From positions 1-64,000 of the forward strand of contig JAHCHG010000014.1 of NCBI GenBank assembly GCA_026129865.1: a stretch of DNA of 64,000 nucleotides, read 5' to 3'. The position numbers and the translations under genes were made by a program. The notes under the pieces are model-generated. The model made no database searches, was not told the origin of the DNA, and saw nothing but the letters and a program-made list of their open reading frames with translations. Shown here piece after piece: positions 1-64,000 of this stretch (within the stretch, counting starts at the first letter, position 1; each line of letters begins with the position of its first letter). This stretch comes from Pyrinomonadaceae bacterium. GTDB lineage: Bacteria; Acidobacteriota; Blastocatellia; Pyrinomonadales; Pyrinomonadaceae.

Positions 1-132
1 AAAAACGAAATTAATCGTCGGCAGGATAGAAATCCCCCAAGAGGGTTTTCTGGCGGTTTTGAAGGTGAATGAAAGTTAATTTTCAATTTTTGAGAAATTT
101 TATCTCAATTTCTGCTAAGTATTGAATTTTAG

Positions 133-160
133 TGGACATTGTTTTGACTTTATGTATAAT
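133..160 (+). promoter_or_regulatory. Possible sigma-70 promoter facing the hairpin region
   Basis: A TGGACA hexamer at 133-138 is followed, after 16 bp, by a perfect TATAAT at 155-160, in an AT-rich stretch. It points away from any plus-strand coding sequence and towards the hairpin-rich stretch at 309-681. If active it would make an RNA antisense to the tRNA-like gene. Sequence match only. Confidence 0.3.
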
Positions 161-207
161 TGTTAAGACTTTACTTGAACAATTAATTCCAATTTTGAAA
201 ATTAGAT

Positions 208-300
208 CGGAAGGTGTGGGATTCGAACCCCAGCACGGATCTAGCGTGCGCCCTTAGGATGATAAGCCCTTTAAGACAACCATGTCTCGGGACACCTTCC
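208..300 (-). tRNA. Unusual long-variable-arm tRNA with a 9/3 acceptor branch (allo-tRNA-like)
   Basis: Read on the minus strand, the 5' end GGAAGGTGT pairs perfectly over 9 bp with ACACCTTCC at the 3' end. The T-arm has only three GGG/CCC pairs around a canonical TTCGAAT loop, so the branch is 9+3 instead of 7+5. A 5-bp GCACG/CGTGC stem forms a long variable arm, as in serine, leucine and selenocysteine tRNAs. A possible D-arm is GAGAC/GTCTT with a GG-containing loop. The anticodon is uncertain: the best 7-nt loop, CTTATCA in a weak AGGG/TCCT stem, would give UAU, while a competing CTTA/TAAG hairpin has a 6-nt loop. CCA is not encoded; the discriminator would be G. The 9/3 fold is the hallmark described for allo-tRNAs. 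It could also be a degenerate tRNA. Confidence 0.7.
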
Positions 301-308
301 CCCAATTT

Positions 309-681
309 AGCGGAACGGATTTCCGTTCCGCTGAGATTAAGGTGGTTCAATACAAACTTCCACGATTCCGTTAAGATTTGTTGTTTGAACCAACGTGTAA
401 TTGTCAAAATAAACAATCGATCTAATTGATTGTTTGTTAAAAATAATGGAAAACTTTTTCGCGTTTTTTCCATTATACTTTGGAGTATACATAGCTCGTA
501 TACCTCCTTCTTTTGATACCCCGGTGTTGAAGCATCGGGGTTTCTGCTTTAGCAGAAGTTGTGAGATTCGATAGCGGAAATTGAGATATAATCGCCTTTC
601 GCTTTACCTTTTGATCCTAAGAAGAGAACAAGAGCTAGGATTCAAATCGACTCAAAATTAGCGAAGTGTGCTGGTTTTGAG
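309..681. repeat. Chain of nine inverted repeats (hairpin array)
   Basis: This roughly 400 bp stretch between the tRNA and nrdJ has no credible gene. It holds successive inverted repeats: 309-318/323-332 (10 bp perfect), 344-350/385-391, 411-418/428-435, 443-453/466-476 (11 bp perfect), 482-490/498-507 (one bulge), 519-526/533-540, 542-548/551-557, 614-619/636-641 and 651-657/675-681. None is followed by a clean T-tract, so they do not look like simple terminators, though the last ones could end nrdJ transcripts. It may be a structured RNA or a decayed mobile element; no function is assigned. Confidence 0.6.
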
Positions 682-710
682 TTTCACATAAAAATCTCAA
701 ATTAAATTAC

Positions 711-3260
711 TCATTTACACTTCGAATACCCGCAATCCCTGCAGAAATCGCAGCCGGACGCGTGTTCTAGTTGTCCGCGGCATTCGGGGCATTCGCCGAT
801 CAGGCTGGACATGTTCGATTCCGGTCGCGGCTGAGCTGCAGGCGCATCCGTTATCATTTTGTTCATCTGGCGTTCGGATGCCGGGAGATTTTGCAGACGT
901 CTTCCGGTCAGAAGCAGACATTCGGCGACCGCCTGTTCGGGCGAAGAAAGCAGACGTTCATTGAACCAGACGGCGTGCGTGCCGGTAACTTTGTTCAGGC
1001 TTCGTGCGACTTCCTTTACGGCAAAACCGCCGCGCAGCATTCTTGAAGCGAGCAGACCGACGCCTTCCGAGATCGGTCCGGTCGCGAAAACTTCCAGAAC
1101 ATTTTCGCCGTCGTGATTTACCGTAACGTAAAGATTTTGCCCGTCAAACGGAATTCTCCAGGTCGAACCCTGAAGTTCGCGGGGGCGCGCGATGCGCTGA
1201 TTTTCGTCTGTTTTTGACTGAGTTACGACGAAATCCTGATTTTGCCCGACCTTGTCGACGACGGCGATCGCTTCCTTTTTCTCGCTCTTCATCGACGTCA
1301 AAACCTGACCTTCGCGCGATCCGTCGCGGTAATAAGAAACGCATTTACAGCCGAGATCGCGCGCGAGGCGATAAAGTTCGTCAACCGATTCGACTGTGTC
1401 GTCTTTTGCGCCGTTGCAGGTTTTCGAAACCGAATTATCGACGTTTCGCTGCGCCGCGGCGAGAACCTGAACATGCTGTTTCGATGTGATGTTCATCGCC
1501 GAAATAAAATATTCGGGAAGTTTATGTTCGTTTTCGACGACATAAGCCGCAGCCGTCGCGATCGATTCTTCGTCGGTCTGATCGACCTCGATCCCGAGCG
1601 CCTCGGCGGCAAGTTGATGAACATAGGTTCGCGTGCCGATGGTGTCCTGCCGAACGTAAGCCCACGAAAAATTGGGTTCGCAGCCGGAAGAGGTTTCGGC
1701 GACAAGTGAGATCGTGCCGGTCGGCGCGATGGTCGTCGTTTCGTAATTTCGCGGCGTCAGCGGAACTTCGCGAGAAATTCCAAGTTCGTCATAAATGAAC
1801 TGAGCGTAAGCCTCGCGGTTCGGTTCAAATTCGGGAAATGTTCCCTTCATTGCGCCTAATTTTAATGAAGCACGCCATGCTTCTTTACGGACGAATCCCA
1901 TCATTCTATCCATCAGATCGATGGATTCCGGCGAACCGTATGTGATCTGAAGCTTTAGACAAAGATCGGCAAATCCCATTATTCCCAATCCGACCGGACG
2001 AGTTCGTTTTACGACATCGTCGATCTCGGGCAGAGGGAAAAATCCGGCATCGATGACGTTGTCCAAAAACTGTGTCGAAAGCTGTGTCGCGCGCGAAAGA
2101 CGTTCCCACTCGACGCATTCGCCGACGTCAGTTCCGTCGCCGACCCTTTTGTAAAACTTTGAAAGATCTATACTTCCAAGATTGCAGGAATTTGAAAAAT
2201 GCAGAAACTGCTCACCGCACGGATTGCTCGCGTAGATCGGTCCCATCGATCTCATCATATGATTATGACGATTTACCTGATCGATAAACGCAATTCCCGG
2301 TTCGGCATATTTATGCGCCGAAGCGATGATCCTGTTCCAGATGTCCGGCGCAAAGATCATGCCCGGCGCGGGCGGATTTTCGACTTCGCAATCGGTTAGA
2401 TCGGCGGTTTCAAATGCCAGTTTATCGGCAAATGTCGCCGTCGTTCCATCCGGTCGGCGGTATATTACATAATCGCCGCCGGTTACAGGATCGAAAACAG
2501 GCTGAGTCCACGCTTCGCCCGCAAACGACGTTTGGAACCATTCGTTATTGTCGACCGCGCCCATGAAATCGTCGGTTACATTTACAGAAATATTGAAATT
2601 CGTCAGCGATGTCTGATCGTTTTTCGCGTGAATAAATCGCAAAACGTCCGGATGCGTTACGCGCATCATTCCCATATTCGCGCCGCGGCGGACGCCGCCT
2701 TGCTTTACGACCTCGGTCATCGTATTGACGATGTTCATGAACGAAACCGGTCCGCTCGCCACACCGCGCGTCGAATTTACCATCGAACCCATCGGGCGGA
2801 TAAATTCATAGGTCATTCCGGTACCGCCGCCGGTTTGATGGATGACGGCAGCCGCCTGAGCGTGCTCCATAATGCCGTCGATAGAATCCGGAACGTTCAA
2901 AACGAAGCAAGCCGCCAGCTGACCTTTCGGTTTTCCGGCGTTGACCAGACACGGCGTGTTTGGAATGAATTCGCGGTTGAGCATGATCTCGGTCATCGAA
3001 TTATAAAAATAATCGCGCATGACGGGATCGGTCTCGGCGGTTGAAACGAATCCGACAACACGGCGGACGATATCTTCCCATTTTTCAAGAGCTTCGCCGT
3101 TGGAATCTTTGAGCGAATACCGCTTTGCAATTACTTTTTGACCGTTCAAACCGACCGGTTTGTACTCAAGCTTGCGCGAAACACCGGCGCCGTTTCCATT
3201 GCCATTTCCGTTCTTAGCGACAACATTGCCCGTCATGACAGGCTCAAAGACTCTGCTCAT
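711..3260 (-). CDS. nrdJ: Adenosylcobalamin-dependent (class II) ribonucleotide reductase
   Basis: This enzyme reduces ribonucleotides to deoxyribonucleotides using coenzyme B12 and needs no oxygen. The protein is about 849 aa. It shows [13 protein letters not shown] near residue 101, the paired cysteine at about 118, the central NPCGEQ motif with its radical-site region, and a C-terminal zinc-ribbon-like CPECRG...[13 protein letters not shown] tail that probably carries the reducing cysteines. I chose the ATG at 3260 (MSRVFEPV) over an upstream start at 3323 because AAGGAAGG lies just before it and the extra 21 residues look non-coding. It is monocistronic, with its own promoter and NrdR-like sites upstream. 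No cobalamin riboswitch was seen in the leader. Confidence 0.96.
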
Positions 3261-3413
3261 CTTGCGTTTTCCTTCCTTAAATTTAGATTTAGTATTCCAA
3301 AGACACGAGTGTTGTTCAAGCAAAACTGCTACTTGTTTCTGGTAACCCTAAAATGCTCTTTTGATTTTAACTGAGAAACCGAATTGAAAGTTTCTACCGC
3401 TGAAATGTCAGTC

Positions 3414-3442
3414 ATATTATCGCTAATATTTTGTGATGTCAA
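3414..3442 (-). promoter_or_regulatory. Consensus sigma-70 promoter of nrdJ
   Basis: On the minus strand a perfect TTGACA (-35, 3437-3442) is separated by exactly 17 bp from TAATAT (-10, 3414-3419). Transcription would start near 3407, leaving a leader of about 147 nt before the nrdJ ATG. The match and spacing make this the strongest promoter seen in the window. Confidence 0.75.
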
Positions 3443-3467
3443 TAAAAAAAACCACAATATGTTGTGG
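3421..3467 (-). promoter_or_regulatory. Tandem NrdR-box-like operators
   Basis: The palindrome CCACAATATGTTGTGG (3452-3467) matches the NrdR consensus acaCwATATAtwGtgt at about 13 of 16 positions. A weaker copy fills 3421-3436, exactly the spacer of the nrdJ promoter. Their centres are 31 bp apart, about three helical turns, which is the arrangement known for paired NrdR boxes upstream of ribonucleotide reductase genes. Repression by NrdR is inferred; nrdR itself is not in the window. Confidence 0.7.
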
Positions 3468-3485
3468 AAAACTTTTTGTGGAAAA
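3463..3485 (-). promoter_or_regulatory. Two DnaA-box-like TTTTCCACA sites
   Basis: On the minus strand TTTTCCACA occurs twice, at 3463-3471 and 3477-3485, 14 bp apart, inside the direct repeat ttgtggaaaact. The first overlaps the upstream NrdR-like box. Both lie upstream of the nrdJ -35 element. DnaA control of nrd genes is known in E. coli; here it is only suggested by the motif. Confidence 0.4.
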
Positions 3486-3611
3486 CTCTCAGGAGTGTAA
3501 CTTAAAGTAAATTCTAAGGTTTGCGAACCTAAGTTACTAAAATGCACAACTAAAATATTTTTGCACCGGAGAAAAATTGACTTATTTCCGCCGATTTGAC
3601 TTACTAAAACA

Positions 3612-4496
3612 ATGGAAAAATTGGTTCATGGATCGGCACAGGACGGAACGGTACGCGTTATGGCGGCGATCACAACGGAAGTTACGCGGGAGGCGGTTCG
3701 GCGGCACCAGACGTCGCCGACCGTTTCCGCCGCGCTCGGGCGGGTCTTAACCGGAACGCTGCTGCTCGGTGCGAGTTTGAAGGAATTTGACCGTTTGACG
3801 GTAAAGATCGAATGCGACGGACCGGTCGGCGGAATTGTCGGAGAAGCTGATAAACACGGGACGGTGCGCGGTTATGTAAAAAATCCCGCGCCCGAGCTGC
3901 CGGTAAAGGAGAACGGAAAATTTGATGTCGGCGGCGTGGTCGGCGACGGGATGTTTTATGTAATCCGCGAATCGGGATTTGATGTCGGTTTGCACCGCGA
4001 ACCGTATGTCGGATCGGTTCCGATAGTTTCCGGCGAGATCGCTGAGGATTTCGCCTATTATCTGGCGCGTTCCGAGCAGATTCCGTCGGCGGTACTTCTT
4101 GGAGTTTTGCTGCAGAATACCGAACCTTACGTTGCCGCGGCGGGCGGCGTGATGATCCAAATGATGCCGGGCGCGAACGAGCATATTATTACCATGATCG
4201 AAGACACTATCCGCCATGCGCCGCATATAACTTCTGTGATCAATGAAGGCGCTGCACCCGAAGATCTGATCAAACTCGCGCTAGGGGTGATCGATTTTGA
4301 GATTTTGGGCGAGCGGGAGGTTAAATTTGAATGCAATTGTTCTTTTGAACGCGCGGTTTCGCTTATCGGCTCGCTCGGAAACGCCGAGGTCGAATCGATG
4401 CTAAAAGAAGACAAAGGCGCTTCGATGACGTGCGGGTTTTGCAACGAAACGTACAATTTAACCGAAGAAAACTTACAAAATATTCTCGATTCTTAA
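3612..4496 (+). CDS. hslO: Redox-regulated chaperone Hsp33
   Basis: Hsp33 is a cytosolic holdase that is activated when oxidants or chlorine stress release its zinc. The 294-aa length is typical. The C-terminal switch domain carries the four zinc cysteines as CNC and CGFC (ECNCSFERAVSLIG, then MTCGFCNETY), and the N-terminal fold (VHGSAQDGTVRVMAAITTE, GRVLTGTLLLGA) fits the family. It diverges from nrdJ across a 350-bp regulatory region. No clear Shine-Dalgarno precedes the ATG. Confidence 0.96.
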   Translation: MEKLVHGSAQDGTVRVMAAITTEVTREAVRRHQTSPTVSAALGRVLTGTLLLGASLKEFDRLTVKIECDGPVGGIVGEADKHGTVRGYVKNPAPELPVKENGKFDVGGVVGDGMFYVIRESGFDVGLHREPYVGSVPIVSGEIAEDFAYYLARSEQIPSAVLLGVLLQNTEPYVAAAGGVMIQMMPGANEHIITMIEDTIRHAPHITSVINEGAAPEDLIKLALGVIDFEILGEREVKFECNCSFERAVSLIGSLGNAEVESMLKEDKGASMTCGFCNETYNLTEENLQNILDS

Positions 4497-4531
4497 AGTG
4501 TCGAAAAATCTAAATCGATTACGAATGGAGC

Positions 4532-4650
4532 GCGGGCAGCCTTGCCCGCACGGACGCGATTGCGTCCGCGAAAAGCTCGCCCTGACGAAGATCGGGAAAT
4601 TAACTCCCCGCGAACTCTGATGATAAGTGTCTCGCAGGCAGGCTGCCTGC
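4532..4650. repeat. Three G/C-rich 7-bp hairpins between convergent genes
   Basis: Stems at 4532-4538/4543-4549 (GCGGGCA/TGCCCGC), 4551-4557/4562-4568 (CGGACGC/GCGTCCG) and 4634-4640/4644-4650 (GCAGGCA/TGCCTGC) lie between hslO and the thioesterase. A related degenerate sequence (ggagcgagggcagcctgcc) occurs near 7985. They look like a dispersed REP-type element that may also stop convergent transcription. Confidence 0.5.
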
Positions 4651-4660
4651 GGTCCCGGAG

Positions 4661-5137
4661 TTACCAACGGAAATAAGCCGGATGACCTTCTTTTACGGCG
4701 ACGAAAAGTCCTCGGCACGTGGCGCAAACTTTTTCATTCGCTATAAGTTCGGCTTCGACCGTCGCTGAATTCTCGTTCGATTCGACAACTCGCGCTTTTA
4801 AATGGATCAAAGCGTCGCTCGGAGTCGGGCGAAGAAGTTTTATCGAATAATTTGCGGTAACGGTACTATCGGGCTCGTTCTTACCGTCGCGTATCATCAA
4901 AAAATGCGCGGCTGCCCAATTTGAATGGCAATCAAGCAAAGATCCGATAATTCCGCCGTTCAAGACTCCCGGAAATGCCTCATGATGTTTTTCGGCACGC
5001 CATTGCGCAACATATTCGCCGTCTCTTTCAAAGCTTCGAATCCGCAATCCCTTTTCATTCGCAGGACCGCAGCCAAAGCAAATGCTCTTTAACGCGTATG
5101 TTTCCTGAATTGATCTTTCGCCGCTGGAATTGCTCAT
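4661..5137 (-). CDS. PaaI-family hotdog-fold acyl-CoA thioesterase
   Basis: This 158-aa protein probably hydrolyses an acyl- or phenylacetyl-type CoA thioester in the cytosol. It has the single hotdog domain of the PaaI/YbgC class, with HHEAFPGVLNGGIIGSLLDC at about residues 50-72. That stretch contains the NGG variant of the family HGG active-site motif. An N-terminal CFGCGPANEKGLRI segment resembles that of many 4HBT proteins. It is the last gene of a three-gene minus-strand group with two small uncharacterised proteins; 12 bp separate it from its upstream neighbour. The substrate cannot be told from sequence. Confidence 0.85.
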   Translation of the reverse strand: MSNSSGERSIQETYALKSICFGCGPANEKGLRIRSFERDGEYVAQWRAEKHHEAFPGVLNGGIIGSLLDCHSNWAAAHFLMIRDGKNEPDSTVTANYSIKLLRPTPSDALIHLKARVVESNENSATVEAELIANEKVCATCRGLFVAVKEGHPAYFRW

Positions 5138-5149
5138 AAAAGTTATCCG

Positions 5150-5425
5150 TCAAGTCGCGTATTTTGTGTGATTTCGAATATTTTCCCGCGTCCAATGCCA
5201 GTGATCGTTATAGTTCAGATAATAATAATCAACATTCCGTCTGGTCGATCTATTAAAGTAAACGGTGTAACTTTCGCCATCAATGATCACCTCAAATTCT
5301 CTTATCGCTTTTTGCGCCTGGCGCGGCATTTCGCCTCCGCCGCTCTCCCAGGTTCTGATGGTAATTTCTTCTCCGTCGAGAGCGTAAAGACTTGTAGGTA
5401 TGTTTTTATTCGATTTTTTCCTCAT
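5150..5425 (-). CDS. Small uncharacterised protein (91 aa)
   Basis: I do not recognise a family. The protein is rich in charged and aromatic residues, ends with an NVDYYYLNYNDHWHW stretch, and has no signal peptide or membrane segment. It sits between the zinc-ribbon protein and the thioesterase gene with short gaps, so it is probably co-transcribed with them. Coding is supported by its position in a same-strand run and by lack of any better overlapping frame. Confidence 0.6.
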   Translation of the reverse strand: MRKKSNKNIPTSLYALDGEEITIRTWESGGGEMPRQAQKAIREFEVIIDGESYTVYFNRSTRRNVDYYYLNYNDHWHWTRENIRNHTKYAT

Positions 5426-5482
5426 TCTAAATAGAAAAGTCTAACGACCCTGGAATTCTAAAATTCACAGACAAAATCTTCA

Positions 5483-6013
5483 TTAGTCGGTCTTCGGCAG
5501 AGTCATCGTTTCGCCTTCTGAATTCATTTCCAATTTTCGAGTTGTCCCTTCGACGACACTTGGCGGTACAAGTTCGCCGGTCTCGCGCTTTACATCAACG
5601 GAACTTGAAACATATTCGGTCTGTGCGGACGGCAGTTCGCCGGCTGATCGTCGTTCGGAGATGGCGTTTTGACCGTCAAATTGCGCAAAAGCAGAATCCT
5701 TTTCATCTTGCCTTAGCGCAATTACCTGCCCTATTCCGGACGCCAAAATTGCGAACGATGGTATCAGGAGCCAAAACCACCAAAACGCCGCCATCGGCTG
5801 AAATGCCAAAAAGATGGTGATCGCGAAAAACGCGAAAGAAACGAAAAGCAGCGTGAGTGCCGATTCCCAGGTTTTATCTTTCTTGCTTCCTTTTTTATTA
5901 CGCGCGGTCAGCTTTCCGGAAAGCGCATCTGACACGACCGCCAGATCGCATCCGCAACGCCGGCAAAACTTCCCGTTATCGGGGTTATCGATTCCGCATT
6001 TTGGACAAAACAT
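5483..6013 (-). CDS. Zinc-ribbon membrane protein
   Basis: The 176-aa protein starts with a zinc-ribbon of the double-CxxC type (MFCPKCGIDNPDNGKFCRRCGC, residues 1-22). A basic linker follows, then two adjacent hydrophobic helices at about residues 47-95 (TLLFVSFAFFAITIFLAF and FWWFWLLIPSFAILASGIGQ). The rest is a soluble, low-complexity C-terminal tail. Such zinc-ribbon plus membrane-helix proteins are common in Acidobacteriota and have no established role. It is the first gene of the minus-strand group leading to the thioesterase. Confidence 0.75.
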   Translation of the reverse strand: MFCPKCGIDNPDNGKFCRRCGCDLAVVSDALSGKLTARNKKGSKKDKTWESALTLLFVSFAFFAITIFLAFQPMAAFWWFWLLIPSFAILASGIGQVIALRQDEKDSAFAQFDGQNAISERRSAGELPSAQTEYVSSSVDVKRETGELVPPSVVEGTTRKLEMNSEGETMTLPKTD

Positions 6014-6210
6014 ATTTCCTGCTTAATTGACGATCTTATTGTTCTCAGGTCAAATTACGAACAATTTACGATCGATGTTGCCGATGTTCTAAATTTGGCA
6101 GCCTTTTTTTGCAACGATATCACATTATTCGAGATTTTAAAGTTCAATAGCGGTATGAATCGGTGCACGATTTTGTTCTGTCATTGGAATCACTTGTGCT
6201 AATATCTCCC

Positions 6211-6465
6211 GTGAATTCAAGCCTTTTTAGTTTTTCACAACGGAAATATCTTATACTTGCAATAATTGCAGTCGTATTTTTATCGTGGCTTGTTTTCGGT
6301 TAATTTGCGTACGGTCGCCGGGGCGCAAAGCAGTATGATCCGGACGACTCGCGTGAAACACCGGCGAAAAAGATCAACGACGGTGACGATTTCGTACCGA
6401 CGCGGATGTCCTATCTTTTCGGTCAGCATTTTTCGGCGATCGCCGCCGCCATCGTATACTCGTGA
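6211..6465 (+). pseudogene. Remnant of a CstA-family carbon-starvation transporter
   Basis: One reading frame from a GTG at 6211 to the TGA at 6463-6465 encodes a hydrophobic helix (YLILAIIAVVFLSWLVFG), an in-frame TAA at 6301-6303, then [40 protein letters not shown] and AIAA. This matches the N-terminal part of CstA-type peptide/pyruvate transporters, which carry D-TPA-(x)4-NDG-D-VPT and an FG-HF-AIAGAGP motif. The fragment ends exactly where AGAGP should begin, and the remaining 450 or more residues are absent. It is therefore both interrupted and truncated. Confidence 0.75.
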
Positions 6466-6508
6466 CCGTTAAAGCCTTTCGGTTCACTTTTTATTTAGCC
6501 CTAATTTG

Positions 6509-7972
6509 ATGAAATTATTAATTTCCGTTTCCGTCGCACTCCTGATGTTCGCTGTGTCCGCCGCGGCTCAGGAAAAGATCACCGATATAAACATAAACGT
6601 CGTTCCGAAAACCGCTGTCATTCGTCCGAATGAAACTGCGGTCGTGCAGATAGAGTTTTTCGGAGAAAAGAAAAAGGGGTTTTTCGACAAGATCTTTGCG
6701 GATGAAAAGTCGGAGGGAAAACTGCAGATATCGGATTGGAAATGTACGGTCGAACCGGGAAACGGCTTCATTTCAAAACCTTTCCTTATTCAGGCTGCGG
6801 GCGAACGGACAAGATCGGGATTGGGAAACTTCATAAAACAGAGCATTTCGTCGATCGCCGCGAAAGATGCGGTCTTGTTTACCGCGCCGGAAAAAACAGG
6901 AACGTACAAGCTGACATTTTCCCGCGGCGATGTAAAAAAGGAAGTTTCGATAAAAGTTTCGAACAGTGCGGGCAGCGATCTTGTTAAAGAAAAGGTCGAT
7001 TTTGACGTCCCGAAAAATGTGCAGGACAAATATTTCGCTCTTGCCGAACATTACGCTCCGTTCATCGCTCAGGAAACCTGGTTCGAGCCGAAAGCCGACT
7101 ATCTTGCGCGGTTCGATTTCGATGGAAATTGGCGCGGTGACGATAACTGGGAAAATCTGCAAACGGGCTCGTCGCAGGCATTCGTTTACTATGCCGCGAT
7201 GGAAACTGAAAGTCACTGGTTTTTGATCTATAACTTCTTTCATCCGCGTGATTACAGCGATTTTTGCGTCGTCGGAACGTGTCATGAAAACGACAACGAA
7301 GGTTTGATTCTGACGATAAGAAAAGACCGTTCTGAGTTTGGAAAGCTCGAAGTGATGGAAACGCTGGCTCACAACAACATTTATTCCTTTTCCAATGACA
7401 ACGCGATCAAAAACGGTGTCCACGACATTGACGGTACGATAGATCTTTACGACAAAGATCGTCCGGTTGTCTTTATCGAAGCAGGCGGGCACGGCGTTTT
7501 CGGAAGCGGGGCAAAGCAGTCGTTGTTCGACGCGAAAAAAGGAGAATTTCGCGACAATACCGGCGTTACTTATATTTACAAAGCGCGAGCGGAAAGACCT
7601 GCGAACGCAAATGACCGTTTGGTCGGCTACGCTCTTTTGCCGATCTATCAGGAATGGTGGACGAAAGGGACGAACGACAACGGTGCTAACAACGAAACAT
7701 TTGAGAATTTCTTCAGCTACGAACCCGCGGGCGGACGTCCTGGAACCGCATCAAGATTTATTTCGGGCGCTTTTCACGGCAGAACTGCGAGCAGTAATAT
7801 GGCAAAACCTTTCTGGGCTTGGCACGATAACCGAACAAAGAAAAAAAAGCTCCTCGCAACCGGACAATGGGCGCTCGATCCGGCGTATTCGGTTTCGCTG
7901 AATCTGAACTTCCCAAAAGAAAAGCCATTTTCGCTGAGATATGTTTATAACCCGTTCCTGCAAACAAATTGA
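6509..7972 (+). CDS. Secreted protein of unknown function (487 aa)
   Basis: A Sec signal peptide (MKLLISVSVALLMFAVSAAA, cleavage before QEK) shows export. The first half looks like a beta-rich, Ig-like domain (residues about 25-150, ending KLTFSRGDVKKEVSIKVSN). The second half has a conserved-looking block with FHPRDYSDF, GTCHENDNEGLIL and EAGGHGVFGSG. The paired histidines and acidic residues could bind metal, but I do not recognise an enzyme family. I take the ATG at 6509, not the TTG one codon earlier. It stands alone after the cstA remnant. Confidence 0.8.
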   Translation: MKLLISVSVALLMFAVSAAAQEKITDININVVPKTAVIRPNETAVVQIEFFGEKKKGFFDKIFADEKSEGKLQISDWKCTVEPGNGFISKPFLIQAAGERTRSGLGNFIKQSISSIAAKDAVLFTAPEKTGTYKLTFSRGDVKKEVSIKVSNSAGSDLVKEKVDFDVPKNVQDKYFALAEHYAPFIAQETWFEPKADYLARFDFDGNWRGDDNWENLQTGSSQAFVYYAAMETESHWFLIYNFFHPRDYSDFCVVGTCHENDNEGLILTIRKDRSEFGKLEVMETLAHNNIYSFSNDNAIKNGVHDIDGTIDLYDKDRPVVFIEAGGHGVFGSGAKQSLFDAKKGEFRDNTGVTYIYKARAERPANANDRLVGYALLPIYQEWWTKGTNDNGANNETFENFFSYEPAGGRPGTASRFISGAFHGRTASSNMAKPFWAWHDNRTKKKKLLATGQWALDPAYSVSLNLNFPKEKPFSLRYVYNPFLQTN

Positions 7973-8123
7973 TCTCAATTACTTGGAGCGAGGGCAGCCT
8001 GCCAGCAGCCAAAAAACCTCTTCAAAACGAACTCCGGCGGATTGATTTCGAGAGCATGCAAAAACTCCGCCTGCAGTCGGAATCAGCGGAACTATTCACC
8101 TCCAAACCAAATTTTAAAATGTC

Positions 8124-8747
8124 TCAATTTTGCGGTTTTATCGTGTCTTCGAGCCAGTTGGTCAAACTTTCGACAGATTCAATATGGATCGGCTTTCCCT
8201 GCCACGCCTTAAACGCGAAAATGACAAGCATGATCATAGTTACCAGAGAGAAGATATCGCTCGCAGTTTCGGCAAAGCCGGACAGGAAACCTGCAACGCC
8301 GAGGATCGACGTAACGATCAAAATACCGAGATGCGCCGCCAAACCTTGAGCTGCGTGAAAACGGACCTTTGCTTCACTTTTCGGAACGAATATCAGTTCC
8401 AAGATGCCTGCAACCATTCCCACATAAAACGGAACGTACGGCAATCCGACCAGAATGTTTTCCGGAAGTCCTACTTTTGCCACCTTTCGCGAAGCATCCT
8501 GATTTTCCGAACGGTCGTAAAAACTTGCCTTTTGATAAGTTTGTGGCTGTTCGCCTTCGTTTCCAAAATTTTGCTGGTAGGAATCGAATTCCTTTTCGCC
8601 GAAAACGCGCGTTTCTTCTTCCGCGTCGGCAAACTTGCGCGTCGCACCGTTACGCTGTTCGGAGGTCGGCATCGTCGCCGTCTGCGTCTGGCGCGCTTTT
8701 TCAGGAAAATCGGGATCTAACGGGTTTGTATCGAATTTCTTAGCCAT
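8124..8747 (-). CDS. DUF4870/Tic20-like membrane protein
   Basis: The 207-aa protein has a polar N-terminal half of about 95 residues and then three or four hydrophobic helices (VGLPYVPFYVGMVAGILELIFV, HLGILIVTSILGVAGFLSGF, IFSLVTMIMLVIFAFKAW). The motif VRFHAAQGLAAHL between helices is the signature of the DUF4870/Tic20-like family, which has no firm biochemical role. It is probably an inner-membrane protein with a cytosolic tail. It appears monocistronic. Confidence 0.75.
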   Translation of the reverse strand: MAKKFDTNPLDPDFPEKARQTQTATMPTSEQRNGATRKFADAEEETRVFGEKEFDSYQQNFGNEGEQPQTYQKASFYDRSENQDASRKVAKVGLPENILVGLPYVPFYVGMVAGILELIFVPKSEAKVRFHAAQGLAAHLGILIVTSILGVAGFLSGFAETASDIFSLVTMIMLVIFAFKAWQGKPIHIESVESLTNWLEDTIKPQN

Positions 8748-8843
8748 TGTCTTGGTTTTTCATACGATATCACATTGCGTTTTGTTCAGACAGTTTTGTT
8801 CAGAGTATCGCATTTATGCGTGAAAAAATCTGCGGGTGCGGGA

Positions 8844-8868
8844 AATTACGGCTAAAGCCGTTACTCTG
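8844..8868 (-). repeat. Single copy of the palindrome-TTACTCTG repeat
   Basis: The stretch contains the palindromic core ACGGCTAAAGCCGT followed by TACTCTG. It is the same unit found in tandem at 11497-11586 (there in the opposite orientation) and shows that the repeat family is dispersed. Confidence 0.65.
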
Positions 8869-8877
8869 ATAGAGACT

Positions 8878-9198
8878 TCATCCATCGAATTTCGAAGAGA
8901 ATAAACTTATCTCAGAATCTGATCCGGAGACCTTTTTCCAGCGGAGAAACATCAAAGCTCCCGAAACTCCGAACCCGAGAAAAAATGAGATTTGCGCAAA
9001 GGTAACGCTCATCATGTCAATGCAGCAGTCATTCGGAATCGTGTGGCACATTTGAAATCCTTCCGGATTGCCGAAAAGACTGCAGTCTTCACCAAGCAGC
9101 AGCATTGCGAGAATAAATCCGAGAAACGCCGGAACGGCGGACATCAAGAACGGAAACGCAAACTTCAGATCGTCTCTGTCTTCTTTACTGATCATCAT
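8878..9198 (-). CDS. Small membrane protein with lumenal cysteines (first of a tandem pair)
   Basis: About 106 aa with two or three membrane helices (FAFPFLMSAVPAFLGFILAM, ISFFLGFGVSGALMFLRW) and a cysteine-rich loop (EDCSLF...MCHTIPNDCC). The start is set at the ATG at 9198 because AAGGA lies seven bases before it. This gives a 14-bp overlap with the end of the upstream gene and suggests translational coupling. The neighbour at 9185-9526 has the same size, helix layout and cysteine-rich loop. Function unknown. Confidence 0.65.
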   Translation of the reverse strand: MMISKEDRDDLKFAFPFLMSAVPAFLGFILAMLLLGEDCSLFGNPEGFQMCHTIPNDCCIDMMSVTFAQISFFLGFGVSGALMFLRWKKVSGSDSEISLFSSKFDG

Positions 9199-9526
9199 GG
9201 TGTGATCCTTCAAACAATGTTTCAGGTGAATTCGCGGAAATTATACGCTTCCGGATTATGTGTAACAAGACCGGCAAGAACAGCAGCAAAATTCCAAGTC
9301 CCATAAAGATCGTGGCAATTGTTGCGGTCCGTTTGTCGTAACAGATACCACACGGTCGAGGACTGGTAAAATCAACCCCATCGCACGCGAGCGGATGAGG
9401 GATATTATCGCTAAAGAAGCCGCAGTGATCCGGCAGAATTGTAAAGGCAACTGTAATCAAGATAACTGCTAAACCCCAAGAAATAAGAAAAGTGTAAGCA
9501 AATTCCCGAGCCGGTTCCGCGATCAT
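9185..9526 (-). CDS. Small membrane protein with lumenal cysteines (second of a tandem pair)
   Basis: 113 aa. A hydrophobic helix near the N-terminus (FLISWGLAVILITVAFTIL), a loop with four cysteines (DHCGFF...LACDG, PRPCGICYDK), and a second helix pair (IATIFMGLGILLLFLPVLLHI) ending in basic residues. The loop-cysteine pattern resembles that of the downstream gene, so the two are probably paralogues made from one transcript. I do not recognise the family. Confidence 0.65.
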   Translation of the reverse strand: MIAEPAREFAYTFLISWGLAVILITVAFTILPDHCGFFSDNIPHPLACDGVDFTSPRPCGICYDKRTATIATIFMGLGILLLFLPVLLHIIRKRIISANSPETLFEGSHHDDQ

Positions 9527-9575
9527 GCTGAAATCTTACAACAAAAAGTTTTCAAAACCACCAGAAAAACTTGTG

Positions 9576-9677
9576 AATGCAGAAACACGCACGAAGTAAG
9601 TGTGATCGCGGTTTGACCGCTCGGATGATTTAAAATGAGGGCGGTAAACACACTTACTTCGTGCGTGTTTCTGCATT
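9576..9677. repeat. Perfect 29-bp inverted repeat, 44-bp spacer (MITE-like)
   Basis: 9576-9604 (starting AATGCAGAAACACGCACG) is exactly reverse-complementary to 9649-9677. The 44-bp spacer holds its own short inverted repeats (GCGG...CCGC). The element sits immediately after the aspS stop. No open frame is inside and no target-site duplication is obvious. It could be a non-autonomous mobile element or a very strong aspS terminator stem. Confidence 0.8.
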
Positions 9678-9678
9678 T

Positions 9679-11484
9679 CTAGCTTTTTACGGTGATCCCG
9701 AGTTCATCAAGCTGGGCGTCATCAACATCGCCCGGCGAATCCATCATTAAATCCTGCGCCGAAGCGGTTTTCGGAAAGGCGACGACATCGCGGATGTTGT
9801 CGGTTTCCTGAAGGAGCATCACGAGGCGTTCGATTCCGGCGGCGAAACCTCCGTGCGGCGGGGTGCCGTAGCGAAGCGCGTCGAGGAAAAAGCCGAAACG
9901 CATCTCAGCTTTTTCCGGTGTTAGACCTTGCGCTTTGAAGATCAGACTTTGAATTTCGCTCTGATGAACGCGGATCGAACCCGAGCCGATCTCGTAACCG
10001 TTGATTACGATGTCGTAAGCGCGGGCGCGGATTTCGCCGAGTAAGTCCTTTTCGCCATCTTCGATGGCACGTTTGAAAAGCGGAACGTCTTCGTCGAGAA
10101 GCGATGTGAACGGATGGTGCATCGGATCGTAATTTCCCGTGTCTTCGTTGTATTCAAACATCGGAAATTCCGTTACCCAGAGCGGTTTGTAAACGCCTTT
10201 CGGAATCAGATTTTCGCGTTTGGCGATTGCTTTCCTCAATGCTCCAAGACTTGCTGCAACAACTGATTTTTTGCCCGCGACGATTAAAACAATATCGCCT
10301 TTTTCTGCTTCGGAAGTTTTTGCCAATTGCGCGATTTTTTCTTCGCCGAGAACTTTCAAAAGAGAGGAAGTCGTTTCATCGCCGACCTTTATCCAAGCCA
10401 GCGCATTTGCGCCGTAGCGTTTGACGAATTCCTGCAATTCATCCAGATTTTTGCGTGAATAATCGGCTTTGCCTTTTGCAACTATCGCTTTGATCTCGCC
10501 TTTATTTTCCAAAACCGAAGCGAACGGCGCAAAATCCGTGTCGCGTAAATCGTCGGACAAATCAACTAATTCCATACCGAAACGCAAATCCGGTTTATCG
10601 ACACCGAAACGGCGCATCGCTTCGGCGTAAGTCATTCGCGGAAACTTTTCGGGAAAATCGGCTTCGACCAAAGAGAAAACTTCCTGCAAAACGCCTTCCA
10701 TCGTGCGGAAAACCATTTCTTCGTTAGCGAAACTCATCTCGATGTCGAGTTGCGTAAATTCCGGTTGACGATCTGCGCGAAGGTCTTCATCACGGAAACA
10801 ACGCGCGATTTGATAATATTTATCAAGACCGGAAATCATCGTGATCTGCTTTAATATCTGCGGCGATTGCGGAAGCGCGAAAAATTTTCCGGTGTGTATG
10901 CGCGACGGAACGACAAAATCTCGCGCGCCTTCGGGCGTAGATTTCAGCAAAATCGGCGTTTCAATTTCGAGAAAATCCTTTTTATCCATAAATTCACGGA
11001 TTTTTCGCAAAGCCTTCGCCCGCATCATCAAATTCTTTTGCAAATTCGGACGGCGCAGATCAATGTAACGGTATTTCAGACGCAAATCTTCGCTCGCCAG
11101 ATTTTGCGAACCGGCTTTTTCGAGTTCGAACGGCAGAGTTTTCGCGTCGTTCAAGATCAAAATTTCGTTGACGTGAACTTCAATCTCGCCCGTTGCGAGT
11201 TTCGCGTTTTTCGCGCCTTCATCTCGCAAAAACACTTCGCCTTTGACCGCGACGACAAATTCACCGCGCACATTTTTCGCTTTGGCGTGAGCTTTCTTTG
11301 CCGTTTCTTCGCTGACGACAACCTGTGTCAATCCATAACGGTCGCGCAAGTCAATAAAAGTAAAAACGCCGAAATCACGCTTTTTCGCCGCCCAGCCCAT
11401 TAAAATAACCGGTTCGCCGACATTTTCCGCGCGAAGTTCGCCGCAGGTGTGTGTTCTCTCTAAATTTCCTAAAACGTCTAACAT
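9679..11484 (-). CDS. aspS: Aspartyl-tRNA synthetase
   Basis: This class II synthetase charges tRNA-Asp (and possibly tRNA-Asn if non-discriminating). About 601 aa, the usual bacterial length including the GAD insertion. Visible are the OB-fold N-terminus ([23 protein letters not shown]), motif 2 ([20 protein letters not shown]) and motif 3 ([14 protein letters not shown]). The family normally begins MLD, so I use the ATG at 11484; an in-frame ATG at 11493 is an alternative. It is a single-gene unit flanked by a long inverted repeat downstream and a palindromic repeat cluster upstream. Confidence 0.96.
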
Positions 11485-11496
11485 AATTTCCATTGT

Positions 11497-11586
11497 GGCA
11501 GAGTAACGGCTTTAGCCGTGATTTGCGGCAGAGTCACGGCTTTAGCCGTGATTTCTGGCAGAGTAACGGCTTTAGCCGTGATTTCT
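11497..11586 (-). repeat. Three tandem 30-bp palindromic repeats
   Basis: Copies at 11497-11526, 11527-11556 and 11557-11586 read GGCAGAGTAACGGCTTTAGCCGTGATTT plus two bases, with one substitution in copy 2. Each holds the hairpin ACGGCTTTAGCCGT. On the minus strand the unit is core palindrome followed by TACTCTG, the same architecture as the 21-bp units at 11641-11704 and the single copy at 8844. Confidence 0.85.
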
Positions 11587-11640
11587 CTCGCGTTCAATAT
11601 TTTGCTTTTTTGAAACGAATACCGGTAAGCGACAGTTATT

Positions 11641-11704
11641 AACGCCTAAAGGCGTTACTCTGAACGCTAAAGGCGTTACTCTGAGCGAAAAACGCGTTAC
11701 TCTC
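11641..11704 (+). repeat. Three tandem 21-22-bp repeats of the same family
   Basis: Units at 11641-11662, 11663-11683 and 11684-11704 each consist of a short palindrome (AACGCCTAAAGGCGTT, ACGCTAAAGGCGT, GCGAAAAACGCG) followed by ACTCTG or ACTCTC. The stem bases differ from the 30-bp copies upstream, but pairing is largely kept. Together with those copies they fill most of the roughly 330-bp gene-free space between aspS and cdsA. Confidence 0.75.
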
Positions 11705-11705
11705 A

Positions 11706-11745
11706 ATAAAAAAACGCCTTTCGATCTTGGCGATAGACGAAAGGC
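11706..11745 (-). terminator. Rho-independent terminator after cdsA
   Basis: On the minus strand an 8-bp stem GCCTTTCG/CGAAAGGC (11738-11745 with 11716-11723) is followed by a run of seven or eight T residues (A at 11707-11714). It lies about 70 bp past the cdsA stop and would end the pyrE-cdsA operon. Confidence 0.75.
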
Positions 11746-11816
11746 TCTGAACAAAACAATTTTGTCCGAGCCTCGTCAATTATCGTCGTTATTAGATCGA
11801 ACTGCGCACATAAATT

Positions 11817-12671
11817 CTAAAAGTAAAACCGTGCAAAATAATACAGGACGGGCGCGTTGAAAAGCAAACTGTCTAACCTGTCGAGCAAGCCGCCGTGTCC
11901 GGGTAGGATATTTGCGGCATCTTTCGCGCCGGCGCCGCGTTTAATCGCACTTTCCGACAGGTCGCCAAAAAGCCCGACAAGCGTCATGACGACCGCCAGC
12001 GGAATTGAAAATTGGATGGAAAGTTCGGGGAAAAATGTAAGCGACGCGACAGCCGCAAAGATCGAACTGAAAACCAGCCCGCCAATGACACCTTCCCAGG
12101 TTTTTCCGGGCGAGATCTTTGGCACCAGCTTATGTTTTCCGAGATTTTTACCGACATAATAGCCGCCCGTATCTGCGCCCATTACGATCAGAAAGAAAAA
12201 AGCCAGTAGTTTGGTTGAAAGAAACGGAACCAGAGTTTCGGAAAACCCGACGCGCATTGAGACGATAAATCCGCCCAGAAAAGCGATATAAAGAACTGCC
12301 AGAACGGTCACTCCTGCGCCGGCTAGCATTTTAGAAAAGTCTTTCTGAAATCTGAAAGTTTGTGTTGCGAAGACGATCATCAAAAACAGCGCGATCATTA
12401 GAAACAACAGATCGGGCGCGTTTTTCGGAGCATCAAGGCAAAATAGAGCGAAAAGACCGGCAGCACCTAAGTAACCGATCGAAGCATCGGCTTTTAGCTG
12501 AAGTTTTTTGGTCAGCGAATAAAATTCAAAAAGACCGGCGGCAAGTGCGAGCGCGGCAATAACGACAAACAGTAGATGCGCCTCTTCAAAACCCGGAAAA
12601 AGATAAGGCAAAACGATCGAAAAGATCAATACAGGCAGTGCAACGAGCGCGGTTAAAAGTCTGCTGTTCAT
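11817..12671 (-). CDS. cdsA: Phosphatidate cytidylyltransferase (CDP-diglyceride synthase)
   Basis: CdsA makes CDP-diacylglycerol from phosphatidate and CTP, the branch point of bacterial phospholipid synthesis, in the inner membrane. The 284-aa protein has about eight hydrophobic helices and ends with the family signature: GKTWEGVIGG, GDLSESAIKRGAGAKDAA and PGHGGLLDRLDSL. It is the last gene of the minus-strand operon, downstream of uppS; the uppS-cdsA pairing is widespread in bacteria. A terminator follows. Confidence 0.95.
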   Translation of the reverse strand: MNSRLLTALVALPVLIFSIVLPYLFPGFEEAHLLFVVIAALALAAGLFEFYSLTKKLQLKADASIGYLGAAGLFALFCLDAPKNAPDLLFLMIALFLMIVFATQTFRFQKDFSKMLAGAGVTVLAVLYIAFLGGFIVSMRVGFSETLVPFLSTKLLAFFFLIVMGADTGGYYVGKNLGKHKLVPKISPGKTWEGVIGGLVFSSIFAAVASLTFFPELSIQFSIPLAVVMTLVGLFGDLSESAIKRGAGAKDAANILPGHGGLLDRLDSLLFNAPVLYYFARFYF

Positions 12672-12674
12672 AAT

Positions 12675-12974
12675 TTAAACAAGAAAGTCTGCAATCGCTT
12701 CAAGAATCACTTCGGGAAATCGCTTAATGGTCGCTGCGCGCATGATCGCGGCGGCTTCCTCAATCTCATCAGGGTGTCCGGAAAATGCCGCATCACGATG
12801 TTCGGCGCTGTTCCATTGAGCGTAGGCGTAAAAAGTTCCGTCATTCGCACGGTGCAGCCGAGAACCGAGTGAGCCGCAATTTTCGACCATAAATCTCGTA
12901 ACCTGCGACCATGCTTCGGTGAACTCCGATTCCATTTCCGGCTTGATCCGCCATCAATAAAGGACGATGAACAT
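12675..12974 (-). pseudogene. Antibiotic-biosynthesis-monooxygenase-like protein gene with an in-frame TGA
   Basis: An ATG at 12974, directly after the uppS stop, opens a frame reading MFIVLY, then TGA (12954-12956), then WRIKPEMESEFTEAW and on to ADFLV at 12675. The continuous sequence resembles small ABM-type ferredoxin-like-fold proteins, whose N-terminus typically reads as a beta strand ending xxYxWRxKPGxE. The TGA stands where a residue such as arginine is expected; CGA to TGA is a single transition. An 86-aa product could start at the internal ATG at 12935 but would lack the first strand. Alternatives are a sequencing error or readthrough. Confidence 0.65.
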
Positions 12975-13754
12975 TCAGCTTGTTTTGACACCGCCAAAGC
13001 GGCGGTCGCGCTTTTGAAATTCAAGAATTGCCTTAAAGATCTCTCCGCGACGAAAATCGGGGAAAAGAGTTTCGGTAACGTAGATCTCGCTGTAGGCAAG
13101 CTGCCACAAAAGAAAATTCGAAATACGCATTTCGCCGCTGGTACGGATCATCAGATCAACTTCGGGCAATCCTTTTGTGTAAAGATTTTCTTCGATGTCC
13201 TTTTCGTCGAACTCTTCGATCGGACGACCGTTCGAGCAGAAGTTTTTGAACGCCTTGCGGCATGCTTCAACAATTTCAGACCGTCCGCCGTAGTTTAGCG
13301 CGACGTTCAAAACAGTGCCGGTATTTTCTGCGGTCTTTTTCTCGGCTTCCGCTATCCGTTTTTGAATGTCTTCGTCCAACCCTTCGATCTTGCCGATCGC
13401 CTGAAAACGGATGTTGTTTTTGTGAACGGTATTCAGCTCTTTTTTCAGATAAAGTTTCAGCATCTGCATTAAACCCGAAACTTCATCTTTTGGACGTTTC
13501 CAATTTTCGGTCGAAAACGCGTAAAGCGTAACGGCTTTTATTTCGAGACGCGCGCATGTATCAAGGATCGATCGGACAGATTCGGCGCCTTCACGATGTC
13601 CGAATATTCTCGGTTTTCCGCGTTTTTTCGCCCAGCGTCCATTGCCGTCCATAATGATCGCAATATGCCGCGGCAGACGTGCACTGTCGATCTGCGCGAG
13701 CATTTCAGATTCGGCGGAACCGGGTTTTACAATTTTTGCGAAGTTTTCGATCAA
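12975..13754 (-). CDS. uppS: Undecaprenyl diphosphate synthase (cis-isoprenyl transferase)
   Basis: UppS builds undecaprenyl diphosphate, the lipid carrier for peptidoglycan and O-antigen. The 259-aa protein has HIAIIMDGNGRWAKKRG with the catalytic Asp36, the GHREGAESVR motif, YAFSTENWKRP, and the C-terminal DLMIRTSGEMRISNFLLWQ and SEIYVTETLFPDF signatures. It lies inside the pyrE-cdsA operon. Its stop abuts the ATG of the interrupted monooxygenase-like gene with no gap. Confidence 0.96.
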   Translation of the reverse strand: MIENFAKIVKPGSAESEMLAQIDSARLPRHIAIIMDGNGRWAKKRGKPRIFGHREGAESVRSILDTCARLEIKAVTLYAFSTENWKRPKDEVSGLMQMLKLYLKKELNTVHKNNIRFQAIGKIEGLDEDIQKRIAEAEKKTAENTGTVLNVALNYGGRSEIVEACRKAFKNFCSNGRPIEEFDEKDIEENLYTKGLPEVDLMIRTSGEMRISNFLLWQLAYSEIYVTETLFPDFRRGEIFKAILEFQKRDRRFGGVKTS

Positions 13755-13782
13755 TTTTTAACTGAATATTTGGACGAGAAGT

Positions 13783-14082
13783 CTAAAGTTTGCGTTCTAC
13801 GGCGTTTACGATCGCGTCTTGATTTATCGGACCGTAAATATGCGGGTAGATCTCGTTATTTGTCGAAGGTTCTTCGACATATCGTGACGAAAGCTTGTCC
13901 GGGTCGATCTCAAGGATAACCACTTTTTCGATGCCGCTGTAATAACGTTCTAAAACCGCGTCAAGCTGCGTTGCGAAGCTGCAGTGGATAAATCCTTCTG
14001 AATAAAGACTTTCCGCAGCGTATTCAGGCTTTCCGGCAAAGTTCGCCCATATTTCCGGTAAAACTATGTGATAAACGATCAT
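13783..14082 (-). CDS. DUF952 family protein
   Basis: 99 aa with the DUF952 pattern: MIVYHIV at the start, SLYSEGFIHCS at about residues 25-35, VVILEIDPDKL, and a conserved PHIYGPIN near the end. Members are small cytosolic proteins of unknown biochemical role, some related to ADP-ribosyltransferase-like folds. It lies 1 bp after the truA stop and 28 bp before uppS, so it belongs to the same operon. Confidence 0.85.
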   Translation of the reverse strand: MIVYHIVLPEIWANFAGKPEYAAESLYSEGFIHCSFATQLDAVLERYYSGIEKVVILEIDPDKLSSRYVEEPSTNNEIYPHIYGPINQDAIVNAVERKL

Positions 14083-14083
14083 A

Positions 14084-14836
14084 CTAGTTGTAATAAACCT
14101 TTAATAGCGTCAATCCGTTTGCGGGCGCCGTAATTCCGGCAAGCGACCGCTCGCCGCCGACGATCGCCGTTTGGATTGTATCAAAATCTTTTTCACCGCG
14201 CCCGACTTCGAGCAGCGTTCCGGCGATCGAACGAACCATGTACCGTAAAAATCCGTCGCCTGTTATACGAAATTCGATTATTGCCGCGTTCGCGCGCGAA
14301 TCCCAATTCGATTCGACCGTAAATTCGGTAATCGTGCGCACGCGTGTTTGAGCGTCGGTGTTGACCGATGAAAACGCCGTCCAATCATGCTTGCCGAGGA
14401 AAAGCCTCGCGGCTTCGCCCATTCTAGCAACGTCGAGCGGACGCGGTTCGTGATGAGCGTAACGCGACCAAAACGGCGAGATCACCGGCGCGTTTACGAC
14501 ACGATAAACATAGGTTTTTCCGGAAGCCGAAAATCGGGCGTGAAATTCGTCCGGAGCTTTTTCGACCTGCAGAATTCGAACGTCGCGCCAGAGATTTCCG
14601 TTCAAAGCGCCGCGCAGCTTTTCGGGTGTAAACGGACGCGTAATTCTTACGCTTGCGACCTGACCTTCGGCATGGACGCCGGCGTCCGTTCTGCCGGAAC
14701 CTGAAACGCCCACGTCCGCGTCTTCGAGCAAGCTGCAGACACGCTGAAGTTCACCCTGTACAGTCCGCTGGTTGTCCTGCACCTGCCAGCCGTGAAAATC
14801 GGTCCCGTCATATTGGATCAAAAGTTTATAGTTCAT
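14084..14836 (-). CDS. truA: tRNA pseudouridine(38-40) synthase
   Basis: TruA converts uridines 38-40 of the anticodon arm of many tRNAs to pseudouridine. The 250-aa length is typical. The catalytic aspartate is Asp51 in SGSGRTDAGVHAEGQV. Other family blocks are YDGTDFHGWQVQ near the N-terminus and GDGFLRYMVRSIAGTL near the C-terminus. Its ATG overlaps the stop of the ATP-grasp gene by 4 bp (ATGA), indicating translational coupling. Confidence 0.95.
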   Translation of the reverse strand: MNYKLLIQYDGTDFHGWQVQDNQRTVQGELQRVCSLLEDADVGVSGSGRTDAGVHAEGQVASVRITRPFTPEKLRGALNGNLWRDVRILQVEKAPDEFHARFSASGKTYVYRVVNAPVISPFWSRYAHHEPRPLDVARMGEAARLFLGKHDWTAFSSVNTDAQTRVRTITEFTVESNWDSRANAAIIEFRITGDGFLRYMVRSIAGTLLEVGRGEKDFDTIQTAIVGGERSLAGITAPANGLTLLKVYYN

Positions 14837-15690
14837 CGCATCATTCGGTCGTCAAAAGCGCGCGCGAAACGTGAAGCCGATCCTTCGTCCATCCGAAAAT
14901 ACAATGCGGGTTCGATCAATTCAAGCTCCATTATGCAAAAGCGTCCGCGTTGGTCGCGGACAAGATCGATCCGCGCATAAAGCGGAACCGGCGAAATAAA
15001 ATCAAGCGCCTTTTGCGCCGACGCCAAAAGGCTCTCGTCAGGCTTAACAGCGGTAATTATTCCGCCGTGCTCTTCCTGAACTCGAAAATCGTCGGCTTTC
15101 GGCGCTTTCAGGATCGTATGACTGTAGCTGCCGTCGAAATAAAACAACGAATATTCGCCTTCGTTTATTATTTGCGAGATAAACGGCTGAACGAGATAAT
15201 CTCTTGACCGGAAAACTTTTTCGAGCTCGGGAAAAAATTCCTTTACCCGATAAGTAAATTCGGCAGTTGCGCTGACGGCGGGTTTTATAATCAATTCGCC
15301 GGTCTTAAATTTATCGAACCAATCATCAATCGCATTTTCCGTTATCTGCAGATTCGAAAACTCTGTTGGAACGATCGGAATTCCGGCGTTGTCGAGGTCT
15401 TTCAGGTAATTTTTGTTCAGGTTCCAGTGAACGATCTCTAACGGGTTTTCAAGTCGCGCGTTTGAAGAATTTATACTTTCAAGAACATTCAAAAACGATT
15501 CCGGATCGCGCTGGTAATCCCACGGAGTTCGAATGATCACGGCATGAAAATCGTTCCAGTCGACGTCGGCTTTTCGCCAGGAAACGGTTTCGACCTGCCA
15601 GCCAAGCTCGCCGAGCGGCGCGATCGCAAGCTCGTCATCGGCGACGTAGTTTTCCAGGCTGTCCATTGAAAGAAAGCAGACTTTTTTCAT
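14833..15690 (-). CDS. ATP-grasp family protein
   Basis: About 285 aa. The start is placed at the ATG at 15690, which overlaps the pyrE stop by 4 bp; an upstream start at 15747 would add 19 residues lying inside pyrE. It has an N-terminal pre-ATP-grasp fold (MKKVCFLSMDSLENYVADDE, VIIRTPWDYQ). A central ATP-binding region follows (TGELIIKPAVSATAEFTYRV) and then ARIDLVRDQRGRFCIMELEL, with acidic metal ligands (D, E, E) and a final EPALYF. This resembles DcsG/glutathione-synthetase-like ligases that join a carboxylate to an amine. Substrate unknown. Confidence 0.85.
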   Translation of the reverse strand: MKKVCFLSMDSLENYVADDELAIAPLGELGWQVETVSWRKADVDWNDFHAVIIRTPWDYQRDPESFLNVLESINSSNARLENPLEIVHWNLNKNYLKDLDNAGIPIVPTEFSNLQITENAIDDWFDKFKTGELIIKPAVSATAEFTYRVKEFFPELEKVFRSRDYLVQPFISQIINEGEYSLFYFDGSYSHTILKAPKADDFRVQEEHGGIITAVKPDESLLASAQKALDFISPVPLYARIDLVRDQRGRFCIMELELIEPALYFRMDEGSASRFARAFDDRMMR

Positions 15691-16262
15691 GAGGCTTTCC
15701 GGCTGCCGGGTTTCACGGCTTCGACTCCGCGGTGGCACATCGGACAATCGTCCGGCGGGTAAACCGGAACATCGAGCGACGCCAGCGCAATGCGCGAAAC
15801 GCCGACATCAGCTGTGCCGTTCGAACGGTCGATTATCGAAGCTGCCGCGGTTACGTTGGCGCCGAGTTTTTCCAAAGCAGTAATGCATTCACGCGTTGAA
15901 CCGCCGGTTGTAATTACGTCTTCGACCACCAGAATGCGCTCGCCTTCCTTAACGGAAAACCCGCGCCGCAGCGTCATTTCGCCGTCCTGACGTTCCGTCC
16001 AGATAAAGCGCGTGTTCATCGCCCGCGCCGTTTCATAACCGATGACGAGCCCGCCGATCGCCGGCGATGCGACCGTGTCAAATTGTTCCGCAGCCAGACG
16101 AGCGCCGATCGCACGCGCGTATTTTGCCGCGTCCATCGGATATTGCAGCGCAAGCGCGCATTGCAGATATTTTGAGCTGTGCAAACCGCTCGATAAAATA
16201 AAATGTCCTTCCAAAAGTGCGTTTGAATCGCGAAAATGCTGCAAAATTTGTTCTTGTTCCAT
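15687..16262 (-). CDS. pyrE: Orotate phosphoribosyltransferase
   Basis: PyrE joins orotate to PRPP to form OMP in pyrimidine synthesis. The 191-aa protein has the PRPP-binding loop ILVVEDVITTGGSTRE near residues 117-132 and the N-terminal HFILSSGLHSSKYLQC stretch. The C-terminus CPMCHRGVEAVKPGS is the short type found in non-enterobacterial PyrE. It is the first gene of the operon running to cdsA and is divergent from the exonuclease gene. Confidence 0.95.
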   Translation of the reverse strand: MEQEQILQHFRDSNALLEGHFILSSGLHSSKYLQCALALQYPMDAAKYARAIGARLAAEQFDTVASPAIGGLVIGYETARAMNTRFIWTERQDGEMTLRRGFSVKEGERILVVEDVITTGGSTRECITALEKLGANVTAAASIIDRSNGTADVGVSRIALASLDVPVYPPDDCPMCHRGVEAVKPGSRKAS

Positions 16263-16354
16263 CGCTTGCTATTAAATTACACACCCGCAAAGACGCGCAA
16301 GTGCGCGCGTCAAACTTGCCATTTGACTGGCGTAAGATAAAATCGAAGCTGAAT

Positions 16355-17155
16355 ATGTCGCCTTATCCGAATTTGATCTCAGATTCCATTCTCGTCGGTG
16401 AAACGATCGAGCTTTTAAGACTAAACGGCGGTCGCGCTTCGGCTGTAAAAGTTGTCGATTACGTGATGAAGATCCGCCAAGCCGAACCCGGTTTGGCAAA
16501 GCTGCTCGTTTCCGATCTGGTTGGAACCGATCCGCGGCTTCATTTGAACGACGATGTCGTCGAACTCAAGCCGAACGTTCACGATTCACGCAAACTTATC
16601 GAATCCGATTTTGTCGTTTTTGATCTTGAAACGACCGGTGCCAAAGCGCCGCCGTGCAGGATCACTGAGATCGGCGCGTATCGCGTTTCTTCCGGCAAGA
16701 TAACCGATGAATTTCAAACACTTGTAAACCCGGAAACACCGATACCGGAATTTATTACCCAGCTGACCGGAATATCCGATTCAATGGTTAAAAGCGCGCC
16801 GAGATTTTCCGAGGTCGCCGCCGATTTTATGGAGTTCATCGGCGATTCGATCCTTGTTGCGCATAATGCACCGTTCGATATGCGCTTTTTAAATTTTGAG
16901 ATCGGCAGAATTCACGAAAATTATCGTGTCGGAAATCCTCATCTCTGTACGGTTAAGCTTTCGCGCCGGTTAAATAAGAATGTCGCAAATCACAAACTCA
17001 ACACGCTTGCCGAATATTACTCGATCTCACTCGAAAATCATCACCGTGCCAGCGACGATGCGCGCGCTACCGCGCAGATCTTTGTAAATCTTCTGACGGA
17101 AATGGAGAACATTGGTGTATTCGATCTCGGCGGCGCTCAGAAAATTCGCGCTTAA
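16355..17155 (+). CDS. DEDDh 3'-5' exonuclease (DnaQ/epsilon-like) with an N-terminal extra domain
   Basis: The 266-aa protein has the RNase-T/DnaQ exonuclease fold at about residues 85-250: FVVFDLETTG with Asp90 and Glu92, VAHNAPFDMRFL with the third acidic residue, and HHRASDDARATAQIF with the DEDDh histidine and last aspartate. It would remove 3' nucleotides in proofreading or repair. Residues 1-80 (TIELLRLNGGRASAVKVVDYV) form a small helical domain, possibly winged-helix, as in PolC-like or UvrC-fused relatives. I start at the ATG at 16355; an upstream frame into pyrE looks non-coding. Confidence 0.88.
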   Translation: MSPYPNLISDSILVGETIELLRLNGGRASAVKVVDYVMKIRQAEPGLAKLLVSDLVGTDPRLHLNDDVVELKPNVHDSRKLIESDFVVFDLETTGAKAPPCRITEIGAYRVSSGKITDEFQTLVNPETPIPEFITQLTGISDSMVKSAPRFSEVAADFMEFIGDSILVAHNAPFDMRFLNFEIGRIHENYRVGNPHLCTVKLSRRLNKNVANHKLNTLAEYYSISLENHHRASDDARATAQIFVNLLTEMENIGVFDLGGAQKIRA

Positions 17156-17289
17156 TGCAAAAATCGAGCGCGGGTTGGCGCGTGTTTGGTGAATTGCGCT
17201 CATCGAACGTTTTAAAAGATTTTGCCCGCCGCGGCTTTTAATCGAACGTCGGCAAAGGTATCATTTCCGTTTCGATTTGGAGAAACGAT

Positions 17290-17712
17290 ATGACTAATGA
17301 AATGAATTTACCGCCGACGAACCAGCAGCAGCTTGATATAAGATCGACGCCGCGCGATGAAATGGGTTTGGTTCAGCTTGATAGTTTTGAATACGAATTT
17401 CCCGGCAACGAGATCTGGGTTGAGTTTGAGATTCCGGAGTTTACGGCGATCTGTCCATTTTCCGATTTTCCGGATTTTGCAACGATCAAGCTGAAATACG
17501 TCCCGAACAATCGCTGCATCGAACTGAAAAGTTTAAAGCTTTATATCAACGGTTTTCGTGAGATAAAGATCTTTCACGAACATGTTATCAATTTGATCCT
17601 GGAAGATTTTGTAAAGGCGTGCGATCCGCTGAAAGTTGAGATCGAGGGCGATTTTAACGTGCGCGGAAATATAAAAACCGTCGTCCGCGCGAGCTATCGA
17701 AAAAGCGAATAG
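17290..17712 (+). CDS. queF: NADPH-dependent preQ0 reductase
   Basis: QueF reduces the nitrile of 7-cyano-7-deazaguanine to preQ1 in queuosine synthesis. The 140-aa size fits the single-domain (YkvM) type. The catalytic pair is Cys55 and Asp62 in [17 protein letters not shown]. The NADPH motif of the family is seen as [19 protein letters not shown] lies eight bases before the ATG. No other queuosine genes are in the window. Confidence 0.95.
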
Positions 17713-17740
17713 TGACAAAATCGAACGCGATAAAGAAATA

Positions 17741-17778
17741 GGCGAGAAGCGTTTACCGCTTCCCGCCTTTACTTTTTT
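17741..17778 (+). terminator. Terminator between convergent queF and carD
   Basis: The stem GGCGAGAAGCG (17741-17751) pairs with CGCTTCCCGCC (17757-17767) with one mismatch. It is followed by TTTACTTTTTT. It lies 28 bp after the queF stop and may also serve carD from the other side. Confidence 0.75.
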
Positions 17779-17792
17779 AACCGCTGTATCGA

Positions 17793-18335
17793 TCAATGAT
17801 TTGTCGCCGACATTACCGAAGGCTGCGTGTCCAAATGCTTATCGCAAGCGTGTTCGATCAATTTATCGATCTTTTCCGAAAACTTTGCTTCCTTTGCCAA
17901 ACCGGCGTTTGTAACTTCGGAAACGATCAAAAACTTTGCTTTTTCCATCAAAGATTGTTCACGGAAAGAAAGTTTCTTTTCACTGCTTAAAAACGTCAAT
18001 TTCTTCAGGACATCGGCAGCTTCGAAAACATCGCCGGATTGAAGCTTTTCATTGAATTCGCGTGAACGTACCTTCCAGTCGCTTGAAACATCTTCGAAAT
18101 CTTTTTCAAGATTATTCATCAAACTCTCAAGCTGTTTTTCGGTGATTATCGGTCTCAGTCCAACAGCTTCTACATTGTCGGTCGGAACGAATATGGTTGA
18201 ATTGTCGCTCAAAACTCTGAGAGCGTAAAAGCTCATCGAATTTCCGCCAATCTTTTTCTTTTCAATATCCTCAACCATGCAAACACCCTGGTTCGGATAA
18301 GCAACTTTCTGTCCGACGATCAGTTCCATACTCAT
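17793..18335 (-). CDS. CarD/CdnL-family transcription regulator
   Basis: CarD-type proteins bind the RNA polymerase beta subunit and stabilise open complexes, often at rRNA and housekeeping promoters. The 180-aa protein has the Tudor-like RNAP-interacting domain at its start (MELIVGQKVAYPNQGVCMVEDI, VPTDNVEAVGLRPI) and a helical C-terminal domain (LEKDFEDVSSDWKVRSREFNEKL). I chose the ATG at 18335 (MSMELIV) because AAGGAG precedes it at good distance. The gene has its own extended -10 promoter and converges on queF. Confidence 0.92.
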   Translation of the reverse strand: MSMELIVGQKVAYPNQGVCMVEDIEKKKIGGNSMSFYALRVLSDNSTIFVPTDNVEAVGLRPIITEKQLESLMNNLEKDFEDVSSDWKVRSREFNEKLQSGDVFEAADVLKKLTFLSSEKKLSFREQSLMEKAKFLIVSEVTNAGLAKEAKFSEKIDKLIEHACDKHLDTQPSVMSATNH

Positions 18336-18423
18336 AAATCTCCTTTTCAATTAACCAAATCCAAAAAATATAACGGTCCCGGTAGCACCGGTCTATTCGA
18401 AGCCAATACTGCGAGGTGCTTCC

Positions 18424-18432
18424 ATTATATCA
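18424..18432 (-). promoter_or_regulatory. Extended -10 promoter of carD
   Basis: On the minus strand TGATATAAT forms a TGn-TATAAT extended -10 element about 90 bp upstream of the carD start. No good -35 hexamer is present at 17 bp, as is allowed for extended -10 promoters. Confidence 0.5.
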
Positions 18433-18474
18433 TATCGGAGCGCGATCGGGAAAAGTTGTCTCAAACTACTGAGA

Positions 18475-19536
18475 CTACAGGTGCTTAGCCGGAAGCTCGA
18501 TGGAAAATGTAGTGCCTTTTCCGACGGCGGAGGCAACATTGACTTCGCCGCCGTGCAGCCTCGCGAGGTGTTTTACGATCGCAAGTCCCAAGCCCGTGCC
18601 GCCGATCTCGTTACTTCGCGCCCGGTCCGTACGGTAAAATCGTTCAAAGATGCGAACCTGATGTTCCGGCGGAATTCCGTTGCCGGAATCGGTGATGGAA
18701 ATAATGTTTTTCGCCGCCGAAGATGTATGACGGACAACGACGGTTCCGCCTTCGCGGTTAAATTTGATCGCATTATCAATGAGGTTTGTGAGCATTTGTC
18801 CAAGCCGCATAACATCGGCGAAAACGCGAACTTCTTTATCGATTTCGCTGACCAAAGAAATGCGCCGGTCCGCCGCTTTCGAAGATAGATTCGTAAACGC
18901 TTCGTCAACCTGCGGACCAAGAGCGATCAGCTGCGGGTCTATCCGGATCGTCCCCGATTCGATCGAGGACAGCTCCAAAATGTCGTCGATCAAATGATGC
19001 ATCCGTTCGGCATTTTTACGGATAACACGCAAAAAACGCGAATTATTTTCCTTGTCTTCGATCGCGCCGTCTTCGAGCGTTTCGACGAATGCGAGGATCG
19101 ATGTCAAAGGTGTTCTTAGCTCGTGAGAGATATTCGATAAAAACTCCTGCCGGATATTTTCAAGCCTTTCTATCTTTGTAACATCGTAAAAAACGCCGAC
19201 GGCGGAACGCGATCCGTTGATCTCGATCGGCGCAACGCGGACGTTGAATTTCCGAAGATCCTTGCCCGCGGTTTCCAGGCGAATTTCGCTTGAAATGTCA
19301 GATTCGAGCGCCTTTCGGTAAGCTTCATGAACGTCCGGATCGCGAATTACCTCGCTCAGCCGGCGGTCTTTCAGCGTTTCAAAATTCCGGGAAAAGATGA
19401 TTTCGGCAGCGGAGTTTGCCAGCAGGATTCGAGTGTTCGGTCCGGTGATTATGACCGATTCGCTCATGGTCTCGAGCATATTGCTCAATGTTAAAAGTGA
19501 GATCTCTTCGTTGATCCTGGAGTGCGGAATGATCAT
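18475..19536 (-). CDS. PhoR-like PAS sensor histidine kinase
   Basis: 353 aa. Residues about 15-120 form a PAS domain (VIITGPNTRILLANSAAEIIF). The HisKA block follows with FLSNISHELRTPL and phospho-acceptor His138. Then come the ATPase motifs N (LTNLIDNAIKFNREGG), G1 (ITDSGNGIP) and G2 (GGTGLGLAIVKHL). No membrane helix is present, unlike classical PhoR. The start overlaps the stop of the response-regulator gene by 4 bp, so the two are translationally coupled. The stimulus is probably phosphate or envelope state, by analogy only. Confidence 0.9.
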   Translation of the reverse strand: MIIPHSRINEEISLLTLSNMLETMSESVIITGPNTRILLANSAAEIIFSRNFETLKDRRLSEVIRDPDVHEAYRKALESDISSEIRLETAGKDLRKFNVRVAPIEINGSRSAVGVFYDVTKIERLENIRQEFLSNISHELRTPLTSILAFVETLEDGAIEDKENNSRFLRVIRKNAERMHHLIDDILELSSIESGTIRIDPQLIALGPQVDEAFTNLSSKAADRRISLVSEIDKEVRVFADVMRLGQMLTNLIDNAIKFNREGGTVVVRHTSSAAKNIISITDSGNGIPPEHQVRIFERFYRTDRARSNEIGGTGLGLAIVKHLARLHGGEVNVASAVGKGTTFSIELPAKHL

Positions 19537-20219
19537 TTTTCTTCAATAAACCGGTATCCGATACCGACAACGGTTTCGATGCTATCTCCGCAAACTCCCA
19601 ATTTTTGACGAAGCCGGCGGATATGAACATCCAGCGTGCGCGAGTCGCCGAAATAACTGTAGCCCCAAATATTATCGAGAAGCTGTTGTCGAGTTGCGAC
19701 GCGTCCGATGTTTTTTACAAGATGCGTCAAAAGAGCAAATTCCTTTCTGGTCAGCTTTACATCTTCGCCGCAGCAGCTTACGCGAATATCTTCAAAATCG
19801 ATCGCCAATCGTTTGTCTTTGTATTCCTTGACGGTGTCTTTATCGACGCGGCGCAGCACGGCGCGGACGCGCGCAACTACCTCTTTAATCGAAAACGGTT
19901 TGACTATGTAATCATCGGCGCCGATATCCAGACCGGCGATTCTGTCGGTTTCACCGGCTTTTGCGGTGAGCATTATTATCGGGGTTTTCTCCGTCAGCGG
20001 TTCACGGCGAAGCCGCCGGCAGAGTTCCATCCCGCTCATTCCCGGAAGCATTAGATCGAGGACGATCAGCGTCGGCGGGTATTTTTCGTCGAGCGCCAGC
20101 CGCAATCCTTTTTCGCCTGATTCAGCCACCACGGGACGAAAACCTTCACGTTTGAAGTTGTAATGTAAACTTTCCGCGATGTCGGCGTCGTCTTCGACTA
20201 TCAATATTTGCTGAAGCAT
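19533..20219 (-). CDS. OmpR/PhoB-family response regulator
   Basis: 228 aa. The receiver domain spans residues 1-120 with phospho-acceptor Asp55 (LIVLDLMLPGMSG), acidic pocket EDDAD, and the conserved DDYIVKPF lysine. The winged-helix DNA-binding domain (LTRKEFALLTHLVKNIGRV, YFGDSRTLDVHIRRLRQKLG) is of PhoB type. With its coupled kinase and nearby Ppx/GppA and SixA genes it may govern phosphate responses, but no clear Pho box was identified upstream. Confidence 0.93.
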   Translation of the reverse strand: MLQQILIVEDDADIAESLHYNFKREGFRPVVAESGEKGLRLALDEKYPPTLIVLDLMLPGMSGMELCRRLRREPLTEKTPIIMLTAKAGETDRIAGLDIGADDYIVKPFSIKEVVARVRAVLRRVDKDTVKEYKDKRLAIDFEDIRVSCCGEDVKLTRKEFALLTHLVKNIGRVATRQQLLDNIWGYSYFGDSRTLDVHIRRLRQKLGVCGDSIETVVGIGYRFIEEK

Positions 20220-20428
20220 AATCTTTGTATTTTGTAATATGGTCCTTCAAAAACGCCGCTTCCCGTCCGTAACCTGACGATGGCAAAACGTTCTAACGGC
20301 AACACTCCGGTTTCATTCCAAAAAACTAAGATTAAACTTGAAATATGAAACGGTCATTAAATAAATGTTAACTTCAGATTAAATTAACTCCGATTCATCA
20401 AACTCTTCCCGACAAACTCAAAACAACT

Positions 20429-20917
20429 TCAGTTCAAATCTTTTGGACGGATGAGTTCGACCAAAGTTCCGCAGTCCGGCAAGGTCTCGTTCCAGTTGTC
20501 GATATCGAGTTCGATCCATGCAAGCGCAGCCGTCGGCATAGTTTCTAATTCGCCGGTCAAAACGCGGACAAGATTTTCGAATCCCGGATTATGTCCGAAC
20601 AAAAGCGCCGTTTCGAAATTGTCCCCGATCTCGGATACAACTTCCAAAAGTTCTGAAACGCTGGCACCGTAAATCCGCGGATCAAAATCGATCTCGACGG
20701 AAAAACCGCCCGCTTTCTTTACAAGTTCGGCAGTCTGTTTCGCGCGATTCGCCGGTGAAGAGATCACTTTGTCCGGTTCGTCGGACAGTTCTTCCAAAAC
20801 GCGTCCCATTTTCGGCGCAGCCTCCATTCCGCGATCGTTAAGCGGACGTTCGAAATCGGACAAACTTGAATTGTCCCAGCTGGATTTGGCGTGGCGCATC
20901 AAAAATAGAGTTTTCAT
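20429..20917 (-). CDS. sixA: SixA-like phosphohistidine phosphatase
   Basis: 162 aa of the histidine-phosphatase (phosphoglycerate-mutase-like) fold in its short SixA form. The N-terminus MKTLFLMRHAKSSW holds the RHG-like motif with nucleophilic His9. NDRGMEAAPKMG, ISSPANRAKQTA and LLFGHNPGFENL hold the remaining active-site arginines and histidine. SixA removes phosphate from histidine phosphotransfer domains. It is 1 bp from the CBS-domain gene upstream, so the two are an operon. Confidence 0.9.
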   Translation of the reverse strand: MKTLFLMRHAKSSWDNSSLSDFERPLNDRGMEAAPKMGRVLEELSDEPDKVISSPANRAKQTAELVKKAGGFSVEIDFDPRIYGASVSELLEVVSEIGDNFETALLFGHNPGFENLVRVLTGELETMPTAALAWIELDIDNWNETLPDCGTLVELIRPKDLN

Positions 20918-20918
20918 A

Positions 20919-21380
20919 TTATTCCTCGATCTCCCGCAAAACTATCGGTCCGGCACGCGAAATGGACGACATTGCTGCAAAGATCTTCTTTGTCAGCTTC
21001 TTATCCATTTTTTTGATGTTGAAAAAATCTGCGATCGAAATTATTCCGGCGAGTTTATCTTCTTTTCCAATTACCGGAAGCCGGCGAATGCGGCGTTTTT
21101 TCATTTTTTTCAAAGCGGTTTCAATATCGTCCGATCTGTCGCAAACAGCCGTTTTTCGGCTCATCGCTTGTTCGACCTTGAGATCGGAAAGCGTTCCTCC
21201 GAACTTTGCCGCAGCGAGACAAATATCGCGGTCGGTGATCATTCCAACCGGACGGTCTTTATCGTCCACAACCGGCAGCGCGCCGCAGCTTTTCATTTGC
21301 ATTAGGTCAGCAGCTGTTTTCAATGTTTCGTCGCGTTTGCAGCTTACGACCGCTTTTGTCATCACCTTTTTTACTTTCAT
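20919..21380 (-). CDS. Tandem CBS-domain protein
   Basis: About 153 aa with two CBS domains (VKKVMTKAVVSCKRDETLKT and VEQAMSRKTAVCDRSDDIET start the two repeats). Each has the GMITDRDICLA or GIISIADFF strand-helix end. Such pairs bind adenine nucleotides and act as energy sensors. I start at the ATG at 21380, preceded by AGGACGG; the longer frame to 21446 overlaps the divergent Ppx/GppA promoter region. It pairs with sixA. Confidence 0.88.
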   Translation of the reverse strand: MKVKKVMTKAVVSCKRDETLKTAADLMQMKSCGALPVVDDKDRPVGMITDRDICLAAAKFGGTLSDLKVEQAMSRKTAVCDRSDDIETALKKMKKRRIRRLPVIGKEDKLAGIISIADFFNIKKMDKKLTKKIFAAMSSISRAGPIVLREIEE

Positions 21381-21434
21381 AAACCGTCCTAAAATAGATA
21401 TTTCCGCCGGGAATGCATTATTATCTCTTAAAAG

Positions 21435-23003
21435 ATGAAAACACAAAAACTGGCGGCGATCGATATCGGTTCAAATTCTCTTAAGCTTGTAATCGTCGAA
21501 GCCGCGGCAAGCGATTCATTCACAGTAATTCTTCAGATCCGCGAACGCGTTCGCCTCGGGCATGAAACATTGAAAACGAGGCATTTATCCGCAGAAGCCG
21601 TAAAGATGTCGGTCGAAGTGATCAACCGTTTTCGCGCGATCGCCGAAAGCCGCGGTGCCGACGCGCTTGTTGCCGTTGCCACCGCCGCGGTTCGGGAAGC
21701 GGAAAATTCGGCGGATTTCGTAAAAGCGATTAAAAAACAAACCGGCGTTTACGTTGATGTTCTGTCTTCGATCGAAGAAGCGCGATTGATCGGCATTGCC
21801 GTCGCGCAAAACGCCGGGTTCGAGTATTCCGGAACGCTTCTAAATATTGACATCGGCGGTGGATCGACGGAGCTTTCGCTGATGAAAAACGGTGAACCGC
21901 ATAAATTATTTTCATTAAAACTAGGCGCGGTCGGGTCTACCGAAAAGTTTTTGTTCAGCGATCCGCCGGGCGAAAATGAGATCCAAAATCTTAGAAAAGA
22001 GATCAACTTCGCGCTCGAACGTCCGCTGCGAAAAATTGGCGGTGAGACGTGGGATGATTCTACCGGCTCATCCGGCACGATCCTGAATCTTGGCGCACTG
22101 TTGAATCATCGCGAATCTGTCGATCCGAGCGAAAATCTCGAAATAGAACTTGGCGCCCTTATCGAACTGAACCGGCGGTTGGCGAAAATGCCGCTTAAGC
22201 GCCGCGCAATGCTCGGCACGATCAGCCCGCAGCGCGCAGAAGTTATCATTGCGGGCGGTCAAATTCTGGAAGGAGTAATGCGCGCGCTAAAGATCGAAAA
22301 ACTTCATCCCAGCCCTTATGCATTGCGCGAAGGCGTCATCATTGATTATCTCCGGGAGATCGAAGCCGAATCGCTGCCGCCGGTTCCGGATGTGGAAGAT
22401 GCCAAGCTCCGGGATATCTTTGCCGTCGGGCGCCGGTACGGTTATGAAGAAAGACATGCGCTGCAGGTAGCGAAGCTGGCGCAAAAGATCTTTGATTCTC
22501 TCGCGCCGATCTATAAATTGAAGCGGCACGGACGAACGCTTTTGTCTGCCGCCGCGCTTTTGCACGACATCGGCTATCACATTTCGCATGAATCTCACCA
22601 TAAGCATTCGCTTTATTTGATCAAACATTCCGAAATAACGGGTTTTTCGGAGCAGGAAAAACTGATCATCGCAAACATTGCGCGATATCATCGCGGGTCT
22701 ATTCCAAAGATCAAGCACGTCGATTTTCAGATGCTGAGCCAAAAGGACCGCCGGCTTGTCGTTCGTCTCGCCGCCATCCTCCGGTTAGCCGACGCGCTCG
22801 ACCGCGGATACGATAGTCACGTCGACGACATTGAGTTTAGTCTCGATGACGAAAACCTGTTAATCAAGATCGTCAGCGATCAAAACTGCGAGATCGAATA
22901 TCAGGCGGTCGAAGATAAAAAGGACCTGTTCGAATCTGCCTTTGAATGCAGATTAGTGCCGGTTCGCGACGGTAGAAACGCAAATCCCGCATTTGTGGCT
23001 TGA
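21435..23003 (+). CDS. Ppx/GppA phosphatase with C-terminal HD domain
   Basis: The 522-aa protein degrades polyphosphate or pppGpp. Residues 1-300 are the actin-like Ppx/GppA ATPase fold (AIDIGSNSLKLVIVEAA; LLNIDIGGGSTELSLM). Residues about 320-480 are an HD-type domain (LLHDIGYHISHESHHKHSLY, IARYHRG), the arrangement seen in long exopolyphosphatases. It is divergent from the CBS-sixA-phoBR block and precedes mscL on the same strand, consistent with a phosphate and osmotic stress neighbourhood. Confidence 0.92.
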   Translation: MKTQKLAAIDIGSNSLKLVIVEAAASDSFTVILQIRERVRLGHETLKTRHLSAEAVKMSVEVINRFRAIAESRGADALVAVATAAVREAENSADFVKAIKKQTGVYVDVLSSIEEARLIGIAVAQNAGFEYSGTLLNIDIGGGSTELSLMKNGEPHKLFSLKLGAVGSTEKFLFSDPPGENEIQNLRKEINFALERPLRKIGGETWDDSTGSSGTILNLGALLNHRESVDPSENLEIELGALIELNRRLAKMPLKRRAMLGTISPQRAEVIIAGGQILEGVMRALKIEKLHPSPYALREGVIIDYLREIEAESLPPVPDVEDAKLRDIFAVGRRYGYEERHALQVAKLAQKIFDSLAPIYKLKRHGRTLLSAAALLHDIGYHISHESHHKHSLYLIKHSEITGFSEQEKLIIANIARYHRGSIPKIKHVDFQMLSQKDRRLVVRLAAILRLADALDRGYDSHVDDIEFSLDDENLLIKIVSDQNCEIEYQAVEDKKDLFESAFECRLVPVRDGRNANPAFVA

Positions 23004-23060
23004 CGCTGCCGGGCGCCGGACAAATAATTGGCGAATAACAAATTACGAGGAGTAACCTTT

Positions 23061-23489
23061 ATGTGGAAAGACTTTAAGAAGTTCATCGCACGCGGAAATG
23101 TGCTCGATCTGGCGGTCGGCGTTATCATCGGCGCAGCTTTCAGCAAGATAGTAACGACGCTGGTCGAAGGCATAATCATGCCGCCGATCGGCTGGTTAAC
23201 TTCGGGAATCGATTTTTCGAGCCTTTATTTCGACCCGAGCGGACGCTACTCAAATCTGCAGGATCCGAAAGCTATCGAAGAAGCGATAAAGAGCGGCGCG
23301 CCGCTGATAATGTACGGAAAATTTATCAACGATCTGATCATTTTCTTCATTGTCGCGTTTGTCATTTTCCTGATCGCGAAATGGGCACTGAAACTTTTTG
23401 CCGGTCTCGAACCGCCGCCGTCCCCGCCGAGTTCGGAAGAAAAACTTCTGACCGAAATTCGCGACATCTTGAAGGAAAGTAAGAATTAA
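23061..23489 (+). CDS. mscL: Large-conductance mechanosensitive channel
   Basis: MscL opens under membrane tension to release solutes in hypo-osmotic shock. 142 aa. The first helix has the gate signature FIARGNVLDLAVGVIIGAAF. A periplasmic loop of about 50 residues follows (larger than in E. coli), then the second helix IFFIVAFVIFLIAKWAL and the cytosolic bundle ending EKLLTEIRDILKE. The ATG at 23061 is used because GAGGAG lies nine bases upstream. Confidence 0.95.
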   Translation: MWKDFKKFIARGNVLDLAVGVIIGAAFSKIVTTLVEGIIMPPIGWLTSGIDFSSLYFDPSGRYSNLQDPKAIEEAIKSGAPLIMYGKFINDLIIFFIVAFVIFLIAKWALKLFAGLEPPPSPPSSEEKLLTEIRDILKESKN

Positions 23490-23546
23490 GTTACTTGTTT
23501 TGCGCCGATGATCCGATCATTCGAAGCGCTGAGAATCAGGCAGCAA

Positions 23547-23575
23547 AAAAGCGGGAGCGAAAAACTCCCGCTTTT
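23547..23575. terminator. Bidirectional terminator between mscL and the VIT-VWA gene
   Basis: An 11-bp perfect stem AAAAGCGGGAG (23547-23557) with CTCCCGCTTTT (23565-23575) has A-tract and T-tract arms. It can stop transcripts from both converging genes. Confidence 0.85.
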
Positions 23576-23591
23576 CGTTGATAAAGCGAAC

Positions 23592-26465
23592 TCAGGGCGA
23601 AACGTACTTTATTTCGTCCAGCAGCGCAAGTTCCGCGATTTTCCCGGTTTTTATCTTCCCGTCGACCTTTACGCCGTTGACCGAAGATATTTCCATACCC
23701 GCAGCCTTTAACCTGGCGATCGTCCGGGGAGATCCGTCGTTCAGCACCAGACGTATCGAGGCTTTTCCGTCGACGACGAACGATGCATCGTTAACACCGG
23801 TTTCGGTCGAACCTTTTTCGAGCCGTTCTATCAGATCGTAGACCCAGAAATGGACTTTATGGCGCAGAAGAACACGACGCTTTAGAGCCTCGGGAAATTC
23901 CACGCGTATTTTGTCTATGGTTATTTCAACCTTTTTAGAATTTACGAATTTGTACGAAGCGGTGCCGAACATCCGAAGCGATTCGCCGTCGAAAACGATC
24001 GGCGAAAATTTCGATTTGAGAGCCGCAGATTCCGAAGGACGCCGCAAGACCTCGCTTCCTGAGGTCGCTTTTGCCAGATAGACTTCGCCTTTTTCGTTCA
24101 CGGCAAATTCAACTTTTACGACCCTTTCGCCCTCTTTCCATTCGGATTCTTTAGGAACATCCGGTCGCGGAAGATTCGCAACACTGGCAGCGATCTCGTC
24201 GGCTGCAGTTTTTTCACCGAGTTTGTTTTTGCGAAAATCGCTGATCTCTTTGATGTCCAGTTCGAAATTGACCTGATTTTCGCTTCGCGACCGGCGTCCG
24301 TAAGTGCCGCCGCTGTTACTCATTCCGCGCATGTTATCCATCAATTCGCGCGTCAAAACGGTGTCGATGCTGGATTTTGTCATATCGATAAGCGAAGAAC
24401 TGTCCGTAACTTCGACAACCGATGAAACGCTCATGTTGAGCGTGCCGCTCGTTCCGTTTCCGGATCCGCTACCGGAACCTCTGCCCGATCCGCTTCCAGA
24501 ACCAATTCCGGATCCGCTGCCCGTTCCGGAACTCCGTCCGCCGCCGCCTCCACCGCCTGACGACGGTGATTGAAGAGAATTAAGTATCTCAAGTCGACTG
24601 AAAGCCTGATCCATCTCGACACCGTCAGCCATTTCGACCGGAACATCGATCGTAACCATTTGACCGCCGCGGTTAACAATGCGTTCTTCGACCGCGACGA
24701 ACGATGTAAAATTTGTCATCAAACGAAAATCGAGCCCGATCTTTGCTATCTCGGCTTCGATCGGTTTTGAAACCTCTTCGGTCTGAGATCCATAATCTTT
24801 CGAAGTCAATTGTTCGATCCGTTTGCGAGCCCAGAGCGTCGCCAGCACATCGTTTCGCGATTGAGTTTCAGGAAATTCGACCTCAATTTCGCGGACGAAC
24901 AGCTGACCGCCGACCTTTCCATTAAGCTTTATCTTTCCCGCCGCTGCGCGCGAATATCGACCATTGAGAACAACGGGCTTTGCCGAAAAAAGGTCGCCGA
25001 TGCGCGAAGGGTAAACATCGGAAACCGGCAGACCGTTCCAATCGATCGAAATATCCGTCAGCAGCGGTGTCCGGACGCGTTCGTAAAATCTTCGCGCGGC
25101 TTTTTCGCTCTCGTCCACGAGCGTTACATATTCGACCTCTCCGTTGCCTTCTTTCGACATTTCATCGAGCAGCATGCGGTTAACCGAATTTCCAATGCCG
25201 AAGCCAAAAACGCGGGCATTCGGATGCTTTTGAATTTCCGAAAGGATCTGCGATTCGTTCGAAACAAAACCGTCGGTCATGAAACAGACAATGCGAATAT
25301 GTTCCTTCGAACCGGAAGGCGCAAGCGCGGCTTTTACCGCCTTCATCATCTCGGTTCCGCCGCCGCCGGCTCTAGATCTCAAAAATTCTTTTGCCGCCGA
25401 AAGGTTCGCCGGCGTCGCGTTTACGGGGTTATCGAACAAAATATGTGTGTCGCCCGCAAATGTGATGAGGTTGAACATATCGTTCGGATGTAAGCCTTCG
25501 AGCGATAAAAGCATCGCTTCTTTTGCTTTTTCGATGGGATATCCGGACATTGAACCGCTTGTGTCGAGCACAAAAACGATCTCTTTCGGCACGACGTCTT
25601 CGATGCGGAATTTCTCCGGCGGCGACAGGATCATCGTAAAAAATCCGCCTCTTTCCGAGCGATGCGTCAAGATCGCATCCTCGATCCGCTTTCCGGTAAC
25701 GTCATATCTGAGGATGAAGTCTTTGTTCGGGATCGAATTTTCGTTTTTGAGTTTTACAAGTGCGGAAGACGCACTGAAATTCGTTGATTCGATCTCGTGC
25801 AGCGGCGATTTTATCGATTCGATCGGAACTCCGGCATCGAGCATTACTTCGATCGAAATATCATGACCCGTGCGTGTCGCTGCGATCGGCGGAGAAACTT
25901 TTGCAGAATCGGCTAAGCTGACCGAAGCGGGACTGTAGCGCGGTCCGACCGTCATCGGGAACACGAATTCATACTTGCCGTCTTCGTATTTCAGCGTTTC
26001 GACATAGCTGATCTCGACAACGATCTTTTCGCCCGGCAGAATGTTTGCGACCGACTGTGTGAAAACGTTCGTTCTTTCCTGATCTAGCAGTGCGGCGGTT
26101 TGACCTGATGATCTGGCATTTTCGTAAACTTTTCGCGCTTCTTCTTTAAGCATTATTTTGCCTTTTATGACGCGCGAACCGATCGTCATCGTCATATCGT
26201 CAACGGCGCTGTTCTGCGAAAGCGGAAATGTATAAACCGCTTCGATCGGCTGGTCAAAATCGTTTTGAAACTCTTGTTTTACGCGAACGCGGGAAAGAAA
26301 CCCCGATATCTCGACCTTAACTTCCGTATGTTTCAGTGGACAGGCGCCGAGTTCACCGGCACTGCCGAATGCGACCAACATTCCCTGCGATTGAGGGCGA
26401 ACCTGAGATAAACCCGAGATTCCGGCGAGCACAAAAATAACGAGCGACAAAAACACTTTTCGCAT
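23592..26465 (-). CDS. Secreted VIT-VWA protein with glycine-serine linker and TonB-like end
   Basis: 957 aa with a signal peptide (MRKVFLSLVIFVLAGISGLS). Residues about 30-160 form a VIT domain (SGFLSRVRVKQEFQND, YTFPLSQNSAVDDM). The von Willebrand A domain follows with the MIDAS motif DTSGSMSG at 301-308 and a FMTDGFVSNE strand. A very Gly/Ser-rich linker (repeated GSGSG) begins near residue 630. The last 150-200 residues (VVKVEFAVNEKGEVYLAKAT) resemble a TonB C-terminal domain. Function is probably adhesion or a cell-surface scaffold. RBS AGGAG precedes the start. Confidence 0.85.
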   Translation of the reverse strand: MRKVFLSLVIFVLAGISGLSQVRPQSQGMLVAFGSAGELGACPLKHTEVKVEISGFLSRVRVKQEFQNDFDQPIEAVYTFPLSQNSAVDDMTMTIGSRVIKGKIMLKEEARKVYENARSSGQTAALLDQERTNVFTQSVANILPGEKIVVEISYVETLKYEDGKYEFVFPMTVGPRYSPASVSLADSAKVSPPIAATRTGHDISIEVMLDAGVPIESIKSPLHEIESTNFSASSALVKLKNENSIPNKDFILRYDVTGKRIEDAILTHRSERGGFFTMILSPPEKFRIEDVVPKEIVFVLDTSGSMSGYPIEKAKEAMLLSLEGLHPNDMFNLITFAGDTHILFDNPVNATPANLSAAKEFLRSRAGGGGTEMMKAVKAALAPSGSKEHIRIVCFMTDGFVSNESQILSEIQKHPNARVFGFGIGNSVNRMLLDEMSKEGNGEVEYVTLVDESEKAARRFYERVRTPLLTDISIDWNGLPVSDVYPSRIGDLFSAKPVVLNGRYSRAAAGKIKLNGKVGGQLFVREIEVEFPETQSRNDVLATLWARKRIEQLTSKDYGSQTEEVSKPIEAEIAKIGLDFRLMTNFTSFVAVEERIVNRGGQMVTIDVPVEMADGVEMDQAFSRLEILNSLQSPSSGGGGGGGRSSGTGSGSGIGSGSGSGRGSGSGSGNGTSGTLNMSVSSVVEVTDSSSLIDMTKSSIDTVLTRELMDNMRGMSNSGGTYGRRSRSENQVNFELDIKEISDFRKNKLGEKTAADEIAASVANLPRPDVPKESEWKEGERVVKVEFAVNEKGEVYLAKATSGSEVLRRPSESAALKSKFSPIVFDGESLRMFGTASYKFVNSKKVEITIDKIRVEFPEALKRRVLLRHKVHFWVYDLIERLEKGSTETGVNDASFVVDGKASIRLVLNDGSPRTIARLKAAGMEISSVNGVKVDGKIKTGKIAELALLDEIKYVSP

Positions 26466-26722
26466 GACAATTCTCCTAAATTTTTAGAAATCTATTTTTG
26501 TGAACGTTCAACCGCTAAGGTGCGCGAAATGCGGAATTGGTTTCTTCGGGAGAGAGTATTTTTTCCGGGTCGATTTAATCACGATCTACCGCGCAGCAAA
26601 TTTTGATATTAGGAACGGTTAAAGCGGCAGGAACTCCTCGAAAGGGTGGATTTTACCCGCCGCTCTTATTTTCCCTCTTTCGTCCGGCAAGCAGCTCGTT
26701 GCCGATCGGCGTGCCCCGATCG

Positions 26723-27532
26723 CTATGGTGTTTTCGAACCGACGTTTGTATTCGAATTTCCCATTGTTTTCGTGCACGGGCATTGAGTGCGGCATTCGCC
26801 GAGGCATTCGCAATCGGGAAATTCACAGAGCTGCCATTCAAACGATCTGCTAGTATCGGAGTTGTCTGCCGGAAGATATGCAAACGAAAACGTCGTTATG
26901 CAATCGCCGACCTCTTTTTGAATGCCCTCTAAAAACGATGTCAATTTGTCTTTCGGCTTGTCTCGAAGCCGACCTTTAAGAACCATTTTGCCGTCGTTGC
27001 CCTGGTTGAACGCAGGTTTCAGCTGATTCGCTCCGATTTGATCGCCGATGGCGACATCTTTATAAAGCGCTTTGATGTTGTTTTCACTGCATTTGACCTG
27101 ATCGGGAACTTTCGCACTGCAGTCTATATTGCTGCACCAGCGAAACTCTTTGCCTTCTTCTTTACCTTCGAAAGTAATCATTCTCACGCAAGTTTCGTTT
27201 CGAGAATCGTTTAATGCGCCGATAAAATCGCGAAACTCCTCAAAATGCGAGTAAGCCGCGCCCTTTATTGTTAAAACCTTGTACAGCGGCTCATAACTCA
27301 TAATAAAGTTCGAACCGACCTGTTTCGCGATCGATTCCGGGAAGGATCGCTTTAGTTCTTCGAGATTGAGACACGGCGCTGCGGCAGTCTTATCGCTGCT
27401 GCCGGAATTCGAATTATTCGCCGCAGCATTGTTTGCTCTGTTCGGCGACGTATCGGTTGTACAGGCGTTTCCAAAAAGCAGAATTCCCAGAAAAAGAATT
27501 GTCGGGATGAAGTTTTGAAGTTTTTTACTCAT
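26723..27532 (-). CDS. Putative lipoprotein of unknown function
   Basis: About 269 aa. The N-terminus MSKKLQNFIPTILFLGILLF is followed by GNAC, a plausible lipobox, and then a polar Asn/Ser-rich linker. The mature part has two similar halves (FIGALNDSRNETCVRMITFE and FLEGIQKEVGDCITTFSFAY), each with cysteine-containing CSNIDC-like ends, so it may be an internal duplication. It starts at the ATG at 27532, which overlaps the stop of the preceding propeller frame by 4 bp. It is therefore translated with that kinase operon. Confidence 0.75.
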   Translation of the reverse strand: MSKKLQNFIPTILFLGILLFGNACTTDTSPNRANNAAANNSNSGSSDKTAAAPCLNLEELKRSFPESIAKQVGSNFIMSYEPLYKVLTIKGAAYSHFEEFRDFIGALNDSRNETCVRMITFEGKEEGKEFRWCSNIDCSAKVPDQVKCSENNIKALYKDVAIGDQIGANQLKPAFNQGNDGKMVLKGRLRDKPKDKLTSFLEGIQKEVGDCITTFSFAYLPADNSDTSRSFEWQLCEFPDCECLGECRTQCPCTKTMGNSNTNVGSKTP

Positions 27533-28653
27533 CTTTTTTTCTCCGTATCGTTTTCGGTTACAAACATGGAAAGCAGAGTAAATCTGGACTGCTTTCCGAA
27601 ATAGATCGCGCCGGAATCGGGCGACCATTTTAGGCTGGAAAAATATAATCGCGAGTCTCTGTTGTCGGTTATTCGGCGGGCGTCGTTATCTCCGGTACGC
27701 CATATCCAAATATCGTCTTTGCCGCCCGTGCGCGCGGTAAACGCCAGCGAACGACGGTCCGGCGACAAATGGACGTTGTCGAAATAGATCTGTTCGAATG
27801 TCTTTAAAACCCGTTTTTCGCGCGTATCCGGCGAAACGGAGGTAAGAATGGACTGCGGAGGCGTAAGGCTGAATTCGCGTTCGCGCTTCGCCGATAAATA
27901 GATCAAATCGTTTCCGTTCTCGGACCATCCCAGAAAGCGCACCCTCTCGTCTCCGAGCGCAATTTCGCGAATCTCGCCGCTGCTTTCCGTATAGATTTTC
28001 AACCCGATTTTCGGCTTGCTCCCGGGTTCCGGATTTCTGTCGCGCCAGACGAAAGCCAGCTTTTTGCCGTCCGGCGACCAGATTGGGCAGGCATGCGTTC
28101 GATTTTTCTCCGTGTTTCCGGAAACCGCTTCACTGCCCGCGCCGTCTGCAGCGGCGATCCGGATGTTCGACACGCCTTCCTGCTCGCCCGAATACGCTAT
28201 TTTCGTTCCGTCCCCGGACCAACTATAAACGACGCTTTCATTCAGCAAATAAGGAGTTATACGATAAGAAGAATTTAGTGTGCCGTCTTCGACGATCTTT
28301 CTCAGCTGATCTCCATTGCTTTGGATACTCCAAATCTCAAAGCGCGCGCCCGTCCGCCTTAGAAATGCGATCGATTTTCCGTCCGGGGACCATTGCGGTA
28401 AAAAGCCTTGTTCGGTAACTGCCGCCGGTCGACCGTCTTCTTCGGCGGTTTGAATCATCAGCGATCCATTAAACAAATTGCTTCCCTGCCGTAAATTTCT
28501 GATGGACTGGTAAACCACGCTCCGATTTACGGGCGATGCATCCGCCCAAAGTTCAGCATCGATTTGCGAAGCAATTAAGGACTCTTTCGAGCTGGAAACA
28601 TCGAGCCGCCAAAGATCGGACATTTCGGTAACGCTCGAAAAAAGTATTTGCAA
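27529..28653 (-). CDS. Distal PD40/WD40-type propeller, cut off from the kinase by an amber codon
   Basis: This frame is the direct continuation of the kinase reading frame at 28714-30555. After the TAG at 28714-28716 it reads PVQLSFSDGDSFIEDISRDG and stays open to 27529. It carries repeated TolB/PD40 blades (PQWSPDGKSIAFLRR, PIWSPDGKKLAFVWRD, LKWSPDSGAIYFGK). Alone it could only start at weak codons (TTG 28653 or ATG 28623) without a ribosome site. It is best read as the second half of one interrupted gene. Confidence 0.65.
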   Translation of the reverse strand: MQILFSSVTEMSDLWRLDVSSSKESLIASQIDAELWADASPVNRSVVYQSIRNLRQGSNLFNGSLMIQTAEEDGRPAAVTEQGFLPQWSPDGKSIAFLRRTGARFEIWSIQSNGDQLRKIVEDGTLNSSYRITPYLLNESVVYSWSGDGTKIAYSGEQEGVSNIRIAAADGAGSEAVSGNTEKNRTHACPIWSPDGKKLAFVWRDRNPEPGSKPKIGLKIYTESSGEIREIALGDERVRFLGWSENGNDLIYLSAKREREFSLTPPQSILTSVSPDTREKRVLKTFEQIYFDNVHLSPDRRSLAFTARTGGKDDIWIWRTGDNDARRITDNRDSRLYFSSLKWSPDSGAIYFGKQSRFTLLSMFVTENDTEKKR

Positions 28654-28713
28654 ACCGTCGCGCGAGATGTCTTCGATAAAACTGTCGCCGTCCGAAAAGG
28701 ACAGCTGAACGGG

Positions 28714-30555
28714 CTAATCGCCGGCAAGGTCGACGGAAAATATCTGGTAAAACTCGCCTTCCCTGCGGCTTAAGATAATTCTGCCGCTGTCCGGATGCCA
28801 TACAAAATTCTCAATTTGGTTCGGAGTTTCGTAAACCTTGTTGATAACGGAAGATGCAAGGTCGATTGTGAAGATATTAAAGCTGTTGTTTTCAATGGAG
28901 AGAAATGCCGCATTTCTCTCATCGGGCGAAATATCGACGATTCGCGGATTAATATTCTTCGATGCAAAATCCGTAAGCTTTACGACCTCGCCGGAATTTG
29001 CGTCGACCGAATAAAGCTCGCTTCCGCTCTGATAATAGATCTTTCCGCTTTTCGACCACCGCTTCGGTTTCGATTCCGCACCGATATTTTCGACGACGGG
29101 CTTCTGCTGTCCGCCCATCTGTGCAACGCGCCAAATTCCTCCGCTTTCTCCTCGTCCGGAATAATAGGCTATTTCATCGCCGTCCGGCGACCAAATCGGA
29201 TATCGATTGTAATATTCGTCTTTTGTCAGCTGGATCGCATCGCCCTTATTCGTCTGCTTAACCCAGATACTGGTCGTTCCCGACTGCGTTGAACCGAACG
29301 CGACAAAGCGACCGTCGCCGGAAAACGACGCGTTAGACGATAGCTCGCCGGCGGCATTTGCCCAGTTCGTAATTTTTTGAATACCGGCAGGAACTTTTCC
29401 GGAAGAATTTTTAGAAATGTCGATAATCTTCGGCACGAACCAAGCGACGGCGACGGCAATAACGATTAAAAGTAAAGCGGTTGGAATATAGAGGTATTTG
29501 CGTCCGCCGAAAATCCGTACTGCGATGTTCCCGCCGTCGGGATTAGTCATTTGAGCGATGCGATGCATCTTCGTTACATCGTCGCCGGGAAATTGTTTTG
29601 AAATTCGCTCGAGCTTGTGCTGAAATTCAACTTCGCGCCTTGCTTCGCGCAGATCTACCAGAAGATCGACCATTGTCTGATATCTTTCATCCGGATCTTT
29701 TTTAAGAGCTTTGTCAATGATTCGTTTTATTTCCGCCGGTATCGAATCGTCATGGATAGATCTCGGTTCTTTATGAAGAATGGACGCGATTATCTCCATC
29801 GCCGAATCACCGGAAAACGGTAAATATCCGGTAACGATCTCGAAAAGCACGACGCCGAAACTGAATATGTCGGATCGCTGATCTATCTTTCGACCTTTCG
29901 CCTGTTCCGGAGACATATAACTTGCTGTGCCCATCACAACGCCCGAACCGGTTTTGACCTGCGGCGAGGTTTCGACCGACGAGTCGGAGTCGGAACCGGC
30001 GAATTTTTCGAGAAGCTTGACGAGCCCGAAATCGACAACCTTGACGTAACCGTCCGGGCGAACTATCACATTTTCCGGCTTAACGTCGCGATGTACAATT
30101 CCGGCTTCATGGGCGGCAGAAAGCGCGGATGCGACTCTTATCAAAACGTCGAGCTGCTTTGCCAGATCAAGATCTTTCTCGGCGCTCCAACGATTGAGGG
30201 TTCTGCCTTCGACATATTCGGAAGCAATAAAATGAACGCCTTCATCACTCGTTCCAAATTCGTAAATGGTCAGAATATACGGATGATTTAACGCCGAAGC
30301 GGCGCGCGCTTCCTGTTTGAAGCGCAGAAGATGCTCGTGATTGCCGGTAAGTTTCGGGTTGAGGAGTTTGAGCGCGACGTTTCGATCGAGCTTGGAATCG
30401 TGAGCGAGATAAACCTGACCCATTCCGCCGGCGCCGATCCGGTGAATGATCTTGTAGCTTCCAAACGAACGACCAATATAACTTTCCGAAAGGGTATCGC
30501 TCTGCTTTTCAACAGAATTTAGAGGAGTCGGCAGAAGGGGCGTATTCTCATTCAT
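28714..30555 (-). CDS. Membrane Ser/Thr protein kinase with partial PD40 propeller (N-terminal part of an interrupted gene)
   Basis: 613 aa before a TAG. The Hanks-type kinase domain spans residues 33-300: glycine loop IGAGGMGQVYLA, Lys63, catalytic HRDVKPEN (Asp157), DFG with Asp175, and the APE-like SPEQAKGRKIDQRSD. One membrane helix follows at about 352-375 (IPTALLLIVIAVAVAWFV). PD40-type blades then start (PIWSPDGDEIAYYS). The protein ends VDLAGD, immediately before a stop inside a blade, while the same frame continues with PVQLSFSDGD. A full-length protein would be about 1,008 aa, typical of acidobacterial kinase-propeller sensors. Confidence 0.85.
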   Translation of the reverse strand: MNENTPLLPTPLNSVEKQSDTLSESYIGRSFGSYKIIHRIGAGGMGQVYLAHDSKLDRNVALKLLNPKLTGNHEHLLRFKQEARAASALNHPYILTIYEFGTSDEGVHFIASEYVEGRTLNRWSAEKDLDLAKQLDVLIRVASALSAAHEAGIVHRDVKPENVIVRPDGYVKVVDFGLVKLLEKFAGSDSDSSVETSPQVKTGSGVVMGTASYMSPEQAKGRKIDQRSDIFSFGVVLFEIVTGYLPFSGDSAMEIIASILHKEPRSIHDDSIPAEIKRIIDKALKKDPDERYQTMVDLLVDLREARREVEFQHKLERISKQFPGDDVTKMHRIAQMTNPDGGNIAVRIFGGRKYLYIPTALLLIVIAVAVAWFVPKIIDISKNSSGKVPAGIQKITNWANAAGELSSNASFSGDGRFVAFGSTQSGTTSIWVKQTNKGDAIQLTKDEYYNRYPIWSPDGDEIAYYSGRGESGGIWRVAQMGGQQKPVVENIGAESKPKRWSKSGKIYYQSGSELYSVDANSGEVVKLTDFASKNINPRIVDISPDERNAAFLSIENNSFNIFTIDLASSVINKVYETPNQIENFVWHPDSGRIILSRREGEFYQIFSVDLAGD

Positions 30556-30722
30556 AAGTTCCGTTTCGTTAAGAATCGGAAGCGGTGATTGCGGAGCAAT
30601 TCAAGCTCCATAAACTCAATCGCAGCATAAAGATCGTAAGTTTCGAATAGACCACGAAATTTATCGACGATTCGGTGTCGTTGAAGATCGCATACGTAGT
30701 CATTTTTCCAAGACTTCACCAC
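30552..30722 (-). CDS. Possible small protein coupled to the kinase gene
   Basis: A frame open from just after the 5-FCL stop ends in a TGA that overlaps the kinase ATG (ATGA arrangement). A GTG at 30722 would give 56 aa, beginning VVKSWKNDYVCDLQRHRIVD and including a helical-looking YAAIEFMELELLRN stretch. No good ribosome site is seen and the family is not recognised. It fills most of the 300-bp gap between 5-FCL and the kinase. Confidence 0.3.
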   Translation of the reverse strand: MVKSWKNDYVCDLQRHRIVDKFRGLFETYDLYAAIEFMELELLRNHRFRFLTKRNL

Positions 30723-30858
30723 ACGGGAAATTCTACCGGATCTTTCAACAAAAAGGGCGCTAAAACCAAGTGTTTCAAGGTTGTTATACCATATTTTCAG
30801 TAATTTAAGAAAAAATCGAAGGATGAAAGAGAGAGTTCGCGGTGAAATTCGTTCGAGG

Positions 30859-31434
30859 TTACGGAAAAGAAACTATTTCGTTCGGCGTTATGCAATGATC
30901 GAGCGATACGTCATTTTCATAAATATCCGAAATCTCGTCTACCGGCGGGAAAAACGACAGACCGATCTTTAAACAATTTGGTCGGCATTTTGAAAGAAAT
31001 TCGTCATAGAACCCTTTGCCGTAACCAACCCTAAACCCGCGCAGATCGAACGCCAAAAGCGGCACAATGACGAGGTCGATCATCGCCGGCTCGATCAGAT
31101 CGGAACCTGCGGGCTCACTGATTCCCCAAGAACTCGAGATCATCTTTGAGTGTTCGTCGACAACCAGATGTTCGAGTTTTGCCGCAGCGCGATTTACACG
31201 GGGGAAAGCGATGCGGATCCGTTTATAATCGCGGCGGAATCGCTCTAAAAACGGTTCGGTCGGCACTTCGTTGAATTTGCGTATCGGCGAGTAAATATGG
31301 ACGAGTTGTATCGCGTCAAGCGAAAACGCATCAAAAAATCTATCGACGATCTTGCCGGACATTTCGGCGATCTCCGAATTGCTAAGCGCCCGTCGCCGTG
31401 CCAAAAACGTTTTTCGCAGATCCGATTTGGTCAT
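30859..31434 (-). CDS. 5-formyltetrahydrofolate cyclo-ligase
   Basis: This enzyme converts 5-formyl-THF to 5,10-methenyl-THF with ATP and so returns stored folate to one-carbon metabolism. The 191-aa protein has the N-terminal KSDLRKTFLARRRAL region. The family-defining block is VPLLAFDLRGFRVGYGKGFY at about residues 124-143, whose GYGKGFYD binds ATP and Mg. A folate neighbour, folA, lies 2.2 kb away on the other strand. Confidence 0.93.
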   Translation of the reverse strand: MTKSDLRKTFLARRRALSNSEIAEMSGKIVDRFFDAFSLDAIQLVHIYSPIRKFNEVPTEPFLERFRRDYKRIRIAFPRVNRAAAKLEHLVVDEHSKMISSSWGISEPAGSDLIEPAMIDLVIVPLLAFDLRGFRVGYGKGFYDEFLSKCRPNCLKIGLSFFPPVDEISDIYENDVSLDHCITPNEIVSFP

Positions 31435-31452
31435 CTTTGAACGGATAAATGA

Positions 31453-31641
31453 TCAACCGCGTTTCTTGTCCGGACGGTTTTTATGCGCCGTCGTGTTCTT
31501 GGATGAAACGTCAGAAGCAGTAAACGACTGCTCGGCTTTCGAATCTATCAAGGCTTTTGAATTATCGAGAAGTTTGGAACTTTCCAAGATCTTCTTCGCC
31601 GCTTTTGCTTTTTTGCTCGGTCGTGATTTTTGATTTGGCAT
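31453..31641 (-). CDS. Small basic protein (62 aa), unrecognised
   Basis: A Lys/Ser-rich, probably disordered peptide (KKAKAAKKILESSKLLDN) with no domain I recognise. It sits 18 bp upstream of 5-FCL on the same strand. The composition could also arise by chance in a non-coding spacer, so the call is tentative. Confidence 0.35.
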   Translation of the reverse strand: MPNQKSRPSKKAKAAKKILESSKLLDNSKALIDSKAEQSFTASDVSSKNTTAHKNRPDKKRG

Positions 31642-31751
31642 ACTTAATCGATTTTTCTACTTTGCTTTTATTTATACTCTACGCTTTTGGCTTCTATTTG
31701 GCATCCGGCAGCAGATCGGCAATGGAACTGATCACATGTCGGCTACGATAC

Positions 31752-32075
31752 CTAGGAACGAATGCTCCAATCTTGCTCGTCTCGTTTCTGGTGAAGTACC
31801 GCTAAGATATGAATTTGATTCCGATAAACGATGTAAAAGAGAGCGAAGGGAAATCGTCGAAACAACATCCGACGTACTTACTTATAAATCGTAGGAAACG
31901 CGAGCGGATTTGTCTTTACGGAGTCGATCGCATAATTCAGAGATTCGATAAAATCGAACCCTAAACCTTCAACTAAATCGTCGTAATAAGAAAATGCGCC
32001 GCGAATATCATCTTCCGCCGCAGATAAAACGAGGACATCTATCGATTGAGGATCTCTTTCTTCAGCGTTTCCCAT
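31752..32075 (-). pseudogene. ParE/RelE-type toxin gene interrupted by an in-frame TAA
   Basis: The first frame encodes DVLVLSAAEDDIRGAFSYYD and GLGFDFIESLNYAIDSVKTN, ending NPLAFPTIYK at a TAA (31878-31880). The same frame continues without gap as VRRMLFRRFPFALFYIVYRN, then QIHILAVLHQKRDEQ to a TAG at 31752. Together these form a complete ParE-type toxin, whose family pattern is FPxxYKxVRRxxLRRFPYxIYYxxxxxxIxVLAVxHxxRxP. The stop takes the place of the variable residue between YK and VRR. The antitoxin gene overlaps its start. Confidence 0.8.
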
Positions 32076-32260
32076 GAACGACCGCCGTCCGGATTCTTAC
32101 GAAAGGATTCGATTCGACGGTTTAATTCTTCCTTTTCCGCTTCCGATAGAGAAATTTCGGCAGATTCGCCGGCGATACTATCCCAAATTTCCTCTACGAC
32201 CTGAATTCGCTCAATCACCGGCAAATTCTTAATTTCTTCCATCAGAGTATTCATAATCAT
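32039..32260 (-). CDS. Addiction-module antitoxin (PF09720-like)
   Basis: 73 aa with the pattern of the short putative addiction-module component family: IKNLPVIERIQVVEEIWDSI, an acidic middle, EAEKEELNRRIESFRKNP and a tryptophan near GGRSWETLKKEI. Such proteins neutralise ParE/RelE-type toxins by direct binding. Its 3' end overlaps the start of the toxin gene by about 37 bp, so the two form a toxin-antitoxin operon. The antitoxin looks intact although the toxin is interrupted. Confidence 0.82.
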   Translation of the reverse strand: MIMNTLMEEIKNLPVIERIQVVEEIWDSIAGESAEISLSEAEKEELNRRIESFRKNPDGGRSWETLKKEILNR

Positions 32261-32303
32261 CGCCCGAGATCTAACAGTATATAACGGAAAACCGGTGAGA
32301 GGG

Positions 32304-33413
32304 TCAATTTTTTTCTATCCATCCGCCGCCAACCGTTTCTTCGCCGTTATAAAACACCGTCGCTTGTCCCGGTGTGATCGCGGCTTGCGGTTCGTCGAAG
32401 ACGATTCGCGCGCGGTTGCCGGGAAGCGCGTATATCGTCGCCGGCGCGGGTTCGTGGCGATAGCGAACTTTTACCTCCGCGCGGACCGGTTCGGCAGGTT
32501 CATCGAAAGCGACCCAGTTAACGCCTTTCGCGGTGAATTCGAGTGAGTCAAGATCTTCCTTTTCGCCGGCGATAATGCGGTTTTTCGCACGTTCTATTTG
32601 AACTACATAAAGCGGTTTCTCGTGCGCGATGCCCAGACCGCGGCGCTGCCCGATGGTGTACCGGTGAATTCCCGTATGTTCGCCGATCTTTTTTCCGGTC
32701 GAATCGACAATATCGCCGCCGGCAGGCATTTCGTCGGAACGATCTTCGTGATCGAGATAGCGATCGATAAATTCCGAATATTTTCCGTCGGGAACGAAGC
32801 AGATCTCCTGCGATTCCTGTTTTTCTGCAACATACAGATCGGCACCGCGCGCAAGGTCGCGCACCTCGCTTTTCAGCATTTCGCCGAGCGGAAAATATGC
32901 CCGCGAAAGCTGATCCTGATTTAATTCCCAGAGAAAATACGATTGGTCTTTCCAATGATTTTTTCCGCGGAAAAGCCGGTAACGGTTTGCCTTTTCGTCA
33001 TATTCGACGCGCGCGTAATGCCCCGTCGCAACTTTGTCGCAGCCGAGACTGACAGCCATTTTATCTAGCGAAGCGAACTTCAGACGCGAATTGCAGGCGA
33101 CGCACGGAATCGGCGTTTCGCCTTTTAAATAACTCTCGACAAACGGATTTACGACGTCGCGCTCGAAATCTTTCTCCAGATTTAGAACATAAAACGGAAA
33201 GCCCAAACTTTCCGCCACGCGCCGTGCGTCGTAAACGTCGTCAAGCGAACAGCAACGGCTCGGAAGCGGGTCGCCGTTTTCGTCGACATTGATATGGCGG
33301 CGCTGGTTCCAGAGCTGCATCGTAAAACCGATCAGCTCGTGTCCCTGTTCTTTTAAAAGTGCCGCGGCGGCTGATGAATCCACGCCGCCGCTCATTGCTA
33401 CTGCGATTTTCAT
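32304..33413 (-). CDS. mnmA: tRNA-specific 2-thiouridylase
   Basis: MnmA thiolates U34 of tRNA-Lys, -Glu and -Gln. The 369-aa protein has the PP-loop [16 protein letters not shown] at its start, the first catalytic cysteine in [13 protein letters not shown] (Cys104), GHYARV, and the second in SQEICFVPD (Cys205). The C-terminal beta-barrel ([19 protein letters not shown]) completes the family pattern. It stands 43 bp from the antitoxin gene, which follows it on the same strand. Confidence 0.96.
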
Positions 33414-33600
33414 AGAAACTCCGAATTAATAAGTATAATCGCTATGACCGCCAATAGAAAACAGGATGCATAATTAGTAAAAGCGGCTTCCCGCCGAATT
33501 TCACTAAACCGCTAAAATTCATTCAATTTAATTAATAAATATTAAACCTATGTTAAAGCGGTGTTTTGCGTTTTTGATCTTTAGCTTTTAACTTTGATTC

Positions 33601-34077
33601 ATGGAAATTATCGGCATCGCGGCTGTCGCGAAGAATCTGGCGATCGGAAAGAATGGAAAGCTTCCCTGGCATTATCCGGCGGATCTTAAATTTTTTAAGA
33701 GAACAACCAGCGGAAACACGGTGTTGATGGGATCTTCGACATACAGATCCATCGGAAAACCGCTTCCGGGAAGATTGAATATAGTGCTTTCGCGGAGTTT
33801 CAAATCGACGGACGAAAATGTCATCGTCCTAAATTCGCCAGAACAAGCCGTGAGTCTTTCAAAACACCTGCGCGGCGACCTTTTCATCATCGGCGGCGGG
33901 GAAACATACAGGGCATTTTCGGATAAGATCGACAAATGGATCGTCACGCAAATTCCCGAAACGGTCGAAGACGCGGACGCTTTCATGCCTGAAAATTTCC
34001 TCGATGGATTTCAGCCGAAACAATCGATCGATCTCGAAGACGATCTGCATGTGAAGATGTATGTTCGCAGAGCGTAA
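33601..34077 (+). CDS. folA: Dihydrofolate reductase
   Basis: DHFR reduces dihydrofolate with NADPH. The 158-aa protein shows IIGIAAVAKNLAIGKNGKLP with the following WHYPADLKFFK stretch that holds the catalytic acidic residue (Asp in PADL). It also has the NADPH motif VLMGSSTYRSIGKPLPGRLN and the FIIGGGETYRAF strand. No thyA is seen in the window. It leads a short plus-strand pair with the DUF962 gene. Confidence 0.95.
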   Translation: MEIIGIAAVAKNLAIGKNGKLPWHYPADLKFFKRTTSGNTVLMGSSTYRSIGKPLPGRLNIVLSRSFKSTDENVIVLNSPEQAVSLSKHLRGDLFIIGGGETYRAFSDKIDKWIVTQIPETVEDADAFMPENFLDGFQPKQSIDLEDDLHVKMYVRRA

Positions 34078-34153
34078 TTTTTTGACAGGTGCTTTCATAA
34101 ATGAAAAAAACGCGATATGATACGCGCAAATTTTTGGAAGGCGGAAAATCAAT

Positions 34154-34456
34154 ATGATGGGCGATAAGACATGGGACGAATGGATCGACGAATATTCGAA
34201 ATCGCATACGCATCCCGTGAACAAATTGACGCATAAGATCGGAATTCCGATGATCGCGATCTCCCTGCCGTTTTTCGTTGTTTCGATCTTCGTTTCCGGA
34301 TTTTGGCTTCTGCCGGTCTCGCTTTTTATAATCGGCTGGATCCTTCAGTTTATCGGGCATTATTTTGAAGGAAAGCCGCCCGAGTTTTTTAAGGATTATA
34401 GATTTTTGTTCGTCGGACTTCGCTGGTGGTTTAAGAAGATGAGTGAGAGCGAATAA
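34154..34456 (+). CDS. DUF962/Mpo1-like small membrane protein
   Basis: 100 aa with two hydrophobic helices (IAISLPFFVVSIFVSGFWLL and SLFIIGWILQFIGHYFEG) and the family histidines: SHTHPVNKLTHKIGIP at the start and IGHYFEGKPPEFFKDY after the helices. In yeast the relative Mpo1 is an Fe-dependent dioxygenase of 2-hydroxy fatty acids; bacterial members are uncharacterised. It follows folA by 76 bp. Confidence 0.85.
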   Translation: MMGDKTWDEWIDEYSKSHTHPVNKLTHKIGIPMIAISLPFFVVSIFVSGFWLLPVSLFIIGWILQFIGHYFEGKPPEFFKDYRFLFVGLRWWFKKMSESE

Positions 34457-34459
34457 TTT

Positions 34460-35254
34460 TTATTGTTCGTTTTCGAGCTTTGCCGAAAATAGAAACATAC
34501 CTTTGTTCTTTTCCGGGGCGTTATCGTTGATCAAAAATTCGATGACGCCCTTTTCGTTTTCTTCGGTTTGCCAGATGTCCGATAACGCTGCCGACTGAAC
34601 TACCGACGTTTTTCCGTCGGGAAACCGGATCCGCATTAACAGCGACCCTGTTAAGAATTCCTTAAAAACGCGCCGTTCCGGTGCAAGAGCAATCCCGGAA
34701 GGTCCGACATTTGCACCGATGCCGTCCAACACAATAGCTCCGCGAACTTCCGTGTTGAACATTTGAGAATTATCGACCGCGATTTCCGACACCTGCCATT
34801 CTTTATCATTCGCTTTTACAATAAAAGAAGAACGTTCCGTAACAACCGGAATCGGCGGCGGTGCCGGCGTTTTCAACGGCGACGCGGTTCGTGCGGGGAC
34901 GACCGTTGCCGAATCGGTCGGAACTAATTTACCAACATCAAGAGAAGTGAAAAAATAATAGGCGAAAACGACCGCGCCGACTAAAACTAAGACAAGAATA
35001 AGGGCGATCAGACCGACAACCCCGAACAGAAAAACCGGATTTTGCGGCTTTTGTTCGGACGCGTCCGGCGAACTTGGAATATGTTCGTGGATTGTTTTCA
35101 TCGATCCGGGAATTTCCACCGTCGACGTTCCAGCGACGGTTTCGGAATTTATTATCTCGGGCGGCGGATGAAGCGCCGCGTTGCAGTTGCTGCAAAAAGT
35201 CGCTTCTTTAAGCTCCTCGGTCCCGCAGCCGGGACAGGTTATCTTTTCGGTCAT
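34460..35254 (-). CDS. Zinc-ribbon membrane protein with exported C-terminal domain
   Basis: About 264 aa. Starts with a zinc ribbon (ITCPGCGTEELKEATFCSNC), then a polar linker, one membrane helix (VFLFGVVGLIALILVLVLVG) and a roughly 170-aa beta-rich outer domain. The ATG at 35254 is preferred to a TTG six codons earlier. The architecture matches other acidobacterial zinc-ribbon anchors; the outer domain is not recognised. It converges on the DUF962 gene with 3 bp between stops. Confidence 0.75.
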   Translation of the reverse strand: MTEKITCPGCGTEELKEATFCSNCNAALHPPPEIINSETVAGTSTVEIPGSMKTIHEHIPSSPDASEQKPQNPVFLFGVVGLIALILVLVLVGAVVFAYYFFTSLDVGKLVPTDSATVVPARTASPLKTPAPPPIPVVTERSSFIVKANDKEWQVSEIAVDNSQMFNTEVRGAIVLDGIGANVGPSGIALAPERRVFKEFLTGSLLMRIRFPDGKTSVVQSAALSDIWQTEENEKGVIEFLINDNAPEKNKGMFLFSAKLENEQ

Positions 35255-35345
35255 GAACCAATGATAACTCAATTTGGCAGGAACCGTTAAGGTCTTGAGA
35301 TTTATCGTTCTTTCTTAAACCGACTTATTCAGCTAGAATTTCTCC

Positions 35346-36827
35346 GTGCAGCAACCTTTTTCACTCGCAATTGATATCGGGACGTCGAGCGTGCGAGCCG
35401 CAATTTACGATTCGACTGCCGAAGTTTTGCCTAAAACCATGGTCAAAAACGACCGGCGAGTAACCATATCGCACGCCGGCGGCGCCGAGATAGATGCGGA
35501 AGAAGCGGTCGCGCAGGTCGTTCAGGCGATTGATGACGTTTTTGCAAAATGCGGCTCGGAAGTCGAGAAAGCAGAATATGCTGCCGCTTCGTGCTTCTGG
35601 CACAGCCTTGTCGGAATTGATGACGCGGGCGATGCGACGACGCCGGTTTTTACGTGGGCGGAAACTCGTCCGGCTGAATATGTTCAAAAGCTCCGAGATG
35701 ACCTCGACGAACGTTCGATCCACAACCGCACAGGCGCGCGGTTTCATTCGAGTTATTGGACAGCAAAACTTCTCTGGTTAAGAAATGAGCGGCAGGACGT
35801 TTTTGAAAGAACTGCGAAATGGATCTCGTTTTCGGATCTTATCGCATTAAGATTTTTCGGCGAGCTAAAAACAAGCGTTTCGATGGCTTCGGGAACCGGG
35901 ATCTTTGATATCCGAAAGAACGATTGGGACGACGAATTGATCGATTATCTTGGAATTTCGCGCGGTCAATTACCTGAAATTGTCGAAACGGACGACCGGA
36001 CTTTCCGGATCAAAAACGACGCTTCGGAACGATGGGGAAAGCTGAAAAATGCGAAGTGGCTGCTTGCCATCGGCGACGGTGCGGCGAACAATATCGGTGC
36101 AAATTGTCTGAAAAAGGATAAAGCCGCGTTGATGATCGGCACGTCGGGCGCGATGCGGGTCGCTTTCGAAGGCGAGGTTCCGGACGAAATTCCATTCGGT
36201 CTGTGGTGCTATCGCATTGACCGCAAACGAATAATCACCGGCGGCGCTTTAAGCGACGGAGGCGGACTTTACCGCTGGCTGAAAGATAATTTTCGATTAA
36301 AAAAGAACGACGACAAAACCGAAGACGAGATCGCGAAACGCAAGCCGGCGGCGCACGGCATCGTCTTTTTACCGTTCTTTGCGGGCGAACGCAGCACCGG
36401 ATATCATGAAAGTGCCGAGGGTTCGATCATCGGTCTCCGCATCTCTCACGACAAGATCGATATCGTTCAGGCGGCGCTCGAATCGGTCGCTTACAGGTTT
36501 GCAGAGATCTTTGATCAATTAAATCGAATCACCGGGATCAAGGAGATCATCGCATCCGGCGGCGCCTTGCGCGAATCGCCTGTCTGGACGCAGATAATCT
36601 GCGATGTTATCGGGCAAGATATGAACCTCCCCGATACGCGCGAAGCGTCCAGCCGCGGTGCGGTTCTTTTTGCGCTCGATCAGTTAGATGTTATTGATAA
36701 GATCGAAGATCTGGCGACGCCGAAGGGAATGGGTTTTGTCGCCAACTTGCAAAAGCACGAAATTTACGGCAAGGGTAGAAAAGTCCATGAAAGATATTAT
36801 CGTCTTTTGATCGAAGGAAATCGTTAA
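35346..36827 (+). CDS. FGGY-family carbohydrate kinase (gluconokinase-like)
   Basis: 493 aa of the FGGY sugar-kinase fold: N-terminal LAIDIGTSSVRAAIYD phosphate loop, CFWHSLVGID, ATP site MIGTSGAMRV, GGALSDGGGLYRWL, and the C-terminal signature IASGGALRESPVWTQIICDV. Closest in pattern to gluconate kinases and xylulokinases. The start is GTG. It heads a plus-strand group that ends with transketolase, which argues for a sugar entering the pentose-phosphate pathway. The exact sugar is unproven. Confidence 0.88.
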   Translation: MQQPFSLAIDIGTSSVRAAIYDSTAEVLPKTMVKNDRRVTISHAGGAEIDAEEAVAQVVQAIDDVFAKCGSEVEKAEYAAASCFWHSLVGIDDAGDATTPVFTWAETRPAEYVQKLRDDLDERSIHNRTGARFHSSYWTAKLLWLRNERQDVFERTAKWISFSDLIALRFFGELKTSVSMASGTGIFDIRKNDWDDELIDYLGISRGQLPEIVETDDRTFRIKNDASERWGKLKNAKWLLAIGDGAANNIGANCLKKDKAALMIGTSGAMRVAFEGEVPDEIPFGLWCYRIDRKRIITGGALSDGGGLYRWLKDNFRLKKNDDKTEDEIAKRKPAAHGIVFLPFFAGERSTGYHESAEGSIIGLRISHDKIDIVQAALESVAYRFAEIFDQLNRITGIKEIIASGGALRESPVWTQIICDVIGQDMNLPDTREASSRGAVLFALDQLDVIDKIEDLATPKGMGFVANLQKHEIYGKGRKVHERYYRLLIEGNR

Positions 36828-36837
36828 GGGGCTCACA

Positions 36838-37539
36838 ATGAAATACAACTGGCTGCGACTCATTTCTGTTTTGTTATTCATAATTCCCGTATACGGGCAA
36901 AATGCGCAAAATTCATGCGGATCTATAAAGATCGATGCGCCTTCGGTTGCTTTTAGGGACGGAAGTTCAATCAGCGTTGGCGCCCATTACGTGGGAAATC
37001 CCAAAAAAAGTAGTTTTAATTGGCTGGTCATCGGAGACGTTCAACTGCTGCGTATTCAAAACGCTCAAAATATTGAGATCGAAAGAAAATTTCTTTCGTC
37101 GAAGGGATTGATAACGCTAGTCGCTGAAGATTTGGATGAAAATTGCAAAAATCCTGCGATCTCGAGACTTTCCGTGGTTGAGCCTGCAGGATCGCCGCTT
37201 GTTCTTGATACGTTCGGTCCGATCGGTTTAAATGACAGAAAACTGCGGATCGATATGGTGCTCGAGCAATTTAACAAAGAGACGGATGCAAACTTGCTAA
37301 TTAAAATAGATTTTAGAGCACGCCCAAACCGCCGACCATGGACATCGCTGGTCAAGCCGGTCTCAGATCATTTGCAGAAAAGAAAAACGGATCTAAGAAA
37401 AGTTACTTTCCTCGTTTGCGAAAGTGATTCCGAACTATATAAATTTGAGGTTATTCCCAAGAATTTGTTAAACGGCTATGAAACGGAATGTATGTTGATA
37501 CGAGCCGAAGATGTCGACAAAATAGTTAAATTTTCCTAA
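36838..37539 (+). CDS. Secreted protein of unknown function (233 aa)
   Basis: A signal peptide ([20 protein letters not shown], cleavage before QNA) is followed by a beta-rich part with two cysteines near [10 protein letters not shown] and DENCKNPA, and a C-terminal half ending in charged residues. No family recognised. It lies 10 bp after the sugar-kinase gene and 16 bp before transketolase, so it is probably in the same transcript. That is odd for an exported protein among cytosolic sugar enzymes. Confidence 0.75.
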
Positions 37540-37555
37540 ACAACCCAAACAACTT

Positions 37556-39583
37556 ATGACAACCGCGCCGATGAAACAGCAATCAATTGACCAACTTTCG
37601 ATAAATACGATCCGCACGCTATCGCTCGATGCGATCCAGAAAGCGAATTCGGGACATCCGGGACTTCCGCTCGGGATGGCGCCGGCGGCTTATGTTTTAT
37701 GGACGCGCTTTTTGCGCCATAATCCGAAAAATCCGAAATGGTTCAACCGAGACCGCTTTCTTCTTAGCGCGGGACATGGTTCGATGCTCATCTACAGCTT
37801 GCTGCATTTGTCGGGCTACGGTCTGTCGATGGAGGAGATCAAAAATTTCCGCCAGCTTCATTCAAAAACCCCGGGACATCCCGAAAATATTCTGACGCCG
37901 GGAGTGGAGATCACGACCGGACCGCTCGGACAGGGATTTGCAAACGGTGTCGGCATGGGAATCGCGCAAAAACATCTCGCAGCTAAATTTAATAAAAAAG
38001 GATTTCCGATAGTCGATCATTTCGTTTACTGCATCTGCTCTGACGGCGATCTGATGGAAGGCGTTTCTTACGAATCGGCTTCGATCGCAGGGCATTTGAA
38101 ACTCGATAATCTGATCTATTTGTACGACGACAACAAGATAACGATCGACGGTTCGACCGATCTTGCGTTCACCGAAGACGTAACAAAGCGTTTTGAATCG
38201 AGCGGTTGGGCGGTTCTTGAGGTCGAAGACGGCAACGACACAAAAGCGATCGAAAAGGCTATAAAAGAAGCTCAAAAGATAAAAGACAAACCGAAATTGA
38301 TCAGAATCAAAACGATCATCGGTTTTGGAATGCCGAAACAGGGAACGTCGAAAGCGCATTCGGATGCGCCTGGAGAAGACGCGGTAAAAGAGACAAAACG
38401 AAATCTCGGATGGGACGAAGATAAACATTTCTTTGTCCCAAAGGAAGTTTCGGCGCATTTCAAAGAATTGATGAAAGCAGGCGCCGCGCTCGAAAAAGAT
38501 TGGGAATCGTTGGTAAAAAAATACTCTAAGGAATTTCCCGAAGACGGAAAGCGGTTTGCGGCTCTCCGCAGCGATCAATTTAGCGATAACTGGGAAAAAT
38601 CGCTGCCTTCATTTAAAGACGCCGAGGCAAAAGCGACGCGCGCCTATTCCGGCGAAGTGATAAATGCCATTGCCGAATCGCTCCCGCAGCTGATCGGCGG
38701 TTCGGGCGATCTAACACCGTCGAACAATACCTACATTAAATCTTCCGGCGATCTGCAGGCTGGAAAATACGAAAACCGCAACATCCATTTCGGCGTCCGG
38801 GAACACGCGATGGGAAGTTTGATGAACGGAATGGCGCTCTACGGCAGCGTGATCCCGTTTGGCGGCACTTTTCAAACATTCAGCGATTATATGCGCCCGG
38901 CGATCCGGCTCGCTGCGCTGTCTCATGTTCAGGTAATTTACGTTTTTACTCATGATTCGATCGGTTTGGGCGAAGACGGTCCGACACATCAATCGGTCGA
39001 ACATCTCGCCGCGCTGCGCGCAATTCCGAACCTGGCTGTAATTCGCCCATGCGACGCGCACGAAACCCGCGAAGCATGGCGCGCCGCGCTGAACCGGAAA
39101 GACGCGCCGACGTCGTTTGCGTTTTCGCGTCAGAAGGTCGACCTCATCGACCGGAAAAAGTTTGCCGACGCAAAAGGCTTGCACAAAGGTGCTTATATCC
39201 TTGCCGAAGCCGAAGACAAAAACGGCGGTTCGGTCGATCCGAAATTGATATTGATTGCGACCGGCTCGGAAGTAGGATTGGCAATGCAGGCTCGCGAAAA
39301 ATTAAACGCCGCCGGTACTCCGACCCGCGTCGCTTCAATGCCCTGCTGGGAATTTTTCGACGCTCAAAGTGCGAAATATCGGGAATCGGTTCTGCCCGCA
39401 AATGTAAAAGCGCGTCTAGCCATCGAAGCCGGCGTTTCTCAAGGCTGGCATAAATACGTCGGCGACGGCGGCGACACGCTGACAGTTGATAAATTCGGCG
39501 CCAGCGCCCCCGCGGAAGACGTTTTTCGGGAATACGGGTTTACGGTTGAGAATGTGATCAGAAACGCGAAGAGACTAATCTAA
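37556..39583 (+). CDS. tkt: Transketolase
   Basis: Transfers two-carbon units between pentose-phosphate pathway sugars using thiamine diphosphate. The 675-aa length is typical. TPP motif [19 protein letters not shown], the N-terminal [14 protein letters not shown] and [16 protein letters not shown], and the middle-domain [17 protein letters not shown] and [15 protein letters not shown] are all present. It is the last gene of the group with the FGGY kinase and ends at a terminator hairpin. Confidence 0.97.
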
Positions 39584-39621
39584 AAAATCACCCGGTGGCA
39601 AATGCCGTCGAGTGATTTTAG
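39582..39621 (+). terminator. Terminator after tkt
   Basis: A long stem joins AATCAC...GGTGGC (39586-39599) to GCCGTCG...GTGATT (39604-39617) with one C/A mismatch and G-T pairs. It has an A-tract before and TTTTAGATTTT after. It directly follows the tkt stop. Confidence 0.75.
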
Positions 39622-39750
39622 ATTTTGATAAAGAACTATTCTGCTCCTATGACCGCGGAAGTCCATTTGAATCGCCGAATTTCGATCTTGCGGAAAATCG
39701 GTGTGGTTCTTTCCCGATTTTACGCCCGCATTTTTTCAGACTTTCGCCTC

Positions 39751-40590
39751 CTATAAAAGATCTGCAAGCGAATGCATCGTCCCGCCGCTTTCGTTTTGTA
39801 TTTGCGACGCATTAACAAGATGGCAATCTATTCGACCTGACATCACTTTTTTCGTCATTATTTTATTGAGTTCTTGCTTTACTTCGTCCGGTTCGGCAAT
39901 CAATTGTTTGTAATAGTGTTTGAAATCAAGGTCGGTTCCGTCGGTTTCGCGGAGACAATCATTGTTAAATTCGATTTCGTAGGATTTTACGTGCGGTTTA
40001 CGCCTTAGAGTTTCGAATCCGACCCCTAAATCCACCTCAGTATACGAGCCGCTTAGCGACCACGAAACATCCAGCCCGAGCCAGAGTCCTACTTTTCGGA
40101 CTGCAATTTCTTGTCCGCGTCGAGTAAAAGAATATTTTTCCTCACTTAATTCATGTGTATAAAATTTTCCATGATTAATCGAAAGATAAGTAAGCTGCCT
40201 ATTGGGAGTCTTACGCATTAATTTGACCGGAGCGGGCGAGCCGATATAGTAAAGCTCGCTCAGATCGGGCAACCATCGGACATCATACGGACTATCGCGG
40301 GCAACATCCCAATAGAAGGTTTCCGAGGGCTTGTACTGAAGTGTATTCGCGTGTGTCTCGAGCGTTTTCACCGACATTTTCTGCATCGACACCGGAATTG
40401 GATATACCTTTGATATTGGCTCGTCAAGATCGTCGCGATATTCTCTGATGATAACCTTCATTTTGTGGCAGCTGTTGTCATTTTCGGGATTTCTTAGAAA
40501 TAAAAATTCCCACAAATCCCCATTAAGGTGAGCAACACCCAAACCTTTCATTTTAACTGTGACAAGCGAAGTCGGATCAGCGAATCCCAT
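39751..40590 (-). CDS. Uncharacterised protein downstream of the TPR-CHAT protease
   Basis: 279 aa with no signal peptide or membrane helix. Aromatic- and charge-rich segments (SMQKMSVKTLETHANTLQY, FYWDVARDSPYDVRWLPDL, FYTHELSEEKYSFTRRGQEI) suggest a beta-rich soluble fold. I recognise no family. Its start lies 24 bp after the CHAT gene stop on the same strand, so it is the third gene of a sigma-CHAT operon. By position it could be a substrate or effector of the protease; this is inference. Confidence 0.75.
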   Translation of the reverse strand: MGFADPTSLVTVKMKGLGVAHLNGDLWEFLFLRNPENDNSCHKMKVIIREYRDDLDEPISKVYPIPVSMQKMSVKTLETHANTLQYKPSETFYWDVARDSPYDVRWLPDLSELYYIGSPAPVKLMRKTPNRQLTYLSINHGKFYTHELSEEKYSFTRRGQEIAVRKVGLWLGLDVSWSLSGSYTEVDLGVGFETLRRKPHVKSYEIEFNNDCLRETDGTDLDFKHYYKQLIAEPDEVKQELNKIMTKKVMSGRIDCHLVNASQIQNESGGTMHSLADLL

Positions 40591-40614
40591 TTTTTTTCTC
40601 CAGATTTTGACCTT

Positions 40615-43600
40615 TTAGTAAGTTGAATACCCGCCGATCACGGAAAAGGCTGCCCAGAAATATGGGCTTTTCATTGTCGTCGAGGTTTCGTACATCTCAA
40701 GCTGTGCGCGGCGGAGAGCTTCTGCGGTTGGAAGATAACCGGTTTTGCGCAAATTGTGAAAACGGATCATCAGGTCGGCAGACGCGTCGGAATCTACCTT
40801 CCAATGGCTTCCGACGACGACCGGGACGCCGGACGCGAGAAAGCTGCGGGAAAGTCCGACCAAGCCTTCGCCTTTGTAATAATTTTCAATTCCGGTATCG
40901 CACGCGGAAATGACGACGAGTTTTGGTCGATCAAGTTTTTGTGCGATCAGATCGGCGTTTGACAGCGTTTCGTCGCCGGCGAGCACCAGGCTGGACAAAA
41001 GCGGCGAACGCGGTTCAACGATATAATGTCCGGCAAAATGTATGATCTCCGCATTGTTCAACAAAGGAATGATCGCTTCTTTTCGGGCATCGGTGCCCGA
41101 AAACATGTGATTTGAAGTGTAAGCGCGAGCGAGTTCGCGCGTTTCGCGCCCGGCGGCGGGAAGATCCTGAAGCTTCGGGAACTTGCTGCGGTTAAACTCG
41201 GGATTTCCCACAGCCAGCAGCGTTTCCTGACGATCAGCGTTTTTCTTCGCAGCATTTTTCGAACTTAACAGAAAAACATTTGCGCTCGGCGACATAATTA
41301 TCGGCTGATCTTTGATCAAAGGCGTTCCCTGAGGCGATTCCAGCGCGGCGAACGGAAGATGAAAAAGTATTTTTTGGGGAATTATCGCCAGCGTTTTCGA
41401 CGTATCGCGTTCGGCGCCGACCGGTGCGATCAAAATTTCGTAAAGTTCTTTTGAAGCTTTGCTCAGTTCATCCGCGCGGTTCTCGTCCGGAAGCAGACTA
41501 AGAAAATTCTTGACTTTTCCGGTCAATTCTTCGCCTGATATGTTTGAAGAAAAAGTTTTGAAATTGTCTCGCGAGATCACGAAGATCAGCAGTTTGCCGT
41601 CCAAAACCGCATATTGAATAATCTGTACCTCGGCAGGAAGCGATGCGCGTATCTCGTTAAGCGCCAAAGGTCTAACATTTTCACGTAAAAGTATCTCGAC
41701 CTCAGAGTTTTGCGATGCCGTAATCTCGGCGCCGCGCGAAAGCCAGTCGAGCAACGACCGGGAACTTGACGTTTCGACATATTCGTACGCGGCTTTAGGA
41801 TCGTTCCGGCTGAATTCAAACTCGGCGGCAACGTCATAGATAGATTGTTCGGTGTTGAAAAAGCCGGATCTTTTTTGCTCGTCGGCGATCTCACGCCGGT
41901 ATTTTTCGGCAAGTGCGATAGTTTCACTAATTTCTCGTTCAAGCTCAGCCGATTTTCCCAAGGCAAGCGCGGTCAAAAGCTTTCCCTTTGCCGTTTCAAA
42001 GCGGAACGGATTGTTTTCGATCTCCGCAAATATGTCCGAAGCCGATTGATAATGTTCTTCGGCAGCTTCAAAATTTTTTGCTTTGCGTTCGAGCTCGGCA
42101 AATATCAATTTGGCGCGACCGGTCAGAAATTTGCGCGAATAATCTTCTTTTACATCATCAACGCGCCGCAGCGCTTCCGACAGATGACCGCGTGCCGTTT
42201 CAAAATCGCCTTTGTTGAAATACGCGATCGCTGCATCGTTTTGTGCGTCGCAAATATAGAGAATTGCGCCGGTTTCCCGGGCGATCATCAGGTTTTCCAA
42301 TGCGACGAATTCCGATAGATCGGTCAACTCCAAATCGGCAAGTATTCCCAACGCATAACTATAGTTCCTCCATTTCTGCCTGAGACTTCCGCCCGCGGCG
42401 GAATGTTCGAAAAGCTGTTCGAGGTATTCCAAAGTTTGTTCCCGGTCGCCGATGCGCGAATTTTGCTGAGCTAAGCTGCTGAGGAACCGCTGGATCAAAT
42501 AATCGTCGCCGAGCGATTCGGAAAGCTTTAATCCGCGTTTCAAATCGTCTTGCGCGTCTGTGAATTTTTCAATGATATTCTGCGAGCTGCCGAGCCAGTA
42601 GAGCGTATTTGCGAGTATCCATTTATAGTTTTTCCCGGTCGCAGTTAGTTCAAGCGTTTTCCAGTATCGTTCTGCCGCCGGTAATCCATTCAAGTTAAAT
42701 TCGGCATACGCCGTAAAGTAATCTGCCACAATCTTTTGCGGCTCATTTCCCGTCGCGGCGAATTTTTGAGATGCGGCGGAGAAATTTTCCCTGGCACGGC
42801 TAAACGAGGAATCGAGGCAGTTCTTAAACCCTTCATTGAGTGTATTCTGCGCGTCTTGTTCCGACGATCTTTGTTCCGATGTTTTGAGGACTTTAAAATG
42901 CGCGGCGGCATCCGATAAAAAAAAATCGCCGGCGCTTTTTTTCTCAAGCTCACCGGCGTATTCGATCGTTCTTAGCAGTTTTTCACGCTCCAGCGGTTCT
43001 TCCGCAGCAAGAAAAGATTCGATCAGGTTTTGCGCCAGATGTTTCCCGACGACGATCTCGCGGTTGCCGCGCAATAGATCCAGCGCAGCGGAATCGTTTT
43101 TTGCGACAACGGCTTCAAAAAACCGGTCCTTTGCTTCCGCGGCAGAAAGGTCTGCGGAGCCGGAGCGCTCTAATTTTTCCAGGTTTCGACGCGCTTCTTC
43201 CGCCCATTTTGATGTGGAATCAAGCTCCAAATACTCGCGCCAGGCTTTCGCCGCTTCTCGCGGAAGATAGATTTGAAGCGTCAGTGCCGAATTAAATTTC
43301 GATTCAGTTAAACTCGGGTCAGCCTTCAAAGCACTTTCGAAACGGCTCAATGCCCGCCCGTAAAGTTCCAATTTCGAACCGTCGGAACCGTTTTGCGATT
43401 TCGCTTTTTCAAGCAGTGCAACGCCCAGATCGTTCAGCAATTCTGCGTTACCGGGATCTAATGATTCACTTTTTTCAAACTGCGTGATCGCGCTGTCAAA
43501 CTCGCGCCGCGCAAGATAAAGTTTCCCGAGGTTATGCAGATTTTCAGCCGTTGGATCTTCGGATGCTTTTTTAAGGATCAAATTTGCCGCACGCTCGAGC

Positions 43601-44169
43601 TCGATATTGTTAACCGATTCCGGACCGTTTCCGCGCGTGTCCGGCTTTGGGGCGTAATCAAAATTTGAAATGCGTGAATTAAAAGGTCTTTCAGTTTGAA
43701 ATGCGGAACTCAAAAGCTGTGATGCGGCATCGGAATTTTCATTTCTAAAATAAAAATTCCAAACTGCGAAAGAGATCAGCGAGAAAAATATCAGCAGCCC
43801 GCCGAAAACCGGAACGGGCGACAAAAAGTACGAAAAAAAGCCTCCGTCCGCCTTTTTTTCGTTGCTGTTCTTGTTCGGTTCCTTTTCAACCGTCAAAGCC
43901 CGCGGACGGGACGCACTGCGAAGTGCGCGGGTAAACGCCAGCTTTTTCCTGCGTTCGTCGGAAACCAGGAAATTCCGCTCAAACTTCAAAGCGTCATTGC
44001 CGATCAGATTTCCATCCGCATATTCTTCGATCAGCTCATCTTCGCAAATTAGAAACCGCTCGTAAAAAGCGTCATCGGTCATCAGACGTTCTTCCATCGA
44101 CTCATCAACATTTTGCGGGTCGAGAAGATATTTTTTTATCGTCTTTTCGTCTGAATTTTCGAACGTCAT
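40615..44169 (-). CDS. Membrane-anchored TPR-CHAT protease with anti-sigma-like N-terminus
   Basis: 1,184 aa. Residues 1-90 are a short acidic/helical domain (MTDDAFYERFLICEDELIEE) like the N-terminal region of proteins encoded beside ECF-like sigma factors. A membrane helix lies at about 120-141. Then come some 700 residues of TPR-like helices (ENLHNLGKLYLARREFDSAI, DLGVALLEKAK). The C-terminal caspase-like CHAT domain has the catalytic dyad His in IIHFAGHYIVEPRSP (about 1047) and Cys in VVISACDTGIENYYKGEG (about 1089). The fold is that of the peptidase half of Craspase-type and separase-related proteins. Both catalytic residues are intact. Confidence 0.88.
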   Translation of the reverse strand: MTFENSDEKTIKKYLLDPQNVDESMEERLMTDDAFYERFLICEDELIEEYADGNLIGNDALKFERNFLVSDERRKKLAFTRALRSASRPRALTVEKEPNKNSNEKKADGGFFSYFLSPVPVFGGLLIFFSLISFAVWNFYFRNENSDAASQLLSSAFQTERPFNSRISNFDYAPKPDTRGNGPESVNNIELERAANLILKKASEDPTAENLHNLGKLYLARREFDSAITQFEKSESLDPGNAELLNDLGVALLEKAKSQNGSDGSKLELYGRALSRFESALKADPSLTESKFNSALTLQIYLPREAAKAWREYLELDSTSKWAEEARRNLEKLERSGSADLSAAEAKDRFFEAVVAKNDSAALDLLRGNREIVVGKHLAQNLIESFLAAEEPLEREKLLRTIEYAGELEKKSAGDFFLSDAAAHFKVLKTSEQRSSEQDAQNTLNEGFKNCLDSSFSRARENFSAASQKFAATGNEPQKIVADYFTAYAEFNLNGLPAAERYWKTLELTATGKNYKWILANTLYWLGSSQNIIEKFTDAQDDLKRGLKLSESLGDDYLIQRFLSSLAQQNSRIGDREQTLEYLEQLFEHSAAGGSLRQKWRNYSYALGILADLELTDLSEFVALENLMIARETGAILYICDAQNDAAIAYFNKGDFETARGHLSEALRRVDDVKEDYSRKFLTGRAKLIFAELERKAKNFEAAEEHYQSASDIFAEIENNPFRFETAKGKLLTALALGKSAELEREISETIALAEKYRREIADEQKRSGFFNTEQSIYDVAAEFEFSRNDPKAAYEYVETSSSRSLLDWLSRGAEITASQNSEVEILLRENVRPLALNEIRASLPAEVQIIQYAVLDGKLLIFVISRDNFKTFSSNISGEELTGKVKNFLSLLPDENRADELSKASKELYEILIAPVGAERDTSKTLAIIPQKILFHLPFAALESPQGTPLIKDQPIIMSPSANVFLLSSKNAAKKNADRQETLLAVGNPEFNRSKFPKLQDLPAAGRETRELARAYTSNHMFSGTDARKEAIIPLLNNAEIIHFAGHYIVEPRSPLLSSLVLAGDETLSNADLIAQKLDRPKLVVISACDTGIENYYKGEGLVGLSRSFLASGVPVVVGSHWKVDSDASADLMIRFHNLRKTGYLPTAEALRRAQLEMYETSTTMKSPYFWAAFSVIGGYSTY

Positions 44170-44213
44170 TTTAAACTTTAACCGACTCCTATGTTTATAT
44201 GCATTTTTTGCAA

Positions 44214-44786
44214 TTACGTTTCATCGTTTTCGCCGTTTAGACAATTTAATACGCATTTCTGCAGCGTATTTCTCACGCGAAACGCCCGTAAACGAATGAG
44301 TTCAGGCGATATACCGAGTTTTTCCATCATTTTCCGGCGATGGTCTATTTTGTCCTGTTTTTCATATTTGTAATATTCCAAAATAAATTCCCGCTGCTCG
44401 GAATCTAATTTCTGCAGGCATTTTTCCAGACAGCGGTCGTTGCGTTCAAGAACCGATTGGTCTTTTTCCTCATGAACTAAAACCGAGGGCAGTTCGGCAT
44501 CAACGCGTTTTCGAGCCTTTTCACGGTAAACGAGTTTAGCGACGCCGTAAAAATATAGCGCCGGATTGCCCTGATAGTTTTCCGCGATCGTTTCGATTTT
44601 CCCGATCACCCGGTCGATCGTGTCGTCTGCGTTTTCATCCGGAAATTCGCAGCCGCGCGCTCTAAAGATCGTGATCAGACGACTTCGTATCGCTTCGTAC
44701 TTTTCGCCCGCAGCGTCCCTGTCAGGGTCTAGCCATTCCAGCAATTTTAAAAAATTGCTTTCATTAAAAGCCGTGAGTTTCGGCAT
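44214..44786 (-). CDS. ECF-like RNA polymerase sigma factor paired with the CHAT protease
   Basis: 190 aa. Region 2-like helices (ENADDTIDRVIGKIETIAE, FYGVAKLVYREKARKR) and region 4-like helix-turn-helix (LDSEQREFILEYYKYEKQDK, LGISPELIRLRAFRVRNTLQ) match sigma-70 family extracytoplasmic-type factors. It opens the operon; the CHAT gene starts 44 bp downstream. The CHAT protein could hold the sigma factor at the membrane through its N-terminal domain and release or destroy a target on signal. This is an inference from gene order. Confidence 0.82.
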   Translation of the reverse strand: MPKLTAFNESNFLKLLEWLDPDRDAAGEKYEAIRSRLITIFRARGCEFPDENADDTIDRVIGKIETIAENYQGNPALYFYGVAKLVYREKARKRVDAELPSVLVHEEKDQSVLERNDRCLEKCLQKLDSEQREFILEYYKYEKQDKIDHRRKMMEKLGISPELIRLRAFRVRNTLQKCVLNCLNGENDET

Positions 44787-45011
44787 ATTTTAAGAAGAGT
44801 TTGTTTTCGGGGTTTCAGAAAATTTGGTCTAATTTGCAAGCAGTTTAGCTTTACGGCGGTCGTTAGTCAAGAATTTAGCCCTGTTCGCACAATGCCCTTG
44901 TTCGCGCGCTTTTTGCGAATATTATATATAAACCTTTGCATCTGCCTATGCGTAATAAGCGAAGAGTTAAAAATTTAATTTAAGACCAATCTATATCAGG
45001 AGTTTTTCACG

Positions 45012-47825
45012 ATGAAATTAAAGAGAACTATTGTTTTTCTTTTTACCTTCGTATTGCTTATGTCAACAGTTGTTTTTGGACAAAAATCAGACAAACTGCC
45101 GCCGATAAAATACAAGGAAATAAAATTGAAAAATGGACTCCGCGTGATAATGCACGTGGACAAATCAACCCCGATCGTTGCCGTAAATCTTTGGTATCAC
45201 GTCGGTTCCAAGAATGAAGTTCCGGGCAGAACCGGATTTGCGCATCTTTTCGAACATATGATGTTTCAGGGTTCGAAACATTATGACAAAGATTATTTCG
45301 GACCGCTTCAGGAAGCGGGCGCGAACATCAACGGATCGACGAATGCCGACCGCACGAATTATTACGAAGTAGTTCCGTCAAACTTTCTCGAGCTCGCACT
45401 CTGGCTTGAATCTGACCGGCTCGGCTTTTTGCTGCCGGCAATGACGATGGAAAAGCTGAATAACCAGCGCGACGTCGTTAAGAACGAACGCCGCCAGCGT
45501 TACGACAACCAGCCGTACGGAACGGCATTTGAAAAGATCTCGTCGTTAATTTATCCCAAGGATCATCCGTATCATTGGACGACTATCGGTTCGCTCGAAG
45601 ATCTTTCGGCGGCTTCGATGGAAGACGTGCAGTCATTTTTCCGGAAATATTACGTCCCGAACAATACTTCGCTCGTAATAGCCGGAAATTTTGAACCGAA
45701 ACAGGCGGAAAAACTGGTTAAGAAATATTTCGAACCGATCCCGATGGGCGGCGCTATCGATCGTCCAAATCCTCCGCAGCCGAAGATAGAAAAGGAAATT
45801 CGCTTTGAGATGGAAGACAGCGTCCAGCTTCCGCGCGTTTATATGACCTGGCACACCGTGCCGCAATATTCGCCGGACGAAGCGGCGCTCGATATTCTTT
45901 CGAACATCTTGTCCGCCGGTCGCGGATCTCGGCTTCAGAGCCGGCTCGTTTATGATAAGCAGATCGCGCAAAACGTGTTTGCTTCGCATGGAACGCGCGA
46001 GATCGCCGGAACTTTCCAGGCTGTGGCGACTTCGACAAAGCGCGACGGTTCTCTGAAGGAACTCGAAACCGAAATTCTTGCCGAACTCGACAAGATCAAA
46101 AAAGAACCGCCGACGGCGCTTGAAATGGAACGTGCTCTGAACCGAATCGAATCGCAAACGATCTTTGGTCTGCAGACCGTTCTAGGGAAAGCCGATCAAT
46201 TAAACAGTTACGCAACGTTCTTGAACAAACCCGATTATTTTCAGGCAGATCTCGACCGTTATCGCCGCGTAACGCCTGAAGCGGTTTCAAAAGCTGCTGA
46301 GAAATATCTGACGGACAACAAGCTTGTTTTGACGATCGTTCCGCGCAAAGCGGAGGCAAAATCGGTTGCGCCGTCGCGTTCGAACAAGCCGACTTCGGAT
46401 GCCGAGAAGAAACAAGAACCTCCGAAACCGGCTGAAACGCCGAAGGCGGACACCGACTGGAGATACACGCAGCCGAAAGGCGGTCCGGATCCGAGCTTTG
46501 CGCTTCCGTCGATTCAGAAAACTAAATTGAAGAACGGTCTCGATGTTTGGTTCGTTAAACAAACCGAACTTCCGATCGTGTCGATGAATCTCGTTGTAAA
46601 AAGCGGTTCGACAAATGATCCGGCTGGCAAAAGCGGCTTGGCTTCGGTTACCGCAAGCCTGATGGACACGGGAACAAAGACGCGTTCCGCGGTTGAGATC
46701 GCGAACGAAACTCAATCGATCGGAGCAAATCTAAATACAGGTTCCGGCTGGGATTCTTCAACGGTCAGCATTCAAACATTGACGAAAAACGTTGATAAAG
46801 CATTGGAAATTTTTGCCGATGTCGCGCTGAATCCGACATTTCCGCAGGATGAATTCGTGAAATATCAGCGCAGAACTTTGACCGGTTTGCTGCAGCGCAA
46901 GGACAATCCGAACGCGATCGCAAACGTTGCTTACGACAAGGTTCTTTACGGAGCAGATCATCCGTACGGAATTTCGATCAACGAGGCTTCGGTCAAATCA
47001 ATGACTCGCGAGGATGCCGAGAAATTCTATGAGACATATTTCCGTCCGAACAACGCGACATTGATCGTCGTCGGAAATGTCGAAATGAAATCGCTGGTTG
47101 GAAAGCTCGAAACGGCGTTCGCCGGTTGGAAGGCGGGCGATATTCCGGCAGCAAATGTAGGTTCGGCGCCCGAGCGCAAGGGAACGGCGATCTATCTGGT
47201 CGATAAACCCGGCGCGGCGCAGAGCGTTATCAGCATCGGACAAGTCGGCGTTTCGCGCGATAACCCCGATTATTTTGCGCTTCAGGTAATGAACTCGATT
47301 CTCGGCGGACAGTTTTCCGCTCGCGTCAATATGAACCTTCGCGAAGACAAAGGTTACACATACGGCGCGCGAACAGGTTTCAGCTATCGTAAAGGCGCGG
47401 GTCCTTTTACAGCCGGCGCTGACGTTCAAACGGCTGTTACAAAGGAATCCGTTCAGGAATTCCTAAAGGAATTGAACGGTATTCGCGGTTCTGTTCCTGT
47501 TACCGAAAGTGAATTGGAATACAACAAACAAAGTCTGATCCGCCGTTTTCCGGCTGGTTTTGAAACGACCAACCAGATCGCCGGTCAGCTTTCAAACGTT
47601 GTAATTTACGGACTTCCCGACAGCTATTTCAACGATTTCATCGGAAAAATAAAGGCTGTAACGCTTGAAGACGTAAACCGTGTTGCGAACAAATATCTTT
47701 CGCCGGACAAAATGGCGATCGTCATTGTCGGCGACCGCAAAGTGATCGAACCGCGCTTGAAAGAAATTTCAGGGATCGGCGATTCGATCGTTTATCTCGA
47801 CACGGACGGTAACTTGATCAAATAA
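45012..47825 (+). CDS. Secreted two-domain M16 zinc metallopeptidase
   Basis: 937 aa with signal peptide (MKLKRTIVFLFTFVLLMSTV, ending VFG). The N-terminal M16 half carries the inverted zinc motif HLFEH (His78, Glu81, His82) and the distal ligand Glu159 in VVKNERRQRYDN. A Pro/Lys-rich linker (about residues 455-490) joins it to a second M16 half that lacks HxxEH (SGLASVTASLMDTG). One active plus one inactive domain in a single chain is the pitrilysin-like pattern. It would degrade peptides in the periplasm. RBS AGGAG precedes the ATG; monocistronic. Confidence 0.94.
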   Translation: MKLKRTIVFLFTFVLLMSTVVFGQKSDKLPPIKYKEIKLKNGLRVIMHVDKSTPIVAVNLWYHVGSKNEVPGRTGFAHLFEHMMFQGSKHYDKDYFGPLQEAGANINGSTNADRTNYYEVVPSNFLELALWLESDRLGFLLPAMTMEKLNNQRDVVKNERRQRYDNQPYGTAFEKISSLIYPKDHPYHWTTIGSLEDLSAASMEDVQSFFRKYYVPNNTSLVIAGNFEPKQAEKLVKKYFEPIPMGGAIDRPNPPQPKIEKEIRFEMEDSVQLPRVYMTWHTVPQYSPDEAALDILSNILSAGRGSRLQSRLVYDKQIAQNVFASHGTREIAGTFQAVATSTKRDGSLKELETEILAELDKIKKEPPTALEMERALNRIESQTIFGLQTVLGKADQLNSYATFLNKPDYFQADLDRYRRVTPEAVSKAAEKYLTDNKLVLTIVPRKAEAKSVAPSRSNKPTSDAEKKQEPPKPAETPKADTDWRYTQPKGGPDPSFALPSIQKTKLKNGLDVWFVKQTELPIVSMNLVVKSGSTNDPAGKSGLASVTASLMDTGTKTRSAVEIANETQSIGANLNTGSGWDSSTVSIQTLTKNVDKALEIFADVALNPTFPQDEFVKYQRRTLTGLLQRKDNPNAIANVAYDKVLYGADHPYGISINEASVKSMTREDAEKFYETYFRPNNATLIVVGNVEMKSLVGKLETAFAGWKAGDIPAANVGSAPERKGTAIYLVDKPGAAQSVISIGQVGVSRDNPDYFALQVMNSILGGQFSARVNMNLREDKGYTYGARTGFSYRKGAGPFTAGADVQTAVTKESVQEFLKELNGIRGSVPVTESELEYNKQSLIRRFPAGFETTNQIAGQLSNVVIYGLPDSYFNDFIGKIKAVTLEDVNRVANKYLSPDKMAIVIVGDRKVIEPRLKEISGIGDSIVYLDTDGNLIK

Positions 47826-47845
47826 ACCGCTGCAATTGAGTGGTC

Positions 47846-47887
47846 AAAAGATCGGGCGGCGATTCATTTCGCTGCCCGATCTTTTTT
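47846..47887 (+). terminator. Terminator after the M16 peptidase gene
   Basis: Stem AAAAGATCGGGC with GCCCGATCTTTT around a short GGCG...CGCT loop, followed by a T-run. It lies 20 bp after the stop codon. Confidence 0.85.
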
Positions 47888-47981
47888 CGGCACTCATTTT
47901 GCTCGGACAGAATGTTCAGACAAGAACTGATCGGAAAGAATACGAAGTTGGAACTCAGATTGATCTTTACCGGAAAACCAA

Positions 47982-49040
47982 ATGGCAAAAAAGGAACGTT
48001 TGTTCGACATCGAAAAAGCGCGCGAGCGAGTAAAAAAAGGGAGACGAAAGAATTGGTGGCTGAGAAAAGGAACCAAATCGCGCGGCTTTAAATATTTCGA
48101 CAAGGACGGAAAAGAGATCACTTCAGAAGATTCGATCGAGCGTATCAATTCGCTGGTAATTCCGCCGGCGTGGGCGGAAGTTCGAATTTGCCCGTCAAAA
48201 AGCGGCAAGCTTCAGGCGGTCGGAATCGACGCGGGCGGAAGGGTTCAATATCTTTACCATGAAAAATTTCGCAGGAAACAGGAGCGCAAAAAATTTGAAA
48301 AGATCGAAACTTTTGGAAAGTTTCTGCCGAAGATCCGAAAGGTCACAAACGAACATCTTGAACTAAACGGATTTCCGAGGGAAAGAGTTCTGGCGCTGAT
48401 GACGCGCCTTCTCGACCAGCTGTATATGCGAATGGGCTCGGCGGCGAGTGTGGAAAAATATCGCACTTACGGGATCACGACCCTTCAGCATCGTCATTTG
48501 AAGATCGGACGCGGCGGCAAGCTTACTTTCGATTTCGTCGGAAAACATAAAGTTAAACAGCGAAAAGTTCTTGTCGATTCAGAGATCGCCCGGATGATGC
48601 GGGAATTGAAGGAACTAAAAGGTCCAAGAAAGCTCTTTCGTTATGTCGACGAAGACGGAAAAACGCGACCGGTAAAACCCGGCGACATTAACCGATACCT
48701 AAAAGAGATCGCTTCGCCTGAATTTTCCGCAAAGGATTTTCGAACATGGGGCGCAACGCTGCTCGCGGCGTTGGAATTGGCAGAGATCGGATGCTGCGAT
48801 GACGATAAATTACTGAAAAAAAACGTCGCCGAAGCCGTCAAGCGGGTCGCCGAACAGCTCGGAAATACGCCCGCGGTTTGCCGCGGATCGTACATTCATC
48901 CGGTCGTGCTCGATCAATATCAAAAAGGCGTAACGATCGAACAATTCGTTCCAAAGACAAAACGAACGATCAAAAAGATTAAAGAAGAATACGAACCCGA
49001 AGAAAAGGCGCTGATGAAATTGTTTGCGGCGGGAAATTAG
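47982..49040 (+). CDS. DNA topoisomerase IB
   Basis: 352 aa of the bacterial/viral type IB family, which relaxes supercoils through a 3'-phosphotyrosine. Catalytic residues are visible: YRTYGITTLQHRH with the active-site arginine region, KDFRTWGATLLAA, and NTPAVCRGSYIHP with the nucleophilic Tyr at about 304. The N-terminal domain (IPPAWAEVRICPSKSGKLQA) is also typical. The last 4 bp overlap the convergent trmB stop. Type IB enzymes are patchily distributed in bacteria. Confidence 0.94.
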   Translation: MAKKERLFDIEKARERVKKGRRKNWWLRKGTKSRGFKYFDKDGKEITSEDSIERINSLVIPPAWAEVRICPSKSGKLQAVGIDAGGRVQYLYHEKFRRKQERKKFEKIETFGKFLPKIRKVTNEHLELNGFPRERVLALMTRLLDQLYMRMGSAASVEKYRTYGITTLQHRHLKIGRGGKLTFDFVGKHKVKQRKVLVDSEIARMMRELKELKGPRKLFRYVDEDGKTRPVKPGDINRYLKEIASPEFSAKDFRTWGATLLAALELAEIGCCDDDKLLKKNVAEAVKRVAEQLGNTPAVCRGSYIHPVVLDQYQKGVTIEQFVPKTKRTIKKIKEEYEPEEKALMKLFAAGN

Positions 49041-49669
49041 TCAGCGGTTTTTTTGAAGAGCTTCCGCCAGACAGGCAGTTCGCGATTTTCGACCGACAAT
49101 TCACGCTCGGTTTTTACCGGAAACGGATTTTCGTCGAGCGAAACTTCGCTCAAAACTTTTTGTTCGCGAAACATTTCGAACATTTCTTCGGCGAGAAATT
49201 CGACATCGGATTGAACGAAGATCGCGCCGTCAACGCGCAAAAGCCGAGTTAAAACTTCAGCCAGTTTCGGTTTGACCATTCGCCTTTTGGCATGGCGTTT
49301 CTTAAACCACGGATCGGGAAACTGGATGGAAACAGCTTTTAAAATGTTATTTGGCAGATTATCGAAAAGAGTTTCTGCGGCTAGCGTCGCGTTGCAAAAT
49401 TCGTAATGAAGATTTTCGATTCCGCGTTCAGCGGCGATCTCGTTCGCCTCATCGACAAGCGGCTGCCGAATTTCGAGCCCCAGAAAATTCGTATTCCGGT
49501 CAAGTGCCGCCATTTTCTGAATAAACCGTCCGCGACCGCAGCCGACGTCCAGAAAAAGCGGTCTGTCCGCATGCGGAAATATCTTCTCGAAATCGATCGG
49601 TTCAACAGGAAGTTTCCGAAAATAAGTGGCTAAAGGATTTACGTGTTGGTGAACTCTGACTCGCGGCAT
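49037..49669 (-). CDS. trmB: tRNA (guanine-N7-)-methyltransferase
   Basis: TrmB methylates G46 in the variable loop of tRNAs using SAM. 210 aa. The SAM motif is FLDVGCGRGRFIQKMAALD, with the acidic residue after it in FLGLEIRQPLV. The family block is VSIQFPDPWFKKRHAKRRMV. It leads toward a convergent, overlapping end with topoisomerase IB and lies 8 bp after the rhomboid gene. Confidence 0.95.
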   Translation of the reverse strand: MPRVRVHQHVNPLATYFRKLPVEPIDFEKIFPHADRPLFLDVGCGRGRFIQKMAALDRNTNFLGLEIRQPLVDEANEIAAERGIENLHYEFCNATLAAETLFDNLPNNILKAVSIQFPDPWFKKRHAKRRMVKPKLAEVLTRLLRVDGAIFVQSDVEFLAEEMFEMFREQKVLSEVSLDENPFPVKTERELSVENRELPVWRKLFKKTAD

Positions 49670-49677
49670 TTAACAAT

Positions 49678-50436
49678 CTAAAAACTTATGATCTGAAAAA
49701 GAAGAAGTACGGTAACGACTGCCGTGAATAGAAAAATTCCAAGCGCGGCAAATCCGGCGATCTTTGCCGGTTCCGACGCAATTCTCGGATCGGCGTAAAG
49801 GTCGCGCGGCACCTGAAAAAATCCATACGCAGCGCCGACGATCAAACCGCCGAGATGGGCAAAGTTGTCAACTTTATCTATTACATAAACTCCGACAAAC
49901 CCGATAAAAACAACGTTGAAAAGCATGTTCTTAAACAGCGAGTTCGACATGACCTTTCTGCGAAAGAAACCGTAAACGGTCAAGTAGCCAAGAAATCCGA
50001 TGATTCCGCCCGACGCGCCGATCGAAATTCCGACCGGATTTACGGCATAGGTCAAAAGGTTTCCGCCGATAGCCGAAAGAATAAAAATTATCGGAAGATG
50101 TGCGCGGTTCGACAGCAGTTCGATCAATTTGCCGAGCACGTAGAGCGCGTAGCAATTGAAAAATAAATGAATTATTCCGCCGTGGAGCGTTGCGCCGGTG
50201 AGCATTCGCCAGTAATCGCCCCCGGCAAACGCTTCTTTGTAAAATCCCGCGATCAGCGGTGCGCGCATGCCGCCAAGAACGATCGAATCGAAGGAATCGA
50301 CCGCGACCTGCGCGCCGAAAACCCCGATCAAAACGGCGATCATCAGATACGAATAATAGGGCGTTACGGGCGTTATCCGCACCGCGCGCTCCTGGGTCGA
50401 AGGATCTTCAATTTCGCGTTGGTAATCTATTGCCAT
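49678..50436 (-). CDS. Rhomboid-family intramembrane serine protease
   Basis: 252 aa with six or more helices. The catalytic serine is Ser142 in GASGGIIGFLG and the histidine is His194 in NFAHLGGLIVG. The conserved HGGIIHLFFNCYAL (helix 2, oxyanion His/Asn) is present. It cleaves membrane-spanning substrates in the lipid bilayer. It sits 3 bp after fabG and 8 bp before trmB in one minus-strand operon. Confidence 0.93.
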   Translation of the reverse strand: MAIDYQREIEDPSTQERAVRITPVTPYYSYLMIAVLIGVFGAQVAVDSFDSIVLGGMRAPLIAGFYKEAFAGGDYWRMLTGATLHGGIIHLFFNCYALYVLGKLIELLSNRAHLPIIFILSAIGGNLLTYAVNPVGISIGASGGIIGFLGYLTVYGFFRRKVMSNSLFKNMLFNVVFIGFVGVYVIDKVDNFAHLGGLIVGAAYGFFQVPRDLYADPRIASEPAKIAGFAALGIFLFTAVVTVLLLFQIISF

Positions 50437-50439
50437 TTG

Positions 50440-51195
50440 TTAAATCGCGAGTCCGCCGTCCGGCTGGATCACTTGTCCGGTAATGTACCGCGCCGATTCG
50501 GACAGCATAAAACACGCGATATCGGCTATTTCCGAAACATTTCCAAGCCGCCCGAGCGGTATCATCGAAAGAATTTTTTCGCGATACTCGTCGTTCATTT
50601 CGCTCGCCATATCCGTTTCGATAAGCCCGAGCGCAAGCGCGTTGCAGGTTATTTTTCTGCTCGCGACCTCTTTTGCGACCGATTTTGTCAGACCGATCAT
50701 TCCGGCTTTTGAAGCGGAATAATTAGACTGACCGAGCATTCCGACCACTCCGGAGATCGATGTGATGTTTAGGATCGAACCGCCGTTCTCATTGCGCATC
50801 ATCGGTCGCAGGACCGCTTTTGTAAAGTTCCATGCGCCTTTGAGATTTGTGTCGATGACCGCATCCCATTCTTCTTCCTTCATCCGCATGATCAGATTGT
50901 CGCGCGTTATGCCGGCATTATTGACCAAAAAATCGATCGTGCCGAATTCGTCTTTGACCTTTTTTACAAACTCGCCGGACGCTTCCGTGTTTGAAACGTC
51001 GCACGATTCGACAAACGCCCTTACGCCGTGCGCTTCTATCTCGCTTTTGACCTTTTCCGCTTCGTCAACACTTCTTGCGAAATTAAAAGCGACATTGCTG
51101 CCGCGTTTTGCCAATTCCAATGCTATCGCTTTTCCTATTCCGCGCGTCGCGCCGGTTACGATCGCGGCTTTTCCTTCAAACTGTTCGTCGTTCAA
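50440..51195 (-). CDS. fabG: 3-oxoacyl-[acyl-carrier-protein] reductase
   Basis: FabG reduces 3-oxoacyl-ACP with NADPH in fatty-acid elongation. 251 aa of the SDR fold: TGATRGIGKAIALELAKRG cofactor loop, NNAGITRDNL, and the catalytic Ser146-Tyr159-Lys163 set in ITSISGVVGMLGQSNYSASK. ITGQVIQPDGGLAI closes the protein as is usual in FabG. An AGGAAG site precedes the ATG. No acpP or fabF lies next to it, so an isolated SDR role remains possible. Confidence 0.92.
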   Translation of the reverse strand: MNDEQFEGKAAIVTGATRGIGKAIALELAKRGSNVAFNFARSVDEAEKVKSEIEAHGVRAFVESCDVSNTEASGEFVKKVKDEFGTIDFLVNNAGITRDNLIMRMKEEEWDAVIDTNLKGAWNFTKAVLRPMMRNENGGSILNITSISGVVGMLGQSNYSASKAGMIGLTKSVAKEVASRKITCNALALGLIETDMASEMNDEYREKILSMIPLGRLGNVSEIADIACFMLSESARYITGQVIQPDGGLAI

Positions 51196-51214
51196 TTTTT
51201 CTTCCTCTTAAAAT

Positions 51215-51838
51215 TTATTTCTTGCAATATTCGCCGTAAATGTCCATATATTCGTAAATTATCGCTACGGCTTCGGGCTTCATGTCGTTTTTCAGCGACT
51301 CGTCCTTTCTGATCTTGTCCGTGATCCGGTAAACCTCGCACCAATCTCCGTCCATCGCTTTTTGCGCTTTTATTAATCCTGCGACGAGCTGAAATGTGCG
51401 GCTCGAAGGATTTTTAGCGACCGCTTTCTCCGCATAAATTATGGCTTTATCGACATTAAAATAATCGTCAAGCGCCATGATATAAGCCATCGACAAAAGC
51501 TCGTCAGCCGTTCCTTTTTCCGCGAAAGCCTTCATATCGGCATAACCGCGCTTATCGACTAAATACTTGGCGAATGCCTCCGAATTGTTTTTTCCGGAGA
51601 TCTTCCATCCGAATTCATTGATGATCGCCATCTTTACATCGACCGGATTTTTCGGTTCTGCCAGATAATCCATTATGTAATTGTTGATATAACCGGAGGT
51701 TTTCCCAGCCGCGACAACCATCGGCTGATCGGTATAGGCAGCGGCAAAATTGGTCGAAGTTAAAGGAGAATCGGCAAATGCCGTTATCGAAAAAAGGGAG
51801 ATAACGATGCAGATCAAACTTAGACGTAAATGTTTCAT
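51215..51838 (-). CDS. Secreted helical protein of unknown function
   Basis: About 207 aa with signal peptide (MKHLRLSLICIVISLFSITA, ending FADS). The mature part is helical with TPR-like spacing (AEKAVAKNPSSRTFQLVAGL) and ends YEYMDIYGEYCKK. The start is set at the ATG at 51838, not the longer frame to 51865. It lies 20 bp upstream of fabG and 70 bp downstream of the 746-aa secreted protein gene. Family unknown. Confidence 0.72.
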   Translation of the reverse strand: MKHLRLSLICIVISLFSITAFADSPLTSTNFAAAYTDQPMVVAAGKTSGYINNYIMDYLAEPKNPVDVKMAIINEFGWKISGKNNSEAFAKYLVDKRGYADMKAFAEKGTADELLSMAYIMALDDYFNVDKAIIYAEKAVAKNPSSRTFQLVAGLIKAQKAMDGDWCEVYRITDKIRKDESLKNDMKPEAVAIIYEYMDIYGEYCKK

Positions 51839-51908
51839 GCGATAAATAATATCGCAGGACGTCAATAAAATCTAAAGTATCGGCATTATAAGAAATTCTA
51901 TGCTTTTA

Positions 51909-54149
51909 CTATAGGTCGCCGCAGCGGGAAATAGTCCATTTGTAAACGATCTTGCCGCCGAGCGGATCGTCAAAAGATTCTGTGCCCCAGATCTCTTCAA
52001 CGCTCTCTCCTGTTTTTAAAAGCCGCCGCATGGTTTTTGTTCGACTGAGCGGAGTGATGATCATATTGGCAAATTCTTCTGTCGTAGATTCCGCAGTCTG
52101 ATCTTCGTCAACCGGACAGGCAGATTCGGAAACCGTAAAACTGCGGCGTTTTGTGCCTTTGAACAGCTCGTAATTTGAGAGGTCCGGCGAGAGCGACAAG
52201 AGAAAATTGTCCGATAGATCAACTTTAATTGGAGATTTCCCGCTTTTGTCTACATTTAGCGTTATCGCTTCACGAATTCGCGCGCCGGAATCTTTGGACG
52301 CCTGATCGGAACAGCAAACATCGGCTTCACCTGTCCCTTCGAAAATATCCGAATTTTTCACCCGAACCGTTACATCAGCCGGAATCGGCGGTGTGTCGAA
52401 CGGCATATCCCGACGCCGGGGATTGAGATTCCAGGTAATCTCCGTCAATTCATTTACCGTTCTCGTGCCTTTCCTGGATACTGTTTTCACGACCGTCGAT
52501 TGACTAAAAGTCCTTTTATACTCGATCGTTCCCGCCCAATCTTCGGTGCAAAGCTCCCAATCTTTAACGGGCACGGTCAGCTTTCTAATGTCCCATTTCA
52601 TTCGAAATCCGAGTTCCGGAATTATTCCCAAAATAGCGATCGGACCGCCGGTCGCAATGCCGAGCGCAGCTCCGCCGATATCGATAAAATTCTGCGCCGT
52701 ATCGCGCGAAGATTTGAATGCAACAGCGATCTTAATTCCCGCCTTTTTTCTAACCGGAACGACCGGTTTATTGATAACTGCCGGAATTTTCGGAGCGCCG
52801 ACGAGGTTCATTTTGCTTTCACCGTTATCATCGGTGATCTGTTCAAGAGGATTTCGCTTTGCACCTTCGGGCGCTTTTAAATTTACGAAATTATCGAACT
52901 TTCCGGTTTTTGAGCTTCCCTGACCGGAAAAACTTGCGTCGTCCGTCAACTCCCAGGCGATGTCGCGCCCGGCAAGCGGTCCGTCGCTCGGCATACTGAA
53001 ATCGAGCCCGCTGGCTGTGTTAAGTGCGAGCCGGACACAGTTTAAAAACTGCAGATTTCCGACTTCAGCCCAAACACGCGCGGTCATTTCGCGGCTTTGA
53101 CCTTCGACACTATTTTTCGTCCGCTCGAGCGGCATCGGGTCCTCGATCTTCATTTCGCCTTTCAGCGTCATCATCGCCGCAACCAGCTTTGCCCAGGAAA
53201 GCGCGATGTTCACCAAACCGAGTCGAAATCCGATTTTTCCAAGTGTTTCCGAACCCTTCGTAGAAAGTGTCTCAGCGATCTTTTCCAAAAACTGCCCGTG
53301 CGCGGTTGTTATCCCGAGCGACGACGCATCCATCACCAGACTTTCGATATCGTTAGTCTGGCACGGCGGCGGCGAAAAATAATTTGCTTTGACCAAATTC
53401 AGCCGGTCATCTCGTTTTTGATCGAACCGGTTTTTCGCCGAAGCGTTCTGAGCAAAAGCGATAACGTCGCCGATCAAGCGGCGTTCCCAGAGCGATGTTT
53501 GAATTACGCTCAGCGGCACCGTCGCCGAATTGGTTGACAGGAGATCGACGCTCTGTTGAGAGTTTTTCCCGAGTTCGACGATCAGCCGAGCCCAGAACCT
53601 GACAAGTTTATTCGAAGAGTTCGCCGATGTCCGAAGATCGCGCATCATCAGCGACGCAACCTGCGAAGGCGGAATTTCCGGCGTGTCCTTCCCGATCTGA
53701 GTTGAAAGCTGCTCCACCGACGAAACGAAGCCGCGGCGCGATAGTTTCAGCATTCCGGCAACTTCGAAATCGTAAAATGCGATACCCATTCCGCTGCCGG
53801 TCGTCGGTTGATAAAGCACCTTTTGATTTTCGTTAATTATGAAAAATCCGGCGCGCTGGAGCGTTGTTATCAGCAGCGGAAGATTGTCTTCGTCGTAATC
53901 CGTCAAACGTTTTGCCAGCGCGGCGGCAAGCGCGTCGTTCGGCGCGCCGCCGAAATCTTCAGGCGCCGGAAGACCGCTCGCCGCAAAGTCATTGGCTGAA
54001 TCTTCGGGTTTGCTTTCGTCCGTCTTATCGGGGTCAAATTTTGAAACGGGCGAAGTTATCTTCGGAGCGGTCCGTGACGGTTTTTGAGCGAAAATTATAG
54101 TCGACTGAACCAGAATAAAAACGAGCAGTGCGGAGATAAGAATTTTCAT
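51909..54149 (-). CDS. Large secreted protein of unknown function
   Basis: 746 aa with signal peptide (MKILISALLVFILVQSTIIF). It has a Pro/Asp/Ser-rich linker after cleavage, a helical middle that includes VRFWARLIVELGKNSQQ, and a C-terminal part with several cysteines (DWELCTEDWAGTIEYKRTFS, GEADVCCSDQ). No domain recognised. It is third in a row of secreted proteins (gaps of 43 and 13 bp) that probably form one operon. Confidence 0.75.
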   Translation of the reverse strand: MKILISALLVFILVQSTIIFAQKPSRTAPKITSPVSKFDPDKTDESKPEDSANDFAASGLPAPEDFGGAPNDALAAALAKRLTDYDEDNLPLLITTLQRAGFFIINENQKVLYQPTTGSGMGIAFYDFEVAGMLKLSRRGFVSSVEQLSTQIGKDTPEIPPSQVASLMMRDLRTSANSSNKLVRFWARLIVELGKNSQQSVDLLSTNSATVPLSVIQTSLWERRLIGDVIAFAQNASAKNRFDQKRDDRLNLVKANYFSPPPCQTNDIESLVMDASSLGITTAHGQFLEKIAETLSTKGSETLGKIGFRLGLVNIALSWAKLVAAMMTLKGEMKIEDPMPLERTKNSVEGQSREMTARVWAEVGNLQFLNCVRLALNTASGLDFSMPSDGPLAGRDIAWELTDDASFSGQGSSKTGKFDNFVNLKAPEGAKRNPLEQITDDNGESKMNLVGAPKIPAVINKPVVPVRKKAGIKIAVAFKSSRDTAQNFIDIGGAALGIATGGPIAILGIIPELGFRMKWDIRKLTVPVKDWELCTEDWAGTIEYKRTFSQSTVVKTVSRKGTRTVNELTEITWNLNPRRRDMPFDTPPIPADVTVRVKNSDIFEGTGEADVCCSDQASKDSGARIREAITLNVDKSGKSPIKVDLSDNFLLSLSPDLSNYELFKGTKRRSFTVSESACPVDEDQTAESTTEEFANMIITPLSRTKTMRRLLKTGESVEEIWGTESFDDPLGGKIVYKWTISRCGDL

Positions 54150-54162
54150 AACCGTTAACCTT

Positions 54163-55446
54163 TTATTTCAATTTCGGCGTAATCTGAGACAGGGCTCTAT
54201 CGATCGCGGCTTTAACCGCGTCGTCGGCTTTTCCGTCAGCTTTTTCTTTGGCTGAACCGGACGCGATCACGGTTTTGCCGTCTCCCGAATAAAGCGTCAC
54301 GACAACTTCGGCTTCGGATTTACCGACCTTTGCTCCATCTTCATTGCCGGTAACCTTTCCGAAAAGCCCGCCGATCTTGCTGGCGCCGGATTCCTTTGCA
54401 GATTTGATCTCAACGCCGATCACGTTTCCGTAAGCTCCGCTGGCGATATCGTTTTGCGACATTACGATAACGCCGTCGATGGAATCGGAAGAAATTTTTG
54501 AAGCGAGATATTGCCTGATCGAATTTTGATTGATCTTCGATACACTGCCGGAAAAGAAATCGATCGCAACCGCCTTTTTCTTTGACGAACGTGCGCCGCT
54601 TGAATCGACGATATTTCCAGCCGCGATATTGTTCATGCTGAATGACATCAAACTTTGCTCGGAATTAACCTCGGCAAAACCTTTCGGAATTTCAAAAAGC
54701 GCAACGTCCAGTGATTCTTTTGAAAGGTCGAGGGTTTCGATAGATGAAACCATCGTGTCGTTCCTTAAAAGATCCGTCATCGTAGTTTTGCCTTCGAGCA
54801 TCATTCCCGGATATTTGTAAGAACCCTTCATTACAAACTTATCGCGGCATTTTTCTTCGGGTTTCCCTTCGCCGCGCGGCAGTTCTATCTGGCAAACGGC
54901 GTTTTCGGGAATTAGATAAACGAACCAGCCTTCTTCGACCAAACTCATTTTCCCTTCGCCCGAACACGAATCTTTTGATGTTTCGGAAAGCTGTTTTATG
55001 ATCAATTTCCGCGCCGTTAAACCGAACATTTGGCGTCGTTCGCCGGTGTCGGTCAGCGTGTACGTCCAGGTAACGGTTCCGCCCTTTACGGTTTCCGTTT
55101 TAGTCGACGGCGAAACCGGAGGCAGAGGTTTGTCGTCGGAAATGTAAAAAGGGTCGAGATAGTATTTTTTGGATCGTTCGTTGATCTTGACCGTTTGACG
55201 AAGGTCGCATTGCTTTATCTCGGTCAGCTGCGGCATCATTTGCGACATCATTTCGTCTTCGACTTCCATCCGATTCGCCGTCCGCTCGCGCATTCCTTTT
55301 ACCCAGATCGAACGTTCAAGGCTAAAACCGTCGCCGCCAGTTCCCATCGTCACCTTCTGCTTCAGCTTAAAATCGGCAAAAGCGGGATTGGTAAGCATTA
55401 ACAAAGTGGTCGACGCCGCGATTAAGAACAATGTAAATTTTTTCAT
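54163..55446 (-). CDS. Secreted protein, DUF4412-like N-terminus
   Basis: 427 aa with signal peptide (MKKFTLFLIAASTTLLMLTN, ending AFA). The first two thirds (KQKVTMGTGGDGFSLERSIW, VKGMRERTANRMEVED) have the pattern of beta-rich DUF4412-like proteins. The C-terminal part (NSIRQYLASKISSDSIDGVI, YSGDGKTVIASGSAKEKADG) resembles small envelope lipoproteins that assemble with curli/LPS-type machinery, but the match is weak. Member of the minus-strand secreted-protein operon. Confidence 0.72.
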   Translation of the reverse strand: MKKFTLFLIAASTTLLMLTNPAFADFKLKQKVTMGTGGDGFSLERSIWVKGMRERTANRMEVEDEMMSQMMPQLTEIKQCDLRQTVKINERSKKYYLDPFYISDDKPLPPVSPSTKTETVKGGTVTWTYTLTDTGERRQMFGLTARKLIIKQLSETSKDSCSGEGKMSLVEEGWFVYLIPENAVCQIELPRGEGKPEEKCRDKFVMKGSYKYPGMMLEGKTTMTDLLRNDTMVSSIETLDLSKESLDVALFEIPKGFAEVNSEQSLMSFSMNNIAAGNIVDSSGARSSKKKAVAIDFFSGSVSKINQNSIRQYLASKISSDSIDGVIVMSQNDIASGAYGNVIGVEIKSAKESGASKIGGLFGKVTGNEDGAKVGKSEAEVVVTLYSGDGKTVIASGSAKEKADGKADDAVKAAIDRALSQITPKLK

Positions 55447-55489
55447 TTCGTACTCCTATGCCGTAGATAAAATTCGATACGCTTCTGCA

Positions 55490-56914
55490 TTATTTTTTCC
55501 CGTAAACGCTATAAATACCGCTGCCCGGATTTTTGGCGTCGAGAAGGTTTAAAAGCCTCGCACCCTTGATGCAGGACCAATGCGCGTTGTAGGTTTTTGG
55601 ACCTGATTCGATCTTTGAAAACTGGATCTGCCAGTTATTTAGGACGCTAAATTTTCCCGCCGAACTCACATTCGCAAATTTCATATTTCCGACCATTCCA
55701 TTAACAACCAATAGTTTCCAGTTATATGAATTTCCGTTACCGAATATAAATTCTTCTTTTGACTGGTTGATATTCATGCCCGCGTAGTTTCCGGTGTAAA
55801 CGTTGTAAAGCTGTTGAACGACGGAAAAATCGCTTGTCCAGGTACCGTTGAAATCGCTCTCGGCGATAGCAAATTTGTTGTAATTTGCCATTTGAATCAG
55901 CGGTATCAAAAGATCGCTTTCGCTATCCCACTTTATTGCTTCAGGATCAAATTTGAATTGCTGAACAAAACTGTTTTTGTCGGGAGCGACAAACTCTATC
56001 CAGCCGACATTTCCTTGTCTGAAAAGTAGAACGAATTTCGATTTTCCCGTGGCATTATCGGTGGCGGTTCCCATTCCCAGATACGGTCTGTTATAGGTTG
56101 TTATATATGCCGTCTTGTAATTTTTCAGATTGCTGTATCGCGGCGCGACCAGAATATTCCATGCGGCGTTTGTCAGCGGTTCGGGATCGGCGGGAAAAAC
56201 GGTCCCTTCTTTCGGATAATGAATTAACACCTTGATGTTTCCTTTGACAACTTCAACCCAATCTTCCTGTTCGATGCTCGTCCAGCCGTCGTCAAAGTTC
56301 GTTTCGTTAAACTTAAAACCGGTTTTTTTCGCGGATTGAGTTTTGCCGCTCGGCTGTATCGAAGTTTGCGGTTTCTGCACTGTCTCTGACGATGTTTTCT
56401 GCGGAATTTTCTCTAGATCTATCGAACCTAAAAACTGTTCAACCGTTTGCTGAAACGCGTCGGTATTGGTCAAAACCAGAATGTTGACCATCTTGCTGCC
56501 GCCCGTCATGGTTATCAGCATTGCGGCGCCTTTTTTGCCGTCGCTTTCATAGACCGCGATACCGGTTTCCGCCGTCCAGCCGTTTTCGCTAATCGACGGC
56601 TGCATTTCCGGTTTGTCCGCGGGCGCGACTGTTTCCTTGACTATCGTTTCCCACGCAGCATCAAAATTTGCTTTCGAATCGCTCGACGCCGGGAGCGATT
56701 TGAAAAGCGTGATGATGCAAATACCGCCATCGGTATTTTCAGCGCCGAATTGGACGGCATTTGCCAGCAGCTCCTTTTGCCAGCCTTTTGGAGTTTGGAA
56801 TGAAGCGATGTCAAATTTTTCTACCGTTCCGCGGGAACCCGTCTCTTTCTGGGCAAATATCGATTGTGCGGAAATCAGCAACACGGCTAAAATCAACAGG
56901 CGGCTTCTAATCAT
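55490..56914 (-). CDS. Secreted protein of unknown function, first in the operon
   Basis: 474 aa with signal peptide (MIRSRLLILAVLLISAQSIF, ending AQK). Two parts: a globular N-terminal domain (residues 30-160; FQTPKGWQKELLANAVQFGA) and a C-terminal region with FDGTWTS-like beta repeats, joined by a Ser/Thr/Gln linker near residue 180. The DFNGTWTSDFSVVQQLYNV stretch recalls lipocalin-like proteins of Acidobacteriota. It is divergent from the ECF sigma gene at 57201, so the two share a 286-bp promoter region. Confidence 0.75.
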   Translation of the reverse strand: MIRSRLLILAVLLISAQSIFAQKETGSRGTVEKFDIASFQTPKGWQKELLANAVQFGAENTDGGICIITLFKSLPASSDSKANFDAAWETIVKETVAPADKPEMQPSISENGWTAETGIAVYESDGKKGAAMLITMTGGSKMVNILVLTNTDAFQQTVEQFLGSIDLEKIPQKTSSETVQKPQTSIQPSGKTQSAKKTGFKFNETNFDDGWTSIEQEDWVEVVKGNIKVLIHYPKEGTVFPADPEPLTNAAWNILVAPRYSNLKNYKTAYITTYNRPYLGMGTATDNATGKSKFVLLFRQGNVGWIEFVAPDKNSFVQQFKFDPEAIKWDSESDLLIPLIQMANYNKFAIAESDFNGTWTSDFSVVQQLYNVYTGNYAGMNINQSKEEFIFGNGNSYNWKLLVVNGMVGNMKFANVSSAGKFSVLNNWQIQFSKIESGPKTYNAHWSCIKGARLLNLLDAKNPGSGIYSVYGKK

Positions 56915-57200
56915 TTTCGTTTCTCCGTCAATTGTCTTTAAACTTTTTCTGTCAGCCCACTCCGCGAGATTTAATCGCGGAATGGCTCATGGAAATGTTC
57001 CAACGGCTAGAAAACGGCTCGGTTAACATCAAGCCGATATCTGCTTTTACTTTCCCTGGCTCGGTCAGGTGCTGGGAAATTAGGTTGGCGCGGGAAAGGC
57101 AATTCTTACGAACCTGCGCGTTTAAAAACGAATTTTCGGTTTCTGCGAGATTAATGACAACGTCCAGAGGTTTTCTCTGCTAAAATTTTCCTGAACTCCT

Positions 57201-57761
57201 ATGTCGAATGAAGTAAACTTGCTGCTCGAAAACATCAGAACCGGAAACAGGAGCCAAAATAGCGAGGCTTTGGATAAGCTTTTGCCTATCGTTTACAAAG
57301 AACTTCGCAAGCTCGCCGCCAGCTTTTTAAACCGCGAACATGCCGTTTCGCTTCAAACCACCGAACTCGTTCACGAAGCATATTTCAAATTAACGAATCA
57401 GCGATCAGTCGATTGGGAAAACCGCGGACAGTTTTTCGCTATCGCAGCACAGGCGATGCGGCGAATCCTGATCGATGCCGCGCGGGCGCGAAGAACGCTT
57501 AAGCACGGTGTCGAGAAAGTGTCGCTCGACGATATGCCGCTCATTACGACGTCGATGGATCACAGCTTGATCGATCTGGACGACGCGTTAAAGGAGCTTG
57601 AAAAATTTGACGAGCGGCAATGCCGGATTGTTGAACTGCGTTACTTTTCAGGCTTAACGATCGAGGAAACCGCAGAGGTGCTTGATATCTCTCCGGCAAC
57701 TGTAAAACGCGAATGGGCGATCGCAAAAGCCTGGCTTTTTCAGAAGATCAATCGATCTTGA
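57201..57761 (+). CDS. ECF sigma factor (TIGR02999-type)
   Basis: 186 aa. Region 2 (LPIVYKELRKLAASFLNREH, TTELVHEAYFKL, FFAIAAQAMRRILIDAARAR) and region 4 (FDERQCRIVELRYFSGLTIE, ETAEVLDISPATVKREWAIA) match the Planctomycetes/Acidobacteria-type ECF sigma family in which sigma factors are paired with large Ser/Thr kinases. The kinase gene starts 86 bp downstream on the same strand. It would direct transcription of envelope functions, perhaps the divergent secreted-protein operon. Confidence 0.9.
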   Translation: MSNEVNLLLENIRTGNRSQNSEALDKLLPIVYKELRKLAASFLNREHAVSLQTTELVHEAYFKLTNQRSVDWENRGQFFAIAAQAMRRILIDAARARRTLKHGVEKVSLDDMPLITTSMDHSLIDLDDALKELEKFDERQCRIVELRYFSGLTIEETAEVLDISPATVKREWAIAKAWLFQKINRS

Positions 57762-57847
57762 GCCGGTAAGAAGATTTTAGACGCGTAGTTTATTGAATCA
57801 AGTTCCGTCGCAGTTTCCAAGTAACTTGGCTCCGTGATCGTCGCAAT

Positions 57848-60421
57848 ATGAATACCGCCGAATGGCTTCAAATTAAGGATCTGGTTTCTCAAGCAATCGA
57901 TCTGCCCGACGATCAGCGTGTGCGCTTTCTCGCGTCAATATCCGACAGCACGATCCGTACGGAAGTCAAAGACCTGCTCGCTTCCATGTCGGATTCAGCG
58001 GATTTTATCGAAACTCCGCTGATGGTAGAGCTTGGTGCCGTTGAAAATGAGATCGTCGACCGTTTGATCGGAACCACGATCGGAAATTATTCCCTGTTGA
58101 AAAGGCTCGGTTCGGGAGGAATGGGAGCTGTTTATCTTGCAAAACGTGAAAATGCAGATTTTACACAGTTTGCCGCGCTCAAGATCATCAAGCGCGGTAT
58201 GGATTCGGAAGCGATCGTCCAGCGTTTTTCGAACGAACGGAGGATCTTATCTTCGCTCAAACATCCGAATATTGCGCAATTGATCGACGGCGGAATTTCT
58301 GCGGACGGTTTGCCGTTTTTCGTCATGGAATATGTCGAAGGCGAGCCTTTGAACGAGTTTTGCCGAATTCACGATCTTGGGCTCGAAGAGCGGCTCGATA
58401 TTTTCCGTAAGATCTGTTCCGCGGTCGAACATGCTCATAAAAACCTCGTCGTCCATCGCGATCTAAAGCCTTCCAACATTATCGTAACCGAAGATAGCGT
58501 CCCAAAATTGCTTGATTTCGGAATCGCAAAGGTTTTGGCGAACCAGGAAACTCTTGCCACGGAAACCGGCGCGTTTGGAAAAATGCTTACGCCGGAATAT
58601 GCGTCGCCCGAACAAATAGCCGGAAAACCCGTTACGACGACGTCAGATGTTTATTCGCTCGGGGTTATTCTTTACGAACTTCTCACGAACCAAAGACCGT
58701 TCGATTTTCGCGGCAGATCATACGAAGACTTGATAGATACGGCAAAAAGAACCGAACCGCCGCGACCGAGCCAAACGGCTTCCCGCAGCGGATTAACTTC
58801 CGAGGAAGGTTCGCGTGCTTTTTCCGTTCCGAAACGTCTGCTTCAGGGCGATCTGGACAATATTATTTTAAAAGCGCTGCGGACGGATCCTTCTGAGCGG
58901 TACGATTCCGTTCGGCAGTTTTCCGAAGATATTTCGCGTTATTTGACCGGAAAACCGGTTCATGCAAGACCGCAAACAGCGCGATACCGATTCGAAAAAT
59001 ATTATATGCGCCATAAGATCGCCGTTTTGTCCGCGGCGATGGTTTTGATCTCGCTTATCACGGGAATTTCGATCGCAACGTGGCAGGCAATTGCCGCCAG
59101 CCGTGAAAGATCGATCGCGGAACGGCGTTTTAGAGAGGTCAGGGAAATGGCAAATTCTTTGATGTTCGACATTCACGACTCAATCAAAGATCTGCCGGGT
59201 ACGACTCCTGCACGAAAACTTCTTGTCGAAAAGGCGCTTGCTTATCTCGATCAGCTTTCCGCGGAGTCTACCGACGACGATACGTTAAAGATCGAACTGG
59301 CAAACGGTTACGAAAAGATCGCAGACGTGCAGGGCGGTGCAATGGGATCGAATTTGGGAGATTCTTCCGGTGCGCTTGCCAGTTATGCAAAGGCTCTTGC
59401 GATCCGAGAAGAACTCGCCGAAAAAAGCGGCAGCGGCGAACAACAATACGCGGCGGCGATCCTTCACAGCAAATCGTTTCAGGTTTTAATGCTTCTCAAC
59501 GATTTTGAGAAGGCGGAAATTCATTCAAGCCTTTCAATTGAGATCCTCGCAAAACTCACCGCCGCACAGCCCGGCAATTCTGTTTACAGAATTACCGCCG
59601 CCCGTTTTTATCTGGAGCGAGGCGATCTGCTTGCCTCGCTCGCCACCGGAGACGCGAACTTGGCGTTGGAAAACTACCGACAGAGCATCATCGCCGCGGA
59701 ATCGGTTCCGGAAAACGGAGAGTTAGATCAAAAGGCTGCGGATGGGTTGACCCTGCGGGAAAAGATCTTGAGCGTTGAACAGATGGCGTATCGGCGGATC
59801 GGTCAAAATGCGATCGTCAGAAAACAGCCGGAAGAAGCGTTTGCAAATTACGAAAAGGCATTGGAAAAAAGCAGACAGCTGGCGGCGCAGAACGATCCGC
59901 CGAAACCGCAGCATCAGATCGTTTTGGCTATATCGCTGGGAAATCTTGCCCGCGCGCAGGCAGATGACGGTGATCTCGAAAAGGCGATTGCAAATGCCGC
60001 AAATATGCTGGAAATTTGTGAAAAGGTCGCTAACGACGATCCGAAAAATTATTTGGCAGTTAGTCAACTTTCGCTTGCGCACGAAAGCCTCGGGTCCGTT
60101 TATTTTAAACTTCGAAACTTTCCGAGAGCATTGGAAAATCTTGGGGAAGCTCGCCGGATTCAGGAAGCTATCAAACAAGATCATCCGGAAGATATTTACA
60201 ACATCGGCAATTTGGGTGAAACGTACGCATTCATCGGCGTGATCCATGAAGAACTCGCGAAAAGCAGAACGCGCCGGACGGAAAATCTGGCAACTGCTGC
60301 CGGATGGCATCGGCAGAGCCTCGATATTTGGCTGGAATTGGAACGAAACGGCACACTTCCCGCCTACTACGGCGGAAAGATCGAAGAGCAAAGGAAAGCT
60401 CTCGCGCGTTGCCGGATCTGA
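57848..60421 (+). CDS. Membrane Ser/Thr kinase with TPR sensor region
   Basis: 857 aa. The N-terminus has the short helical domain typical of sigma-linked kinases (IDLPDDQRVRFLASI). The Hanks kinase domain spans residues 81-360 with LGSGGMGAVYLAK, Lys112, VVHRDLKPSN (Asp205) and DFG (Asp223). A membrane helix at about 390-412 (VLSAAMVLISLITGISIA) leads to roughly 440 residues of TPR-like repeats (GSNLGDSSGALASYAKALAI, EEAFANYEKALEKSRQLA). All kinase residues are intact. It probably reads an envelope signal and phosphorylates the co-encoded sigma factor's control chain. Confidence 0.9.
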   Translation: MNTAEWLQIKDLVSQAIDLPDDQRVRFLASISDSTIRTEVKDLLASMSDSADFIETPLMVELGAVENEIVDRLIGTTIGNYSLLKRLGSGGMGAVYLAKRENADFTQFAALKIIKRGMDSEAIVQRFSNERRILSSLKHPNIAQLIDGGISADGLPFFVMEYVEGEPLNEFCRIHDLGLEERLDIFRKICSAVEHAHKNLVVHRDLKPSNIIVTEDSVPKLLDFGIAKVLANQETLATETGAFGKMLTPEYASPEQIAGKPVTTTSDVYSLGVILYELLTNQRPFDFRGRSYEDLIDTAKRTEPPRPSQTASRSGLTSEEGSRAFSVPKRLLQGDLDNIILKALRTDPSERYDSVRQFSEDISRYLTGKPVHARPQTARYRFEKYYMRHKIAVLSAAMVLISLITGISIATWQAIAASRERSIAERRFREVREMANSLMFDIHDSIKDLPGTTPARKLLVEKALAYLDQLSAESTDDDTLKIELANGYEKIADVQGGAMGSNLGDSSGALASYAKALAIREELAEKSGSGEQQYAAAILHSKSFQVLMLLNDFEKAEIHSSLSIEILAKLTAAQPGNSVYRITAARFYLERGDLLASLATGDANLALENYRQSIIAAESVPENGELDQKAADGLTLREKILSVEQMAYRRIGQNAIVRKQPEEAFANYEKALEKSRQLAAQNDPPKPQHQIVLAISLGNLARAQADDGDLEKAIANAANMLEICEKVANDDPKNYLAVSQLSLAHESLGSVYFKLRNFPRALENLGEARRIQEAIKQDHPEDIYNIGNLGETYAFIGVIHEELAKSRTRRTENLATAAGWHRQSLDIWLELERNGTLPAYYGGKIEEQRKALARCRI

Positions 60422-60469
60422 AAACGCAGCCGTTCGGTTTCACTTGCTGCGAAAACGATCCCAAAGCCT

Positions 60470-62683
60470 TTACCGGACAAATGAATTCGCCAACGGACGA
60501 TCGTTTAACCCTCCAAACCCCATTATTTGCGTGCCGGAGCTTGATCCGTTGACAAACCAGGAAGAGGTTGATGGTCTGAAAACGGAAGCGTCGATCTTTC
60601 CATCACCGTCATAATCGCCCGGCGCGGGAAAATCGCCTACGGCGCCGAAAGGAAAAGAATAAAAGGAGAAGTTTTCCGATCGCAGAACGTACCAGTTTCC
60701 GTTCGAAGGACGCCAAATTGCGATATCTGCTTTGCCGTCGCCCGTATAATCGCCCGCAACCGCTTTATCTTCGAGCGTTCCGAATGTGAACGCCGAAACC
60801 GTATTATCGGTCGATTTTTGATACCACCATTCTTTATTTGCTCCATTTGACCTGTAAACAGCCAGATCAGCCCGACCGTCTCCGTCAAAATCTGCCGGAA
60901 CCGGCGCATCGCCGTTTGCACCGAATGTCTGAATGAACGTGCCGCCGAGCGATCGGCTGACGAACCAGGTCGCGACGTTGGGACGAAAAACGGCGGCGTC
61001 GGCTTTTCCGTCGCCGTCGTAATCGGCAGGAACGGGAACATCGCCGTTTCCGCCGAACGGGAACGAGTAAAAGGTAGAATCTTCGCTTCGAAGTATGAAC
61101 CATTCACCGGTCGCGCCGCGCCAAAATGCGATGTCAGTTCTGCCGTCGCCGGTAAAATCTGCCGGTGTGATCGTATCGGTTTGCATTCCAAACGCGACCG
61201 CGCCGACGCTTCCGCTTTGCGACCTCTGATACCACCATTCGCGGCTCTCGCCGTTCATCCGAGTAATCGAGATATCGGTCTTCCGGTCGCCGTCAAAATC
61301 GAATGTAGAATTTCGGGCAAATGTCGTAGACGTCTGCGTGATCGATATATTTGTCGAACCGGGCGCGCCGCTGACGCTAAACGGAATATTATCCGTCCGG
61401 CTGGTCTGACCGAAATTTTCAAAAACGAGAAAGCTCGCTGTTCCCGGTCCTACGCCGCCCTGTACAACGCTGACCCAGGTTTGCCGGTAAATACTCCAGG
61501 TACAGTTAGGCTGCGTCGCCACCGTGATCGTTCCATATTGTCGGGCTTTGTCGACGATGATATTTACAGGACTAACGGAATACGTGCAGTTTAAGCCTTG
61601 CTGGTTGACGGTAAATGTAAGCCCAGCCACGGTAATCGTGCCGGTCCGATCGGCGCCGTTGTTGGCGACCGCCATAAATTCGACCGTTCCGTTCCCGCGC
61701 CCGTAACTGTTCGATGAAAGAAACCAATCGTTCGAACGCGCGTCCCAGAAACATCCGGGCGTCGCAAAAATTTCGAATGTTCCAATATACTGCGCGCCGG
61801 AAAGATTAATGCTCGTCGACCCGAGCGAGTATTCACAAAACAGCGGCGGTTGATTGACCGTGAAAATAAGGTTCTGCGTAGGAACCGGAGAATATCCCGG
61901 AACCAGCGTGATATTTCCGCTTCGCGGCGTCGGACCGTTCGGCTCAACACTGTACGAAACTATGCCCGGACCGTTGCCCCGGCTGTCTGTCGAAATGAAA
62001 GTATTCGGCGTCGAATAAGACCGCCAGCTGCAGCCGATCTGCGTCGTTACGTTAAACGAATAATTTCCGCCCGACGGCGAAGCTTCAGCAGACGTCGGGC
62101 TAATGGAATACGCGCAATACGGCGTCGGGCTTAGGCTTAAGGTATATTCGCCAAACTGAAGTGGAAGAGCTGAATTTGCCAGAATTATGTAGGCTCCCGT
62201 TTCAGGCAAAGTCACATTCAGGTATGCATTTGTTCCCTCGCCGCCGTCGTCGTCTTCGACAACGAACGATCCGGATTCGTTGGCTAATCCAAGATATGTA
62301 TCGATCGCGGTCGAGCTTAAAAATATCTGAATCTGCTGTCCTTGCGTGCCGTTAAACGTGTAAAAATCTGCGTAGGAATTATCCTCGAGCCGGCAATCGC
62401 TCTGGTTAAGATCGCCGTTTCGAACTTCGCCGTTCGAGATGGGAAACGCCGTCGTGCAGGGATCCATCGAGAGAAGATCAATCTCGGAAAATGATGCAGA
62501 ATCGGATGGCGAAAGAAGTACGAAACCCGATCCGACGCCTTTCTTAAGCTGTTTGGTTTTGTCGATCCGGTTCAATAATTTTATCGACGAAACCTCGTCC
62601 CTAAGAACTTGCGCTTCGGCGAAAGCCGCGGCAAAAAACATCAATCCGGCAAGAATAATAATGTTAAAAGCAAATCTATTCAT
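60470..62683 (-). CDS. Secreted BACON/FG-GAP repeat protein
   Basis: 737 aa with signal peptide (MNRFAFNIIILAGLMFFAAA, ending FAEA). A prepeptidase-like beta-domain (residues about 95-190) precedes three BACON-type repeats, each starting near C-Y/S-S-x-S-P (CAYSISPTSAEASPSGGNYS, CEYSLGSTSINLSGAQYIG, CTYSVSPVNIIVDKARQYG). At least six FG-GAP/VCBS units of about 47 residues follow (FDFDGDRKTDISITRMNGES, ADYDGDGKADAAVFRPN). These calcium-binding propeller repeats suggest a surface or extracellular adhesin. It stands alone, convergent with the kinase gene. Confidence 0.88.
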   Translation of the reverse strand: MNRFAFNIIILAGLMFFAAAFAEAQVLRDEVSSIKLLNRIDKTKQLKKGVGSGFVLLSPSDSASFSEIDLLSMDPCTTAFPISNGEVRNGDLNQSDCRLEDNSYADFYTFNGTQGQQIQIFLSSTAIDTYLGLANESGSFVVEDDDGGEGTNAYLNVTLPETGAYIILANSALPLQFGEYTLSLSPTPYCAYSISPTSAEASPSGGNYSFNVTTQIGCSWRSYSTPNTFISTDSRGNGPGIVSYSVEPNGPTPRSGNITLVPGYSPVPTQNLIFTVNQPPLFCEYSLGSTSINLSGAQYIGTFEIFATPGCFWDARSNDWFLSSNSYGRGNGTVEFMAVANNGADRTGTITVAGLTFTVNQQGLNCTYSVSPVNIIVDKARQYGTITVATQPNCTWSIYRQTWVSVVQGGVGPGTASFLVFENFGQTSRTDNIPFSVSGAPGSTNISITQTSTTFARNSTFDFDGDRKTDISITRMNGESREWWYQRSQSGSVGAVAFGMQTDTITPADFTGDGRTDIAFWRGATGEWFILRSEDSTFYSFPFGGNGDVPVPADYDGDGKADAAVFRPNVATWFVSRSLGGTFIQTFGANGDAPVPADFDGDGRADLAVYRSNGANKEWWYQKSTDNTVSAFTFGTLEDKAVAGDYTGDGKADIAIWRPSNGNWYVLRSENFSFYSFPFGAVGDFPAPGDYDGDGKIDASVFRPSTSSWFVNGSSSGTQIMGFGGLNDRPLANSFVR

Positions 62684-62750
62684 AAAAACTGATTAAACAA
62701 CAAGCGACTTCTTTTTCCGACGCGATCAGTTTAATCCGTAAATTGGAGAT

Positions 62751-62882
62751 ATGTCGACCAAAACTGTGCCACTTGCAGCAATTGCGACAGTCTTGCAGAT
62801 CAAGGAACAAACAATCCTCCATCCCCAGAAAAGACGAACTTTTCCGGTTTCTTCGGAAACTTCACGTAGAAGAAAAGATTAA
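62751..62882 (+). CDS. Possible 43-aa peptide between the BACON gene and rph
   Basis: An ATG at 62751 preceded by GGAG (very close spacing) opens 43 codons (MSTKTVPLAAIATVLQIKEQ then a basic tail ending RRRKD). The remaining 62683-62912 gap shows no other signal. The start site is weak and no relatives are known to me, so this may be chance. Confidence 0.2.
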   Translation: MSTKTVPLAAIATVLQIKEQTILHPQKRRTFPVSSETSRRRKD

Positions 62883-62912
62883 ATTATAAGGGGTGATTAA
62901 TTATAACAGCGC

Positions 62913-63632
62913 TCAACCGTTCATCGCGTAACGCTGAATGGCAAAAAGCTGACCGATGCCCTTATCCGCGAGGTCGAGCATGGCGTTCATTTGATCGCGG
63001 TTGAAGGGTTCCTGTTCGGCGGTGCCTTGAATCTCAATAAAATTTCCGTCGCCGGTGCAGACGACGTTCATATCGACATCGGCTTCAGAATCTTCTTCAT
63101 AGCAAAGATCGAGCAGCGGATTTTTTGCGATCATCCCGACACTGATCGCCGCGACTTCCGTCAGGATCGGCGATCTTTTCAAAACTCCGTTCGACATCAA
63201 TTTTCTGACCGCCAGCGCGAGCGCTACATATGCACCCGTGATCGACGCCGTACGTGTTCCGCCGTCCGCCTGAATCACGTCGCAATCGATAAAGATCTGA
63301 CGTTCCCCGAGCGCTTTCAGATCGACGACCGTTCGCAAACTTCTTCCGATCAAACGCTGAATTTCCATCGTCCTTCCCGAAGGTCGCATCGTTTCGCGGT
63401 TCGAACGGGTATGCGTCGCCCGCGGAAGCATCGCGTATTCTGCCGTTACCCAACCCTGTCCTTTATTTCGCAGGAAAAACGGCACTTTGTCTTCGACCGT
63501 CGCGTTGCACAAAACTTTTGTGTTGCCGACCTCGATAAATGCCGATCCTTCGGCATACGGTGAATAATTTGGAGTGATCTTAGTCGGTCGGATCTGATCG
63601 TTGCTGCGGTCGTCAATTCTTTTAAAACTCAT
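62913..63632 (-). CDS. rph: Ribonuclease PH
   Basis: RNase PH trims tRNA 3' ends phosphorolytically. 239 aa with the RNase-PH core: [20 protein letters not shown], the active-site region [41 protein letters not shown] and [19 protein letters not shown]. Fully intact length. It is 121 bp downstream of the glutamate racemase gene, from which it is separated by a palindromic site. Confidence 0.96.
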
Positions 63633-63711
63633 AAATAATATAGGGGAAATGTTTTCGTGCTGAAATATATAATTTGAGATAGATTCGGATATGTCGCATT
63701 TCGTTTATCGC

Positions 63712-63729
63712 GAGTAAATTAATTTACTC
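63712..63729. promoter_or_regulatory. Perfect 18-bp palindrome between rph and murI
   Basis: GAGTAAATTAATTTACTC is a perfect 18-bp palindrome in the murI-rph spacer. It has the size and symmetry of a dimeric repressor operator, in an AT-rich region suitable for a promoter. No regulator is identified; a short terminator stem is less likely because no T-tract follows. Confidence 0.45.
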
Positions 63730-63753
63730 TAAACCTATCACATAAGATTTCCT

Positions 63754-64000
63754 TCACTTTTCGGTTTTTTCCCTTTTCGATATTCCCAGTTCGTCGGTCC
63801 CGAAAACCTCCACGGCTTCGAGTTTTGCGGGCTTTGTGCCCAAAAATCTTTCTGCGACCCGCGCAAACCGGTCGGCGGCGTCCGTTACGTAAAAATGATC
63901 GAGATCATCGCACAACTGGCGCTTACCGCGGGTCGAAGGAAGAGAATTTTCAAGATCTTTTTCCTTCAATAACGCATCGACTTCCTCAGCGCACGCCTCG
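63754..64000 (-). CDS. murI: Glutamate racemase (C-terminal end, cut by the window edge)
   Basis: The frame is open from the right edge to a stop at 63754. The sequence reads [34 protein letters not shown], preceded by [15 protein letters not shown]. This matches the last 80 or so residues of MurI, which isomerises L- to D-glutamate for peptidoglycan (pattern hFxVTDxxxRFxxVxExFLG...VEVV). The N-terminal catalytic part lies outside the window. Confidence 0.75.

Follow-up and report, generated by a model that had tools for sequence, protein, structure and literature searches.

A probable (9/3) allo-tRNA-like gene of a transposon-associated family in an Acidobacteriota genome

The minus strand from position 300 to 208 of the window, by which we mean the whole 64,000-nucleotide stretch analysed here, probably holds a (9/3) allo-tRNA-like gene that belongs to a transposon-associated family and is left as a single copy in a Blastocatellia-type (Acidobacteriota) genome. 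By comparing sequences, we show a 9/3 cloverleaf with a fifth stem, its upkeep by covariation, and its kinship with tRNA-like genes inside complete IS1-like transposons.

Sequence and fold of the window gene

Read from 300 to 208, the gene begins with GGAAGGTGT-CCC-GAGACA.TGGT.TGTCTT-AA-AGGG.CTTATCA.TCCT-AA-GGG-C- and continues with GCACG.CTAGATC.CGTGC-TG-GGG.TTCGAAT.CCC-ACACCTTCC-G. CCA is not encoded at its 3' end; ATCT comes next instead. The predicted features of the gene, and the open reading frame upstream of it, are as follows.

208..300, minus strand: (9/3) allo-tRNA-like gene, 93 nt including the discriminator G73 (sequence, end-to-end Rfam tRNA-Sec match, and covariance models R1 and R2 built with homologues)
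292..300, minus strand: 5' strand of the acceptor stem, GGAAGGTGT, 9 bp (pairing and covariation)
289..291, minus strand: P5a, CCC, RNA nt 10-12, 5' half of the fifth stem (pairs with P5b)
273..288, minus strand: D-arm with a 6-bp stem GAGACA/TGTCTT and a TGGT loop, tRNA-Sec-like (covariation)
256..270, minus strand: anticodon arm, a weak 4-bp stem with a closing G-U and the loop CTTATCA (Rfam match and pairing in the homologues)
262..264, minus strand: anticodon TAT (UAU) by the 7-nt reading, followed by an unusual C37 (sequence)
251..253, minus strand: P5b, GGG, RNA nt 48-50, 3' half of the fifth stem (pairs with P5a)
233..249, minus strand: long variable arm GCACG.CTAGATC.CGTGC with a 5-bp stem (pairing and covariation)
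218..230, minus strand: T-arm, 3-bp GGG/CCC around TTCGAAT (pairing, with the 7/5 and 8/4 alternatives counted)
209..217, minus strand: 3' strand of the acceptor stem, ACACCTTCC (pairing and covariation), with G73 at 208
711..3323, minus strand: upstream neighbour on the same strand as the tRNA-like gene (from the list of open reading frames), outside the element

We take the ORF at 711..3323 to be a ribonucleotide reductase (RNR) of the vitamin-B12-dependent type. Between it and the tRNA-like gene, a perfect 10-bp inverted repeat (AGCGGAACGG/CCGTTCCGCT) lies at 309-332.

All nine acceptor pairs are perfect, and the T-stem has 3 bp. The earlier note had described this branch, with its TTCGAAT loop and long variable arm, as the layout of an allo-tRNA distinct from the 8/5 Sec form, and the sequence reads as it said, on the minus strand. 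Every sequence feature by which (9/3) allo-tRNAs are defined, namely a 9-bp acceptor, a 3-bp T-stem, a long Sec-like D-stem, and a long V-arm (PMC7590224), is present. The serine-type identity that the note proposed is consistent with the 5-bp V-stem and G73. We also agree with its choice of UAU as the best 7-nt reading of an ambiguous loop: the loop is CTTATCA, and a wobble at 31-39 leaves some ambiguity.

The Rfam tRNA-Sec model (RF01852) matches the gene over its full length with 37 bits (E 5e-5 in 3 kb), under the gathering score of 47. The folding energy (MFE -37 kcal/mol, z -3.0) was equalled by 1 of 200 shuffles. Because of the end-to-end tRNA-Sec match, the fold relative to shuffles, a 72%-identical homologue, and the compensatory changes between the two, the feature is confirmed as a genuine tRNA-like gene of odd shape, above the level of chance. 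ARAGORN, one of the tools suggested in the earlier note, found zero tRNAs over the whole 64-kb window and so missed the gene.

Since tRNA-Sec is the best Rfam family, a second, variant tRNA-Sec has to be considered. The window gene and bacterial tRNA-Sec have in common a long D-stem, a 4-nt D-loop (UGGU), a long V-arm, and an extended acceptor branch. However, the window gene has no UCA, its branch is 9/3 with a 3-bp T-stem and not 8/5, its score is below the gathering threshold, and an ordinary tRNA-Sec (UCA) is encoded elsewhere in the genome, on contig C3 (C3:13081, 67.6 bits). We regard this explanation as very improbable. A duplicate of tRNA-Sec is already refuted by the anticodon, and the gene reaches neither an 8/5 or 9/4 branch nor the gathering score.

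In the allo-tRNA reading that we prefer, the window gene would be transcribed, trimmed at both ends, and supplied with CCA post-transcriptionally. SerRS would charge the RNA through its long V-arm and G73, whatever the anticodon, and the RNA may then work as an odd-codon tRNA with UAU pairing to AUA, which makes up 143 of the 14,444 codons in the long ORFs of the window. Its weak anticodon stem and its C37, unlike those of working tRNAs, count against this reading. As UAU pairs with AUA and no stop codon, stop reading does not apply to the window copy. The suggestion that the gene could recode in-frame stops in this genome is not supported, and no recoded gene was found.

Homologues, covariation, and the fifth stem

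When 119 genomes of the same family were searched at the DNA level, one full-length homologue came up, from another genus and with 72% identity (G066). The D-stem and V-stem substitutions between this homologue and the window gene are compensatory. A covariance model built from the pair retrieved six further homologues (G119, G002, G070, G134, G029, and G013) among 162 genomes of the class, giving 8 sequences together with G066 and the window. The window gene is closest to G066 and falls in the 9/3 group by structure. At the anticodon position, the homologues have the loop YUUUACA (UUA) or CUUCCGA.

On the 8 sequences, the 9/3 structure has 94.3% of its cells paired, compared with 43-51% when the partners are slid, and its covariation score is 0.604 versus 0.163 or less for slid partners, on an alignment that was fitted to the 9/3 structure, and so is biased toward it, and on which the alternatives were scored as well. 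Changes on both sides were found in 18 of the 27 pairs. The D-stem shows them in all six pairs across the family, and the V-stem in all five, with 100% pairing in the 8 sequences. At the ninth acceptor position, 7 of 8 sequences have a standard pair, and the pair changes to C-G in G119. The homologues show that selection maintains the 9/3 pairing in the family of the window gene. Conservation in relatives, to which the earlier note had looked, is thereby borne out, and the canonical 7/5 fold that would have spoken against its claim did not appear. A 7/5 cloverleaf, as in canonical tRNA-Ser, was rejected because one of its two extra T-stem pairs is missing from 7 of the 8 sequences and the other from 6, and an 8/4 cloverleaf because 6 of the 8 lack its extra pair.

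Nucleotides 10-12 are complementary to nucleotides 48-50 in each of the ten 9/3 sequences compared (30 of 30 cells, in columns aligned by hand). Two sequences depart from CCC/GGG with compensation on the other side, G029 with CGC/GCG and the Myxococcota sequence L155 with GCC/GGC, and 97 of 10,000 re-dealings matched this pairing. The extra stem, P5, is apparently part of the structure of the 9/3 family, and it agrees with the 'possible five-stem-junction structures' described for irregular allo-tRNAs (PMC7609411).

Transposons around the relatives and the state of the window copy

Inverted repeats that begin with GGTAGTGTCC enclose the tRNA-like gene in five of the seven homologues (G119, G002, G070, G029, and G013). 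The five elements are 2.6-4.0 kb in size and have target duplications of 8-9 bp (AATCTGTT, AATTCAACC, ACAACTTG, GGCTCGCTC, and AGCTTTTC, read off the printed flanks). Four of them encode an IS1-type transposase of about 277 aa (PF03400), then an ORF of about 100 aa that overlaps the transposase end and has no Pfam match, then a short RHH-like ORF (about 60 aa), and the tRNA-like gene is convergent with this set. One element with this conserved pair of ORFs is L098 4306-8213. The G119 element has no transposase and carries DUF4160 and DUF2442 genes instead.

The other two homologues, G066 and G134, have a different context, in which a coiled-coil/wHTH ORF, the tRNA-like gene, and a DDE_Tnp_1-type transposase follow one another on the same strand. 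They have a transposase remnant in common, matched by eye in G134. A search for inverted repeats of this second transposase type found none in G066 and several in G134, none of them bounding an element. The coiled-coil and winged-helix ORF directly upstream of the tRNA-like gene recurs in both transposon contexts and belongs to no clear known family (L171, L132, L169, L156, L068:17013-17477, and L100:5994-6785). Defence-system models gave no credible match. In G066, a second odd tRNA-like gene follows right after the allo-tRNA-like gene (L068:17596-17666). It scores 47.5 bits with Rfam tRNA, is missed by ARAGORN, and has a Thr-like anticodon loop and a T-loop without TTC.

Around the window copy, window base 1 is the contig end, 207 nt beyond the 3' end of the gene. 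No GGTAGTGTCC ends were found within 6 kb on the 5' side, and on the 3' side the sequence stops at the contig end; an arrangement between such inverted repeats with a duplication is not seen in the visible part. The 3' flank scored at shuffle level against the spacer of the IS1-like element, with no resemblance. A search of the window genome with both transposases gave no match, in a kind of assembly (bins) that often loses repeats, and viral contigs had no match to the core pattern of the gene. Positions 17-78 of the window are repeated near the end of contig C3 with 87% identity. The gene is best described as (9/3) allo-tRNA-like and as a member of a transposon-associated family.

A lone copy at a contig edge, with no intact mobile element in the flank that can be seen, could also be a decaying pseudogene, that is, a remnant of a transposon-borne allo-tRNA or of tRNA-Ser/Sec that is no longer made or charged. 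The weak anticodon stem, C37, and the lack of a promoter-like site before the gene would fit such decay, for which there is a precedent: an allo-tRNA-UAU pseudogene with broken pairs that overlaps a transposon ORF (PMC7609411). However, no pair is broken in the acceptor (9), D (6), V (5), T (3), or P5 (3) stem of the window gene, its fold beats 199 of 200 shuffles, and its D- and V-stem changes relative to G066 are paired. We consider a pseudogene rather unlikely.

An alignment search with the transposase gave 80 loci from Acidobacteriota, Verrucomicrobiota, several proteobacterial groups, Myxococcota, Chloroflexi, and others; these loci are phylogenetically non-independent, many are metagenome-assembled, and the public contigs overlap in part with our genomes (L109 = G029, L123 = G013, and L158 = G070). 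Inverted repeats of the GGTAGTGTCC type and 8-bp duplications were seen again in cross-phylum loci. With a scanner that considers only the T-loop and acceptor pairing, 26 tRNA-like genes were found adjoining 25 of the 80 transposases. Their density near the transposase is 0.170 per strand-kb versus 0.0044 in flanking DNA (39-fold), and shuffled replicates gave 0.2 scanner matches each. The tRNA-like gene is enclosed by two inverted ends and a duplication in at least 13 elements. For 27 of these transposases, ARAGORN reported only five tRNA-like genes of any kind nearby.

Two kinds of gene occur beside the transposase. One has the 9/3 layout with a long V-arm and G73, and is also found in Myxococcota (L174 and L155). 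The other has a 7/5 layout with A73 and G3:U70, the major identity set of AlaRS (PMC7590224). In this Ala type, G3:U70 is present in 19 of 21 genes, and also in L126 with its start re-set, and A73 is present in all. The loop contains YTACA in 24 of the 26 matches, corresponding to the stop-codon anticodons UUA or CUA by a 7-nt reading that is uncertain, with ARAGORN giving 8-nt loops in L138, L156, and L184. In L134 and L171, the tRNA-like genes beside the same transposase have the loop CTTTCCA (anticodon UUC), which is not stop-reading.

Transposon-borne relatives with the same layout and a YUA anticodon would act as stop-codon suppressors. The genes may be passenger tRNAs of transposons that exploit anticodon-blind synthetases, Ser for the 9/3 kind and Ala for the 7/5 kind. 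Tentatively, and as a possibility that falls short of being probable, the cross-phylum IS1-like transposons that bear their own UUA/CUA tRNAs on SerRS/AlaRS may be mobile nonsense suppressors, with the window gene a Ser-type relative whose anticodon has moved to UAU. The transposase itself needs no suppression, and passenger, addiction-like, or regulatory roles are conceivable. Suppression of in-frame stops in the transposase was considered and rejected: among 24 transposase ORFs beside a tRNA-like gene, UAA or UAG occurred in frame twice (TAG), with no enrichment over ORFs without such a gene. The terminal stop is UAA or UAG in 15 of 24 transposases with a tRNA-like gene versus 18 of 55 without, a difference for which lineage and a TAG within the inverted repeat are confounders. 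A search for recoded passenger ORFs gave just spurious-looking frames.

The same genes could instead be structured RNAs of the mobile element that mimic tRNA with no decoding use, such as a regulator or an RNA that binds the adjacent wHTH protein. Their triplets vary (UAU, UCC, UUC, UUA, and CUA) with loop positions 32-33 and 37-38 near constant, P5 alters the junction, and several elements have the coiled-coil/wHTH ORF ahead of the tRNA-like gene. A pure mimic, however, would not need the recurrent YUA, and the identity elements (G3:U70 with A73, and the long V-arm with G73) are kept despite divergence elsewhere. Nor is the anticodon loop complementary to the transposase leader: its antisense matches in the element numbered 37 versus 34.2 expected, and none fell at the transposase start. 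We find a mimic unlikely, though deserving of serious attention.

Transposase relatives on plasmids are annotated as 'IS1 family transposase'. The Acidiphilium multivorum plasmid NZ_CP041717.1 (L200) has a gene distantly related to the transposase and, next to it, a RES/Xre toxin-antitoxin pair; GGTAGTG repeats flank them. This case suggests that IS1-like elements carry varied cargo.

Comparison with known systems

(9/3) allo-tRNAs serve genetic-code expansion, and their natural role has been called 'a bit more speculative' (PMC7609411). Relatives within complete transposons would give these known unexplained tRNAs a concrete habitat and a testable role, and they raise the question of whether suppressor tRNAs are spread by transposons, and why. 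If they are, horizontal transfer of a gene of 70-95 nt could change stop-codon fidelity in soil bacteria. Such genes are missed by standard annotation.

(9/3) allo-tRNAs are known from Acidobacteria among others (Mukai and colleagues; PMC7590224, PMC7609411). The window gene has in common with them the 9-bp acceptor, the 3-bp T-stem, the Sec-like D-stem, the V-arm, G73, and a non-serine anticodon (UAU by the 7-nt reading). The anticodons recorded for the 9/3 kind are Arg, Leu, and ochre, and UAU is among the commonest in the 8/4 kind (PMC7609411). The known examples come mainly from short metagenomic reads, whereas those described here are in assembled genomes with context, and have P5 in addition. 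A plain 8/4 allo-tRNA with UAU and the loop CTTATAA is present in another family of the phylum (L189:1501-1584, G295:C50). Clusters of 18 and 16 divergent tRNA genes in about 1.7 kb, unusual Ser-like genes included, are found in the same family as the window (L040, G010:C22, and L041, G014:C9).

Another close description is that of the irregular five-stem allo-tRNA-UAU from Edaphobacter C40 and soil metatranscriptomes, for which a fifth stem between the acceptor and the D-arm was proposed, like that of the window gene (PMC7609411). UAU, a suspected transposon link, and stem irregularities are common to both. The Edaphobacter type was proposed to be 8/4 or 9/4 with G-1, whereas the window gene is 9/3 and its P5 has compensatory changes, in a comparison made by description. 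A link of irregular allo-tRNAs to transposons or toxin-antitoxin systems was suspected before, and irregular five-stem allo-tRNAs tested earlier were unused in E. coli translation (PMC7609411).

The elements that host the homologues share the IS1-type transposase, inverted ends, and 8-9 bp duplications with IS1-family insertion sequences (PF03400). They differ in being mostly 2.3-4.4 kb, with the ORF of about 100 aa, the RHH-like ORF, and the tRNA-like gene as cargo. A literature search on transposon-borne suppressor tRNAs found nothing relevant. Relative to the cited papers, we believe that complete transposons with defined ends that bear such genes are new, as are the recurrent YUA anticodon, the Ala-type counterpart, and the covariation of the fifth stem.
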